This document shows, in pieces, positions 1 through 40,241 of a stretch of DNA of 40,241 nucleotides; the first letter of the stretch is position 1; the number at the start of each line of letters is the position of its first letter. The notes beneath the pieces were generated by a model. That model was given only the letters and a program-made list of their open reading frames with translations. It made no database searches and was not told the DNA's origin. The DNA is taken from positions 1 through 40,241 of the forward strand of contig JADZEO010000163.1 of assembly GCA_020850475.1 (NCBI GenBank), in the 5' to 3' direction. This DNA comes from Bdellovibrionales bacterium (GTDB lineage Bacteria > Bdellovibrionota > Bdellovibrionia > Bdellovibrionales > UBA1609). Made by a program: the position numbers and the translations under genes.

Positions 1-2
1 CG

Positions 3-416
3 ATACCGGCGACCGGCGTGACGGTAACCAAAACCTCTACCGGCCGAACGATCTCGATTGGGGGCCTTCACAATACGATCAATAGCGCCGGTGACGCCGT
101 CTTATTGAACCAATCTTTGAAAACCACCAGCGACCTCGTCGTCAGTGGCACCAAATCGGGAGGCAACCGAGCCATTTCCTCGGGTACGATCAAGGTGTAC
201 CACAATATCGCTCGTTTTAACGGCACTTATGATTTTTCCAACGTCGTCTGGGGAAGCACCAGTTGCTGCTATCCAACGTCCGGAACAATCGCCGTCACCT
301 ACTCCAGCGACACGAGCTTTAGCGCTTCGGTCACCTTTTCTTCAACCTGCGGTCAAGCGACGTGGGCAACCAGCGGTGGCTCAAGCGAAACCATTACTCT
401 TCCTTACTGCCAATAA
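3..416 (+). CDS. C-terminal end of a secreted Ser/Thr/Gly-rich protein (5' partial)
   Basis: The reading frame is open from base 3, so the gene starts before the window; only about 137 residues are visible. They are rich in Ser, Thr and Gly, alternate polar and hydrophobic residues as in beta-sheet extracellular domains, and contain Cys residues (a CC pair near the middle, one in STCGQ, one at the end in PYCQ) that could form disulfides in an exported protein. I recognise no family. The next gene starts 20 bases later on the same strand, so the two may be cotranscribed. An internal ATG at 18 exists, but nothing suggests it is the true start. Confidence 0.6.
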   Translation: MPATGVTVTKTSTGRTISIGGLHNTINSAGDAVLLNQSLKTTSDLVVSGTKSGGNRAISSGTIKVYHNIARFNGTYDFSNVVWGSTSCCYPTSGTIAVTYSSDTSFSASVTFSSTCGQATWATSGGSSETITLPYCQ

Positions 417-436
417 CTTTTTCCTCTGGAGTTGCG

Positions 437-2794
437 ATGAAAACGAGTATCTCTTGTCTCCTCGTCGTTGCGGCCCTCTCTGCTTGTCAAAATCGGCCAC
501 TTCAGCCCGAGTCGTTCTCCTATTTGCCCTCGTTTGCGACTACCAATCGGTCCGTGAGTGCCGTTCGTAATCCATTTTTAAAATCAATCAATACGGAAGA
601 CGAATTCAACGAACTGGGCTCTCCTGCGGACGGCATTATACAAGGTGGAAAAATCGTTAAGTTTTTGATCGACAACCGCAGTTACGGCACGGACACGCCG
701 GCGACTCCTTATTTTCTTAACTCCAAACAGCATCGCCTGCACTACGACTTTGCTCGTGCGGCCCTCAAGGTCACGGCGCAAGTGGAAGCCTTTAACTCCA
801 TGACCTACTTTACTCGCGGCCTAAAGAATAAGAAATTTATTGCCGGTACCGTCCAACAATACGAGCGCCTCGAACGAAGTAAAATCGTTCGTTTTTATGG
901 AATTCAATTTTATCCCCAGGACTTCATAACCGAAGATGAGATCCTCTATGCGGTTCGCTTGCTTAAAGAGCAGCTCAAGATGCCTTCGGTCGAAATCGCC
1001 GTTGTCTCCTATGGTGAGCAGCAAAGTCTTGCCAAAATCACCAAAGATTTGGAGCGCCTGGGTGTCACCCCGCTCACGATTGAGCAGTTGTTGGGCGACA
1101 CACCTCTCATCGTTATGAACCAAGGCGTCGCCCACGGTGTCATTCGCTTTTTTCCCGCGACCCGTGGTCGTACCCTCGCCGATCTCGATGGCCGGTCCCC
1201 AGAACTTCTGGACCCCTGGGATATTCCTGTCTTCACCGAACTTCCTCTTGATCTTTCGGTAGTGGCCGCCGTCCTCACGATCGAAGTGCAAACTGCTGTT
1301 TCGCACATCAATTTAAAGTCAAAGGAGCGTGGAACACCCAATGTGGTCATTCGCAGCCCTGACCTCGTCAAAAAATTTAGATCTCTGCACGGCGTACCCG
1401 TCACCTTGACGGTTAAACAAGGTCGTGTGGAAGCCGAGATCCTGCCGGGCGACGGCCTCGCCACCGTCAAGCAAATGTACGTTGACGGGCTTAAGCGCAA
1501 ATGGGTTTCTTTGCCCGCCAATTCAGCCAAGACCATTATGAACTTCGACAAGATGTGCCCCGCGGACACCGCGCAGTGTTTGCGTTTGCACGACACGTAC
1601 GGCGGCAAAGCTGCAAAACTGGGTTTCCTTGCCAACAAGACCGTCCTGGGACGACAAGGCCGCCTGTTTTCAAAATTCGCCGTCAAGAACTCGTTCTATC
1701 CCCAGGGTTTGCGTCTCACTCCGGCCGGGCTGGGCGTGTCTTTGGGATTTTATCAGTCCTTTGTTAGCAACAACCCGAAGTTGCAAAAAAAGATCAACGA
1801 CCTCACAAAAAAGGAAAAGAGCAAGCTGCCGCCTTCTTCCGAAGAACGCCTCGCGATGGTTGAAGACATTCAAAAGGAGTTCTACCAGTCCTTGTTTACC
1901 GATACTGACTGGAAGCAGGTGCGGGCCGCGGTTGAAGGCTTCGAAAAAGCCTTTACCTCCGAAATCCCGGGCGTGGAGTTTAAAAAACTCAAAATCCGTT
2001 CAAGTGCCAATGTGGAGGATATGCCCAATTTTGACGGGGCGGGCTTGCACGCCAGCTATTCGGCCAAACTCAAAGAGGGCCTAGAGCAAACACCGCGCTG
2101 CCAAGAGAAGCCGGACCCCAATGGCGACGGCGTTGAAACCAAATCTATAATGGAACCTGAGTCTCTGTCGTGTGCGATCAAGGGTGTCTTCGCGAGCCTT
2201 TGGAACAAGCGCGCAATCGAGGAACGCAGCCATGCCCGCCTTGACCACGAGACCGCCGCAATGGGATTGGCAATCTCGCCAAGCTATGGCTCTTACAAGA
2301 TTGATGCGGCCCCCAAACAGCAGCAACTCGAGGAGCAGGCCAATACTGTCGTCGTCACTCGGGTTCTGAATACGGAGTCGGTGTACGGTTACACTATCGC
2401 AGCTCAAACGGGCGACGGCCTGGTGACCAATCCTACGCCGCAAACCCAATCCGAGTCGGTTCTTGCCACTTTCCTCGGTGACGAAGCTCCTGGAATTTCA
2501 ATTCTTCAGCTCGCCAAGCCTTTCCCTGATCGACCCGCGCTCAATGAGTCCATCTTCAAGGATAAGAATCGAGAAATTTACACCACGATGGTGGATATGG
2601 TCCGCCATGCTGAGATTAAATACTGTGAAGCCAAGAAAAAACTTGATCGCAAGTTCTATGGTGGAGACTGTTCCTACATTCCTGCGGACACTGAAAAAAC
2701 TGCGCTCGATTTGGAGTTCAAAGTTTTGGCTGATCCCGATTTTGGTGTTTACCAAGTGTTCTGCAAACAAATTCGAGAGTTCTCGGCCAAATGA
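437..2794 (+). CDS. Lipoprotein with PEP synthase/PPDK-type ATP-binding domain
   Basis: A 785-residue product. The frame opens earlier, but the ATG at 437 follows a GGAG site and begins a lipoprotein signal peptide ending in the lipobox LSAC (Cys18). The N-terminal 380 residues have no recognised family. Around residue 388 a GGKAAKLGFL segment matches the start of pyruvate phosphate dikinase/PEP synthase N-terminal domains. Around residue 522, RSSANVEDMPNFDGAG matches their hallmark nucleotide-binding loop, and VFASLWNKRAIEER near 584 fits the following conserved block. The phosphohistidine and PEP-binding domains of true PPDK are absent, so central carbon metabolism is unlikely. An ATP-grasp-like domain on an exported lipoprotein is unusual because the periplasm lacks ATP. 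Confidence 0.75.
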   Translation: MKTSISCLLVVAALSACQNRPLQPESFSYLPSFATTNRSVSAVRNPFLKSINTEDEFNELGSPADGIIQGGKIVKFLIDNRSYGTDTPATPYFLNSKQHRLHYDFARAALKVTAQVEAFNSMTYFTRGLKNKKFIAGTVQQYERLERSKIVRFYGIQFYPQDFITEDEILYAVRLLKEQLKMPSVEIAVVSYGEQQSLAKITKDLERLGVTPLTIEQLLGDTPLIVMNQGVAHGVIRFFPATRGRTLADLDGRSPELLDPWDIPVFTELPLDLSVVAAVLTIEVQTAVSHINLKSKERGTPNVVIRSPDLVKKFRSLHGVPVTLTVKQGRVEAEILPGDGLATVKQMYVDGLKRKWVSLPANSAKTIMNFDKMCPADTAQCLRLHDTYGGKAAKLGFLANKTVLGRQGRLFSKFAVKNSFYPQGLRLTPAGLGVSLGFYQSFVSNNPKLQKKINDLTKKEKSKLPPSSEERLAMVEDIQKEFYQSLFTDTDWKQVRAAVEGFEKAFTSEIPGVEFKKLKIRSSANVEDMPNFDGAGLHASYSAKLKEGLEQTPRCQEKPDPNGDGVETKSIMEPESLSCAIKGVFASLWNKRAIEERSHARLDHETAAMGLAISPSYGSYKIDAAPKQQQLEEQANTVVVTRVLNTESVYGYTIAAQTGDGLVTNPTPQTQSESVLATFLGDEAPGISILQLAKPFPDRPALNESIFKDKNREIYTTMVDMVRHAEIKYCEAKKKLDRKFYGGDCSYIPADTEKTALDLEFKVLADPDFGVYQVFCKQIREFSAK

Positions 2795-2825
2795 GCGAGC
2801 TGAACAATTTTCCGCAGAAATGGAA

Positions 2826-3509
2826 TTACATCTCGATATCGAAGCTCACTTGAATCGTCACTTGAGCTCCCGTGACTCGCAACCGATCTCGAGTTCCGAC
2901 AATCTTACCCTCGCCATCAATCTGCATTTGATCAACGCGAACGTCAGAGATGGCGGCATCAGGGAGTTGTTGCTTAAGGGCCTTGCTGACCACTCTCATC
3001 AGGTACTTCGTTTTCGCTACGATCGCCTCATGAGCTGTCTCGCGACCCTGTTCGGTATACTCAAGTTCAACCTCTCGGCCAGCCTGATAGTCTTCCCAGC
3101 TACCCCGACGAAACTGCGCCGGAATACTCATTTGAACAGGAAGATTGATTGGAACACCTGAAACGACGTCATCGATGAGGATACTCATGACAACATAGAT
3201 CTGATTGTTGTCATTGACGAGACTAAGTCTAGAATGTCCTTTGATATCCAAGCCAATAACCGCTTCGTCAACTTCGCCCAACTTGGACTGGTTCAGTTGA
3301 GCCAGAGGACCTTCACCTTCGACATAGGTATTTGTCACCTGCCGGGAACTTGACAACTCAAGCTCTGAAGCCTGCGGAGTTGTTCTTAGGTAAGTTGACT
3401 CGGACTCCGTCACTTGTTTGGTCAAACGCACAGTGTACGACTCGGCCTTGCTGGTTTGTGAAACGATCGCACCCACCAATAGCACCAGTCCTAGAAGCGA
3501 CTTCGACAT
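2826..3509 (-). CDS. Secreted protein of unknown function
   Basis: A 227-residue product with a clear N-terminal signal peptide (hydrophobic core LLGLVLLVGAIV, likely cleavage after SKA). It is preceded by a strong AAGGAG ribosome site ending a few bases before the ATG. The mature part is polar and beta-rich, with no domain I recognise. It converges with the lipoprotein gene ending at 2794, only 31 bases away. About 200 bases separate its start from the end of oxyR, so it probably has its own promoter there. Confidence is high that it is a gene and nil for function. Confidence 0.75.
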   Translation of the reverse strand: MSKSLLGLVLLVGAIVSQTSKAESYTVRLTKQVTESESTYLRTTPQASELELSSSRQVTNTYVEGEGPLAQLNQSKLGEVDEAVIGLDIKGHSRLSLVNDNNQIYVVMSILIDDVVSGVPINLPVQMSIPAQFRRGSWEDYQAGREVELEYTEQGRETAHEAIVAKTKYLMRVVSKALKQQLPDAAISDVRVDQMQIDGEGKIVGTRDRLRVTGAQVTIQVSFDIEM

Positions 3510-3706
3510 AGGGATCTCCTTCTTGCTTTTTATCTAGAGCGTAAGTAACTCGATGGGCCTGATGGCGAAAGGTCTTCGAGCCGAATTGAATTTTTTCCCC
3601 CATACAAAAGATGGGCGGGGGAAGTTGGCCTCGGCTCTTCAGCGCTCCTGATGTGAAGCGCACCGGTTGTTTTCACTAGTCAGCGACATTCTGTTCACAA
3701 TCAGCA

Positions 3707-4663
3707 TCAACAGACATCGAGCACTTTGTAGCCCTTCTCTGGCGTCTGACTGATAACCTCGGGCAGGTTTTGGATGATGGTCGTTTCTATGGCTTCGATG
3801 ATTGCCAGCTTCCAGTGGTCACGACGATAGATGATGCTAATTTCGCGAGTGGGAATCGGCGATTTAAACGGCCTGACGTGCGCGGCGACTTCATCTTTTC
3901 GCAGTGACGCTGCCATCAGAGCCGGAATCAGAGTGTAGCCCATACCCGTTTGAATCAAGCGGCGTAAGGTATCGAGGCTACCGCTGCGAAAATGAATGTT
4001 GGCATACGCCGCCTCCGGCCCCATGGGCACGGCACAAAAATTGATCACTTGGTCTTTGAAACAATGCCCGTCCTGCAACAGCCACATTTCGTTAGGATCC
4101 AATTGTGATCGCGAGATCTGTTCGTGCTTGAGTAACTCATGCCCAGTCGCGAAGTAGGCCAAAAAGTGTTCGTAATAGAGCGGACGAATTTTGTAGTCCG
4201 CTCCGTCGATCGGCGTAGCTAAGATCGCCGCATCCAAATGGTCGTTGGCGAGCTCGGTGAGAATCGTCTCGGTCTTCATTTCTTCAACATAGAGCTGCAC
4301 CTGACTAAATTTTTTGGCGAATGGCCGCAAGAAATACGGAAGCAAGTAACTGGCGACAGTCGGGATCACTGCCAACTTGAAATCTCCAGCGACCGAGCCC
4401 CCCTTGTTTTGTTTTGAGATGTGCATGAGTTTGTCGTTCTCCCTCAGCACCGTCTTCGCTTGTTCCAAAAAAAGCGCACCTTCCGGCGTGGGCAGAATGG
4501 GCTTTTTCACTCGATCAAAGAGAATAATCCCAATTTCGTCCTCCAGCTTTTGCAGCTGTTGCGACAGAGTGGGCTGTGACACATGGCAGGCCTCAGAGGC
4601 CTTGCCAAAATGGCGGTGTTTTTCCACCGCTATGGCGTACTGCAGCTGAGTTAAGGTTGGCAT
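3707..4663 (-). CDS. oxyR: OxyR, LysR-type hydrogen peroxide sensor
   Basis: A 318-residue LysR-type regulator. The N-terminal winged helix-turn-helix spans roughly residues 1-60 (LTQLQYAIAVEKHRHFGKAS...SQPTLSQQLQKLEDE), followed by the effector domain. The diagnostic OxyR redox segment LLQDGHCFKDQVINFC is present with Cys201 and Cys210, spaced nine residues apart as are the E. coli C199/C208 pair. The peroxide-driven disulfide switch therefore looks intact. It is divergent from ahpC-ahpF, the classical OxyR targets, and an OxyR-type half-operator lies between them. It probably represses or modulates itself from the same 127-base region. The ATG follows AGGAG. Confidence 0.95.
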   Translation of the reverse strand: MPTLTQLQYAIAVEKHRHFGKASEACHVSQPTLSQQLQKLEDEIGIILFDRVKKPILPTPEGALFLEQAKTVLRENDKLMHISKQNKGGSVAGDFKLAVIPTVASYLLPYFLRPFAKKFSQVQLYVEEMKTETILTELANDHLDAAILATPIDGADYKIRPLYYEHFLAYFATGHELLKHEQISRSQLDPNEMWLLQDGHCFKDQVINFCAVPMGPEAAYANIHFRSGSLDTLRRLIQTGMGYTLIPALMAASLRKDEVAAHVRPFKSPIPTREISIIYRRDHWKLAIIEAIETTIIQNLPEVISQTPEKGYKVLDVC

Positions 4664-4703
4664 TAGACTCCTCCTAACTACTCAATAACACCCAGCTTAC
4701 CAT

Positions 4704-4720
4704 GATAGGCAAATACTATC
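4704..4720. promoter_or_regulatory. OxyR-type operator in the oxyR-ahpC intergenic region
   Basis: GATAG, seven bases, CTATC: the ATAG-N7-CTAT half of the OxyR consensus is perfect and its outer bases are also palindromic. The second dimer site expected one period downstream (about 4727-4741) is only weakly present. It lies 70 bases upstream of the ahpC ATG, a suitable place for activation, and 41 bases upstream of the oxyR start for autoregulation. Confidence 0.75.
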
Positions 4721-4790
4721 AATCAATAAAAACAATCGATTTCAATTAATTCGCAAAAACAACGATGATAGAGACAAAGGAGAAAACAAA

Positions 4791-5357
4791 ATGAACACAA
4801 TCATCAATACCAAGATCCCCGAATTCAAAGTGCAAGCTTTCGCCGACGGCAAGTTTAAGACGGTGACCCAGGACGACCTCAACGGCAAATGGTCGATCCT
4901 CTTTTTCTACCCGGCAGACTTTACCTTCGTGTGCCCTACCGAGTTGGGCGACATGGCGGACAAGTATGAGGAGTTTAAAAAGATGGGTGTCGAAGTTTAC
5001 TCAATCAGCACCGATACGCATTTTGTCCACAAAGCGTGGCACGATGCTTCGGATACCATCAAAAAAATCAAGTATCCAATGCTCGCTGACCCCACCGGGC
5101 GGTTGACTCGAGCCTTCGGTGTCCACATTGAAGAAGCCGGTCTGGCCTACCGTGGTACCTTTGTCGTCGATCCCGAAGGTCGAATCAAACTTGCCGAGAT
5201 CCACGACAACGGCATCGGTCGAAATGCCGATGAGTTACTGCGCAAAGTGCAGGCTGCTCAGTTTATTGCTAAAAATCCCAGCGAAGTTTGCCCCGCCAAA
5301 TGGCGCCCGGGTGAAAAGACGCTTAAGCCAGGACTTGATCTCGTAGGCAAGATTTAA
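4791..5357 (+). CDS. ahpC: AhpC, alkyl hydroperoxide reductase subunit C (2-Cys peroxiredoxin)
   Basis: A 188-residue AhpC/Prx1-type peroxiredoxin. It reduces hydrogen peroxide, organic hydroperoxides and peroxynitrite in the cytoplasm. The peroxidatic Cys48 sits in DFTFVCPTE, and the resolving Cys167 in EVCPAKW near the C terminus; both are canonical. Length matches E. coli AhpC (187). The start follows AAAGGAG with an eight-base spacer. It is cotranscribed with ahpF, its reductase, and lies under the OxyR operator. A strong hairpin separates ahpC from ahpF. Nothing is odd about the protein itself. Confidence 0.97.
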
Positions 5358-5367
5358 GTTTTAAGGC

Positions 5368-5406
5368 GCCGGCATCGATGGGTCTGGGGACTCTGCCGAT
5401 GCCGGC
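5368..5406 (+). promoter_or_regulatory. Intercistronic hairpin between ahpC and ahpF
   Basis: A perfect 10-bp inverted repeat, GCCGGCATCG (5368-5377) and CGATGCCGGC (5397-5406), with a 19-base loop. It lies just after the ahpC stop and before the ahpF ribosome site. No T tract follows, so it is more likely an mRNA stabiliser or partial terminator that sets the ahpC:ahpF ratio than a full terminator. Confidence 0.6.
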
Positions 5407-5446
5407 ATCAATCAGCCGAGGGAACCTGCAAGAAAGGATGTGGACC

Positions 5447-6994
5447 ATGCTCGACTCCAACCTTCGCGACCAACTCAAAGAACTCTTTAGCAAACTCACA
5501 GACCCGGTGACCTTGCGCGTGTCAACCAGTCAGCACGAGAGCCAAGAGGAACTGCTCGAGATGCTCAATGAGGTGGCGAGCACCTCCACCAAGTTAAATG
5601 TTGTGGTTTCAGATTCCTTGACGAGCAGTACCCCTTACTTCGAAGTTGAAGGTCGGCTGGCCAAGGGCAAGATCGGCTTCCGCGGCATCCCTGGTGGGCA
5701 CGAGTTTTCGTCGCTGATACTGGCAATCCTTCATGTGGACGGCAAAGGCAAGCAGCCAGATCCCGGCATCACTCAGCGAATCAGTCGAATTAAAGGACCG
5801 GTCCGTCTGAAAACTTACATTTCTTTGTCGTGCGAAAACTGTCCTGAGGTCGTACAGGCGCTCAATTTGATGGCAACCCATCACCCGGACTTTAAACACG
5901 AGATGGTCGACGGTGGCATGGTGGTGTCAGAAGTCGAGGCGCTGGGAATTCAGGGCGTTCCGAGCGTAATGAATGACAACCAGCTTGTGCATTCGGGAAA
6001 AGCGCAACTGATTGATTTGGTCACCAAACTCGAAGAGCTTTTCGGCAAATCTTCCGACCAAGCTGTTCAACAAGATCTCGGACTCTTTGATGTTGTAGTC
6101 ATTGGCGGCGGACCCGCAGGAGCCACTTCGGCCATTTATAGCGTTCGCAAAGGACTCAAAACTGCTGTCGTGGCTGAGCGTCTCGGGGGCCAGCTCCAAG
6201 AGACCAAGGGAATTGAAAATATGATTTCGGTTCCTTACACTGAGGGCGTAAAGCTCGCCGCCCAACTCGGTGAGCACTTGGCAAGTTATCCCGTCCAAGT
6301 TTTTGAACACCGGCGCGTGAGCCAAATCACCGGCAGCGCGATTAAGCGCATTCAATTGGAAAGCGGCGAGTTTTTGTCGGCCAAGGCGGTGATAATTGCG
6401 ACCGGAGCCAAGTGGCGCCAACTCGGAATTCCCGGAGAGAAGGAACACATCGGCCTGGGCGTGGCCTTTTGCGCTCACTGCGACGGCCCCTTCTACAAGG
6501 GCAAGCGCGTGGCCGTGGTAGGTGGTGGCAACTCTGGGGTCGAGGCCGCAATTGATCTCGCTGGAATTGCCACCGAGGTGACTTTGTTTGAGTACAATCA
6601 AAATTTAAAGGCGGATGGGGTGCTCATCGAAAAGCTCAAAGCTCTACCTAACGCCAAGATTATAACCAACGCCAAACCGATTCGAGTCCTCGGCAACGGC
6701 AAGTCGGTGCATGGCTTGGAATTTCAGGACCGCGCCACCAACCAGAATCACCAACTTGAAATCGATGGCGTGTTTGTTCAAATCGGCCTGTTACCGAACA
6801 CTCAATTTCTGAAGAATCAGTTGAAGCTGACTCCCTTTGGAGAAATTGAGGTTGATGCCCGAGGACGAACTTCGGTTCCCGGAATTTATGCCGCCGGCGA
6901 CGTCACGACGATTCCCTTTAAGCAAATCGTCGTTGCTATGGGCGACGGCGCTAAAGTTGCCCTCACTGCATTCGAGGACCGCCTTCACTCGTGA
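5447..6994 (+). CDS. ahpF: AhpF, alkyl hydroperoxide reductase subunit F
   Basis: A 515-residue FAD/NADH disulfide reductase that regenerates AhpC. I chose the ATG at 5447 because the sequence MLDSNLRDQLK aligns with the known AhpF N terminus and an AAAGGA site sits eight bases upstream; the frame is open to 5378. The N-terminal double thioredoxin-fold domain carries Cys129/Cys132 (SCENCPEV). The FAD motif GGGPAG lies near residues 220-225, the redox pair Cys342/Cys345 in FCAHCDGP, the NADH motif GGGNSG near 359-364, and the terminal FAD motif in IYAAGDVT. All catalytic elements are intact, and the Cys129/132 numbering equals E. coli AhpF. Confidence 0.97.
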   Translation: MLDSNLRDQLKELFSKLTDPVTLRVSTSQHESQEELLEMLNEVASTSTKLNVVVSDSLTSSTPYFEVEGRLAKGKIGFRGIPGGHEFSSLILAILHVDGKGKQPDPGITQRISRIKGPVRLKTYISLSCENCPEVVQALNLMATHHPDFKHEMVDGGMVVSEVEALGIQGVPSVMNDNQLVHSGKAQLIDLVTKLEELFGKSSDQAVQQDLGLFDVVVIGGGPAGATSAIYSVRKGLKTAVVAERLGGQLQETKGIENMISVPYTEGVKLAAQLGEHLASYPVQVFEHRRVSQITGSAIKRIQLESGEFLSAKAVIIATGAKWRQLGIPGEKEHIGLGVAFCAHCDGPFYKGKRVAVVGGGNSGVEAAIDLAGIATEVTLFEYNQNLKADGVLIEKLKALPNAKIITNAKPIRVLGNGKSVHGLEFQDRATNQNHQLEIDGVFVQIGLLPNTQFLKNQLKLTPFGEIEVDARGRTSVPGIYAAGDVTTIPFKQIVVAMGDGAKVALTAFEDRLHS

Positions 6995-7033
6995 GGCGGC
7001 CCCGCGGCTTACGATTGTCCAACTAGAGGTTGA

Positions 7034-7570
7034 TCACTTTGGCAACAAAACGGTGTCAACAACGTAAACGATTCCATTGGTCGCAAGGATTACTGTCTTT
7101 AACTCCACGCCTTCAACGGTGAGTTTGCCACCCTTGTTCTCGATTTTGAGCTTTGGACCATCGACCATATCGAGTTCACTTTGAAGCGCCAATACATCAG
7201 GATTAAATGCTGGTGCTGCTGCGTGATGCTCCAAAATGCTTTTTAAAGTCGGAATCTTATCGGGCTTAAGCAACCCTTCGACGGTTCCCTTCGGCAGTTT
7301 AGCAAATGCCGCATCGGTTGGTGCGAACAAAGTGTAAGGACCCGGTCCGGTGAGAGTCTCAACTAGTCCGGTCGCCTTCACTGCCGTTACTAAGGTCTTG
7401 TGATCAGAAGATCCGACCGCAATCTCAACGATGTTTTTCCCGCCGTCGCCATTCATCTTAATGATATTTAATTTCGCGGCCCCCCCAGAAGCTCCACTGC
7501 CCTTTTGATCTTTTGCACTCGCCGTTCCAGCAAGCAAGCCGATCATTAATATAGATATCAGCCGGGACAA
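7034..7570 (-). CDS. Secreted fasciclin (FAS1) domain protein
   Basis: A 178-residue exported protein: hydrophobic N terminus with likely cleavage after ASA, a Gly/Lys-rich linker, then one FAS1 domain from about residue 45 to the end. The two conserved FAS1 boxes are visible: PYTLFAPTDAAFAKLP and the terminal IVYVVDTVLLPK. FAS1 proteins usually mediate surface adhesion. Start choice is uncertain: the frame begins with TTG after a GAGGCGG-like site and no in-frame ATG exists upstream before a stop, whereas an internal ATG at residue 9 would shorten the signal peptide. It converges with ahpF. Confidence 0.85.
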   Translation of the reverse strand: MSRLISILMIGLLAGTASAKDQKGSGASGGAAKLNIIKMNGDGGKNIVEIAVGSSDHKTLVTAVKATGLVETLTGPGPYTLFAPTDAAFAKLPKGTVEGLLKPDKIPTLKSILEHHAAAPAFNPDVLALQSELDMVDGPKLKIENKGGKLTVEGVELKTVILATNGIVYVVDTVLLPK

Positions 7571-7704
7571 TGGTTCGCCGCCTCATGACTTCTCATTCTG
7601 GCTTCTGGTTGGCATCAGCTATTGGCTTGGTTTGGATGACCATTCCGCTCGGGATTACCTGGCGTCGTTTTCGGAAAAAAGACTTTTGACCGAGGTCGTA
7701 ACGG

Positions 7705-8640
7705 TTACCTACTCTTCATCGTCTCAGTCAATTGATCAGCACAAATGCCCCAGCCTTCGTGAAACCCCATTTCCTCATGCCGCTTTCGATCTTCTTCGTT
7801 TTTGTGACGACCGACGGCCTTAAAACGCGTTCCCTGGCCATGAGGTTCAAAGGTCAGCAGACCCGTGAACAACATATCCGCACCCGACACGGGAACTTCC
7901 ACCGGCCGATAGCCAGCAATCATTGCGGAAGTCCAAACCAACCGTTGATTGTCGACAACTTCCAGGAAGCATCCATCATTGGGAAACTCTTGTCCCTCGG
8001 GAGATTTCATTACCGTAAAAAACTGTCCACCCGGCCTTAAATCAATCTTGCAATCGACCACTCGCCACGGCCGGGGGCAAAACCACTCCTTAATAATCTC
8101 AGGCGTTGTCCAGCCCTTCCAAGCCAAGTTTGGCGGGATGTCTAAAACCCTCTCCAATACCAGATCCAACTTGGGATTAACCTCGATCGACCTGCCACCG
8201 GAACCAAGTACGGCTGCCAATCGGTCAAAGTTTTGCTCGTTCCCGCCGACCGCGACCTGCTTAACCGCCTCACAGGTTTTGGCGTCGTCAAACAACATCC
8301 GAAACGAAACTTTCGTTCGGTCGCCAAAGGCGTCGAAGGTAACAGCGGTCCAAAAGTGGGGGGGCGGTTTGTGTTCAAACACAATGCGCCGCTGGGGAGT
8401 GATCTGGTGAAAGACAATGACATTTTCATAAGTGGCCCCATCGGGGCCGTTCATCGTGAAGTCCCACTCTCCGCCTGGCACAAAATCAAATTTTCGGATG
8501 GTGTTGGTAAACCCATGAGGTCCCCACCACTGCGCAATCAGCTTCGGATCGCTCCAGGCTCGATACACTTGGTCGACTGGATAATTAAAAAACCTACCGC
8601 TAATGATCTCTCGTTCGGAGTTGGCAAATGGTTCGCTCAC
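7705..8640 (-). CDS. Tandem SRPBCC (AHSA1/START-like) domain protein
   Basis: A 311-residue cytoplasmic protein made of two AHSA1-like ligand-binding domains. The first covers about residues 8-150 (VYRAWSDPKLIAQWWGPHGF then PGGEWDFTM). The second covers about 160-305 (AWKGWTTPEIIKEWFCPRPW then RPGGQFFTVM). The W-W-x-P and PGG motifs recur in each half, showing an internal duplication. Such domains bind hydrophobic ligands and are often paired with ArsR repressors; none is adjacent here. Ligand unknown. Confidence 0.88.
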   Translation of the reverse strand: MSEPFANSEREIISGRFFNYPVDQVYRAWSDPKLIAQWWGPHGFTNTIRKFDFVPGGEWDFTMNGPDGATYENVIVFHQITPQRRIVFEHKPPPHFWTAVTFDAFGDRTKVSFRMLFDDAKTCEAVKQVAVGGNEQNFDRLAAVLGSGGRSIEVNPKLDLVLERVLDIPPNLAWKGWTTPEIIKEWFCPRPWRVVDCKIDLRPGGQFFTVMKSPEGQEFPNDGCFLEVVDNQRLVWTSAMIAGYRPVEVPVSGADMLFTGLLTFEPHGQGTRFKAVGRHKNEEDRKRHEEMGFHEGWGICADQLTETMKSR

Positions 8641-8837
8641 AGGCTCTCCCTCAAATTCACTTCATGGCGTGAAGGCCAAACAAGTTACCTTCCTCTTCCA
8701 AAAGATTGTAATTTAAACGGCTTTACCGACGAATTCCACCCAAGGTCTCATTTAGGCGCGCTGTATAGGCAAAAACCCGACCTCGATCACCCTCAAATTG
8801 GGTGACTTCTTTAGCGGCAAATTGAGGTGTGAGGTCC

Positions 8838-10286
8838 TCAGGTGTTGCAAAAGGTCTCGTGAACTTGCTCTTCAGGTTGGGCGGGCCGACCGAGCTCCTC
8901 TCGATCAACCGACAATGAGAAGGGTGCTACGAGCACGCTCATGAGCTCTTCAAAGGGATTCCAATTCTGGTGATCCACCACGGCGCGAATCGCTCTTTCA
9001 ACCAAATGATTGCGAGGAATAAATAAAGGATTCGCCCGATCCAACTGCTGGCGCACCACCTCGGGCTTCATCGATGGCGTCAAGACCTGTTTGCGCCACT
9101 CTTGAGTCCACAGAACGACGTCCGGCTGTTGCCAGAATCCGCTGCGCGGGCTTTCCCCCATGACAACCGCACCCAGCTCGCGAAACACTTGAGTAAAGTC
9201 GGCCTGGTGGAGTTCCATGAGATCAAGCAGTCGTTCCGTGACCGCCGAGTTCGACACCAAGGTCTTCTTGGCCATTTCCTCTTGGTAATAGCCCGTGTAT
9301 CGCGGCAAAAATCCAATCAGGAGCTTTTCCAAATGAGTCGTCGTCTCCGATTCACTTCCCGGAACAAACGACAAAAAACATCCGGCCAGTGATCCCAGGT
9401 TCCACTGGGCAATCTGCGGCTGATTCTTGTAAGCATACCGACCCGCATGGTCGATCGAACTGAAGACCGCATTTCGCTTAAAGCCCTCCATAAAGGCACA
9501 AGGACCGTAGTCAAGAGTCTCCCCCGACACAAAAGTGTTGTCGGTGTTCATAACTCCGTGGATAAAACCCAAACTCATCCAGCGTGCGATTAAGCGCGCT
9601 TGGCGATCAAGAATCCGCTCAAACAACCCCAAGTACCCTTCGCGATCCTTCGGCAAGTCCGAATGGTGTCGGTCAATCACGTAGTCGGCGAGAATCTGCA
9701 GCGCCTCACGATCATTGCGAGCTGCGAAATGTTCAAAGGTTCCCACTCTCACATGGCTCGAGGCCACCCTGACCAGAATCGCTCCTGGTTCGCTGCGGTC
9801 ACGCCACACTTCTTCGCCCGTGAGGATAATCGCCAAACTTCGCGAAGTCGGGACCCCGAGCGCGTGCATCGCCTCACTAACCAGATATTCACGAATCACC
9901 GCACTCAGAGTCGCTCGACCATCGCCCGCTCGCGAAAACTGGGTTGCTCCCGACCCTTTGAGGTGAACATCGCGTAACTTTCCGTGGAGGTCTCGCACCT
10001 CCCCCAGCAGTAGTGCTCGGCCATCGCCCAAATTGGGATTGAATTGCCCGAACTGATGGCCGGAATAAGCCTGAGCCACGGGCTGAGCACCAGGGTTAAG
10101 CACGGCCCCAGAAAAGACTCGGGCCAGGTCATCACTTTCCCAGTGAGCCTGGTCAATTCCCAGCTCTGCTCCCAATGCGGCATTCCACCGAACCAACTGT
10201 GGCCTTGGAAACCGCGTGGGTTCAATTCTTTGATAAAATCTCTCGGGAAGGCTGCAATAAGTATATTCAAAGGAGATGCTCGGCAT
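8838..10286 (-). CDS. selO: SelO/YdiU protein adenylyltransferase
   Basis: A 482-residue pseudokinase-fold AMPylase of the SelO family, which transfers AMP to protein Ser/Thr/Tyr and protects against oxidative stress in E. coli. Family landmarks are present: AYSGHQFGQF, LKGSGATQFSR, RDGRATL-type loop, and GFIHGVMNTDN carrying the catalytic Asn/Asp. Length matches E. coli YdiU (478). The C terminus ends FCNT with Cys480 at the third position from the end, the place of selenocysteine or redox Cys in SelO homologues. The start follows only a weak AGGGT site. It lies near the peroxide locus, although not in an operon with it. Confidence 0.95.
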   Translation of the reverse strand: MPSISFEYTYCSLPERFYQRIEPTRFPRPQLVRWNAALGAELGIDQAHWESDDLARVFSGAVLNPGAQPVAQAYSGHQFGQFNPNLGDGRALLLGEVRDLHGKLRDVHLKGSGATQFSRAGDGRATLSAVIREYLVSEAMHALGVPTSRSLAIILTGEEVWRDRSEPGAILVRVASSHVRVGTFEHFAARNDREALQILADYVIDRHHSDLPKDREGYLGLFERILDRQARLIARWMSLGFIHGVMNTDNTFVSGETLDYGPCAFMEGFKRNAVFSSIDHAGRYAYKNQPQIAQWNLGSLAGCFLSFVPGSESETTTHLEKLLIGFLPRYTGYYQEEMAKKTLVSNSAVTERLLDLMELHQADFTQVFRELGAVVMGESPRSGFWQQPDVVLWTQEWRKQVLTPSMKPEVVRQQLDRANPLFIPRNHLVERAIRAVVDHQNWNPFEELMSVLVAPFSLSVDREELGRPAQPEEQVHETFCNT

Positions 10287-10431
10287 ACTTGCGACCCTAC
10301 ACCCTTTGGTTAAGTCTTGCCAAGGTGACCCTCAAACTGGACGCAACGACTACGGATTTTAATAGAAAATATTTGATCGAACCTCCTCGTCAAAGGTTGT
10401 CTCCCCTTCCCGACGCGGCCATAATCGCTTT

Positions 10432-11016
10432 ATGGAAAATCAAACTTTAGAAAAATTCGGACCGCTGGCACCTTTCATCTCAATCAATAGCCAAAAAATT
10501 GGCAAGACAATTTGGGAAGGCTCAAAGGGTGACGACACCGCACCTAGCGACGACCGTGGGACCGAGAAAAATGCGTTTCGCGAGCGCTTTGAACTTACGC
10601 CCTTCGGACCCGCCAACAATCATGAGCAAACTCTTTTTGGCTTCAGCTATGTCCGAACAGCCTGGCGCCTTAATGAAGACGCCCCCTTTCATGAACAGGT
10701 GGGTTATTGGTTCTGGGACGCCGAAGCTCGTTTAGTCATGCACTCCTTTCTTATCCCGCGGGCCATGACGGTTCTCGCGGGGGGAGCCGGTGAGCCCGGC
10801 CAGACAACCCTGACCGTCGCCGCAACTTTAGGCTCGGCCACGTTTGGAATTTGCTCCAATCCTTTTTTGGATCGTGAATTTAAAACGGTGAGGTATGAAG
10901 GCACTTGGACTATCCAAGGTGGCAGCTTCACTTACGAGGAAGACACCCAGATTCAAATGAAGGGGCGCAAGGAGCTTTTTCATCATATCGACAAAAACCT
11001 TCTTAAAAAGCAATAG
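10432..11016 (+). CDS. Nitrobindin-like heme-binding beta-barrel (FABP-like) protein
   Basis: A 194-residue soluble protein resembling the FABP/nitrobindin group. It opens with FGPLAPF, has GKTIWEG (compare the GTWxGEG motif), then NNHEQTLFGFSYVRTAWR and EQVGYWFWD followed by IPRAMTVLAGG. These match the small beta-barrel subgroup that binds heme or fatty acids; I see no confident axial His assignment. The ribosome site is weak. The TIGR02147 gene starts seven bases after its stop, so the two are probably one transcript. The upstream region to selO (145 bases) is divergent. Confidence 0.7.
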   Translation: MENQTLEKFGPLAPFISINSQKIGKTIWEGSKGDDTAPSDDRGTEKNAFRERFELTPFGPANNHEQTLFGFSYVRTAWRLNEDAPFHEQVGYWFWDAEARLVMHSFLIPRAMTVLAGGAGEPGQTTLTVAATLGSATFGICSNPFLDREFKTVRYEGTWTIQGGSFTYEEDTQIQMKGRKELFHHIDKNLLKKQ

Positions 11017-11022
11017 CCTTGG

Positions 11023-11817
11023 ATGTCCACCCTTAGCCCGGTAGAAATTTTACGTGACGAACTGAGCGCAAGACTCCTGCGCAACTCCTCCTATTCGGTG
11101 CGCGCCTTTGCTCGCGATGCTGGTGTCTCCCCTGCTTTTTGCTCTCAATTGCTCAATCGCAAGCGCGCCCTAAGTGAAGACAAAGCCATTCAAATCGCCA
11201 ATAAGCTAAAGTTGGAGGCCACCAAAAAGAAGCTCTTTGTCCTGCTCGCTCGCTATGAGTCCGCTAAATCAGCAGATGCTCGGATCGAATTGGTCGCGCA
11301 AATTTACAAGCTGGACCAAAACTATTTTAAATCACGAAAGATCGATCTCGATGTCTTTCAATATTTGGTTGATTGGCATTACTTTGCCCTCCTGGAGCTC
11401 TCCCGAACTCAGGGCTTTCGCTCGGATCCCACTTGGATTGCCCGACGACTAGGTATTACCTCACGCGAAGTCCGGGGGGCCATTCAACGTCTGGTTCGTT
11501 TGGGCTTTCTGCGCCAGGAAAACGGGCAACTCATTCGCGTCGATGACAATATGAGTGTTGGGGACATTCCATCAGATTGGATCCGCCTTCACCATTCTCA
11601 GGCCATCACCCGAGCGCTCGAGGCGGTGGAAGCCCAGAGCTTCAATGAGCGACTCTTGTCAACGGTCACCTTTGCCATCAACCCAGACCGCCTCCCCGAT
11701 ACCAACAAGCTCATTCAGAGCTTTCGTCGCGAGATGATGACTCTCCTAGAGGAAGAACCTCGACAGGAAGTGTATCAGCTTTCCATTCAGCTATTTAGAC
11801 TCACCCACGGCAAATAA
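11023..11817 (+). CDS. TIGR02147/DUF4423 family regulator (copy A)
   Basis: A 264-residue protein of the TIGR02147 family, a DNA-binding-type family expanded in Bdellovibrio and Fibrobacter. Residues about 20-70 form a lambda-repressor-like helix-turn-helix (VRAFARDAGVSPAFCSQLLN, then RALSEDKAIQIANKL). The central DUF4423 region carries VDWHYFALLELS, DPTWIARRLGI and the second predicted winged helix (REVRGAIQRLVRLGFLRQ). It starts seven bases after the nitrobindin-like stop. No lipoprotein follows it immediately, but an Asp-rich secreted peptide does, 128 bases on. Confidence 0.85.
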   Translation: MSTLSPVEILRDELSARLLRNSSYSVRAFARDAGVSPAFCSQLLNRKRALSEDKAIQIANKLKLEATKKKLFVLLARYESAKSADARIELVAQIYKLDQNYFKSRKIDLDVFQYLVDWHYFALLELSRTQGFRSDPTWIARRLGITSREVRGAIQRLVRLGFLRQENGQLIRVDDNMSVGDIPSDWIRLHHSQAITRALEAVEAQSFNERLLSTVTFAINPDRLPDTNKLIQSFRREMMTLLEEEPRQEVYQLSIQLFRLTHGK

Positions 11818-11945
11818 ATCTCTCGTCACTGTTTGCGCCTGCAAACAGAATCCATCTTCTCATTAGTTTCCTGATTGAATTTCGCGCAGGTCTTTCTTAG
11901 CGTTCAAGTACTTCCAGTTTTTTGGAAAGCAACAAAGGAGTTCAC

Positions 11946-12242
11946 ATGAACAGAGCAATTGTGTTGTTTGCATTATTGATCCTCGGCTTCAGCAGCTACG
12001 CTCAACCGGCCTACCTGCCCTACTCGGAAGAGCAGCAATGCATTCCTAATGACGACCTTGATCAGGATGGCATCCCCAATGATGAGGACACCGATGATGA
12101 CGGCGACGGGGAAGAGGACGAGGATGATCTCGACGACGATGGCGACGGAGTCGAGGATGACAACGATTCTGACGATGACGGAGACTGCGTTCCGGACGAC
12201 GAAGAAGGCGACCAAGGCCAAAGCTCGTACACCCACCGATAA
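11946..12242 (+). CDS. Small secreted Asp-rich (thrombospondin type 3-like) calcium-binding peptide
   Basis: A 98-residue product. The ATG at 11946 follows AAAGGAG, and the signal peptide (AIVLFALLILGFSSYA) ends near residue 19. The mature part is about 40% Asp, with repeated DxDxDGxxD units typical of thrombospondin type 3 / EF-loop calcium-binding repeats. Cys32 and Cys81 bracket the repeat block, suggesting a disulfide-closed calcium-stabilised loop. It could be a surface or matrix protein. A terminator-like hairpin follows 16 bases after the stop, so it is probably monocistronic. Confidence 0.75.
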   Translation: MNRAIVLFALLILGFSSYAQPAYLPYSEEQQCIPNDDLDQDGIPNDEDTDDDGDGEEDEDDLDDDGDGVEDDNDSDDDGDCVPDDEEGDQGQSSYTHR

Positions 12243-12258
12243 TTTCGGGAAACCAATG

Positions 12259-12286
12259 TCAAAGGGGCTTACCCAAGCCCCTTTGA
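12259..12286 (+). terminator. Perfect 12-bp hairpin after the Asp-rich gene
   Basis: TCAAAGGGGCTT and its exact complement AAGCCCCTTTGA flank a four-base loop (ACCC). It lies 16 bases after the stop. No T tract follows, so termination efficiency is uncertain, but the position and stability fit a terminator. Confidence 0.6.
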
Positions 12287-12388
12287 TACGCATCACTTTG
12301 AAACACTCTTGCCAAGATACTTTCACTATCTGCTCATACCCACTCAATGCCTATGGCGTAATCTAGTTCCATAGACAGGAGGATGAGT

Positions 12389-12889
12389 ATGAAAAACCTA
12401 ATGCTGATCGTTCTTATCCCGACCGTCCTAACTCTTTTGGGATGTGGGAGCTCCACCACGGGTGTCATGGGCGAAACCCCAAATGCCCCGATTAATAATG
12501 AGATCCCTGATATCCAAGAGCGGCCCGAACTGGGACCGACTCCCATCCCGGTCCTCGAAGGTGAGCTTGAGCCTGAGTCGGAGATCATTGAAGTTTCCGC
12601 CGATGCTCCCGCTGCTGATGAGGTCGCGCCCAGTCCGACCGAAGAAGAAGATTCCTCCGAGATCGTCCAAGATGAAACCCCGGCCACTGAGAGTGACGAC
12701 CAGGAGATGATCGCGGTTGTGGTCACGGGCCGTTGTAACGGCAAAAGCACGGTAAAAGTCTCTTGGTATGATCGCCGAAGCGCGGGTTCAAAATCGCGCC
12801 AGCGGGCCGAGTGCGTGAATGACGAATACCAAGTTGAAATTCGTGAGCGCAAAGCCAATCTGAAACATCTTGATGTCGTGGTGGAGTAA
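12389..12889 (+). CDS. Small acidic lipoprotein, unknown function
   Basis: A 166-residue lipoprotein. The ATG at 12389 is preferred over one at 12383, because the AGGAGG at 12377-12382 abuts the latter but is six bases from the former. The signal peptide ends in the lipobox LLGC (Cys19). A long Pro/Glu/Asp-rich linker (about residues 20-105) is followed by a compact basic C-terminal domain with two Cys (GRCNG and AECVND), possibly disulfide-linked. No family recognised. It probably stands off the outer membrane on the acidic linker. Confidence 0.75.
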   Translation: MKNLMLIVLIPTVLTLLGCGSSTTGVMGETPNAPINNEIPDIQERPELGPTPIPVLEGELEPESEIIEVSADAPAADEVAPSPTEEEDSSEIVQDETPATESDDQEMIAVVVTGRCNGKSTVKVSWYDRRSAGSKSRQRAECVNDEYQVEIRERKANLKHLDVVVE

Positions 12890-12902
12890 ACCACCACGAC
12901 CA

Positions 12903-12925
12903 AGGTCCAACGAATCCATGGACCT
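12903..12925 (+). terminator. Weak hairpin after the acidic lipoprotein gene
   Basis: AGGTCCA (12903-12909) and TGGACCT (12919-12925) form a 7-bp stem with a nine-base loop, beginning 14 bases after the stop. There is no immediate T tract, only a T6 stretch about 30 bases on. Confidence 0.35.
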
Positions 12926-12934
12926 AAAGCCGAA

Positions 12935-13047
12935 TGTTCACTAAAAACTGCCATTTTTTGCGACTCAAAATGAGATTGAGTTATAATTAGTTGAAACTAC
13001 TTAACTTAAATTTGAGACAGACAATAGTGTTCACTAAAATCTATTGT
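12935..13047. promoter_or_regulatory. Repeat-containing AT-rich promoter region upstream of the lipoprotein/TIGR02147 unit
   Basis: TGTTCACTAAAA occurs twice as a perfect 12-bp direct repeat (12935-12946 and 13028-13039). The second copy sits inside an inverted repeat, ACAATAG (13021-13027) and CTATTGT (13041-13047). The segment is markedly more AT-rich than its neighbours and lies 75 bases upstream of the 13122 gene, so it may carry the operator for that unit. Confidence 0.4.
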
Positions 13048-13121
13048 TTACCTCCATCCCCCCCGATGAGTTAGGTGCTTGGCCACAATGGCCTCGCACC
13101 AATAGAGAGGGAGGATGTTTT

Positions 13122-13715
13122 ATGAAGGCCATCTATCGTTTGGGAACCATCGTCGCCGCAATTGGAGTTTTGGTACTTTCGTTGGGATGTGGTGAATCCA
13201 ATTCTGACAACGAGAATGCCGTCGTTACTCTACAAGTCGGAAGCTACTCGAACGCGCAGTTTAAGTGGTTTGATTTGCTCGTGCCACGTGCCCATGCTGC
13301 TGTATCAAGTCTCAACGTCTGCTTTAAGCGTCTGCGCTTTAAACCGGTAGATGAAAACTCAGACGACCTTGACCCCACAGATGATGAGGACAATGTTGAT
13401 TTTGACTTGGGACAAGTCGATCTCAATAGTGCCGGAACCACTCTCGCCTCGGTGGTGATCCCCGAGGGAGTCTATCGTCGAATCGAAATTGACTTGGAGA
13501 ATACCTGCGCGAACGGAAAATCGCTCGAACTCACTAACGACCAAGGCACTTTTAGTTCAACCGAGCGAATTACCATCAAATTTTCAGGAACCTTTACCGC
13601 CTCGGAAGCCGTGGTTCTTCAGTTGGGTATTCAAAATTTGATTGACGCTCTTAATTCTTACAATGGCTCTGGATCTCTCCGGGACGTCGCTCAAGGCGTA
13701 AGTGGGAGTATGTAA
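13122..13715 (+). CDS. Lipoprotein, paralogue of the 14576 gene
   Basis: A 197-residue lipoprotein. The ATG at 13122 follows GGGAGG; the frame is open further upstream. The lipobox is LGCGE (Cys23). The mature sequence shares blocks in order with the product of 14576-15193: CFKRLRF, DEDNxD followed by a Val/Asp stretch, VPxGxYxRIExDLE, RITIKFxGT and a terminal GVSGS. The middle resembles DUF4382-type carbohydrate-surface domains, but this is not certain. The stop is one base before the next ATG (TAATATG), so the TIGR02147 gene is translationally coupled. Confidence 0.8.
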   Translation: MKAIYRLGTIVAAIGVLVLSLGCGESNSDNENAVVTLQVGSYSNAQFKWFDLLVPRAHAAVSSLNVCFKRLRFKPVDENSDDLDPTDDEDNVDFDLGQVDLNSAGTTLASVVIPEGVYRRIEIDLENTCANGKSLELTNDQGTFSSTERITIKFSGTFTASEAVVLQLGIQNLIDALNSYNGSGSLRDVAQGVSGSM

Positions 13716-13716
13716 T

Positions 13717-14589
13717 ATGACCGCAGCCAAAAAGGTCCACCCCGATCGACCAATTTTGGTGCACTATCACGATTACCGAGAGTTTCTTCGTGACTGGCTG
13801 GACTACTTACGCTCCAGCCAGTCGCAATTCTCGCTCAGGGCCATCTGCCGTCGCGCCCAAATTGCGCCCAGCTTTCTCTCCATGGTCCTCTCGGGCAAAC
13901 GCAATCTCACCGAGGCTGCACTCCAAAGTCTGTGGCCCCATTTGCACCTCCCTGACCGTGATCGCTCCTTTTTTGAATCTCTCGTGCGCATCGCCGACAG
14001 CCCGTCCACGGCGGATCGCATTTTAGCCCTTCGGCGCTTGCAGCGGTCACAAGAATATCGTCGGCAAAATCAGGCAGAAGTCGAACTCTACCAATATTTA
14101 ACTAAGTGGTACTTCGTGGCGATCCGCGAACTCGCCTTCTGCTCTGACTTTGTCGACGACCCGGACTGGATCCAGGCCCGACTCGCAGTTTCGATCTCCC
14201 CAGCCGACATTCGTGAGGCGCTCAAATTCTTGAAGCACTCGGGAATGCTGGTGCAAGAACACGGCCGTTGGCGCCCTGGTCGCGAAGTCAATCTTGATTG
14301 CGAATCCGGGGTCTTTCGGCTTTCTTTAGCGGAATTTCACCAACAAATTCTCGATTTAGCTAAGCTCGCCATCACTCACGTGCCCCGCACCGAACGATAC
14401 TTGGTGGGACAAACCATTGCCGTCACCGCCAGTGGGTTTGCCAAAATCAAAGACGTGATCGATCGCGCCCGCGAAGAAATTATTGCTTACGAACAACAAG
14501 ACCATGGACACAAGGATCGCGTCTATCACGTTGAGCTCTGTGCCATTCCGTTGGCCCGCCCTAAAGGAGTCAAAAATGAGAACGACTAA
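13717..14589 (+). CDS. TIGR02147/DUF4423 family regulator (copy B)
   Basis: A 290-residue TIGR02147 protein. It opens with the family signature YHDYREFLRDWLDYL, then FSLRAICRRAQIAPSFLSMV and SGKRNLTEAAL (helix-turn-helix). Later blocks are TKWYFVAIRELAF and DPDWIQARLAV plus a second helical pair (ADIREALKFLKHSGML). I use the ATG at 13717; an in-frame GTG at 13702 would overlap the preceding gene. Its 3' end overlaps the next lipoprotein gene by 14 bases. It is sandwiched between two paralogous lipoproteins, implying it regulates or senses something linked to them. Confidence 0.87.
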   Translation: MTAAKKVHPDRPILVHYHDYREFLRDWLDYLRSSQSQFSLRAICRRAQIAPSFLSMVLSGKRNLTEAALQSLWPHLHLPDRDRSFFESLVRIADSPSTADRILALRRLQRSQEYRRQNQAEVELYQYLTKWYFVAIRELAFCSDFVDDPDWIQARLAVSISPADIREALKFLKHSGMLVQEHGRWRPGREVNLDCESGVFRLSLAEFHQQILDLAKLAITHVPRTERYLVGQTIAVTASGFAKIKDVIDRAREEIIAYEQQDHGHKDRVYHVELCAIPLARPKGVKNEND

Positions 14590-15193
14590 TTTCGGTCGAA
14601 GTTTTTTGCTGACCGTCTTACTGGTGCCCGTTTTTCTATCGTCCTGTGATCGGCAAGGAACCTCGACCGGCAATCCACTCGTCGAAATTCGTTTTGCCTC
14701 CTACTCCACAGTGGCCCAAAAGGTGGCGGCAAACGTCCCGCTGGATGCGCTGGCCGAGCCTGGCATTTTTTCGGTGAACCAATTGATCTTCTGTTTCAAA
14801 CGGCTCCGCTTCAAATCGGCACTAGAGACCACCAATCCCGATCCGGCGAGCGATGAAGATAACATCGATCTCGAAGTTGGCGAGGTCACGCTCACTTCTT
14901 CAGGCAACTCACTCGGATTTGTTCGCGTTCCAGTCGGCACTTATTCTCGAATTGAATTTGACCTGGAAGATCACTGTGCGTCGGGCTTGAGCGCCCAAGT
15001 TTATAATTCTCAAACTGGCAGCCCCTTCTCGACCAATCAACGGATCACGATTAAGTTTGAAGGTACTCTGACCATTGCCGCCGGAAGTTCTGGCGTTGAC
15101 TTGGCTCTCGGATCAATTATTTCCGCCGCCGATGGAATCACCAATAACAGTCAGGTCCGCTCGGCCCTCGAGGGTGTTTCAGGAAGTTTTTGA
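14576..15193 (+). CDS. Lipoprotein, paralogue of the 13122 gene
   Basis: A 205-residue lipoprotein starting at the ATG 14576, six bases after AAAGGAG and inside the end of the TIGR02147 gene. The lipobox is LSSC (Cys24). The residue after the Cys is Asp, which in enterobacteria is an inner-membrane retention signal; the paralogue has Gly there. Shared blocks with the 13122 product include CFKRLRFKS, SDEDNIDLEVG, VPVGTYSRIEFDLED and RITIKFEGT. Family unknown beyond this pair. Confidence 0.8.
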   Translation: MRTTNFGRSFLLTVLLVPVFLSSCDRQGTSTGNPLVEIRFASYSTVAQKVAANVPLDALAEPGIFSVNQLIFCFKRLRFKSALETTNPDPASDEDNIDLEVGEVTLTSSGNSLGFVRVPVGTYSRIEFDLEDHCASGLSAQVYNSQTGSPFSTNQRITIKFEGTLTIAAGSSGVDLALGSIISAADGITNNSQVRSALEGVSGSF

Positions 15194-15323
15194 GCACTTC
15201 CCGCCCTTCGGTTGAAGATCCACCTTGAAGGCCGAGTTGTTCGCAGGTATATCCATGGGCACCGGCATAGAGGGGTTGTCACCTGATCTACCTAATAATT
15301 TGTATGACAGCATGGTGGTGGGT

Positions 15324-16496
15324 ATGAGTTTCGGGCCGCAGGACTCAACACCGCCATCCCTTCGAGAGGTCGTTTGGCTATTTTTTCGTTTGGGAGCAAC
15401 CGCCTTTGGCGGGCCGGCAGCGCACATCGCGATGATGGAAGAAGAAGTTGTTCGCCGTCGTCAATGGCTCTCCCGCGAGGAATTTCTAGATTTGTTGGGC
15501 GCGACCAATCTCATCCCCGGACCCAACTCAACTGAAATGGCCATTCACATCGGACACAAAATGGCTGGTTGGCGTGGTTTGATTTTTGGGGGCGCAGCTT
15601 TTATCGTTCCAGCGTTTCTGATTGTCTGGGCAATTGCCTGGTTTTACCTGGCCTTTGGCGCATTGCCTGCCGTCCAGTCGATTTTTTCGGGCGTCAAGCC
15701 CGTGATTTTGGCCGTCGTCGCCCAGGCGCTCTGGAGTTTGTCACGATCCGCGGTCAAAGATCGCCTGCTGGGTGGCTTGGCGGTCGTGGCTCTGGGACTT
15801 TATCTCGCTTGGAGTAATGAGTTGCTCGTGTTGTTCCTCATAGCCTTGCTCAATCTCCTGTTGCGCTTAAAGCTTCGCCCCACTCAACTCAAAACTGCAC
15901 TGCTCCCCTGGTTGGGGGCAATGGTGTTTGTCCCAGCCCAGAGGGCCTGGGGTGAGGCGACTTCCGCCTCACGCGTTTCGCCCGAGCTGCTGTTTGCCTA
16001 TTTTGCTAAAGTCGGCTCGGTCTTGTTTGGCAGCGGCTATGTCTTGATTGCGTTTTTGCAGAGTGATCTGGTCAACAAATACCAATGGATTACGCAACAG
16101 CAATTAGTCGATGCAATTGCGGTCGGGCAATTTACCCCTGGTCCGGTGTTTACCACGGCCACCTTTATTGGATATTTAATCTTGGGGCACCAAGGCGCCA
16201 TCGTCGCAACTTTGGGAATTTTTCTACCCGCCTTTTTGTTGGTGGCTTTAAGTGCCCCACTGATTCCAGCCCTGCGCCGCTCCCGTTGGACGGCGCCTCT
16301 GCTCGACGGCCTCAACGTCGCGTCTTTAAGTCTCATGGCGGGTGCCGCAATCCTTTTAGGTCGGGCCACGGTTTTGAGTTGGTATGGCGCCCTGACATTT
16401 ATATTGAGTTTCTTTTTGTTGATTCGGTTTAAAGTCAATTCTGTTTGGCTGATTCTTGCCGCGGGAACCTTGGGGTGGCTCGGGCTCGCGAGCTGA
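15324..16496 (+). CDS. chrA: ChrA-type chromate transporter (CHR superfamily, two-domain)
   Basis: About 390 residues with 10 or more hydrophobic segments, in two homologous CHR halves. The first half has FGGPAAHIAMM and NLIPGPNSTEMAI; the second has FGSGYVLIAFLQ and QFTPGPVFTTATFIGY. This duplicated architecture is that of long-chain ChrA proteins, which export chromate in exchange for other ions; many homologues have unproven substrates. The start is uncertain: in-frame ATGs lie at 15255, 15312 and 15324 (TTG at 15225). I chose 15324 because it leaves the usual short N terminus before SLREVVWLFFRLG and has a GGTGG just upstream. The PaiB-like gene follows 11 bases after the stop. Confidence 0.9.
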   Translation: MSFGPQDSTPPSLREVVWLFFRLGATAFGGPAAHIAMMEEEVVRRRQWLSREEFLDLLGATNLIPGPNSTEMAIHIGHKMAGWRGLIFGGAAFIVPAFLIVWAIAWFYLAFGALPAVQSIFSGVKPVILAVVAQALWSLSRSAVKDRLLGGLAVVALGLYLAWSNELLVLFLIALLNLLLRLKLRPTQLKTALLPWLGAMVFVPAQRAWGEATSASRVSPELLFAYFAKVGSVLFGSGYVLIAFLQSDLVNKYQWITQQQLVDAIAVGQFTPGPVFTTATFIGYLILGHQGAIVATLGIFLPAFLLVALSAPLIPALRRSRWTAPLLDGLNVASLSLMAGAAILLGRATVLSWYGALTFILSFFLLIRFKVNSVWLILAAGTLGWLGLAS

Positions 16497-16507
16497 GGGA
16501 GCTTTAA

Positions 16508-17161
16508 ATGTATTTGCCTTCGCACTTTTCTACAACCGACCTATCTCACACTCTTGCGCTGATGCAAAAATACCCTTTTGCAACGCTCATCTCGTTTGAT
16601 AAGGCCGGAGCGCCAATTATCAATCACTTTCCGCTACTCACTGAACTCGTTGAGGGAAAGATCACAATTGTTGGTCACATGGCCAAGAGAAACCCTCAGT
16701 GGCGGAATTTTGCGAGCCACCCTCGAGCCGTGGTCGTTTTTAGCGGTCCCCACACGTACATCACGCCGTCTTGGTATGTTTCGGGCCGCGATGTCCCGAC
16801 CTGGAATTATGCCGTGGCCCACGTCGAAGGAACGGTTCGCCTGGTCGAAGACTTCGCCGCACTCACAGCGTTGCTCCAGAGGTTAACTCAGCAATTTGAG
16901 CACGGCTCGTCCTCTCCTTGGCAGTTCGAGTTGCCCGAAGATCTACAGCAACCCGAGGCCCTCACCTCTGCCATTGTGGGTTTTGAAATTCAGGTCGATA
17001 AAATCGAGACCAAATTTAAGCTCAGTCAAAATCGCTCAGTCGACGATCGCCGGGGAATTTTGGCTGGTCTTGCCACTAGAACCGACGACTTGAGCAAACA
17101 AGTTCTGGCGATGATGAACCAGGAACTCGAGGCCGACGCCGTTGTTCCTGAGCCTATCTAG
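16508..17161 (+). CDS. PaiB-like FMN-binding protein (putative transcriptional regulator)
   Basis: A 217-residue protein of the PaiB family, a flavin-reductase-like split barrel. Bacillus PaiB acts as a negative regulator of protease and sporulation genes. Family signatures run in order: MYLPSHF at the start, GHMAKRNPQWRNF, SGPHTYITPSWY, VPTWNYAVAHVEG and KFKLSQNRSVDDR. The length matches the family. It starts 11 bases after the chrA stop following GGGAG, so it is likely cotranscribed with the transporter. Confidence 0.9.
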   Translation: MYLPSHFSTTDLSHTLALMQKYPFATLISFDKAGAPIINHFPLLTELVEGKITIVGHMAKRNPQWRNFASHPRAVVVFSGPHTYITPSWYVSGRDVPTWNYAVAHVEGTVRLVEDFAALTALLQRLTQQFEHGSSSPWQFELPEDLQQPEALTSAIVGFEIQVDKIETKFKLSQNRSVDDRRGILAGLATRTDDLSKQVLAMMNQELEADAVVPEPI

Positions 17162-17180
17162 GGTTGTCGAGCGGAAAGCC

Positions 17181-18362
17181 TCACCACTGCAGCTGCTTGA
17201 GGACCTCACAAGTGGCTTCACGGTCTGAGGGTTCATAGTTGAGGGAATAGATATTGAATTGTCGATCCACTGAGGTCTGGCGAATCGCCGCCGCCGCCGC
17301 TCCGGTTGCTGGGGCAAAGGGTACGACATGACCCGCCCATAGACCCGGAGATTCCAGATAAAATAGGTTGTCAGACAGGGACTGGTAACCTTCGCTCGTC
17401 GCGGGTTCACTCTTGTTGGATCGCAAATCACGCTGAATGATTGATCGCACCTGGGTCGCCCACTCACTCACTCCTCGGCTCGTAAGGCGGCTGATGATGG
17501 CGCGCTCCTGACACAACTGCTGTATCTGTCGCTTGCTCTCGGCCCGAACGTTGTTGAGCGCGAGTGCCTCTTTGCAAATTCCCTTAATCAGCGGCGACTG
17601 GCTGAGTCGCTCTGACATGATTTTAAAAAACGGCAGTTGGGAGAGATTTTGATTGTGACTCGTAACCAAGGCTTGGGCCGTTTCTTCAAGTGCCATTGTC
17701 GTCGGCAAACTCAAGTCGCCCATCATGTCCACCTGAACTCGGCGAAGAATTTCGTGGATGACGGTCAGGACCTGTTGTTGGGCCGGCAGGGTGTTGAATT
17801 CCTCTAGCGAGACCACCGCTTGCCGATTGTAATATCCAACCAGTGAACGAACACCGACACAACTGGCGCGAGGACTTTGATACAGGAGGTAGGCCCGTTG
17901 AAAGGGCCGCTTTACTCCTAGCCACGAGATTTCGCCCCCAACTTTAACTAGGAAATCGACGAGCCCACCACTCTGGGCTTCGTGACGACCGAGCGTCTCC
18001 AAAACTTTTACCTGCAAATAAGACGGCAATTTTCCTTTTAGATCCGTGCCATTTTCGGCCAAATAATGAAGACACGAATCTTCGAACTTCAACTCCAAGC
18101 GGTAGCTGGGGCCAAAGCTCCCGTCCGCTCCGCCACTGCCAAAGTTAGCGACGTCCATTACCTCAATCGATTGGTCACTGCGCTGGCAAAGGTTGGTGCC
18201 CCCACTGACGATGGGTCCAGAGAGCATCTGTTCTGCTTGCTTGATCGCCCGCTGATCGCGTCCCCACGCGGTTCCAACACCGGCTTGGGCGACTGAATTC
18301 ACCGACCCCACGACCGCGATCAAACCCACAGCGACAAGAATTCGGTAAACTGGCAAGCCCAT
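17181..18362 (-). CDS. Large secreted protein of unknown function
   Basis: A 393-residue exported protein with a signal peptide (LVAVGLIAVVGSV, likely cleavage after AQA). A central segment VLTVIHEILRRV resembles the helix of HExxH zinc peptidases but has Arg where the second metal His belongs. It may be a degenerate or unrelated motif. Several Cys occur (LCQRS, DSCLH, SCVGV, CKEA, LCQE, TCEV). It converges with the PaiB-like gene and is divergent from TIGR02147 copy C over an AT-rich control region, suggesting regulation by it. No family recognised. Confidence 0.75.
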   Translation of the reverse strand: MGLPVYRILVAVGLIAVVGSVNSVAQAGVGTAWGRDQRAIKQAEQMLSGPIVSGGTNLCQRSDQSIEVMDVANFGSGGADGSFGPSYRLELKFEDSCLHYLAENGTDLKGKLPSYLQVKVLETLGRHEAQSGGLVDFLVKVGGEISWLGVKRPFQRAYLLYQSPRASCVGVRSLVGYYNRQAVVSLEEFNTLPAQQQVLTVIHEILRRVQVDMMGDLSLPTTMALEETAQALVTSHNQNLSQLPFFKIMSERLSQSPLIKGICKEALALNNVRAESKRQIQQLCQERAIISRLTSRGVSEWATQVRSIIQRDLRSNKSEPATSEGYQSLSDNLFYLESPGLWAGHVVPFAPATGAAAAAIRQTSVDRQFNIYSLNYEPSDREATCEVLKQLQW

Positions 18363-18429
18363 GGCCTTCTCTCCTTTGGTTCAATTCCGACTCTGGCGTA
18401 ATGTACCCGCCCCTGATCGACGCGTCGAG

Positions 18430-18482
18430 TTATTTATTATAATAAATTAGTTTTGAAATTTATATTTACTTATTTATTATAA
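18430..18482. promoter_or_regulatory. AT-rich divergent control region with phased direct repeats
   Basis: TTATTTATTATAA occurs twice exactly (18430-18442 and 18470-18482), with starts 40 bases apart, close to four helical turns. The first copy overlaps a perfect 16-bp palindrome (18432-18447). The rest of the 158-base intergenic region is also very AT-rich. This looks like a double operator and/or promoter between the secreted-protein gene and TIGR02147 copy C. Confidence 0.5.
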
Positions 18483-18520
18483 AAATACATTTAATTTTAA
18501 TAGTTTACCGTACGGAAAAA

Positions 18521-19315
18521 ATGGATCTCTGGCAGTGCTCCAACTATAAAGACTGGCTTCGACAGCAAGCTAAGCTTCACCGCGGAAGCGTTAAGCGATG
18601 GGCCCAGGCCTGTGGTTGCCAGGCCTCGTACCTCTCCCAGGTTCTCCATGGCAATGCCCATCTGACCGTCGATCAGGCCTATGTGATTTCAACGCGACTC
18701 AATCTGGGTTCACTTGAAACGGAGTTTTTTCAGCTCCTCGTTGATCATGCTCGCAGTCACCTCAAGTCCTATCGCGAACACGTCGAAACGCGCATCAACC
18801 AACTCCGCGCTAAGCGCCAGTCCGTCACTCAACATGTGGGCGATTCATCGCGCCCGCCGGCCGAGCTCGAGTCGCTTTACTTTTCAACTTGGTATTGGTC
18901 CGCCATTCACATGATGGCCTCGGTCAATGAAGGACTGACCGCCGAATCGATTGCCCAACGGCTGTTGATCCCAATTTCCTTAGTCATCGAAGTCCTTGAA
19001 CGCCTCGAGGTTTGGCGGTTGGTCGGTCGCACCCCCGAAGGGCGATGGACCTATCAGGGACCGTCCATTCACTTAGGTCCCGACTCACCTTATTTAATTC
19101 GGCATCATGATAATTGGCGTCGGCAAGCGGTTGATCGAGCCTTTTTGCTTAATTCCCACAACCTTCACTACACCGCGCTTTATGCCTTGACCCCCGAGGT
19201 TCGCTCGCAAATTCACCACCACCTGCTTGAGCTCGTCGAGCGCAGTCGTAAACTTGCCGGCCCGGCCCCCAGCGAAGAAATCGTGGTGATGAATATTGAT
19301 TGGTTTGCGATCTAA
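18521..19315 (+). CDS. TIGR02147/DUF4423 family regulator (copy C)
   Basis: A 264-residue, more diverged TIGR02147 member. It starts with NYKDWLRQQAKLH (the family's YxDYRxFLRD block), followed by VKRWAQACGCQASYLSQVLH and the AHLTVDQAYVISTRL helix-turn-helix. Later come STWYWSAIHMMA and AESIAQRLLIPISLVIEVLE. There is no clear ribosome site before the ATG, only an A-rich tract, so initiation may be weak. It is divergent from the secreted protein at 17181-18362 over the repeat-bearing AT-rich region, the natural arrangement for a regulator and its target. Confidence 0.8.
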   Translation: MDLWQCSNYKDWLRQQAKLHRGSVKRWAQACGCQASYLSQVLHGNAHLTVDQAYVISTRLNLGSLETEFFQLLVDHARSHLKSYREHVETRINQLRAKRQSVTQHVGDSSRPPAELESLYFSTWYWSAIHMMASVNEGLTAESIAQRLLIPISLVIEVLERLEVWRLVGRTPEGRWTYQGPSIHLGPDSPYLIRHHDNWRRQAVDRAFLLNSHNLHYTALYALTPEVRSQIHHHLLELVERSRKLAGPAPSEEIVVMNIDWFAI

Positions 19316-19362
19316 GACGGTGGTGCCGCCTCGCTACAAATCTCAGAGCTCGTCATGGCAGA

Positions 19363-19947
19363 CTAGTCGGCCGTCATTCGTTCAGCCGCCCAATGGCCAA
19401 ACTGGCGAGCCAGATCGACGGCCACTTCGCGATTGGGCTCATCCATTCGCATCTCGTCGTTTGGTCGCCACAGCCAAAAAGGACGAACATCCAACACCTC
19501 ACCATGAGACTCGACGAGCAGCTGGCGCAAGGAGGCCACCGCCCAATCGGTTGAGCCCGCGCCGCTGACAATTCCCACCACCCGCTTGTTTTCCAAATTA
19601 AGTTGGGCCAACACGCGCTTAGTGGGCAAATCCGGGCGCCAGTAATACGTGTTCGTCCCAATCACAATGAGTTGATAGTGGGCAAGCTCCGGAATCTGGT
19701 CGCTGCGGGCGCGCATCCTCTCCACCCGCCACCCGTTGGCCGCCAGACTCGAGGCAAAGGCCGCCGTCAACTCCTCTTGAAATCCGTCGAGCCAGCTCGG
19801 ATGCATAATGATCAGAGCACTTCGCCCGGGAGTATTTCCTTCAGCAAGAATTTCATGTCGAGAGTCCGCCTCCAACTCGACGACAGTGCTAATCCCACCG
19901 ATAGCGAAAACCAGCAGGGCAAATGTGAAGGCAATTAATCGCTTCAC
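19363..19947 (-). CDS. Membrane-anchored flavodoxin-like protein
   Basis: A 194-residue product with an N-terminal hydrophobic anchor (LIAFTFALLVFAIGGI), then a flavodoxin-like alternating alpha/beta domain. The core strands are ALIIMHPSWLDGF, YQLIVIGTNTYYWRPD and VVGIVSGAGSTDWA, in the places where flavodoxins carry the phosphate loop and two isoalloxazine loops. The phosphate loop itself is not canonical, so FMN binding is uncertain. The start overlaps the stop of the upstream gene by four bases, which makes it the last gene of a three-gene operon reading 20981 to 19363. Confidence 0.65.
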   Translation of the reverse strand: MKRLIAFTFALLVFAIGGISTVVELEADSRHEILAEGNTPGRSALIIMHPSWLDGFQEELTAAFASSLAANGWRVERMRARSDQIPELAHYQLIVIGTNTYYWRPDLPTKRVLAQLNLENKRVVGIVSGAGSTDWAVASLRQLLVESHGEVLDVRPFWLWRPNDEMRMDEPNREVAVDLARQFGHWAAERMTAD

Positions 19948-20372
19948 TCGAGTGCCTTGACCTTGTCAGCAATACGTACGCGCAACTGGTTCGCTCGGTC
20001 CGCCAATTCCGCGCTATAGCGCCGCGGGTGGCCCGACTTGATTCCCCAATCCAATAGATGATGAAACTCCTTGCACTCCTCGCGAGTTTTACAGGTATAA
20101 GACTCCAACAAGTTCATCGCAGCGAGCCGACGATCCATTCGCTTTTCGTAAAAAGCCGCCACCGCCATCGCGTGCACGACATCAGAGCCCATTTCACCAA
20201 AATCACGCCTCTTGTCGTTAGCGCACCAAACGCTGGTAAAGTTCGACGGCAAGTTACCCTTGAACTCTTGTGACGTCAGTGCACATTCTTGTCGGTATTT
20301 AGAAGCCCGCTCCTCGGCCTTTAACACTAATGGTGCCATCAAACAAATGAGTCCCACCCAAACGACTTTCAC
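19944..20372 (-). CDS. Small secreted helical protein, unknown function
   Basis: A 142-residue product with a signal peptide (VGLICLMAPLVLKA). The mature part is helical and contains four Cys (ECAL, VWCAN, YTCKT, EECKE), likely two disulfides. It is the middle gene of the operon: 12 bases after the 20385-20981 gene, and overlapping the flavodoxin-like gene by four bases. No family recognised. Confidence 0.7.
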   Translation of the reverse strand: MKVVWVGLICLMAPLVLKAEERASKYRQECALTSQEFKGNLPSNFTSVWCANDKRRDFGEMGSDVVHAMAVAAFYEKRMDRRLAAMNLLESYTCKTREECKEFHHLLDWGIKSGHPRRYSAELADRANQLRVRIADKVKALE

Positions 20373-20384
20373 TGTGCACTCCCT

Positions 20385-20981
20385 TTAGTTGTTCCAGTTC
20401 GTTTTGATTTTTCCCTTTGAAACTGAAATCTCCATCCAATCGTCAACAAATGGCGCATCACAATCGCAGGACACCTGTTGATGAAATGATAATGAGTCCC
20501 GAATAATGCGTACCTTAAATCCTCTCTGGTGTTTCAGCACGGCCACATAATTGTTTCTCGAGGCCCCAAGCCGCTTGTAATCGCTGAGCGCCCCCGATTT
20601 CGCATCCAACAGGAGAGCGTTGACTTGATCATAACCCGGTCGACCGCTGGATTTTGCAAACAGCAAAATGTGGCGATCATCGGCGGCATAAGCGGCAAAG
20701 TCGTTGCTCTGACCTTCTGCCTTGCAAACCGATGGCTGAGTCTTGGAGATGTGGTCGGTGTGCATGTACCAGTCCTTTTTGAGGGGCAGATTTTTACCCA
20801 CGCCGTCCCTCTCCAAAATCACGTCCATGTCATCTTCCGTACAATCTCCAGAAGGCGATTTAAAGTGAATTGTAAACGGCAGGCCCACGCCCGAGCACAG
20901 CAGCTTAAACTCACAGGAGTTTACCTTTGCCTCAGCTGTTGACACCAAAAGGGTCGTCACAATCATTATGTATATCCACAT
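20385..20981 (-). CDS. Secreted Cys-containing protein, unknown function
   Basis: A 198-residue exported protein and the first gene of the minus-strand operon. The signal peptide is short (IMIVTTLLVSTAEA). Cys residues occur in pairs: SCEF/LLCSG, GDCTE/SVCKA and SCDCDAP near the C terminus. The body is predicted beta-rich. No family recognised. It is divergent from the beta-helix protein across about 210 bases. Confidence 0.7.
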   Translation of the reverse strand: MWIYIMIVTTLLVSTAEAKVNSCEFKLLCSGVGLPFTIHFKSPSGDCTEDDMDVILERDGVGKNLPLKKDWYMHTDHISKTQPSVCKAEGQSNDFAAYAADDRHILLFAKSSGRPGYDQVNALLLDAKSGALSDYKRLGASRNNYVAVLKHQRGFKVRIIRDSLSFHQQVSCDCDAPFVDDWMEISVSKGKIKTNWNN

Positions 20982-21082
20982 AGCCCAATTACCTCGGTCA
21001 CCAACGGACCCAATCCCTGCGGGTGAGTTGCCGTAAATTTGCCAAATGATTCCCTCACTCTGCCACGCAATTCAGCGCAGGT

Positions 21083-21124
21083 CACATGAGACATCATGGG
21101 ACATCACGAGGCATCATGCGCCAT
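21083..21124. repeat. Imperfect 10-bp tandem repeat upstream of the beta-helix gene
   Basis: About four units with a period of ten bases and a common core of RRCATCAYGR: ACATGAG, ACATCATGGG, ACATCACGAG, GCATCATGCG, then CCATC. A ten-base period puts each unit on the same helix face, which would suit a multi-site regulator. It could also be chance or part of an N-terminal extension of the following gene. Confidence 0.4.
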
Positions 21125-21192
21125 CTTTAGACGCCGGCCTCCAATCTGATGGCCTTTCGGGCGGTCATACTTTTTGCAATGAGGCTTCGTCT

Positions 21193-22380
21193 ATGGTCTT
21201 ACTGGCGCTACTTTCCGGAGTTTTTTTTGCCTCTGGCCCCGCATTTAGCGATGGCTTAAGCCCAACGACCGTCCAAACAATGATTGACCGGGCTCAACCT
21301 GGTGACAATCTGCGACTCAGTGGCAACATTCGGCTCGAAAATTCGCTAATAATTGATGGCAAACGAGATCTCATCATTATTGGATCCCCTCAGGCGGTCA
21401 TCGATGGCGGGAGAGTTCCAGAGTCGCCGCGCTTGCAGATGAAAGATCCCGCTCACGGCGCACCCGTGCCCTGGAACGGGCTTGCCGAATGGATACCAAA
21501 TTACGTTGATTTCGCTTCTGGGTTTTCTTCCTTGATCATCCGCAATTCTTCCGGCGTCAAAATCTCGGGATTGCGCTTCATTAGTTCTTGGCCCAACTCA
21601 ATCAAAATTGAAAATAGCACGAACATCGAGCTATCGGATCTCGACTTTGCTGGTGGCACCAACGCTATTTATGCGCTCGGATCCAAAACCCAAGGAATCA
21701 AAATTACTCGGTGCCAATGGAACCAAGATGAAACCGAGCAAGTTTGGTCCTCGCTGGACTGGAGTCACGTTCATCATGGTCAATTTAATTACTACAACGG
21801 TGCTTTCTTCCAAGCCCGAGACATCCTTGGGGCGGTTAGCATTACCCATTCTGTCGTTCGCAATGCTTTCAATGGGGTGCGACTTAAGACCACTCCATCG
21901 GCTTGCCCGATCATCCCGAACTGCGAACTGAGTAAGGACGTCACCATTAGTGACAACACTTTTGTTAACATTTCTGATAATGTTCTTGAGCCCGAAGGCT
22001 TCGCACAACAATGGCGATTTTCTGGAAACCGACTGATTGGATTTCACGCCCCAATAAGTCTGACGGGGGTTCATTTGCGCGAAATTCAAATCACCGGAAA
22101 TACCTTTATCGCCAGCTCTCCACCGCGCCAGTTGGCGCCCAAACCGCTGCCTGGCCAGTCTTATCATCGCCACGGAAAGGTATTTAAGTTTCTCGAACGC
22201 GGAATACTTTCCCTCTCCGGCGCCTTTGGGGTGAGGGTCAACGGCAATCGATTTGATCGTTTGCCTTCATTTCCCGGGGGACGAATCCATCTTACCGACT
22301 CCCCCGAGTTCTTCGAGCAAATGGAGTTTTTCGACAACACCGCCTCCGACGGCATCATTGTTAATTCAACGACTCCCTAG
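21193..22380 (+). CDS. Secreted right-handed parallel beta-helix protein (pectate-lyase-like fold)
   Basis: A 395-residue exported protein. The frame is open from 21046, but the ATG at 21193 starts a typical signal peptide (LLALLSGVFFASGPAFS). The mature protein shows repeated beta-helix coils of about 22 residues with Ile/Leu stacks and Asn/Asp turns, for example SSLIIRNSSGVKISGLRF, SIKIENSTNIELSDLDF and KDVTISDNTFVNISDN. This is the architecture of polysaccharide lyases and other beta-helix enzymes. A catalytic set was not assigned; WSHVHHGQFNYYNG in the middle is a candidate active-site surface. The substrate is unknown. Confidence 0.8.
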   Translation: MVLLALLSGVFFASGPAFSDGLSPTTVQTMIDRAQPGDNLRLSGNIRLENSLIIDGKRDLIIIGSPQAVIDGGRVPESPRLQMKDPAHGAPVPWNGLAEWIPNYVDFASGFSSLIIRNSSGVKISGLRFISSWPNSIKIENSTNIELSDLDFAGGTNAIYALGSKTQGIKITRCQWNQDETEQVWSSLDWSHVHHGQFNYYNGAFFQARDILGAVSITHSVVRNAFNGVRLKTTPSACPIIPNCELSKDVTISDNTFVNISDNVLEPEGFAQQWRFSGNRLIGFHAPISLTGVHLREIQITGNTFIASSPPRQLAPKPLPGQSYHRHGKVFKFLERGILSLSGAFGVRVNGNRFDRLPSFPGGRIHLTDSPEFFEQMEFFDNTASDGIIVNSTTP

Positions 22381-22419
22381 CCCAAAATCTCGCAGGCCGG
22401 CACCGCCTGAGATTGGCAA

Positions 22420-22442
22420 GTCGGGGCCCCAAGGGCCCCGAC
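22420..22442. terminator. GC-rich hairpin between convergent genes
   Basis: A perfect 10-bp stem, GTCGGGGCCC (22420-22429) and GGGCCCCGAC (22433-22442), with a three-base loop. It lies 40 bases after the beta-helix stop and just after the end of the convergent PepSY gene, so it can serve both. On the plus strand a T-rich run follows nine bases later. Confidence 0.65.
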
Positions 22443-22449
22443 CCGCGTC

Positions 22450-22710
22450 TTACTTTTTCTTGGCAATACTGCCATCCACCGGGTTGAAGTAAATCTCGAC
22501 GTCATTTCCGTCTTTGTCCGTTCCATAGATTTCGTAACAACTTCCGGGTTGCTTGAATTTGCGAATCTTGTAGCCTTCGTCCGTCGCCTTCTTTTTAAAT
22601 GCCTCTACCGTCATCCATTTGGACTTGGGTTCGTCGGTGCAGTTTTTCTTGGCCATTGCCGGTGTAGTCAGCAATAGGGCTAGGGACACTACAGTAAACA
22701 TCGTCTTCAT
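22450..22710 (-). CDS. Small secreted PepSY-domain protein
   Basis: An 86-residue periplasmic protein: signal peptide (VVSLALLLTTPAMA), then one PepSY-like domain covering the rest. The segment KWMTVEAFKKKATDEGYKIR followed by CYEIYGTDKDGNDVEIYF and NPVDGSI matches the family pattern of a helix leading into a beta hairpin. PepSY domains often inhibit or chaperone secreted peptidases; an S41 peptidase lies divergently next door. The two mature Cys (NCTDE and SCYE) could pair. Confidence 0.8.
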   Translation of the reverse strand: MKTMFTVVSLALLLTTPAMAKKNCTDEPKSKWMTVEAFKKKATDEGYKIRKFKQPGSCYEIYGTDKDGNDVEIYFNPVDGSIAKKK

Positions 22711-22925
22711 GGGCCTCTCCTCAGTTCTGGGAGCGTAATTGCTCCTACCCTGAAGATGCGGCCGATCGCTCCGATTGGAAATCCGACATATGCTCTAATG
22801 GCCTGATTTTGCTTGCCATCGGGCATTTGCCCATAGATAAAGTCTCGGTTAAATCTCAAAAGCGAGCATACACCCGACTCGCCTTAAGGTAGGGTGGATT
22901 GACACAGAGGGGTAGGGAACTGGTC

Positions 22926-24125
22926 ATGATTAAATCCTTGGTCATTGGGTTGGTATTGGCATTTTCTGCGTCCGCTCAAACCAATTCACAGGTACTCGAT
23001 GAAGTTTGGTCTGTCGGCCGCACCAAAGCTTGCTCAAAAGATGCTCGAGCTCGATTTAATACGACCACACTCGCTGATCTCAAGTCTCAATTGCGCAGCG
23101 ACACCGACCGCCAGGCACTCGCCCAGGTGCTAAATCCCTTTTTATTTTCTCTCGGGTTTTCTCATACTCAGTTTTTTACGAGCGACATGGAGTCTTTCTA
23201 TTTGTTTAAGGGCTTTCACTCGCTCGTAACTCCCTCCGCACCAGAACCCCCGCTGATTGTTAACCCTGGCGTACAAGTTGGGACTGATGATCGCGGGTAC
23301 TTTGTGCGAAACGTCCTCCACGGCTCGTCCGCCGATCAGGCGGGAGTCTTAAAGGGCGACCGAATTTTGTCGGTCGACGACAAGGCATTTTCTGGCAGCT
23401 GGGGGCACCAACCAAAACCAAAAGCCACCGCTTCCTTCGGACGCCAAGGCAAGGTCTACGCCGCTGATTTGCTCTTACCCGCCTTAAATTGGGCCCAAGC
23501 TTTTCAAGAGGCCACTTTAAAAAGTATCCGCATCATTACCAATGACAGCAAAAAAATTGGTTATGTTCGACTGTGGAGCGGAGTTCACCCCGAAAGTGCC
23601 GATGCCCTCTGGACCGCGGTTAACAAGTTTAATGCCGAAGCCGTTGATGGTGTAATTCTTGATTTGCGCGGCGGCTATGGTGGCGCCTTCTGGGAGCACC
23701 TCGATCCCTTCTTTGCAAATCGCAAAGATTACTTCGTGATGACTGCGACCGATGGCGACGACACGACGGTTACCCTGACACCTGACCCGCAAGCGAACCC
23801 AGACGCCTACCTGGGAAAAATGGCCGTGTTGATCGACGAGGGTTCGCGCTCAGGCAAAGAGGCCTTGGCCTATCAGTTCAACAAATCAAAGCGCGCGACT
23901 TTGATTGGCACCTCCACGCCGGGATATTTTTCCGGCGGTGGCCTGTTTTTTCTCGACCAGCCCAAAGATTATTTTCTCTATCTTTGTGTTCGCCGCGACT
24001 CCCTGCTTGATGGCGTCGAAATTGAGGGCATCGGCGTTGCCCCTAATCTTTTTGTCCCATTTGAGATCAATAATAAATGGCAGGACTCTCAGCTTGGCCA
24101 CGCAGTCAATTTACTTGCGCAATGA
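22926..24125 (+). CDS. Secreted S41-family (C-terminal-processing/tail-specific) serine peptidase with PDZ domain
   Basis: A 399-residue protein. The ATG at 22926 begins a signal peptide (SLVIGLVLAFSASA); the frame extends to a TTG at 22899. A PDZ domain lies at roughly residues 113-165 (HGSSADQAGVLKGDRILSVD). The S41 catalytic core follows, with VDGVILDLRGGYGG and DEGSRSGKEAL carrying the likely nucleophile Ser309, plus a Lys near 320-322 before ATLIGTSTPG as the expected general base. The family degrades or trims envelope proteins at their C termini. The neighbour on the other strand is a PepSY protein. Confidence 0.88.
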   Translation: MIKSLVIGLVLAFSASAQTNSQVLDEVWSVGRTKACSKDARARFNTTTLADLKSQLRSDTDRQALAQVLNPFLFSLGFSHTQFFTSDMESFYLFKGFHSLVTPSAPEPPLIVNPGVQVGTDDRGYFVRNVLHGSSADQAGVLKGDRILSVDDKAFSGSWGHQPKPKATASFGRQGKVYAADLLLPALNWAQAFQEATLKSIRIITNDSKKIGYVRLWSGVHPESADALWTAVNKFNAEAVDGVILDLRGGYGGAFWEHLDPFFANRKDYFVMTATDGDDTTVTLTPDPQANPDAYLGKMAVLIDEGSRSGKEALAYQFNKSKRATLIGTSTPGYFSGGGLFFLDQPKDYFLYLCVRRDSLLDGVEIEGIGVAPNLFVPFEINNKWQDSQLGHAVNLLAQ

Positions 24126-24153
24126 GGAGCGGCGGTCGGCTACCACGAACAGG

Positions 24154-24993
24154 TCACTCGTCCTTGGAAGTCTCTGAGTTATTTTTGTCGCTACTCATCC
24201 AACGTTGCGCGGCCTTTTTAAAGGCCTCAGAGGCATTTTTGTGATCGCTGGCGCGCGCCTGCTTTACCCAAGCCAGCGAGGGCAGCTCTGCCCGAACGGT
24301 GCTGTTAATGTGAGCTTTGACTTTGTCCGCGAGCCGATTAAATGCTTCCTGATTTTTTAACAAGTTGGTAATGGGCTCCACGAATTCGACATCATTGCGC
24401 GTGTAGGTAGATGACACCCGGGCTGTCAGCACGAGCTGTTGGCCCGAGGCGAGCTTCTTTGTCGATTTGCTGATGCCATAGACTTCTTTGGCTCCCATTC
24501 GCAAATACACATAAACTTCGCCAGGTACGCGATTTTCCGCCGCATGGACAAACCAGTCGGAGTGATATTTCTTTTTGGCGTACTCATTGGTCAGCACCTT
24601 GAGGTACTTCCCATAGACTTTATCATCGACGAGTCGCAACGGGGCCGAGTTTTCAAACAGCTTGCGCCACTCTCCGGCCATTCGCGGGTCAATAGTGACT
24701 TGGCCCTTGCCGGTGGTTTCTGCGGGCAGAACCGCGATCCCGATTTCTTCGCCTTCACCACGCCGTGGAGCGTTTTTTAACGACTCCTGGCGCTCCTGGA
24801 CCATCTTCTTTTGTTCAACTTCGCGAGCGATGGAAGAGTTTTCCTTGGCTGCCTCCTCGTCTGAAAGTTGCTGACCATCTTTATAGTAAGCACACTTGCC
24901 GCCTTCACATTTTTTGTAAGCCATGCCGGCACAGCCCACCAAGGCCAGAAGAACGGAGCCCAGAATCAGAGAAAACCAACTAAGCACACGCAT
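24154..24993 (-). CDS. Lipoprotein of unknown function
   Basis: A 279-residue lipoprotein. The frame is open to 25140, but the ATG at 24993 begins a signal peptide ending in LVGC (Cys near 22) and follows an AGGGAGG site. A KKCEGGKCAYYKDG segment just after the lipidation Cys holds two more Cys. A charged, Glu/Lys/Gln-rich helix (about 40-75) precedes a globular domain with IGIAVLPAE, resembling GNA1162/LpoB-like secretion-assembly folds. That similarity is suggestive only. It converges with the S41 peptidase. Confidence 0.75.
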   Translation of the reverse strand: MRVLSWFSLILGSVLLALVGCAGMAYKKCEGGKCAYYKDGQQLSDEEAAKENSSIAREVEQKKMVQERQESLKNAPRRGEGEEIGIAVLPAETTGKGQVTIDPRMAGEWRKLFENSAPLRLVDDKVYGKYLKVLTNEYAKKKYHSDWFVHAAENRVPGEVYVYLRMGAKEVYGISKSTKKLASGQQLVLTARVSSTYTRNDVEFVEPITNLLKNQEAFNRLADKVKAHINSTVRAELPSLAWVKQARASDHKNASEAFKKAAQRWMSSDKNNSETSKDE

Positions 24994-25366
24994 GAGGCGC
25001 CTCCCTGCTCTTTCACGTTTGTTAAGTTTTAATCTCAACACGTGAAGGTCGCGCCGACACGGAATTTCCGTCTGCTCTCGTGAATGCTCGCCGAAGGATT
25101 GGTTGCGAAATCGTTTTTCTCGACTTTGGTACCGACCCAAGATCCGCCCAACCCGCCAGCCGACTACTCATCTCTATCTTCGGTCCAGTCCTTGGGTGTC
25201 GTCAAAGCGCGAGGGCCGTGGCAGCTCAAGATGTGGTGTCGAATGAGACCTCTCTGCTCAGCCATTCAACATCTATTATTTTGATTGCCCAACTGATTAA
25301 CCTAGGAGAACCTGAAGCCGTATCTGCCAAATGACTTGGCGATTTTTTTGATGAGGTTGGTGAACT
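24994..25366 (+). other. Intergenic leader region with no convincing gene
   Basis: A 373-base divergent gap between the lipoprotein and outer-membrane barrel genes. An open frame crosses it on the plus strand (25080-25334) but has no ribosome site, signal or family features. The notable element is the terminator-like structure at 25325-25349, directly before the next gene. Otherwise I see nothing. Confidence 0.5.
25325..25349 (+). terminator. Rho-independent terminator-like hairpin just upstream of the barrel gene
   Basis: GCCAA (25326-25330) and TTGGC (25336-25340), extendable by a T-G pair, followed by T7 at 25343-25349. It lies 17 bases before the ATG of the downstream gene, and no plus-strand gene ends nearby. 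It could therefore act as an attenuator in that gene's leader or end a short leader RNA. Confidence 0.5.
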
Positions 25367-26254
25367 ATGAAGTCTGCAATTGCCCTAATTTCTTTTCTCG
25401 GTCTGACCTTGATTGCCGAAGGAGCGACGACTGTTCAGTCAGAGTTTTTTTATCAGGCGAATCCGAGCCAAAATGTGGTGACTCCTGAGTACATCCACAA
25501 TGACACGTCTTTCAAGCAGACCGGCGGCAGCAAGTACACCGGCTCAAGCCAGATTATCAACTTTGCTTATGAGCGCGGGATCAACGAGAGCTTTTCGGTT
25601 GGAGCCACTCTTGGCTACGTCACCGGAGATGCAAAGATTTCGAGCAGCACTTCGGGTACCAGCGGATTAACTGAGCTCGCCTTGATTGGCAAAGGTCAAG
25701 CCGCCGTGGTTGATGGCAGCAGTTTGCATTATGGCTTGACGCTTTTCTACAGCCCAACCGATCGAGAATTTGATGTCGACATTAACAAGTCAGACTCAAA
25801 TGGAGTCAGTGGTGGTCACTCACTTCAACCTTTTATCGGTTACCAATGGCTTTTAAATTCCAATGTGCTTGGTCTTAAGGCCCAAACGGATGTTTTGCTT
25901 GGGGATCGTAAGATTAAAATCACTGGCGCATCAACCGGCGAGCAAGAGCGCAGCGGCGGAGAAGTGACTAAACTGACACTTTTTTATGAGATCCCCCATG
26001 CGGCAGGGGCAGTTGGATTTACTTACTCTTATGTGACCGCCGCCGAAGTCACGGGTAAGTCGAGCAGTGGCAGCTTCAAAATGGACAATGACTACACTGC
26101 CAATCAAATCGGCCTCTACAGTCCCTATAAGCTTTCAGAGCAGGCTCAAATCATTGGACGCGTGGTCTATACCACCTACTCAGACTACGGCCCCACCGGC
26201 ATCGACTCTTCGTCGATCGTCGACGTATCCGTGGCCGGTCGTTTCGCGTTTTAA
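25367..26254 (+). CDS. Outer-membrane beta-barrel protein
   Basis: A 295-residue product with a signal peptide (AIALISFLGLTLIAEG). The mature sequence has alternating-residue transmembrane strands, such as SSQIINFAYERGI, SVGATLGYV, LHYGLTLFYSP and QIIGRVVYTTYSDY. The C-terminal strand ends VAGRFAF, with the terminal Phe recognised by the BAM machinery. It resembles medium barrels of 10-12 strands; the ligand is unknown. It has a terminator-like structure in its leader and a hairpin after it. Confidence 0.8.
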   Translation: MKSAIALISFLGLTLIAEGATTVQSEFFYQANPSQNVVTPEYIHNDTSFKQTGGSKYTGSSQIINFAYERGINESFSVGATLGYVTGDAKISSSTSGTSGLTELALIGKGQAAVVDGSSLHYGLTLFYSPTDREFDVDINKSDSNGVSGGHSLQPFIGYQWLLNSNVLGLKAQTDVLLGDRKIKITGASTGEQERSGGEVTKLTLFYEIPHAAGAVGFTYSYVTAAEVTGKSSSGSFKMDNDYTANQIGLYSPYKLSEQAQIIGRVVYTTYSDYGPTGIDSSSIVDVSVAGRFAF

Positions 26255-26284
26255 CGAATTCAAAAGTGCCGCGGGCATTGTTCA

Positions 26285-26308
26285 GACGCGAGTTACCATC
26301 CTCGCGTC
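26285..26308 (+). terminator. Perfect 8-bp hairpin downstream of the barrel gene
   Basis: GACGCGAG (26285-26292) and CTCGCGTC (26301-26308) with an eight-base loop, 31 bases after the stop. No T tract follows, so it is a possible terminator only. From here to 26606 I see no supported gene, only short frames and a T8 run at about 26475-26482. Confidence 0.45.
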
Positions 26309-26606
26309 GCCATCTACTCCTGGGGGAACTTTTAATTTAGTGTGATGGCAGGAGATGTTGACGCTCTCCCTTTGACAAAAAACGCAATTCAATCGTGTCC
26401 CAATGGAAAAGAGCGTTCGGCAATATTTGAAATTAGTAACTGGCCCAGTGGTTTTGATTTCATTGGCCGAGTTTCCTTTTTTTTGGGAAGTACGTTGACC
26501 ACCCCGAGTGCAAAACCACCATCACTTCGTCGGATCTTATTGTCTATCCACTGAGCTCTTTCTTAAAAAAGAAACTTCGATCATTCATAACTATAAAAAC
26601 ACTTAA

Positions 26607-26861
26607 CTCGCTAACCCCGAAAACTATCGCCTCGCCTACGCGCCCTACGGTTTTTCAAAAAAAGATGGCCGCCTCGTCCCAAACAAATCCGAATTCAAAA
26701 TTTGTCGAATGGTCGTTCAGCTTAGGAACAGTTCGAAATTGTCGTTCCACGAAATCGGACGGGAGCTTGTGCGTCGTCGAATTAAAGGCAGAGACAATTC
26801 GATTTCTTGGAATCACGCAACCATCGGTCGCATCTACAAACGATGGAACGGAAAACTCTAG
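26607..26861 (+). pseudogene. Remnant of a recombinase C-terminal-domain protein (module 1)
   Basis: An 85-codon frame, open from a stop at 26604 to TAG at 26859, with no start codon in its first part. Its translation carries APYGFSKKDGRLVPNKSEFK, then FHEIGRELVRRRIKGRDN, SWNHATIGRIYKRW. That is the pattern of the Recombinase domain found after the catalytic domain in large serine recombinases. No catalytic Ser domain is present upstream in any frame. It is 5'-truncated relative to the similar protein at 29243-29714, and is followed 13 bases later by a small hydrophobic-leader gene, as there. Confidence 0.6.
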
Positions 26862-26874
26862 CAAGGAGCAAACT

Positions 26875-27072
26875 GTGCTGGCTGCAATCAAGGATCTCAT
26901 CGCCGCTATCTGTGCCATAACCTTGCTGGCCTATTCGACTGGGCGGCAAGAATGGCTTTGGAAACAGATCACGACTCTTCGTCGCGAAGCTCTGATCAAA
27001 TCACAGGAAGATTGGGGATGTCCGAGCATCTTCAGCAAAAACGCCCATCTGCGCTTGGCGAGCGATAGGTGA
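26875..27072 (+). CDS. Small hydrophobic-leader peptide (module 1 partner)
   Basis: A 65-residue product starting at GTG 26875, six bases after a perfect AAGGAG (26863-26868). The N-terminal 20 residues are hydrophobic (LIAAICAITLLAYSTG), like a signal peptide or single membrane segment. The rest is basic and amphipathic: WKQITTLRREALIKSQEDWG, then CPSIF and a basic tail. Spacing from the Gly to Gln, Ile/Val and Ser matches the 53-residue partner at 29724-29885 without gaps. The intact ribosome site and frame, next to a decayed upstream gene, suggest this part is retained. Function unknown. Confidence 0.55.
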   Translation: MLAAIKDLIAAICAITLLAYSTGRQEWLWKQITTLRREALIKSQEDWGCPSIFSKNAHLRLASDR

Positions 27073-27264
27073 TTGGGCTGCGAATCAAACTTCAGCGTCC
27101 GCTTTCTGGATCACAGGATCCATGGTCGAACGCCAACGGACGGTAAAACGCAGCCCTCTTGGGTATCAGCTTTGCTCTCTCACTTTTGATTTTTGTTTTT
27201 GCGGTTTCAATGGCGCGCGAGGAGGCCGATTTGAGCCAACATTCGAAAGAACTTTTCAACAGCC

Positions 27265-27293
27265 TTTACACATACTTCAATTTGAAGTATAGT
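27265..27293 (+). promoter_or_regulatory. higBA-like promoter with overlapping palindromic operator
   Basis: A TTTACA -35 (27265-27270), a 17-base spacer and a TATAGT -10 (27288-27293). A perfect palindrome with 9-base arms ATACTTCAA / TTGAAGTAT around one central base (27272-27290) fills the spacer and enters the -10. This is ideal for autorepression by the antitoxin. The predicted start of transcription (about 27300) is within three bases of the toxin ATG, so the message is probably leaderless. Confidence 0.75.
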
Positions 27294-27302
27294 GGGGTTT
27301 AG

Positions 27303-27584
27303 ATGGAAGTCCGCACACGGGTTTCCAGGAGCCGTTTCTTTGAGAAACAGCTCGCCAAGGTTCCGGACTTCATCAGGAAGAAGGTCGTCCTCTGGGTGTT
27401 CCTGGTCGAGTCGAACGGAGTTTGGGAAGTGATGAAAACCCCGGGGTTTCACGATGAGCCGCTCAAAGGCGAAAGAAAAACGCAACGTTCCGTGCGGTTG
27501 AACATAGCTTATCGGTTGATTTACCGGGTGGTCTCAGACCGGGTGCACATCGAATTGTTGGAGGTCCACAAGCATGACTACTGA
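27303..27584 (+). CDS. higB: Type II toxin of the RelE/HigB superfamily
   Basis: A 93-residue basic protein with the compact RelE/ParE fold pattern. The most characteristic segment is KTPGFHDEPLKGERKTQRSV followed by RLNIAYRLIYRV, strongly like HigB/RelE-type mRNA interferases, and a C-terminal HIELLEVHKHDY. Toxin-first order and an 11-base overlap with the downstream XRE antitoxin give the HigBA arrangement. There is no ribosome site; the promoter places the transcript start at the ATG. Such toxins cleave mRNA on ribosomes and support plasmid, island or stress functions. The exact subgroup is not certain. Confidence 0.85.
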   Translation: MEVRTRVSRSRFFEKQLAKVPDFIRKKVVLWVFLVESNGVWEVMKTPGFHDEPLKGERKTQRSVRLNIAYRLIYRVVSDRVHIELLEVHKHDY

Positions 27585-27879
27585 AAAATCTTATTTCTTG
27601 AAGCTGGAAAAACAATATGGACCGCTTTCTTTCGGGGGTATGCTCAGGGCTTGGCGTGAATCGGAAGAGATGACTCAAACGGCATTCGCGAAAAAAATCG
27701 GCCTCTCCGTTCAGAACCTGAATGACCTTGAAAAGGGACGGCGCATTCCGACCGCCTCAAGGGCCGCGCGTATCGCCAAAAAGCTTGGGCTCCCGGAGAT
27801 CAGTCTCATCCAACTCGCCTTGCGCGATTCACTCGTGAAGGAAGGCTTCAACTATGAAGTCAAGCTTGAATCCGCGTGA
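27574..27879 (+). CDS. higA: HigA-like XRE antitoxin
   Basis: A 101-residue protein with a Cro/C1-type helix-turn-helix in the middle (GGMLRAWRESEEMTQTAFAK, IGLSVQNLNDLEKGRRIP, then ARIAKKLGLP). The short N- and C-terminal extensions would bind the toxin. It overlaps the toxin gene by 11 bases, giving translational coupling, and probably binds the palindrome at 27272-27290 to repress the pair. Confidence 0.87.
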   Translation: MTTEKSYFLKLEKQYGPLSFGGMLRAWRESEEMTQTAFAKKIGLSVQNLNDLEKGRRIPTASRAARIAKKLGLPEISLIQLALRDSLVKEGFNYEVKLESA

Positions 27880-27909
27880 GCAGCGGAATCCAATTCCCGT
27901 CGGTGCTCA

Positions 27910-28287
27910 TTGAGCATCGCGGTAGTCACTGTCACGGAACGCGAACTTAAGTCCAAGATTTCCGACATCGTTGAGCTTAAAAAAGTTAATGAATCCGGGA
28001 TCTGGGGCGAGTCGGATTGGGGTCAATTCAACTGGAGAGGAGCGATCGCCGAAACTCTTGTTTTAGGGGAATCACCGCTCGGACAGTCGGTTCTTGGCGG
28101 CAAATCCCGGAGGGATGCCTTGGAGGAAATACTTCAAGTGCTATCCAATGGAGGCTTTCCCAGAGCAGGATTGAGGGAGAGCCTGACGGAAGGCGAACGA
28201 CATCAATTGTGAGACGCCATGATTTTCGAGACGCATATAAGGGATAAGAGACATGTGTTCGTTAGCAACGACAAGCGCGCGTTCTGA
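27910..28287 (+). pseudogene. PIN-like toxin remnant with an in-frame nonsense codon
   Basis: A frame from TTG 27910 reads to TGA at 28210-28212, then continues in the same frame to TGA 28285-28287. Reading through joins GERHQL to DAMIFETHIRDKRHVFVSND, which resembles the C-terminal acidic/Asp part of PIN-like ribonuclease toxins (RDAMI...RD...VSND). A CGA to TGA change would explain the internal stop. It lies 30 bases after higA. The family call is tentative because the N-terminal half has no clear PIN Asp motif; it could instead be a related nuclease fragment. Confidence 0.4.
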
Positions 28288-28294
28288 GCGGCTC

Positions 28295-28333
28295 GACACA
28301 TAGGTAACAAAACGTACCGGACACATAGGTTAC
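28295..28333. repeat. Direct repeat GACACATAGGTxAC, possible relic of an insertion-sequence end
   Basis: Two 14-base copies (28295-28308 and 28320-28333) differ at one base and are 25 bases apart. They sit at the transition from GC-richer to AT-rich DNA. Similar repeated motifs occur at the ends of some DDE-type insertion sequences, which is why I list it, but no transposase is nearby. Confidence 0.35.
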
Positions 28334-28429
28334 ACTTTTCAGGCATAGGGGGAACTCACGCTTCCAATCTATTGAAATTACACGCTTAGAATACTGGCGG
28401 GTCAACTTTGGGTCAAAAATTGATTCAGT

Positions 28430-28717
28430 TTATGCTGCTCGTTTATGAAGTTTAAGTTCTGGCACCAATCCAACAGCCTCAACCAATCGTAAAATTCGAT
28501 CAATCGTAATTTTTTGCAAGCTGCCCGACAGGATCCCAGTGACGGCACTTCGAGGTAACTTGGCTCTCTTGGCCAATGAGACATGGGTCATTTCCTGTTT
28601 CTCAACCTCTTTAATAACGGCGGCAATCAATTGCGCCTTAATGACGGCCTCAATTCCTCTTGATGAAGAGATTCCTAATTTTTTTGCGAGATCAACTCCC
28701 TTGTCTGACTTTTTCAT
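28430..28717 (-). CDS. XRE-family antitoxin (second toxin-antitoxin pair)
   Basis: A 95-residue helix-turn-helix protein. The DNA-binding core is MTHVSLAKRAKLPRSAVTGI followed by LSGSLQKITIDRILRLVEAVG, typical of antitoxins paired with the Gp49/HigB-like toxin group. Its start overlaps the toxin stop by four bases (ATGA). A good AAAGGGAG site precedes the ATG inside the toxin gene. It likely recognises the twin sites at 29037-29080. Confidence 0.82.
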   Translation of the reverse strand: MKKSDKGVDLAKKLGISSSRGIEAVIKAQLIAAVIKEVEKQEMTHVSLAKRAKLPRSAVTGILSGSLQKITIDRILRLVEAVGLVPELKLHKRAA

Positions 28718-29037
28718 AAAACTCCCTTTAACCTTTGTTTTGCTAATTCTATATTTTCTTTCGGTGTCTGCTGTGATTTCTTTTGAAATGCATGAATCAG
28801 CAAAATTTCAGACTGCTTCCGAATAAAATAAACTACCCTGTAAATCCCAGATCGATCTTTTAACCTTAGCTCGTGTACACCTTTGCCTATCGATGGCATA
28901 GGACGAGAAAGAGGCATCGATAAATTTATGCCCTCATCAAGCATTGCCAAGGCATCAGCTAAATCTTCTCTGATCGAAACTGGAAAATCCTTTAATTCTT
29001 TTTCACATTGTTTAACTATTGTGATCCCACTCTTAAT
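28714..29037 (-). CDS. RelE/Gp49-like toxin, start codon non-canonical or lost
   Basis: About 107 residues if read from the first codon after the upstream stop region. The family blocks are clear: KECE-like QCEKELKDFPVSIREDL, PMPSIGKGVHELRLKDRSG, IYRVVYF and HAFQKKSQQTPKENIELAKQRL. These show that the N-terminal 30 residues are coding. No ATG, GTG or TTG lies in frame upstream of codon 30 (TTG at 28950), only ATT at 29037, ATC and ATA. Either an unusual start is used or the start codon is mutated, which would silence the toxin. The end overlaps the antitoxin by four bases. Confidence 0.65.
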   Translation of the reverse strand: MKSGITIVKQCEKELKDFPVSIREDLADALAMLDEGINLSMPLSRPMPSIGKGVHELRLKDRSGIYRVVYFIRKQSEILLIHAFQKKSQQTPKENIELAKQRLKGVL

Positions 29038-29080
29038 GTCTCATATTTAAGACATAGCTGCAAGTCTTATTTTTGAGACA
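29037..29080. promoter_or_regulatory. Twin inverted 18-bp operator-like sites upstream of the second toxin-antitoxin pair
   Basis: TGTCTCATATTTAAGACA (29037-29054) and AGTCTTATTTTTGAGACA (29063-29080). When one is reverse-complemented they match at 14 of 18 positions. Each also has inverted GTCT/AGAC ends. They lie just before the toxin frame on its 5' side, as expected for autorepression. A clear promoter was not resolved. Confidence 0.55.
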
Positions 29081-29242
29081 TAGTGATTTGAGTCCGCAAA
29101 TGAGCGGAAATTTCAAGATTTCCGTCGCAATTTCGGTTTCTAGAATTCAAAGTTCCTGAATGACTTCACAAGACAAAAACAACCCCATATTGTTTTAATA
29201 TATTGAAATCATTGGATTTTAGTAAAATGGTGGTGGAGCCTA

Positions 29243-29714
29243 ATGGACAAACGAACCCAATCATCATCACGATTTTATTGAACTTTCCCCTAGAACACAA
29301 TCACGAATTTACGAGAAATGCGCCCCTTTATACGAAAAGGGCCTCTCTATTCGAGATATAGAAGAGCGCACAGGAATACCGAAATCTACTGTTCGCGAAG
29401 CTCTTACAAAGAGTGGGGTGTCACTGAGAAATCCCCTCAATGGAAATGCTCGCCACATAGATCGACTACATACTAAGCGAGGCGGACACACACCATACGG
29501 CTACGCTTATCTTGATGGGCAACTTCTCATTGATCCAAAAGAACAAATCATTGTCAGAAAAATTTTAAAGCTTCACCAATCAGGGATGTCAGGTAATGCC
29601 ATTGCTACCGAATTGAATTGCCAAAAGATTCCAAGTCGCACTGGCAAAACGTGGCGTCCTTGCGTGGTCAGAAGAATCATCAAAGCTAACCAAACAAAGA
29701 AAACGAAAAAGTAG
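29243..29714 (+). pseudogene. Recombinase C-terminal-domain protein with helix-turn-helix, frameshifted (module 2)
   Basis: ATG 29243 follows GGTGGAG and reads MDKRTQSSSRF, then hits a stop. Removing one T from the T4 at 29273-29276 continues into a long frame ending at 29714, about 156 residues in all. That frame has a resolvase-like helix-turn-helix (YEKGLSIRDIEERTGIPKST), a basic linker, then the Recombinase-domain pattern TPYGYAYLDGQLLIDPKEQ, ILKLHQSGMSGNAIATELN, RTGKTWRPCVVRRIIK. There is no serine recombinase catalytic domain. A GTG at 29418 could give a shortened product. A small peptide gene follows nine bases later. The frameshift may be real or an assembly error. Confidence 0.65.
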
Positions 29715-29723
29715 GAGGATCAA

Positions 29724-29885
29724 GTGAATAGTCTTATCAAAATCGCAGTCGTATTGGCCTTTGCCACTGTAGCTAGTGGCAATCTACCCAAGATCATCAA
29801 CCAAGTTCGCAGGGCTCAATTTCAGCTCATCATGGAATCCAAGGCTTCCAATTGGCCTAAGGCGGTGCGTATGCCGAGTAGGTAA
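29724..29885 (+). CDS. Small secreted/membrane peptide (module 2 partner)
   Basis: A 53-residue product from GTG 29724, five bases after AGGAGG (29713-29718). A hydrophobic leader (IKIAVVLAFATVASG) is followed by a basic amphipathic stretch, NLPKIINQVRRAQFQLIMES, then KASNWPKA and a short basic tail. Gly, Gln8, Val9, Leu-Ile, Ser20 and a Trp after it align with the 65-residue peptide at 26875-27072 (counting from the Gly). It is too short for most automated gene callers. The stop is 75 bases from the convergent TetR gene. Confidence 0.6.
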   Translation: MNSLIKIAVVLAFATVASGNLPKIINQVRRAQFQLIMESKASNWPKAVRMPSR

Positions 29886-29959
29886 CAAAGTCCCTGCCCT
29901 ATATCCAGAAGTACAGCCCGCTAGGAGTATACAAATTTTTCTGGATGAAAATAAAGACA

Positions 29960-30622
29960 TTAGGGTTTAATGCCATTTAATAGAATGTCTAAAATTTGGT
30001 CGAGTTCTTCTTGATCATTCCATTTTGGCGAAGAGCCCATGACATGTTTCGCTAAAACATATGCCATAATGATCGAAAACAAAGTGCGAGCGACTGTGTC
30101 TGATTTTAAATTTTTTCGAATTTGTCCAGATTTTTGCAAACCCTCAATGGACGCAATAGCTTCAGACCAGACCTCTTTCTCCCACAAACCAATAACCCGC
30201 TCTCTAAGGTCTGTGTTTTTTAATACTTCAATAAGCATGAATCGAATTTTGCCTTTATTTTCCCGAGCCACTTCCAATCGATCTTGAAATATTTTTGTAA
30301 ACATTCCCTCAATTCCAAGTTCAGAGCTTTTGAAAAGAGACTTCATTTTGCTGATCTGTAAAGGGAAAACAGTTTTTAGTAGCAGCGGAAACATCACCCT
30401 TTTTAGTAAATCATCTTTAGATGGAAAATAGCGAAAAAGGGTTCGTTCTGTGACGCCAGCCTTTTTGGCAATCTCTGCCGTTGGAGTATCAGAAGCGCCC
30501 TTCTCAGAGAAAAGAATTTCAGCAGCCGCTATAATTGATTTCTCTTTTTGAGACAACGCCTGGTCATAACGAGTCGCCTCCTCGGCCAAGGTCTCAAAAT
30601 TAATTTCCTTTGGGTTTCGCAT
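29960..30622 (-). CDS. TetR-family transcriptional repressor
   Basis: A 220-residue TetR/AcrR-type protein. The N-terminal helix-turn-helix spans residues 25-75: EKSIIAAAEILFSEKGASDT, TAEIAKKAGVTERTLFRYF, PSKDDLL. The C-terminal all-helical ligand domain is diverse. It is divergent from the envelope-transport operon, with two matching palindromes between them, so it presumably represses both directions until a ligand binds. The ATG follows an AGGAG-like site. Confidence 0.93.
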   Translation of the reverse strand: MRNPKEINFETLAEEATRYDQALSQKEKSIIAAAEILFSEKGASDTPTAEIAKKAGVTERTLFRYFPSKDDLLKRVMFPLLLKTVFPLQISKMKSLFKSSELGIEGMFTKIFQDRLEVARENKGKIRFMLIEVLKNTDLRERVIGLWEKEVWSEAIASIEGLQKSGQIRKNLKSDTVARTLFSIIMAYVLAKHVMGSSPKWNDQEELDQILDILLNGIKP

Positions 30623-30677
30623 AGTTAACTCCTGCTGTTCTGATCTAACGAGCCAGAATTCTATTTCCCGCCTGTCG

Positions 30678-30699
30678 AAGTATAGTATTTACTATACTT
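30678..30699. promoter_or_regulatory. TetR operator 1
   Basis: A perfect 22-base palindrome with 10-base arms (AAGTATAGTA / TACTATACTT) around a two-base centre. Its inner 18 bases match operator 2 in the form GTATAGTR-N2-YACTATAC. It lies 56 bases upstream of the TetR start and 68 before the permease start. Confidence 0.8.
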
Positions 30700-30714
30700 T
30701 CCGATAAGGCAGTT

Positions 30715-30732
30715 GTATAGTGAACACTATAC
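30715..30732. promoter_or_regulatory. TetR operator 2
   Basis: A perfect 18-base palindrome, GTATAGTG AA CACTATAC. Its centre is 35 bases from that of operator 1. TATAGT within it can serve as a -10 box for the operon, so binding would block transcription. It lies 35 bases before the permease start. Confidence 0.8.
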
Positions 30733-30766
30733 TCGCAAAGAGATCACAAAACAAGGTGAGGTTACA

Positions 30767-32092
30767 ATGTTTGATCTAATTAAAGTCGCCATTCGAAACG
30801 TGGGTCGCAACACGCGAAGAGCCCTGATTACTATCATCACTGTATTTATTGGCGTCTTTGTCGTGGTTGGAATTCGCGGGCTTTTAGATGGACTTCAAAA
30901 TGAAATCAAAAGCGGGCTCACCCGAAAAATGCATGGGGATGTTCAAATTCATCGTTTAGGTTACGAGGACTCTCTTGAGGCCAATCCCTATAAAATACTC
31001 ATTCCCTACACAGTTGAAACAACGGATTTGCTAAAAAATACCGACGGCGTAGTTGAGGTTACTCCTCGATTGAAGGTGATGGCCCTTTTGAATCACCAAA
31101 AAAGTCAGTCTACCACGCCTGTCATCATCAATAGTTTTTCTTCACAAACAGAGTTTCAAGTTGTTCCCCGCTTTAAAGACTCTCTATTAAAAGGAAAAAT
31201 GATTGATTCAAGTCTTGAGAAAGAGGCCTCGTCCATTGCCGATGATGACCTGAGTGAGGCAACGGGTCTGGACGAAAAAGCCTCCGAAGCAAAAGCACAT
31301 CCCAAAGCAGTGGGCAATCATCAGTTAATGGTCACCCCGAGTCTTATGAGAGGCCTCAATGCTGAGATAGGCGACGAGATCGTTATTCTACTTCAAGATA
31401 AAGATAACATGCAACAAGCGCTTGTGGCTACATTGGTTGGCGTTGTCGATTTTGCCATGCCCGGAGCCCAAGCCAGAATGGCCTGGATGGATTTTAACAC
31501 TCTCCAAAAAGCTGCCGGAATTCAAGGGCAAGCCTCGGAAATCGCCATACGTATCAAAGAAAATGCCGACTCTGAAATAGTAAGAACAAAATTGAAGGAA
31601 AAGTTAGACCCCAACTTAACGGTTCAAACATGGATCGAGCTTGCAGGAATTCTGCGAGACTCACTCAACCTTCAAAATGTAATTTTTAATCTTGTCATGT
31701 TCATTGTGTTTTCAATCGTTATTTCAGCAATTGTTAACACGTCCCTGATGACCGTAATGGAACGCACGCGCGAAATTGGGACTTTGATGGCCTTAGGATA
31801 TCGTCGATTTCATATTACTCTTCAATTTTTGATCGAGTCCGCCGTGATTGGCCTTATTGGTGGCATGACCGGAATGATCCTAGCCGTTTCAATTTTGCTA
31901 TTCTTGAATAATTACGGCCTAACGTTTGCCCTTCCGGGTCAGACTATCACAACCGTTTTATATCCAACGATCACGATTGGGTTTCTATTGAAAGTGTTTT
32001 TCTTAGCTCTGTTTTCTGCATTAGGCGCTAGTTTTGTACCTGCTTATCGGGCCAGTAAAATGAAACCCGTGCAGGCGCTGACTAGTAACTAA
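30767..32092 (+). CDS. FtsX/LolC-like ABC transporter permease
   Basis: A 441-residue permease. The ATG at 30767 follows AAGGTGAGG; the frame is open further upstream across the operator. One membrane segment lies near residues 20-40 (ALITIITVFIGVFVVVGIRG), a large periplasmic domain follows (about 45-310), then three C-terminal segments with the FtsX motif MERTREIGTLMALGYRR and FVPAYRASKMKPVQAL at the end. This is the MacB/LolC/E type, which pulls lipids or lipoproteins from the inner membrane. Its ATPase is encoded three genes downstream. Confidence 0.92.
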   Translation: MFDLIKVAIRNVGRNTRRALITIITVFIGVFVVVGIRGLLDGLQNEIKSGLTRKMHGDVQIHRLGYEDSLEANPYKILIPYTVETTDLLKNTDGVVEVTPRLKVMALLNHQKSQSTTPVIINSFSSQTEFQVVPRFKDSLLKGKMIDSSLEKEASSIADDDLSEATGLDEKASEAKAHPKAVGNHQLMVTPSLMRGLNAEIGDEIVILLQDKDNMQQALVATLVGVVDFAMPGAQARMAWMDFNTLQKAAGIQGQASEIAIRIKENADSEIVRTKLKEKLDPNLTVQTWIELAGILRDSLNLQNVIFNLVMFIVFSIVISAIVNTSLMTVMERTREIGTLMALGYRRFHITLQFLIESAVIGLIGGMTGMILAVSILLFLNNYGLTFALPGQTITTVLYPTITIGFLLKVFFLALFSALGASFVPAYRASKMKPVQALTSN

Positions 32093-32138
32093 AGTGTTGA
32101 TTGAAACCAGAGTGAGTTAATTGCGCGAGGAGGATCAA

Positions 32139-32867
32139 ATGACAAAGATAATCTTGGCACTTTCCCTTGGGGCGAGTTTAATTTTTACAGCTCATCCAGC
32201 AAAGGCTGAATCTGCGACAGAAATCATTACTAAAGTCGAAAAAAATTTGTCCCCACCAAATTTCAAGTCTCTTTATCAATTTACAAACTACCGTTTAGAC
32301 GGAACCAGTGCTCAGTACGATGTCCGCTTTAGCGTCAAAGATGTAAATCATAGTCATGGTTACTTCTTAAAACCAGAAAGGGAGAAGGGCCGCGAAACCT
32401 TACGACTGAAAGATACAATTTGGACCTATATGCCAAGCGTGGCAAGGGCAGTTCGTGTCGCAGACAGAGAGAGCTTTGCCGGTGGTGACTTTTCCAATGC
32501 TGATGTCATGCGAGTAGATTGGCTAGCGCAGTACAATGCATCGATTGCAAAAGAAACTAAAAATCAGTTTATTATCGACCTTGTTGCTAAGAACAGTGAG
32601 GCAGCGTATGCAAAAATGCGCATATGGATCGACAAAACAACAACACAACCCGTACAGCAGTATTTTTACGACTCAAAAGGAACTCTCTTGAAAATTTGCA
32701 AATACGGATCTGTTAAGACTTTCGGCAACATTACAAGGCCCGCTAAATTGGTCATGGAAAATGTGATTACTAAACTAAAATCAGAAATGCAAATCATCGA
32801 ACTTCAACTTGAAAATAAAATTCCAGATGGCCGATTTGTCGTTGATAATCTAGGTAAAGAAATATGA
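32139..32867 (+). CDS. LolA-like outer-membrane lipoprotein-sorting protein
   Basis: A 242-residue periplasmic protein. The ATG at 32139 follows GAGGAGG. Signal peptide (IILALSLGASLIFTAHPAKA), then a single beta-sheet concave fold typical of the LolA-like group paired with transporters: TIWTYMPSVARAVRVADRES and DVMRVDWLAQYN, with GGDFSNADV between. Such proteins carry lipids or lipoproteins across the periplasm. The stop overlaps the start of the next gene by four bases. Confidence 0.88.
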   Translation: MTKIILALSLGASLIFTAHPAKAESATEIITKVEKNLSPPNFKSLYQFTNYRLDGTSAQYDVRFSVKDVNHSHGYFLKPEREKGRETLRLKDTIWTYMPSVARAVRVADRESFAGGDFSNADVMRVDWLAQYNASIAKETKNQFIIDLVAKNSEAAYAKMRIWIDKTTTQPVQQYFYDSKGTLLKICKYGSVKTFGNITRPAKLVMENVITKLKSEMQIIELQLENKIPDGRFVVDNLGKEI

Positions 32868-34120
32868 AAAGTTATCTTCGACTCATGATCTTCTTTTTGA
32901 GTGGTCTTATTTTTCTAGGTGGACTCACAGCCCTAGGGGCAGATAATTCGGATGTGGATCTCGAAGAAGCCGCCGGGTTAGCCGATGAAACTCAAATGTC
33001 TGAGGCTACTTCTACTGAGACTACGACTTCCGATCCTCAGAACTCTTGGTTTAATAGAGGCAGAACAAGGACATATTTGCTAATTGATGGCACTCAAACT
33101 TCCGGAAGCACCAACGATCAAATCCACTTTCCAAATGGCCAATTAAGCTTTTCTGGTGATTTCAAAATTCTAAACGAGAGTTTTTTGATAGTCGATGCTG
33201 TTGTGAATTATGATGATAAGGACAAAGAAGGCTCTCTTTTTCTCAATCAAGTCGGCTTTCGCTCCCGCCTGAGTGACAGCGCGCAGTATTTTATTGGAAA
33301 AGAACGCAATCGGAGATCTCCTGGATTACTGATATCTCCCAGTGATTTCATATATTCAAATACGAATTTACCGGGTCAACGAGAAGATCGAAAGGGTGTC
33401 TGGCTTGGTCGCCTTTCGTATCAAAAAATCAATGGAAGTATCGATTTCTTAATACTGCCCGTGCAAAGTGAAACCTTAGAAGGCTTGCCCGATTCCAAGC
33501 AAAACAGCAATGAGGGTGCCATCAGAGGACTTTATCAATTCTCCGGAATTGATGTCAGTCTTATGGTCGGGCGATACCTAGGCACAAATCGAGCAGGCAC
33601 ATCAGTACAAACTCTTTTACTTAATAAGTATAAGATGTATGTCGAGCTTGGCACCCAAGAAGAAATTACGCGATATAACAACACAAAAAAAAACTACCCT
33701 GTTCAGAGTTTGGCAGGTTTCGGTTATGAAGCGAGCGAAGACTTCTCTGTACGACTTGAATATTTCGAAAATGGTCAGGGACTCAAGTCTGATGAGTTTA
33801 ATCAAATGATGCGACTCAGATCGTTGTCGCCGTCCCAGTTCGCTGGAAACACAAATTTGCAATCACCATTTATTAGGCAAAAATATTTAATCACGAGCGT
33901 TACATTCCCTGAGATCAAAAAAAAATACAACTTCACGATTTCAGGTATTAAAAGCTTAGAGGATGACTCGCTTTTAAGCATTGCCCGACTAGAGTATCTT
34001 GCTACGGATAAACTTTTAGCGGGCCTTAGTTTCACCAAAATGCAAGGTGGAACAGGATCACAATATCAGTATCGCAACTTCGACACTCAAGCGACAGCGG
34101 ATTTAAAGTATACATTTTAA
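32864..34120 (+). CDS. Outer-membrane beta-barrel protein of the transport operon
   Basis: A 418-residue exported protein. The signal peptide (LMIFFLSGLIFLGGLTALGA) is followed by an acidic Thr/Glu-rich linker (about 28-60), then amphipathic strands through to a terminal LKYTF. Strand-like segments include AQYFIGKERN, VSLMVGRYLGTN and YNFTISGIKS. It overlaps the LolA-like gene by four bases, so the two are coupled. Together they suggest a route from inner to outer membrane. No family recognised. Confidence 0.75.
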   Translation: MKSYLRLMIFFLSGLIFLGGLTALGADNSDVDLEEAAGLADETQMSEATSTETTTSDPQNSWFNRGRTRTYLLIDGTQTSGSTNDQIHFPNGQLSFSGDFKILNESFLIVDAVVNYDDKDKEGSLFLNQVGFRSRLSDSAQYFIGKERNRRSPGLLISPSDFIYSNTNLPGQREDRKGVWLGRLSYQKINGSIDFLILPVQSETLEGLPDSKQNSNEGAIRGLYQFSGIDVSLMVGRYLGTNRAGTSVQTLLLNKYKMYVELGTQEEITRYNNTKKNYPVQSLAGFGYEASEDFSVRLEYFENGQGLKSDEFNQMMRLRSLSPSQFAGNTNLQSPFIRQKYLITSVTFPEIKKKYNFTISGIKSLEDDSLLSIARLEYLATDKLLAGLSFTKMQGGTGSQYQYRNFDTQATADLKYTF

Positions 34121-34131
34121 TTGGAGGGTCT

Positions 34132-34809
34132 ATGATCGAACTTAAGAATGTGACTAAAAACTATGAAACTGGAAAGACCTTTGTTGAGGCACTCAAGGGA
34201 GTCAGCTTCATATTCAAGAAATCTGATTTTGTTTTGATTCGCGGCCCTTCGGGATCAGGTAAGTCGACGCTATTGAATATTGTGGGTCTACTTGATAATC
34301 CCACCGATGGTGAGGTGTACCTGAACGGTCAAAAAGTTAGTTATGCTGATTTTGATGAACTGGCTACCCTGCGATCAAGAACTATTTCGTTCATCTTTCA
34401 GTCATTCAATTTAAATCCAGTTTTGACCGTTGAAGAAAATGTAATGGTTCCCCTCATGATTCGAAAGGACATTTCTCACGAGGAAAAAAAACGTCGGGTA
34501 ACTGACTGGATAGTGAAGACGGGGTTGTACGAGCATCGGCATCACCGGCCCGATGAACTTTCTGGGGGGCAAAGGCAGCGTGTGGCCATCGCCCGTGCCA
34601 TGGTCACAGAACCTGAAATTGTCATCGCTGATGAACCGACTGCAAATTTAGACTCGAAAACCACGCGTTCGATTCTGGAATTCATGCGACAACTCAACGA
34701 GGAGAAAAAAGTCACCTTCTTGTTTGCTACTCACGACCCTGTTCTAGACGAATATGCAAAAACAAGAGTCCAAATCAAGGATGGTATTTTGAGTGTGGTT
34801 ACAACATGA
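34132..34809 (+). CDS. LolD/MacB-like ABC transporter ATP-binding protein
   Basis: A 225-residue ATPase with the Walker [10 protein letters not shown] (38-46), Q-loop FQSFNLNP (89-96), signature [15 protein letters not shown] (143-157), Walker B IVIADEP (163-169) and H-loop ATHD. It belongs to the MacB/LolD branch and is the partner of the permease at 30767. Having the two split by the LolA-like and barrel genes is less usual but consistent with one operon. The ATG follows GGAGG. Confidence 0.94.
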
Positions 34810-35378
34810 TGAAATTGTTTTTCATCGGTCTAATCATTTCGGTTACACTTTCTGGACAAGCAAAAGCTGTTCAATTTGAGGGGTTTGAGTTTCCCCAAGA
34901 AGTCAAAGTAGAAGACGAGAAATTGGCTCTGAATGGCCTGGCCCTTCGAAAGGTCCCTTTTTTAGGAATTCGTGTCTTGGTCGCTGGATTTTATTTGCCT
35001 CAGCCTGTTTCTGAACCTTTGGCAATTGAAAAGATGGCAGGGCGAAAACAACTTCGCCTTCATTTTTTAAAAAACGTCTCAGCTAACACCATCGCGACGA
35101 CTTGGACCGAGGAATTGATGAAAAATTGTGTAACTTCTTGCCCTGAAATTAAAGAGAAGGCTGCGGGACTTGAAAGCCTCATTTACGGTGTTAAAAAGAA
35201 TGACCTTTTGGCAATTACTTTTGAAAAGGACCGGTTGATTTTTCAACTTAATGGTCAAAAGGGAGGTTCGATTAATGGACCGGAGTTCGCTTCAGCGTTT
35301 TTACGAATTTGGATCGGTGATCACCCGATCAACGAAGATTTCAAAAAGGATTTACTAAAACAATTCAGATTATTTTGA
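34806..35378 (+). CDS. Periplasmic chalcone-isomerase-like protein
   Basis: A 190-residue exported protein with a signal peptide (FFIGLIISVTLSGQAKA). The chalcone-isomerase-like fold is indicated by KLALNGLALRKVPFLGIRV followed by VAGFYLP, and by a C-terminal SAFLRIWIGDHPINEDFK. Bacterial members bind fatty acid or lipid-like ligands rather than chalcone. Translationally coupled to the ATPase gene by a four-base overlap (ATGA). It likely handles the substrate of the transporter. Confidence 0.85.
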   Translation: MMKLFFIGLIISVTLSGQAKAVQFEGFEFPQEVKVEDEKLALNGLALRKVPFLGIRVLVAGFYLPQPVSEPLAIEKMAGRKQLRLHFLKNVSANTIATTWTEELMKNCVTSCPEIKEKAAGLESLIYGVKKNDLLAITFEKDRLIFQLNGQKGGSINGPEFASAFLRIWIGDHPINEDFKKDLLKQFRLF

Positions 35379-35411
35379 ACGGGGTTCTTTAGTGTCCCCA
35401 GAAAGAAAATT

Positions 35412-35828
35412 GTGAAAAAATTAAATCATCAAAGACCACCATGGATTTATGTGTTGGCTGCATTTTTAATATTGTTTGGCCTTCTAACAATTAAAGAGGG
35501 TGGTTCAGTTTTATTTTTTGACTCTACCGCAAGAGCTGAGGCTGGTAATTATGTGCCCCTTGTGTTGTGGTTTAACTTCCTCGCGGGTTTCTTTTATATC
35601 GCCGCAGGTATAGGCGTTTTTATAAGTGCAATTTGGACCAGACGCTTGTCCCTTATTATAGCAGGATCTTCCGCAGTAATTTTAGCGGCACTCTTAGTCC
35701 ACATATTAACTGGAGGACTTTACGAGACCAGAACATTAATTGCGATGACATTGAGGGTCACTATTTGGACGTTTACGTCCTTCATATTAACAAAAAATAA
35801 ACATTTACAACAAAGGAGTCATACATGA
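35412..35828 (+). CDS. Four-helix membrane protein, unknown function
   Basis: A 138-residue integral membrane protein with four hydrophobic segments (roughly residues 12-35, 48-72, 80-100 and 108-127). Starts at GTG after a weak AGAAAG site. It overlaps the cupin gene by four bases and follows the chalcone-isomerase-like gene by 33. It may belong to the same transcript or start a second unit. No family recognised. Confidence 0.65.
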   Translation: MKKLNHQRPPWIYVLAAFLILFGLLTIKEGGSVLFFDSTARAEAGNYVPLVLWFNFLAGFFYIAAGIGVFISAIWTRRLSLIIAGSSAVILAALLVHILTGGLYETRTLIAMTLRVTIWTFTSFILTKNKHLQQRSHT

Positions 35829-36121
35829 GCGCGAGAGGTTCAATTAAAGACATGGTCTCATACAAACAAGAGGGCAAATCAATCAATGTTCTCTTTGCAG
35901 AAGGCTTCAAAGCCGTGGGCATTGGTTTATTAGCAATACAAAAACTTGAAAAACACAGCACATCGACACCTGCATTTCTGTTAGTTTTAGAGGGAAGTGT
36001 TGAGTTCCAGCTTGATGGAACGAAGTGCATATTGAACAGCCAGGATTTTTTTAAAATCCCACCAAGTCAAGAGCACGAAATTACTGCGTTAGAAAATTCA
36101 AAAATGATTTTAATAAAATAA
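35825..36121 (+). CDS. Small cupin-domain protein
   Basis: A 98-residue single cupin. A beta-barrel pattern is seen in PAFLLVLEGSVEFQLDG, ILNSQDFFKIPPSQEHEITA. His in EHEITA and the acidic/His positions match cupin motif 2; motif 1 has only STSTPAF where His-x-His would be, so the metal site may be incomplete. The ATG follows AAAGGAG inside the previous gene's end. Ten bases separate it from the next membrane protein. Confidence 0.75.
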   Translation: MSARGSIKDMVSYKQEGKSINVLFAEGFKAVGIGLLAIQKLEKHSTSTPAFLLVLEGSVEFQLDGTKCILNSQDFFKIPPSQEHEITALENSKMILIK

Positions 36122-36131
36122 GGAGGCAATT

Positions 36132-36542
36132 ATGCACGGAAAGAAAAATATAGTTGTTGGGTTGTTCATTATGGCCGGTTTTATGCTTTATGGATTTTTA
36201 CTTATTTATTGGCGAGACTTCGCAGCTGATGCTGCGGAGTGGGCTGCAGCATATGGCAATGGGAAACATTTCGAGGCCAGACTTGCGCATGTACACGGCA
36301 ACCTTTTTGCTTTTTTGAATATACTGATTGGGTATCTTCTTTTCAAATTAGACATCGGTGATCAACAAAAGAAAATCGTGTCGTGGTTGGGTGTTATTGG
36401 CATCTTAATGCCGGTGGGAATTTTGATGGAACTTATTCTTAACGCATCACCGATTTTTGTCTTGGTCGGCGCAGTCAGCATGACAGCGAGTGTGTTTTTG
36501 CTGGGCGTATTTGTGGCGAAATCGAAAAAAGTGATTTTATAA
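36132..36542 (+). CDS. Four-helix membrane protein, second of the cluster
   Basis: A 136-residue integral membrane protein with four hydrophobic segments (about 8-27, 55-72, 84-103, 108-130) and a conserved-looking ARLAHVHGNLFAF motif with two His near the second helix. It follows AAGGAGG. A start ten bases after the cupin suggests co-expression. Function not recognised. Confidence 0.7.
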   Translation: MHGKKNIVVGLFIMAGFMLYGFLLIYWRDFAADAAEWAAAYGNGKHFEARLAHVHGNLFAFLNILIGYLLFKLDIGDQQKKIVSWLGVIGILMPVGILMELILNASPIFVLVGAVSMTASVFLLGVFVAKSKKVIL

Positions 36543-36564
36543 ATATATTAAAAGGAGAAAAGTC

Positions 36565-37022
36565 ATGAAGGCGATTTTAATTTCAGCAGTTTTGAGCTTT
36601 GTATTCAGCGGCCAGGCTATGCTGCAGAAAAAAACCACCATAGCCATGGAGATAGGACCACTATAACAGAAGTGAAGCCAGATAAAAAATTTATTGCAGA
36701 TGAAGCATTAAAAGAAAGAATGAATTCTATCTTAAGTGCGATGCAAGAATTAAACAAGACAGGGTCCGCCTCCGAAAAAAAGAAAGAAGTGATCACAACT
36801 GGCGGTCGTGTCGAATCTGTCGTGCAGGATATTTTTAAAAGCTGCAAGCTCGCTCCAGATGCAGATGCTGCAATCCATCCTATTCTGGCCGAAATTCTTG
36901 AGGGGGCCCATCTATTAAAAAACGGTATAGAGAAAGACGGGCACGAAAGAATACATAAAGCTCTTTTGAAATACGGAGATAATTTTGAGCATTCGGGCTG
37001 GAACCACAATCACACTGAATAG
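36565..37022 (+). pseudogene. His-rich secreted helical protein, frameshifted in the signal peptide
   Basis: ATG 36565 follows AAGGAGA and starts a signal peptide (ILISAVLSFVFSGQA) but then leaves frame. The correct frame resumes at TAT 36618 with YAAEKNHHSHGDRTT, which fits a cleavage site and a mature His-rich start, and runs to TAG 37020. An extra T near 36617 would restore a 150-residue-class protein. The mature part is helical and ends HSGWNHNHTE, so metal or heme binding is possible. No family recognised. The defect may be real or an assembly error. Confidence 0.6.
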
Positions 37023-37401
37023 CTTCTTAACAGAGATGCAATGTGAACCGCATTTATGCTGGAGAGAAATCTGAACGAGGGTGTTCGACTCTCGCCACCA
37101 TCTAACCAACTCAATGGATAGGCGAACACCTTCTTAAAAATTTTGGCCCAGTGATTCTGCAGACTTACGAGCCAGCACTGGACGCTGGTTCGCTTAAAAA
37201 AATGGTGGAGGTATTTTTTCGCCTCTAACCCCTTGATTTTCCTCACACTGGGCCTCGTTGGGCTTCATATAAATATTAAATCCTGAAAAGGGCCTTGGGT
37301 GAAATGTCACATTTTTTCGAAGAAATGTGAAGTTTGGCAACTACCGAGGCGAATAGGGATATCGTCACCCAAAACTGCCAAATTTGACATTTTTAATATT
37401 C
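37023..37401. other. Island-junction intergenic region with tRNA-like and structured elements
   Basis: No gene is supported here. A stretch at 37071-37105 resembles the 3' end of a tRNA or tmRNA (T-loop-like GTTCGACT, then CTCGCCACCA and ACCA). GGTGTTCG (37080-37087) pairs with CGAACACC (37123-37130). A near-perfect 24-base palindrome lies at 37307-37330. Inverted repeats 37295-37302/37365-37372 and 37333-37339/37376-37382 interleave in a pseudoknot-like order. Confidence 0.45.
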
Positions 37402-37426
37402 TTACCCAATATGGGTATTTGGGTAA
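37402..37426. promoter_or_regulatory. 7-11-7 inverted repeat upstream of the OLD nuclease gene
   Basis: TTACCCA, 11 bases, TGGGTAA. The same element, with the same spacing and similar flanks, recurs at 39351-39375 upstream of the AbiEi-like gene. A TTGACA at 37384-37389 just before it could be a -35 box whose -10 lies in the repeat. Confidence 0.7.
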
Positions 37427-37477
37427 TTTATTTAAAAATACCTTCTGCATGCAATTTGTTGCTCAAATACTTTGCAT

Positions 37478-37561
37478 ATGAAATTACCCATGTTGGATAA
37501 CCAAATACTGAATGATTTTGTTGCAGATGGTCCTGTGAGGGATGGGGATGAATGGAAATAG
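37478..37561 (+). CDS. Possible leader peptide overlapping the OLD gene start
   Basis: A 27-codon frame from ATG 37478 to TAG 37559-37561. It reads MKLPMLDNQILNDFVADGPV then RDGDEWK, and overlaps the OLD start (37552) by ten bases. The product is acidic with a hydrophobic face, not random in look, but there is no ribosome site. If translated it could couple to or control OLD translation. Low confidence. Confidence 0.3.
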   Translation: MKLPMLDNQILNDFVADGPVRDGDEWK

Positions 37562-39333
37562 TTAAAATTCAAATTGAGCGGTTTAAAGGAATTAGAGATC
37601 TTGAGGTTTCGGTTCCAAGCACCTTGCAGCTAATTGCTGGAGCAAATAACTCTGGCAAGTCGACATTTATGCAGGCTCTTGATCTCTTTTTCAGTGGAGT
37701 CGATTCTCAAATTGAGTGCAACTTGTTTCAGCCCAAGAACCAGTACTATGGAAAGGAAAGCCCCAGGGCCCTTACCACAATAAAAATTCACTTCTCTAAA
37801 TTAACAACTAATGAAAAAAATGACTTTAAGGAAGCATTACTTTCCAGAACTAATTCCTTTTGGTGTCAGCTAAAAATATCAAGGACTGGTCAAGTTAAGG
37901 TGGTCTGCTCTGGTGTTGCAGAAGCAAAATTTATCTATGAGAAATTGATTTCTAAATTTACAGTTTTTCATATTCCAGTCCTACGAGTTTCCCAACATGG
38001 CTTTTCTGACACCGAGTCTAGAAGGTTGATGAAGGCAGTATCAGAAGTACTGATCCGTAAACGGCCAGGCCCAAAATCAAGCGATCAAAAAAGATTTGAA
38101 TCTGAGACCAAGAGATTAAAGAAGCTAATAGCAAAAGTTTTTATTGATGCTAAAGGCTCTGCTGGATACCTTTTACCCTCCGAGTCCGAAATCCAATTCG
38201 AGTTTCCAAATAACTCTGATCTACTTGATTCTATTTTAGATAAGATTTGGATAAAGTCTCGCCCCAAGGATGGATTAACTCTCAAAGAAGAAGGAACTGG
38301 TTATCAGTCGCTTTTGGCATTAGGTCTCCTCAAGCATATTGCAAACCAAGAAAGTTCTAGACGAAATCAAAATCTACTCATTCTGCTTGAAGAACCTGAA
38401 GCCTTTCTACATCCTCAATACCAGAGGCGGGTTGCGGAATACCTTGAAGACATTTCAAAATCTGCCCAAATTTTTGTATCTACTCACTCGCCTACAATTA
38501 TTGATGCTACAGATGTTCAAAATGTCATTCGTCTAGAGCGAAATTTTTCAGGGTTGAAATTGAATTGGCATCCCGAAACTATGTCGGAAAAAACAAAAGG
38601 TAATCTATCAAGATGGTGTGATTCAAAGAACAGCGAACTAATCTTCTCTGACAGAGTTATTTTCTGCGAAGGTCCATCTGATGTTAGCGTGGTCAAAAAA
38701 ATCATACTCAGCATCAAGGATCTATCATCATTGGTATCTAATATTTCTGTAATTTCAATGGATAGTAGGGATAATGGAGACAAATTTGCCGAGCTAGTGG
38801 CGCGATTCAACATCCCTTCTTTATTCATTTTCGATAGGGATATTCATAGTGGAGATCGTGCTACCTTAAAGAAAATGTGTGAGACCTTTTCATCAAAACT
38901 TTCACAGGCAGATTATACGAAGCTAGATAAGTGTAAACCCGTAACTAATGACTACAATGAAAATATGGCTCTTCGTGATACTGCAAATCAGGTATTGAGC
39001 AAGAGACATATTTTTTGCTTGAGCTCAGATATTGAATGCGCACTAGTAACTGCTTATAACAAAGACAAAACTATTCGTACACTTCTCAATTTACAAGTCA
39101 TTGATCAAGCCACATCTGAAAGTCTAGGCAAGTCCGTGGGGGTTGATTTTCATGTTGAAATAAACAAAGCAATTGGGTCAAAGGGTTGGCATGGGGCATC
39201 CGCTAAAAACAAAATTAAACCCCACTTTGCTGGACTTATAGTTGACGAGCTAGGGACTGAGTTCAACCAAAATAGCGACCTTTTGAGCCTTCGCAAAGCA
39301 ATCAGAGAATTCCTTTCGTCTAAGAAACACTAG
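37552..39333 (+). CDS. OLD-family nuclease (AAA ATPase plus Toprim)
   Basis: A 593-residue OLD-type endonuclease. The N-terminal ABC/AAA-like ATPase has Walker A GANNSGKST (30-38), a signature-like TGYQSLLALGLL, Walker B LLEEPEAFLHP (near 278-288) and STHSPTIID. The C-terminal Toprim domain has VIFCEGPSDV (about 370) and FIFDRD (about 426) carrying the metal-binding acidic residues. OLD proteins act in phage exclusion. No UvrD helicase (GajB) is adjacent, so it is not a Gabija pair; it looks like a solitary, class 1-like OLD or a component of this locus. The ATG follows GGGGA. Confidence 0.9.
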   Translation: MEIVKIQIERFKGIRDLEVSVPSTLQLIAGANNSGKSTFMQALDLFFSGVDSQIECNLFQPKNQYYGKESPRALTTIKIHFSKLTTNEKNDFKEALLSRTNSFWCQLKISRTGQVKVVCSGVAEAKFIYEKLISKFTVFHIPVLRVSQHGFSDTESRRLMKAVSEVLIRKRPGPKSSDQKRFESETKRLKKLIAKVFIDAKGSAGYLLPSESEIQFEFPNNSDLLDSILDKIWIKSRPKDGLTLKEEGTGYQSLLALGLLKHIANQESSRRNQNLLILLEEPEAFLHPQYQRRVAEYLEDISKSAQIFVSTHSPTIIDATDVQNVIRLERNFSGLKLNWHPETMSEKTKGNLSRWCDSKNSELIFSDRVIFCEGPSDVSVVKKIILSIKDLSSLVSNISVISMDSRDNGDKFAELVARFNIPSLFIFDRDIHSGDRATLKKMCETFSSKLSQADYTKLDKCKPVTNDYNENMALRDTANQVLSKRHIFCLSSDIECALVTAYNKDKTIRTLLNLQVIDQATSESLGKSVGVDFHVEINKAIGSKGWHGASAKNKIKPHFAGLIVDELGTEFNQNSDLLSLRKAIREFLSSKKH

Positions 39334-39350
39334 ACAATATTTTAATTTTC

Positions 39351-39375
39351 TTACCCAGTTGCATTTAATGGGTAA
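39351..39375. promoter_or_regulatory. 7-11-7 inverted repeat upstream of the AbiEi-like gene
   Basis: TTACCCA, 11 bases, TGGGTAA, identical in layout to the site at 37402-37426, with similar AT-rich flanks. A candidate promoter crosses it: TTGCAT (39359-39364), 17 bases, TAAAAT (39382-39387). This would start transcription close to the ATG at 39394, giving a near-leaderless message. Confidence 0.75.
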
Positions 39376-39393
39376 TAATATTAAAATACAGGT

Positions 39394-39981
39394 ATGAAAA
39401 ACACGAAAAAGGCTTTCGAAAAGCTGTTTAAAAAACCCGCTTTTTCTACAAAAGATGCCAAAGCAGTTGGAATCAGTGCGGCCAGTCTCTCCTATTATTC
39501 AAAAATGGGCTTTATTGAAAGGGTGTCCCATGGGGTTTATCGCAACCCCAACTTTGAAAGCTCTGCTCCATTCGAGTGGCAAGACCTTCTTGAAACTGCA
39601 CAGAGCATCCCTGAAGGAACCATCTGTCTGATTTCGGCTCTAGCATACTATGGTCTTACCCAGGAAATTCAAAGACAGTATTGGGTTGCTGTCCCTCACG
39701 AAATGGGGCTGATTAAACGACCAAAAACTAAGATCATTAGAACCCGCAACTTCAAGCTGGGTCGACAACAACTTAAACTTGGTGAATATAAGACTTTCAT
39801 CTACGACAAAGAACGATGTGTAGTTGATGCCTTCAAAAAACTTTCAAAAGAATCTGCTATGCATTCTCTTAAGGCATACCTGAAGAGAACAGACGATCAT
39901 AAGCCTGATGTCTCAAAACTTGTGAAATATGCAAAAGAGCTTCGGGTCGATCTACTTCCATATATCGAGGCATTGACATGA
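39394..39981 (+). CDS. abiEi: AbiEi-type antitoxin (type IV toxin-antitoxin) with winged helix
   Basis: A 195-residue protein. The N-terminal winged helix (residues about 12-55: FSTKDAKAVGISAASLSYYS, MGFIERVSHGVYR) is followed by the AbiEi C-terminal domain (ICLISALAYYGLTQEIQRQY and the IYDKERCVVDAFKKLS motif). AbiEi proteins repress their own operon through inverted repeats and neutralise the nucleotidyltransferase toxin AbiEii in phage abortive infection. Its stop overlaps the start of the next gene by four bases. Confidence 0.88.
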   Translation: MKNTKKAFEKLFKKPAFSTKDAKAVGISAASLSYYSKMGFIERVSHGVYRNPNFESSAPFEWQDLLETAQSIPEGTICLISALAYYGLTQEIQRQYWVAVPHEMGLIKRPKTKIIRTRNFKLGRQQLKLGEYKTFIYDKERCVVDAFKKLSKESAMHSLKAYLKRTDDHKPDVSKLVKYAKELRVDLLPYIEALT

Positions 39982-40202
39982 GCAAAGCAGCTGGAAAATC
40001 AATCGAGCAATCAATTAAAGAAAAAGTTAAATCAATCGCTCAAAAGCAAAATAGAACATTCAACGATGTTTGGCAGGAGGTGGTTCTTGAAAGATGGTTG
40101 GCCCGCCTCGCAAGTGTCCGATTTCACCAATTTGACCACTTGGATTTCACCACATCTGACCACCCGTCAGGGTGGCTGGCGGACCGAAGGGACGCATGTT
40201 AG
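39978..40202 (+). pseudogene. abiEii: AbiEii-type toxin, 5' fragment truncated by an insertion
   Basis: It starts on ATGA overlap with the antitoxin. The first 45 or so residues (IEQSIKEKVKSIAQKQNRTF followed by WQEVVLERWLARLAS) match the N terminus of AbiEii nucleotidyltransferases. After about 40114 the frame runs into sequence of a different character and stops at 40202, giving 74 residues. The nucleotidyltransferase active site is missing. The rest may lie beyond the insertion, outside the window. Confidence 0.7.
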
Positions 40203-40241
40203 TTTTCACCATCCTCGGCGGCAGTCAATTGTTTCTTGGCG
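40115..40241. mobile_element. Probable end of an IS21-like insertion sequence (partial)
   Basis: The AbiEii frame breaks at a TGTCCG sequence. GATTTCACCA then occurs at 40120-40129 and 40143-40152, followed by TTTGACCAC and TCTGACCAC, giving a 23-24-base repeat. Repeated subterminal motifs and TG termini are typical of IS21-family ends. The sequence is GC-richer than the neighbouring island. The element continues past the window, so no transposase is visible. Confidence 0.55.

Follow-up and report, generated by a model that had tools for sequence, protein, structure and literature searches.

A TetR-associated operon with ABC transporter, LolA-like carrier and barrel-candidate genes on a putative mobile cassette in a Bdellovibrionales bacterium: a candidate exporter of hydrophobic compounds

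Carriers of the LolA superfamily are usually annotated as 'outer membrane lipoprotein-sorting protein', and ABC-driven export of lipophiles and drugs is known from tripartite efflux systems of the YbhGFSR-like type. The locus analyzed here lies on contig JADZEO010000163.1 of a Bdellovibrionales bacterium (GCA_020850475.1, genome of 3.9 Mb); by the window we mean the whole stretch of DNA analyzed, positions 1-40,241. With LolCDE-LolA-LolB the operon shares an FtsX-fold permease, a LolD-class ATPase and a LolA-fold carrier, but it has a single permease gene and a barrel-like gene in place of LolB, and it appears to be regulated and mobile. With MacAB-TolC it shares the FtsX and MacB_PCD permease domains, TetR control and, as proposed, the ABC-driven lipophile/drug type of export; in contrast to both MacAB-TolC and the YbhGFSR-like systems, however, a soluble carrier and a barrel candidate replace the adaptor and TolC, and a Pfam search revealed no HlyD/MacA adaptor or OEP/TolC domain in the ten proteins from TetR to o116.

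Two further groups of systems are described in sources of which partial text was available. In the Borrelia BBJ23-29 cluster an ATPase, an FtsX-type permease, a LolA-like carrier and a barrel are clustered, and a non-polar ligand was proposed, the function of the cluster being hypothetical (PMC13078400, partial text). Both loci group ATPase, permease and LolA-like genes with a barrel gene or, in our case, a barrel candidate, and both are associated with mobile replicons and a proposed non-polar ligand; BBJ23-29 itself has an Omp85-family barrel and two TPR proteins (same partial text), whereas our operon, in which Pfam found no Omp85 or TPR match, has in their place TetR, a Chalcone_3 protein, a cupin and the small proteins. 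AmeABCD of Castellaniella defragrans comprises a DUF1302 barrel, a DUF1329 protein of the LolA superfamily and an RND pump, and a deletion phenotype supports export (PMC6394551, partial text). In the manner proposed for our operon, AmeABCD and the Pseudomonas putida genes PP_0765/PP_0766/PP_2018/PP_2019 combine a barrel, a LolA-superfamily carrier and an inner-membrane exporter of hydrophobic compounds, but their RND/MMPL pump uses proton motive force and their other components are DUF1302 and DUF1329 proteins (PMC6394551, PMC10866462, partial texts), whereas the operon has an ABC pump, a PF17131 carrier (17.4 bits against DUF1329, below the cut-off of 23.1) and a barrel candidate of no matched family. 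Literature searches yielded no publication that describes the module in Bdellovibrionota or the cassette that carries it.

Gene content and the components of the operon

Every gene named in an earlier sequence-only reading is present, the divergent tetR and the five operon genes occupying 29960-35378 (Table 1). The tight operon proposed there was borne out: 4-base ATGA overlaps were found at the LolA-like/barrel and ATPase/chalcone-isomerase-like junctions, and the gaps are of 11 nt between barrel and ATPase genes and 46 nt between permease and LolA-like genes. Its interval of 30767-35378 ended too early, since the co-conserved genes o138, cupin, o136 and o116 (35412-37022) extend the operon in the 3' direction to about 37022. 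Their spacing is mostly tight, with a further ATGA overlap at 35825, and the block is kept with the operon in three related loci (L004, L054, L062). In the window, the apparent N-terminal signal of o116 sits in a different reading frame.

Table 1. Coordinates of the operon, its putative operators and the putative cassette in the window
Feature	Position	Strand	Remarks
Putative mobile cassette with operon	29224-37212	+	TGGTGGA at 29231-29237 and 37203-37209
Cassette 5' gene, small HTH + Recombinase-domain protein	29244-29714	+	PF07508, 31 bits
TetR-family regulator	29960-30622	-	divergent from operon; PF00440, 62 bits
Putative operator 1, GTATAGT-N4-ACTATAC palindrome	30680-30697		conserved in L004, L054, L055, L057
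Putative operator 2, GTATAGT-N4-ACTATAC palindrome	30715-30732		perfect in L004, L054, L055; degenerate in L057
FtsX/MacB_PCD permease	30767-32092	+	PF02687, 61.7 bits; PF12704, 49.1 bits
Secreted LolA-like carrier	32139-32867	+	PF17131, 136.6 bits
Outer-membrane beta-barrel candidate, 418 aa	32864-34120	+	same position in relatives
ABC ATPase, LolD/FtsE/MacB class	34132-34809	+	PF00005; TIGR02211 (LolD), 225 bits
Chalcone_3 (chalcone-isomerase-like) protein, accessory	34806-35378	+	signal peptide; PF16036, 104.1 bits
o138, small membrane protein	35412-35828	+	weak DUF7144 similarity
Small cupin	35825-36121	+	PF07883, 34.4 bits
o136, small hydrophobic protein	36132-36542	+	no Pfam match
o116, small His-rich protein	36618-37022	+	member of conserved block
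Cassette 3' end	37083-37192	+	tRNA-3'-like GTTCGACTCTCGCCACCATCT; hairpin TTACGAGCCA...TGGTTCG; hairpin-rich

The permease has about four hydrophobic helices (near 18, 305, 360 and 406), with a large domain between the first and the second, and matched MacB, LolC, LolE and LolF chains in a phmmer search. The carrier passes the PF17131 cut-off of 30 bits and matches 3buu (E 1.3e-15), 3bk5 and 9tp6; its signal peptide ends in PAKA, and no lipobox was seen. All comparisons with Lol families fell below their cut-offs: the ATPase against the LolD equivalog (cut-off 307.75 bits), the permease against the LolC/E equivalog TIGR02212 (88.5 bits, cut-off 362.45) and the carrier against PF03548 LolA (13.2 bits, cut-off 23.6). 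The same genome has a better lolCE match to TIGR02212 (294 bits, on C84) and a separate PF03548 LolA gene (on C82), which upholds the view that this three-compartment export set is distinct from the housekeeping Lol system. The contrast drawn earlier between a LolB lipoprotein and a barrel is weak here, because no LolB (PF03550) was detected in the whole genome by a search whose control matched E. coli only.

The 418-aa protein is a candidate outer-membrane beta-barrel on indirect evidence. Beyond its N-terminal signal it has no hydrophobic helix; it lacks cysteine, has an aromatic C terminus (...LKYTF) and gave no match in Pfam or NCBIfam. The barrel alignment, searched as a profile against the PDB, also gave 0 matches. 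The mean pLDDT of AlphaFold2 models was 28.6 for this protein and 32.4 for the permease, values too low for the models to be used and due to shallow alignments, which covered sequences of the window and of related loci. A home-made, non-discriminating amphipathic-strand score gave z 1.88 for the barrel candidate, which is not significant, -0.16 for its L056 homologue and 1.2 for the permease, with mixed results for known-type controls. Profile comparison connects the window protein to another Bdellovibrionota group in the barrel position, while a link to the A3 group was dropped at a probability of 6.4%. Of 27 aligned barrel-position proteins, three match DUF1302, including those of L084 and L100, but the window protein does not; in L100 a DUF1302 barrel stands beside ABC, FtsX and LolA-like genes.

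Putative operators and horizontal acquisition

Both perfect palindromes lie between tetR and the permease gene. At up to 1 mismatch, they are the only GTATAGT-N4-ACTATAC sites in the 3.9-Mb genome (0 for a backwards-pattern control), and none of 100 shuffles of the window gave two matches. The divergent TetR is shared with L004, L054, L055, L057 and L058. As the two palindromes are unique in the genome and recur in relatives, the earlier suggestion of a dedicated TetR is well supported, with the palindromes as its putative operators.

The low GC taken earlier as a hint of acquisition is real (40.9% right of 28.5 kb against 51.6% left of 28 kb), but it does not by itself delimit the operon, and we rejected it as proof that only the operon was acquired, because the whole contig right of about 28.5 kb is GC-poor. 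It is the DNA identity that supports transfer. Over its whole length, the 8-kb unit 29224-37212 shares 91.6% DNA identity with L054 and L004, which belong to another family, whereas the single chromosomal marker protein compared (AhpF-like) is 58% identical to that family; horizontal acquisition of the unit is therefore strongly supported at the sequence level. Recent arrival in this genome as a cassette of about 8 kb is the best explanation.

The unit has the look of a cassette, bounded on one side by a recombinase-domain gene and on the other by a hairpin. Its 5' gene, present in 61 of 290 genomes of the phylum sample, contains no catalytic domain in its frame. Sister cassettes were located at tmRNA 3' ends and carry detoxification-type cargo in several Bdellovibrionota.

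Recurrence of the core genes and of the accessories

Judged by homology and gene order, the ATPase, permease, carrier and barrel-like genes recur as a set across Bdellovibrionota and form a coherent unit that is widespread as a module; in the strongest relatives the four are linked even at 29-69% identity. A barrel-like ORF of 355-439 aa lies immediately 3' of the carrier in 11 of 20 PF17131 loci, a hand-picked, non-random sample of roughly one in three of the hitherto unlisted relatives. The other nine are L085 (contig end), L086, L093, L094 and the two-permease loci L090, L092, L095, L097 and L101. Across the context loci, 35 of 49 LolA-like ORFs are followed within 500 bp by a same-strand, non-transporter ORF of at least 250 aa. 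Some loci are counted twice in these figures, since L005 belongs to L054, and L006, one of the 14 loci lacking such an ORF, is identical to L055; L058 contributes two pieces of a single gene. Three of the 35 ORFs clearly do not encode barrels on reading, namely a recombinase in L050, an MFS-like protein in L086 and a thiamine-enzyme-like protein in L094, and L056 was missed because its permease and carrier were read as one ORF. Close relatives of the window carrier occur in only a handful of the 290 genomes of the Bdellovibrionota sample. One copy, L048, lies on a Bdellovibrio plasmid.

Plasmids of alpha-, beta- and gamma-proteobacteria repeat this four-gene layout, mostly next to genes of polyketide/fatty-acid type, but their outer-membrane-type proteins differ. 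Among 23 matching records, nine plasmid regions were read, and six contain ABC, FtsX and LolA-like genes with an ORF of about 390-480 aa; for five of these six modules, genes for a ketosynthase, malonyltransferase, enoyl-CoA hydratase, P450 or phosphopantetheinyl transferase are adjacent or close by. By sequence, the outer-membrane-type proteins of the plasmids could not be linked to the barrel candidate of the window, so the analogy is one of layout and not of a homologous barrel. The "mixed origin" once ascribed to the operon is not supported and was rejected for the core, whose four genes are conserved together in Bdellovibrionota relatives and whose layout recurs on these plasmids.

The chalcone-isomerase-like gene behaves differently. 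Its product passes the PF16036 cut-off of 27 bits, and the family is present in 116 of 290 genomes; membership in the operon was seen for the window, L004 and L054 alone, and at 20 further PF16036 loci no FtsX or LolA-like gene was found within the fetched stretch. We consequently rejected it as a core part and regard it, from its gene neighbourhoods, as a loose accessory. The expected co-occurrence with the transporter was thus seen widely for the barrel-position gene and not for this one, a split result. The closest relatives of the chalcone-isomerase-like gene end TolC-HlyD-ABC2 efflux operons (L149, L150); both of these genomes also have an ABC-FtsX-LolA module on the contig of the TolC operon, no more than about 15 kb away. 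The TolC operons of L149 and L064 include a relative of o138, and in genomes G154 and G173 the chalcone-isomerase-like gene, o138, o116 and a TetR stand alongside an OEP-HlyD-ABC-ABC2 efflux operon.

Possible function and alternative explanations

We slightly favour the explanation that the four core proteins form an ATP-driven exporter of a small hydrophobic compound across the whole envelope, repressed by TetR, with accessories acting on the compound. The analysis shows the gene content, its spacing, the conserved operators, the co-conservation and the transfer; the substrate class, the direction, the roles of carrier and barrel and the induction by ligand are what we infer. The compound could be a xenobiotic or be fatty-acid-like or polyketide-like. 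A permease dimer would pull the compound out of the inner membrane's outer leaflet at the expense of ATP, and the soluble LolA-like protein would ferry it through the periplasm in a hydrophobic pocket, replacing the MFP-TolC conduit, and deliver it to the barrel, which would release it at the outer membrane or beyond. TetR would repress the operon via the two operators until it is released, presumably by the compound, and the chalcone-isomerase-like, small membrane and cupin proteins may bind or modify the compound. This reading is favoured by the plasmid modules near biosynthesis genes and the accessories that accompany an efflux operon, as well as by the co-conserved core, the unique operators, the separate canonical LolA and lolCE genes and the AmeABCD analogue (PMC6394551, partial text). 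It is weakened by the low pLDDT values, by the non-significant strand score of the barrel candidate, by the nine of 20 PF17131 loci without a barrel gene (one of them cut by a contig end) and by the plasmid outer-membrane-type proteins unlinked by sequence.

Alternatively, the operon may serve to remodel the envelope by exporting endogenous envelope lipids (fatty acids, glycolipids or modified phospholipids) as far as the outer membrane or through it, with the chalcone-isomerase-like protein as a periplasmic fatty-acid binder. This was the reading of the earlier note, and the LolA-like and LolCDE/MacB-like parts, the secreted Chalcone_3 protein and the location of some plasmid relatives in fatty-acid-synthase-like clusters are in line with it. 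However, the unit contains no lipid-synthesis gene, the accessories also stand beside a drug-efflux-type operon, and a mobile, cassette-borne, TetR-switched operon of sporadic distribution, with close LolA relatives in so few genomes, is unlike housekeeping lipid transport; we consider this explanation rather unlikely. A second Lol system for lipoprotein sorting or surface export, with the barrel acting for LolB as proposed for Borrelia BBJ23-29, could be suggested by the LolD best match of the ATPase, the lolCE similarity of the permease and parts of the same kind as in that cluster (PMC13078400, partial text). Since all Lol equivalog and PF03548 cut-offs were missed, the genome has its own canonical LolA and lolCE-like genes, and a non-systematic look noticed no obvious lipoprotein substrate gene in the unit, such a role seems improbable. 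Uptake, in which the barrel would import a lipophile and the carrier deliver it inward, is most improbable: a barrel of unknown family can serve for uptake and the unit has no TolC, but FtsX/MacB-fold (type VII) ABC transporters with known function extract or export, as PMC13078400 also states, and the related modules are linked to biosynthesis clusters and the accessories to efflux.

If export of a small hydrophobic compound is the function, the operon might, as a tentative and less probable extension, represent a trans-envelope exporter class of its own. A type VII ABC pump would pass small lipophiles to a soluble LolA-like shuttle and a dedicated barrel, without adaptor and TolC, in natural-product export in Proteobacteria and in xenobiotic efflux in predatory-lineage bacteria. 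Here it would be cargo of an undescribed cassette, characterized by a 5' recombinase-domain gene lacking a catalytic domain, a structured 3' end, TGGTGGA boundaries and sisters inserted at tmRNA 3' ends. As the recurrent ABC-FtsX-LolA-barrel module, the biosynthesis clusters near it and the accessories linked to efflux suggest, many LolA-superfamily carriers may be lipophile exporters, in which case much annotation would be corrected. Gram-negative bacteria would then have a testable TolC-free route for the secretion of hydrophobic molecules, and the cassette, with its tmRNA-located sisters and detoxification-type cargo, would be a route of gene exchange in predatory lineages.

Operon content and its regulator

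Every gene assigned to the operon by the sequence-only reading was found in its place, and the unit extends past the chalcone-isomerase-like gene (Chalcone_3, PF16036) into four small genes. Two gene junctions in the operon are ATGA overlaps and one is an 11-nt gap. The o116 gene may be disrupted, or the assembly wrong at this point, since its body is out of frame with what looks like a signal-peptide start.

Features of the operon and its surroundings in the window
Feature	Position	Strand	Remark
HTH_37 antitoxin-like gene, probable toxin partner adjoining	28430-28900		by reading
Putative cassette	29224-37212
TetR	29960-30622	minus
Palindromes	30680-30697, 30715-30732
FtsX/MacB_PCD permease	30767-32092	plus
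LolA-like protein (carrier)	32139-32867	plus	secreted
418-aa protein	32864-34120	plus	no family match
ATPase, LolD/FtsE/MacB class	34132-34809	plus
Chalcone_3 protein	34806-35378	plus	secreted
o138, cupin, o136, o116	35412-37022	plus	kept after operon in L004 and L054
o116	36566-37022
OLD-like TOPRIM ATPase (AAA_15, PF20469)	37552-39333		right of cassette
AbiEi-like antitoxin	39394-39981		after OLD-like ATPase

Between tetR and the permease gene lie two perfect palindromes, GTATAGT-N4-ACTATAC; two matches were obtained in 0 of 100 shuffles of the window, and no further site was present in the 3.9-Mb genome at up to one mismatch. The related loci L004, L054 and L055 carry both in perfect form and L057 carries one; in L058 all versions are imperfect, and L056 lacks both TetR and the palindromes. 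Since the sites are unique in the genome and recur in relatives, a TetR dedicated to the operon, as had been proposed, is well supported.

The core module within and beyond the phylum

The 418-aa protein is a candidate outer-membrane barrel, as suggested by its signal peptide, C-terminal aromatic residue, shared position, and lack of cysteine and of any other hydrophobic helix. On a simple amphipathicity score it did not reach significance (z 1.88). Together with the permease, carrier and ATPase it forms, as judged by sequence, a coherent module.

Protein identity (%) to the window in related loci; contig ends truncate L055 and L057
Locus	Permease	Carrier	TetR	Barrel	ATPase
L004	96	94	93	89	98
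L054	96	94	94	89	98
L055	83	80	71	47 (over 104 residues present)
L056	55	58	none	36	69
L057	55	56	33
L058 (broken frames in carrier and ATPase)	53	60 (fragment)	30	29	65

In L056 (genome G046, 3606-4547), a gene for a ChaN/Tiki-superfamily haem-binding protein (PF04187, 160 bits) replaces the chalcone-isomerase-like gene after the ATPase.

A barrel-like ORF lies directly 3' of the LolA-like gene in many Bdellovibrionota, mostly with an ATGA overlap. Among 20 further loci of the carrier family (PF17131; a hand-picked spread) it followed the carrier in 11; the others were five LolA-FtsX-FtsX-ABC loci, one cut by a contig end and three of other kinds. By profile comparison the window barrel was linked to A2, a group of barrel-position proteins (probability 92%, E 6e-7), and no link was found with group A3. 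DUF1302 was matched by 3 of 27 barrel-position proteins, one of which (L100) sits in an ABC-FtsX-LolA operon. The window's own genome has two more PF17131 genes. One of them belongs to a second set (L072, contig C112, 6984-12367), which comprises ABC, an 819-aa FtsX-type protein, the PF17131 protein and, after it, a 476-aa ORF with GWF at its end.

A tblastn search with the carrier gave 23 plasmid records, nine of which were examined. ABC, FtsX and LolA-like genes with an ORF of ~390-480 aa were present in six of them (Escherichia coli G8, Enterobacter bugandensis, Rahnella sikkimica, Paraburkholderia ginsengisoli, Aliiroseovarius crassostreae, and the Bdellovibrio plasmid pBdHAGR2, this last one with the order carrier-ATPase-permease-ORF); the remainder were one MMPL locus and two two-permease loci. 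Biosynthetic genes surround or neighbour five of the six modules; they encode ketosynthases together with enoyl-CoA hydratase, a malonyltransferase, or a P450 together with a phosphopantetheinyl transferase. The plasmid outer-membrane-type proteins were partly linked to one another (L049-L053-L143 and L049-L142-L141), and their comparison with the window barrel gave no link; thus the common feature is the layout, whereas homology of the barrels between phyla is not demonstrated. In the plasmid modules L049, L053, L141, L142 and L143 (ABC-FtsX-LolA-like-hypothetical, in or near ketosynthase or P450 clusters), the hypothetical proteins may export polyketide-like products across the outer membrane, a role so far unrecognised.

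Relation to Lol, accessory genes and cargo

The operon proteins scored below all LolD, LolC/E and LolA cut-offs, and elsewhere the genome encodes its own LolA (PF03548, contig C82), while contig C84 has a lolCE match that scores higher, at 294 bits, though still below the equivalog cut-off; on these scores the operon is not the housekeeping Lol pathway. The sequence-only reading had contrasted the barrel with LolB; this contrast says little in the operon's host, since LolB had no match anywhere in its genome.

PF16036 is present in 116 of the 290 Bdellovibrionota genomes sampled. Its expected co-occurrence with the transporter did not hold: neither FtsX nor a LolA-like gene was found in the fetched stretches of 20 other PF16036 loci. 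The closest relatives of the window Chalcone_3, L149 (115 bits) and L150 (126 bits), end an operon ordered TetR, o116, o138, OEP/TolC, HlyD, ABC, ABC, ABC2, ABC2, Chalcone_3, which we pieced together from neighbouring stretches (Pfam agrees for the scanned parts; o116 in genome G173 only). Each of the two genomes, which are distantly related, also has an ABC-FtsX-LolA-barrel module no more than ~15 kb away on that contig (L062 with L149, G154:C7; L064 with L150, G173:C4). In L062 the module has the four small genes directly 5' of it, with a TetR gene ahead of them. One accessory set beside two exporters, one of them classical tripartite, favours small hydrophobic compounds as the probable cargo.

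A putative cassette and a proposed mechanism

The region from 29224 to 37212 aligns over its full length with L054 and L004 (genome G290), at 91.6% DNA identity. L054 is a 16971-nt contig of G276, from another family than the window host, whereas the AhpF proteins of the window and G276 are 58% identical; this difference strongly supports horizontal transfer of the region. GC is ~41%, versus 52-54% in other contigs of the host. We consider this region, along with units in L054, L134, L135, L136, L137 and L140, a putative cassette element. Its 5' gene encodes a small HTH and Recombinase-domain protein (PF07508, 31 bits) with no catalytic domain in frame; with an E-value limit of 1e-10 it was found in 61 of the 290 genomes, and copies start successive tandem units in L054 (179, 6236, 8845, 16833). 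At the 3' end lie a stretch resembling a tRNA 3' end, a hairpin and the motif TGGTGGA, which is present at the 5' end as well. Sister units of ~4-4.6 kb in G083, G061 and G212 adjoin the tmRNA gene 3' end (ARAGORN); the right flank in the window is not a tmRNA. The units examined showed no catalytic recombinase, and their cargo varies; by reading, that of the sister units looks like a regulator with detoxification or NAD(P)-binding genes and one DMT-type transporter. A limited search of the open-access literature found no comparable element in Bdellovibrio-like bacteria. The OLD-like ATPase and AbiEi-like antitoxin to the right are defence-type, and the HTH_37 gene lies at a GC step near 28.5 kb.

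The closest published analogues are BBJ23-29 of Borrelia (PMC13078400), itself a hypothetical system, and AmeABCD (PMC6394551), which is RND-based and for which a deletion phenotype is described. The parts, order, regulation and spread of the operon are established here; for its substrate, direction and handover steps we infer, as the best-supported mechanism, extraction, shuttle and release, in which the permease dimer and ATPase would pull a small lipophile out, the LolA-like protein would ferry it, the barrel would let it out, and TetR would sense it.

Follow-up and report, generated by a model that had tools for sequence, protein, structure and literature searches.

Putative AbiEi operators precede both an OLD nuclease gene and abiEi in a Bdellovibrionales genome, and a single AbiEi residue covaries with the operator sequence

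The locus lies in the last 3 kb of the window, which is the whole stretch of 40,241 nucleotides of a Bdellovibrionales contig that was analyzed. It consists of the end of a mobile island, an OLD nuclease gene, the antitoxin gene abiEi, and the beginning of the toxin gene abiEii. No tRNA was found in the window. The OLD-family ATPase/Toprim nuclease (37552–39333, + strand) is an intact protein of 593 residues, with Pfam matches to AAA_15 (5.8e-33) and OLD-like_TOPRIM (1.6e-12), a PADLOC match to Old (2e-39), and the Class 1 OLD 6p74 as the best PDB match (1.9e-13). As in the Class 1 OLDs P2 Old and T. scotoductus OLD (6p74; PMC10568477), an ABC ATPase and a Toprim domain are combined in one protein, and there is no helicase or reverse-transcriptase partner. 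The gene stands singly between the island-end DNA and abiEi, and no UvrD-like helicase or reverse transcriptase gene adjoins it. Gabija was rejected, as the next gene downstream is abiEi and not a GajB helicase. In published descriptions, Class 1 OLDs occur as lone genes with no other defence genes nearby (PMC10568477), whereas the window OLD adjoins AbiE and lies behind its operator, with abiEi beginning 60 bp past the OLD stop codon. The control of Class 1 OLD nucleases, and whether they defend alone, is an open question (PMC10568477).

AbiEi (39394–39981, + strand) is an intact antitoxin/repressor of 195 residues (PADLOC AbiEi, 1e-68; Pfam AbiEi_4, 32.6 bits against a cut-off of 25). Its predicted structure (pLDDT 91.7) was best matched by the fold of 6y8q AbiEi (E 8e-12). 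Two hallmarks of a type IV toxin–antitoxin system were found, namely an AbiEi-family antitoxin with a winged helix-turn-helix and a C-terminal domain, and an inverted-repeat operator that overlaps the abiE promoter. The third, an intact DUF1814 nucleotidyltransferase toxin AbiEii downstream, was missing. The abiEii gene overlaps abiEi (ATGA) and comprises only the first 45 codons (39978–40114, + strand), which are 80% identical to residues 4–47 of the 286-residue toxin of genome G193. It is broken by an insertion-sequence end (TGTCCGATTTCACC...; 40115–40241), which was also found at the ends of contigs C46 and C162, next to different flanking DNA. The remainder of abiEii was sought in the assembly and was not found; it could lie on an unassembled piece, but this copy is interrupted either way. 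The first-pass annotation had counted AbiEii as part of the unit; as a correction, this third gene is not intact.

The sequence TTACCCA-N11-TGGGTAA was present without mismatches at 37402–37426, 5′ of OLD, and at 39351–39375, 5′ of AbiEi. This identity had been noted in the first-pass annotation and was exact, although the true palindromes are longer: both 25-nt cores are embedded in 47-bp palindromes (37391–37437 and 39340–39386), with a site footprint of ~49 bp. The palindrome at 39338–39388 reads TATTTTAATTTTCTTACCCA-N11-TGGGTAATAATATTAAAATA. When the two 47-bp sites were compared, the arms were identical at 31/36 positions and the spacers at 2/11 (Fisher p = 6e-5). It is therefore the arms, not the whole block, that resemble each other, which fits a kept protein-binding site. 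The 50-nt flanks of the two palindromes were dissimilar as well. Given these flanks and the dissimilar spacers, we rejected the possibility that the abiE promoter had recently been duplicated as a block.

Within the whole 3.9-Mb genome, only three exact copies of TTACCCA-N11-TGGGTAA were found, two of them being the window pair. The third (C170:423-447; G000, L003) falls inside the coding region for an Abi_C-domain protein, with an HsdS-like gene on one side and an HsdR-like gene on the other. A+T-rich outer arms are missing from this copy, and it probably arose by chance. Matches with two mismatches stayed at background level, the reversed pattern gave no exact match in the genome, and scanning the loci whose half-sites are very short yielded background only. 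The idea that AbiEi controls a larger regulon in this genome was rejected, as no extra site was found except the copy in C170. Exact matches also occurred in other genomes. The one in G058 resembles a terminator, and G063, G195, G241, and G350 are genomes without a match to this AbiEi. The matches in G350 (C43:83794; L144) and G241 (C56:9577; L143) had no AbiEi nearby and showed the odd three-half-site form TTACCCA-N3-TGGG...-TGGGTAA, as at the OLD site.

The upstream regions of AbiEi were compared in 80 loci encoding relatives of the window protein (41–86% identical), drawn from Bdellovibrionota, Chlamydiota, Verrucomicrobiota, Legionella, and others. No relatives were found in viral contigs, and a phage search returned two distant matches only. 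An N11-spaced palindrome was located just 5′ of AbiEi in 75 of the 77 loci with scorable upstream DNA, generally with a core of the ACCCA/ACTCA type, and palindromes of this spacing scoring at least 10 appeared in 0.13% of shuffled upstream DNA. A weight matrix was then built from the 75 operators of other genomes, with the window excluded. The site before OLD scored 32.1 bits and the site before AbiEi 28.6 bits, compared to 2.7 bits for the next best window position; the true operators, which are the training set of the matrix, have score quartiles of ~30, 35, and 39 bits. These scores support the assignment of both window sites as putative AbiEi-type operators. The competing reading, that the match is due to chance or marks sites of an unrelated regulator, could draw on the third exact copy within a coding sequence and on the several exact matches in other genomes that are unrelated (terminator, coding DNA). 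However, scores of 32 and 29 bits against 2.7, from a matrix trained on other genomes, refute a chance match for practical purposes, and the window sites also fit the residue–base code described below. We consider this reading extremely improbable.

The common operator layout was ACCCA-cTTGACttaaa-TGGGT, with the −35 box within the spacer, as in most AbiEi relatives, and the −10 box where the right arm ends. Counted from the first right-arm base, the AbiEi start codon lay 25 nt away in 51 loci, which was the commonest spacing and is also that of the window AbiEi; operator-to-start spacing was the same in most relatives (~60 related loci). At the window abiEi, the operator (39340–39386) covers a promoter (39359–39387, + strand) with the −35 box TTGCAT (39359–39364) in the spacer and the −10 box TAAAAT (39382–39387), which ends ~6 nt before the ATG at 39394. 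Given a 25-nt distance from right arm to start codon with the −10 box at the arm end, the window abiEi message is probably leaderless, and the same probably holds for abiE messages across the AbiEi family.

Residue 102 of AbiEi (window numbering), which belongs to the motif W-I/V-A-V-P-H, covaried with the central base of ACnCA half-sites. This residue showed the strongest association of all AbiEi columns (z 32, compared to 10 for the next column). His102 was accompanied by C in 66/66 proteins, Asn102 by T in 23 of 26, and Arg or Lys102 by A in all five. The three Asn exceptions were L124, where the register was mis-set, L130, which was mixed, and L009, which had A. On a maximum-likelihood tree of 94 AbiEi proteins, in which L124 was scored as T after correction of its register, the state changes ~10 times, and residue and base switched together in 8/8 independent pairs (sign test p = 0.008). 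The nearest kin illustrate the switch: His is paired with ACCCA in the window and L059, and Asn102 with CCTCA in their sister pair, L060 and L061. This covariation argues that AbiEi recognizes the middle base of ACnCA through residue 102, a one-residue code outside the winged helix. In the predicted structure, residue 102 lies just past a strand of the C-terminal half. Its position is consistent with the reported need for full-length AbiEi in DNA binding (PMC7319586). His102 is present in the window AbiEi (codon 39697–39699), and C is found in all four window half-sites, which links this AbiEi to the site before OLD. As the half-sites carry the base predicted by His102, AbiEi should bind 5′ of OLD, and we consider it very probable that it does so in the cell. 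The proposal of the first-pass annotation that the repeat is an AbiEi operator thus held up, on both the retention of the palindrome 5′ of AbiEi in the scorable loci and the fit of the half-sites to His102.

Control of OLD from this site is a separate matter. The operator before OLD (37391–37437, core 37402–37426) has an extra, third GGGTA half-site in its spacer and, unlike the AbiEi operators, no −35 box there, and it lies 132 nt from the OLD start codon, compared to 25 nt at AbiEi. A candidate −35 box, TTGACA (37384–37389, + strand), was read from the sequence, and a weak −10 box, CAATAT (37407–37412), would fall inside the operator. A promoter scan upstream of OLD gave no passing promoter, with TTGACA/CAATAT under the consensus threshold; this pair is the likeliest candidate for an OLD promoter. 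The OLD leader also contains TTACCCA-N3-TGGATAA (37484–37500), with one mismatch to TTACCCA-N3-TGGGTAA, and this half-site pair is possibly auxiliary. A short open frame of 27 codons plus stop (37478–37561, + strand), likewise read from the sequence, overlaps the OLD start. It may encode a leader peptide or be due to chance, and it could couple OLD translation.

The pairing of OLD with AbiEi was seen in one genome only, among 369 genomes of the phylum, in which the genus is represented once, and 80 AbiEi loci, in collections that may omit near relatives. Relatives of OLD were found in only two other genomes of the phylum: G205, with a full-length solo gene (55% identical) without the operator, and G362, with a fragment at a contig end. 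No OLD relative was found within the fetched DNA (up to 8 kb each side) of any of the 80 AbiEi loci. A conserved OLD–AbiE system was therefore rejected, as no second case was found in either set. The first-pass annotation had gone further and described OLD, AbiEi, and AbiEii as one composite, jointly controlled unit. Besides the lack of OLD at the other AbiEi loci, the solo OLD of G205 and the truncated toxin speak against this description, and the pair of repeats was not conserved in related loci, an outcome which that annotation had itself named as refuting the unit.

The surroundings of the locus point to its origin. The end of the mobile island (37200–37338) consists of the core TGGTGGAGGT and ~130 bp, and is conserved in other Bdellovibrionota, with identities of 94% in G191, 87% in G264, and 97% over 90 bp in G198 and G359. 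The core TGGTGGAGGT is similar to the 3′ ends of tmRNA genes, and in G171 a partial copy of it lies ~140 bp from an intact tmRNA. However, it matches the end of this genome's own tmRNA over 9 nt only, so that tmRNA can be proposed only tentatively as the target of these islands. In two other loci (L059 and L035), the AbiEi operator and abiE follow immediately after a similar island end, and there is no OLD; a tyrosine integrase adjoins in L035. In G264, the island end is followed directly by an 18-nt stretch identical to window 39339–39356. The simplest reading is that ~37339–39338, i.e., OLD together with its operator, was inserted between the island end and the AbiE operator.

The same comparisons bear on an alternative explanation of the 37402 site, in which it is a relic AbiE operator that once stood beside the island end. 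OLD would have been inserted behind it and would be transcribed from elsewhere, and AbiEi might bind without meaningful control. The abutting 18 nt in G264 fit this explanation, as do the lack of a −35 box in the spacer of the OLD site and its distance from the start codon. Moreover, complete or partial orphan operators were found at the island-end position in G191, G305, and G264, where type-1 AbiEi is absent. An operator can thus outlive its use. On the other hand, the relics are degraded (15 bits in G264 and 10 bits in G191), whereas both half-sites of the OLD site are perfect and it has the higher arm score of the window pair. We regard a mere relic as unlikely, though worth serious consideration.

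Extra AbiEi-type operators were also found elsewhere, in G198/G359 and in L100. In G198 (L146:1542-1588) and G359 (L147:6341-6387), a 27-bit type-1 operator was found, with no type-1 AbiEi in either genome. It is flanked by a gene of 150 residues (59% identical to window 36132–36542) and by a distant AbiEi (27%), which has another palindrome of its own, and a cupin gene like window 35825–36121 adjoins it. In the Chlamydiota locus L100, a 31.6-bit AbiEi-type operator (5833–5879) lies directly past the AbiEii stop codon, with a weaker copy at 9130. In four loci (L157, L161, L160, and L163), the island end is followed by a series of palindromes of different AbiEi types. Such arrangements suggest a hot spot at the island end where AbiE modules are exchanged.

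It could also be argued that the operators are recombination seams at which toxin–antitoxin and defence cassettes are swapped, so that the duplicate would be a scar of OLD gain and any regulation a by-product. Junctions lie at or within operators in the window, in G191 and G305, and in G264, where half an operator gives way to another AbiE; the position of the L100 operator directly past the toxin stop codon agrees with this. However, homologous recombination works poorly on arms of only 18 nt that flank a diverged spacer, and the operators themselves have no associated recombinase. We consider this explanation quite improbable.

The explanation that we prefer, with moderate confidence, is that AbiEi has lost its toxin and acts as a repressor of both its own gene and OLD, which is carried as cargo. 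Both palindromes would be binding sites of the AbiEi encoded in the window. At 39351, AbiEi would cover its own promoter and autorepress the leaderless abiE message, and at 37402 it would bind the equivalent site over the only recognizable OLD promoter and repress OLD. OLD would have come as a ~2-kb insert between the mobile-island end and the AbiE operator, and an insertion sequence would later have cut off the AbiEii toxin, leaving AbiEi as the repressor of itself and OLD. Repression of OLD taken by itself is only somewhat favored over its absence. Stress or phage infection might lift such repression. The points against control of OLD are the single genome, the orphan operators elsewhere, the spacer without a −35 box, the 132-nt distance, and the lack of a scanned promoter. 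Our confidence in this control was kept moderate mainly because operators can outlive their use. It is a more tentative suggestion, and one we would not favor at present, that AbiEi is now a stand-alone OLD repressor, i.e., an antitoxin kept after toxin loss that recognizes its sites via residue 102 and silences a harmful DNA-cutting defence gene until infection.

Comparison with the AbiE type IV system of Streptococcus agalactiae (6y8q; PMC3985639, PMC7319586) showed the same two-domain fold of the AbiEi monomer, even though the S. agalactiae structure is only 22% identical to the window AbiEi. The bicistron with overlapping start and the ~49-bp inverted-repeat operator over the promoter are also the same; the S. 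agalactiae operator consists of two 23-bp repeats 3 bp apart (23+3+23 bp; PMC7319586). Unlike S. agalactiae AbiE, the window has a second operator before an unrelated nuclease gene and a truncated toxin gene. In Streptococcus suis, AbiEi binds and represses the SezAT promoter on ICESsuHN105 (PMC11062541), and AbiEi likewise acts there on a second gene set of the same mobile element via its promoter. The S. suis target is a type II toxin–antitoxin system and oriT, as shown by gel shift and ChIP (PMC11062541), whereas the window target is a Class 1-like OLD, proposed from sequence only. That AbiEi can control a further gene set is therefore already known, and the new elements here are the proposed OLD target and the residue-102 code, for neither of which an earlier account was found in the literature searched. 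BrxR and RptR (PMC9122601, PMC12255303) are likewise local DNA-binding repressors of neighboring defence genes, but they are dedicated regulators, whereas AbiEi belongs to a type IV toxin–antitoxin pair as its antitoxin.

Under the residue-102 code, a residue that determines specificity would lie in the C-terminal half of AbiEi. The code offers a one-residue, one-base test of AbiEi specificity, in which His102Asn is expected to prefer ACTCA over ACCCA, and a route to predicting AbiEi regulons from sequence. An OLD gene behind an antitoxin operator would provide a direct handle on how Class 1 OLD nucleases are restrained. If AbiEi is indeed a stand-alone OLD repressor, the locus would represent a path from a toxin–antitoxin antitoxin to a defence regulator.
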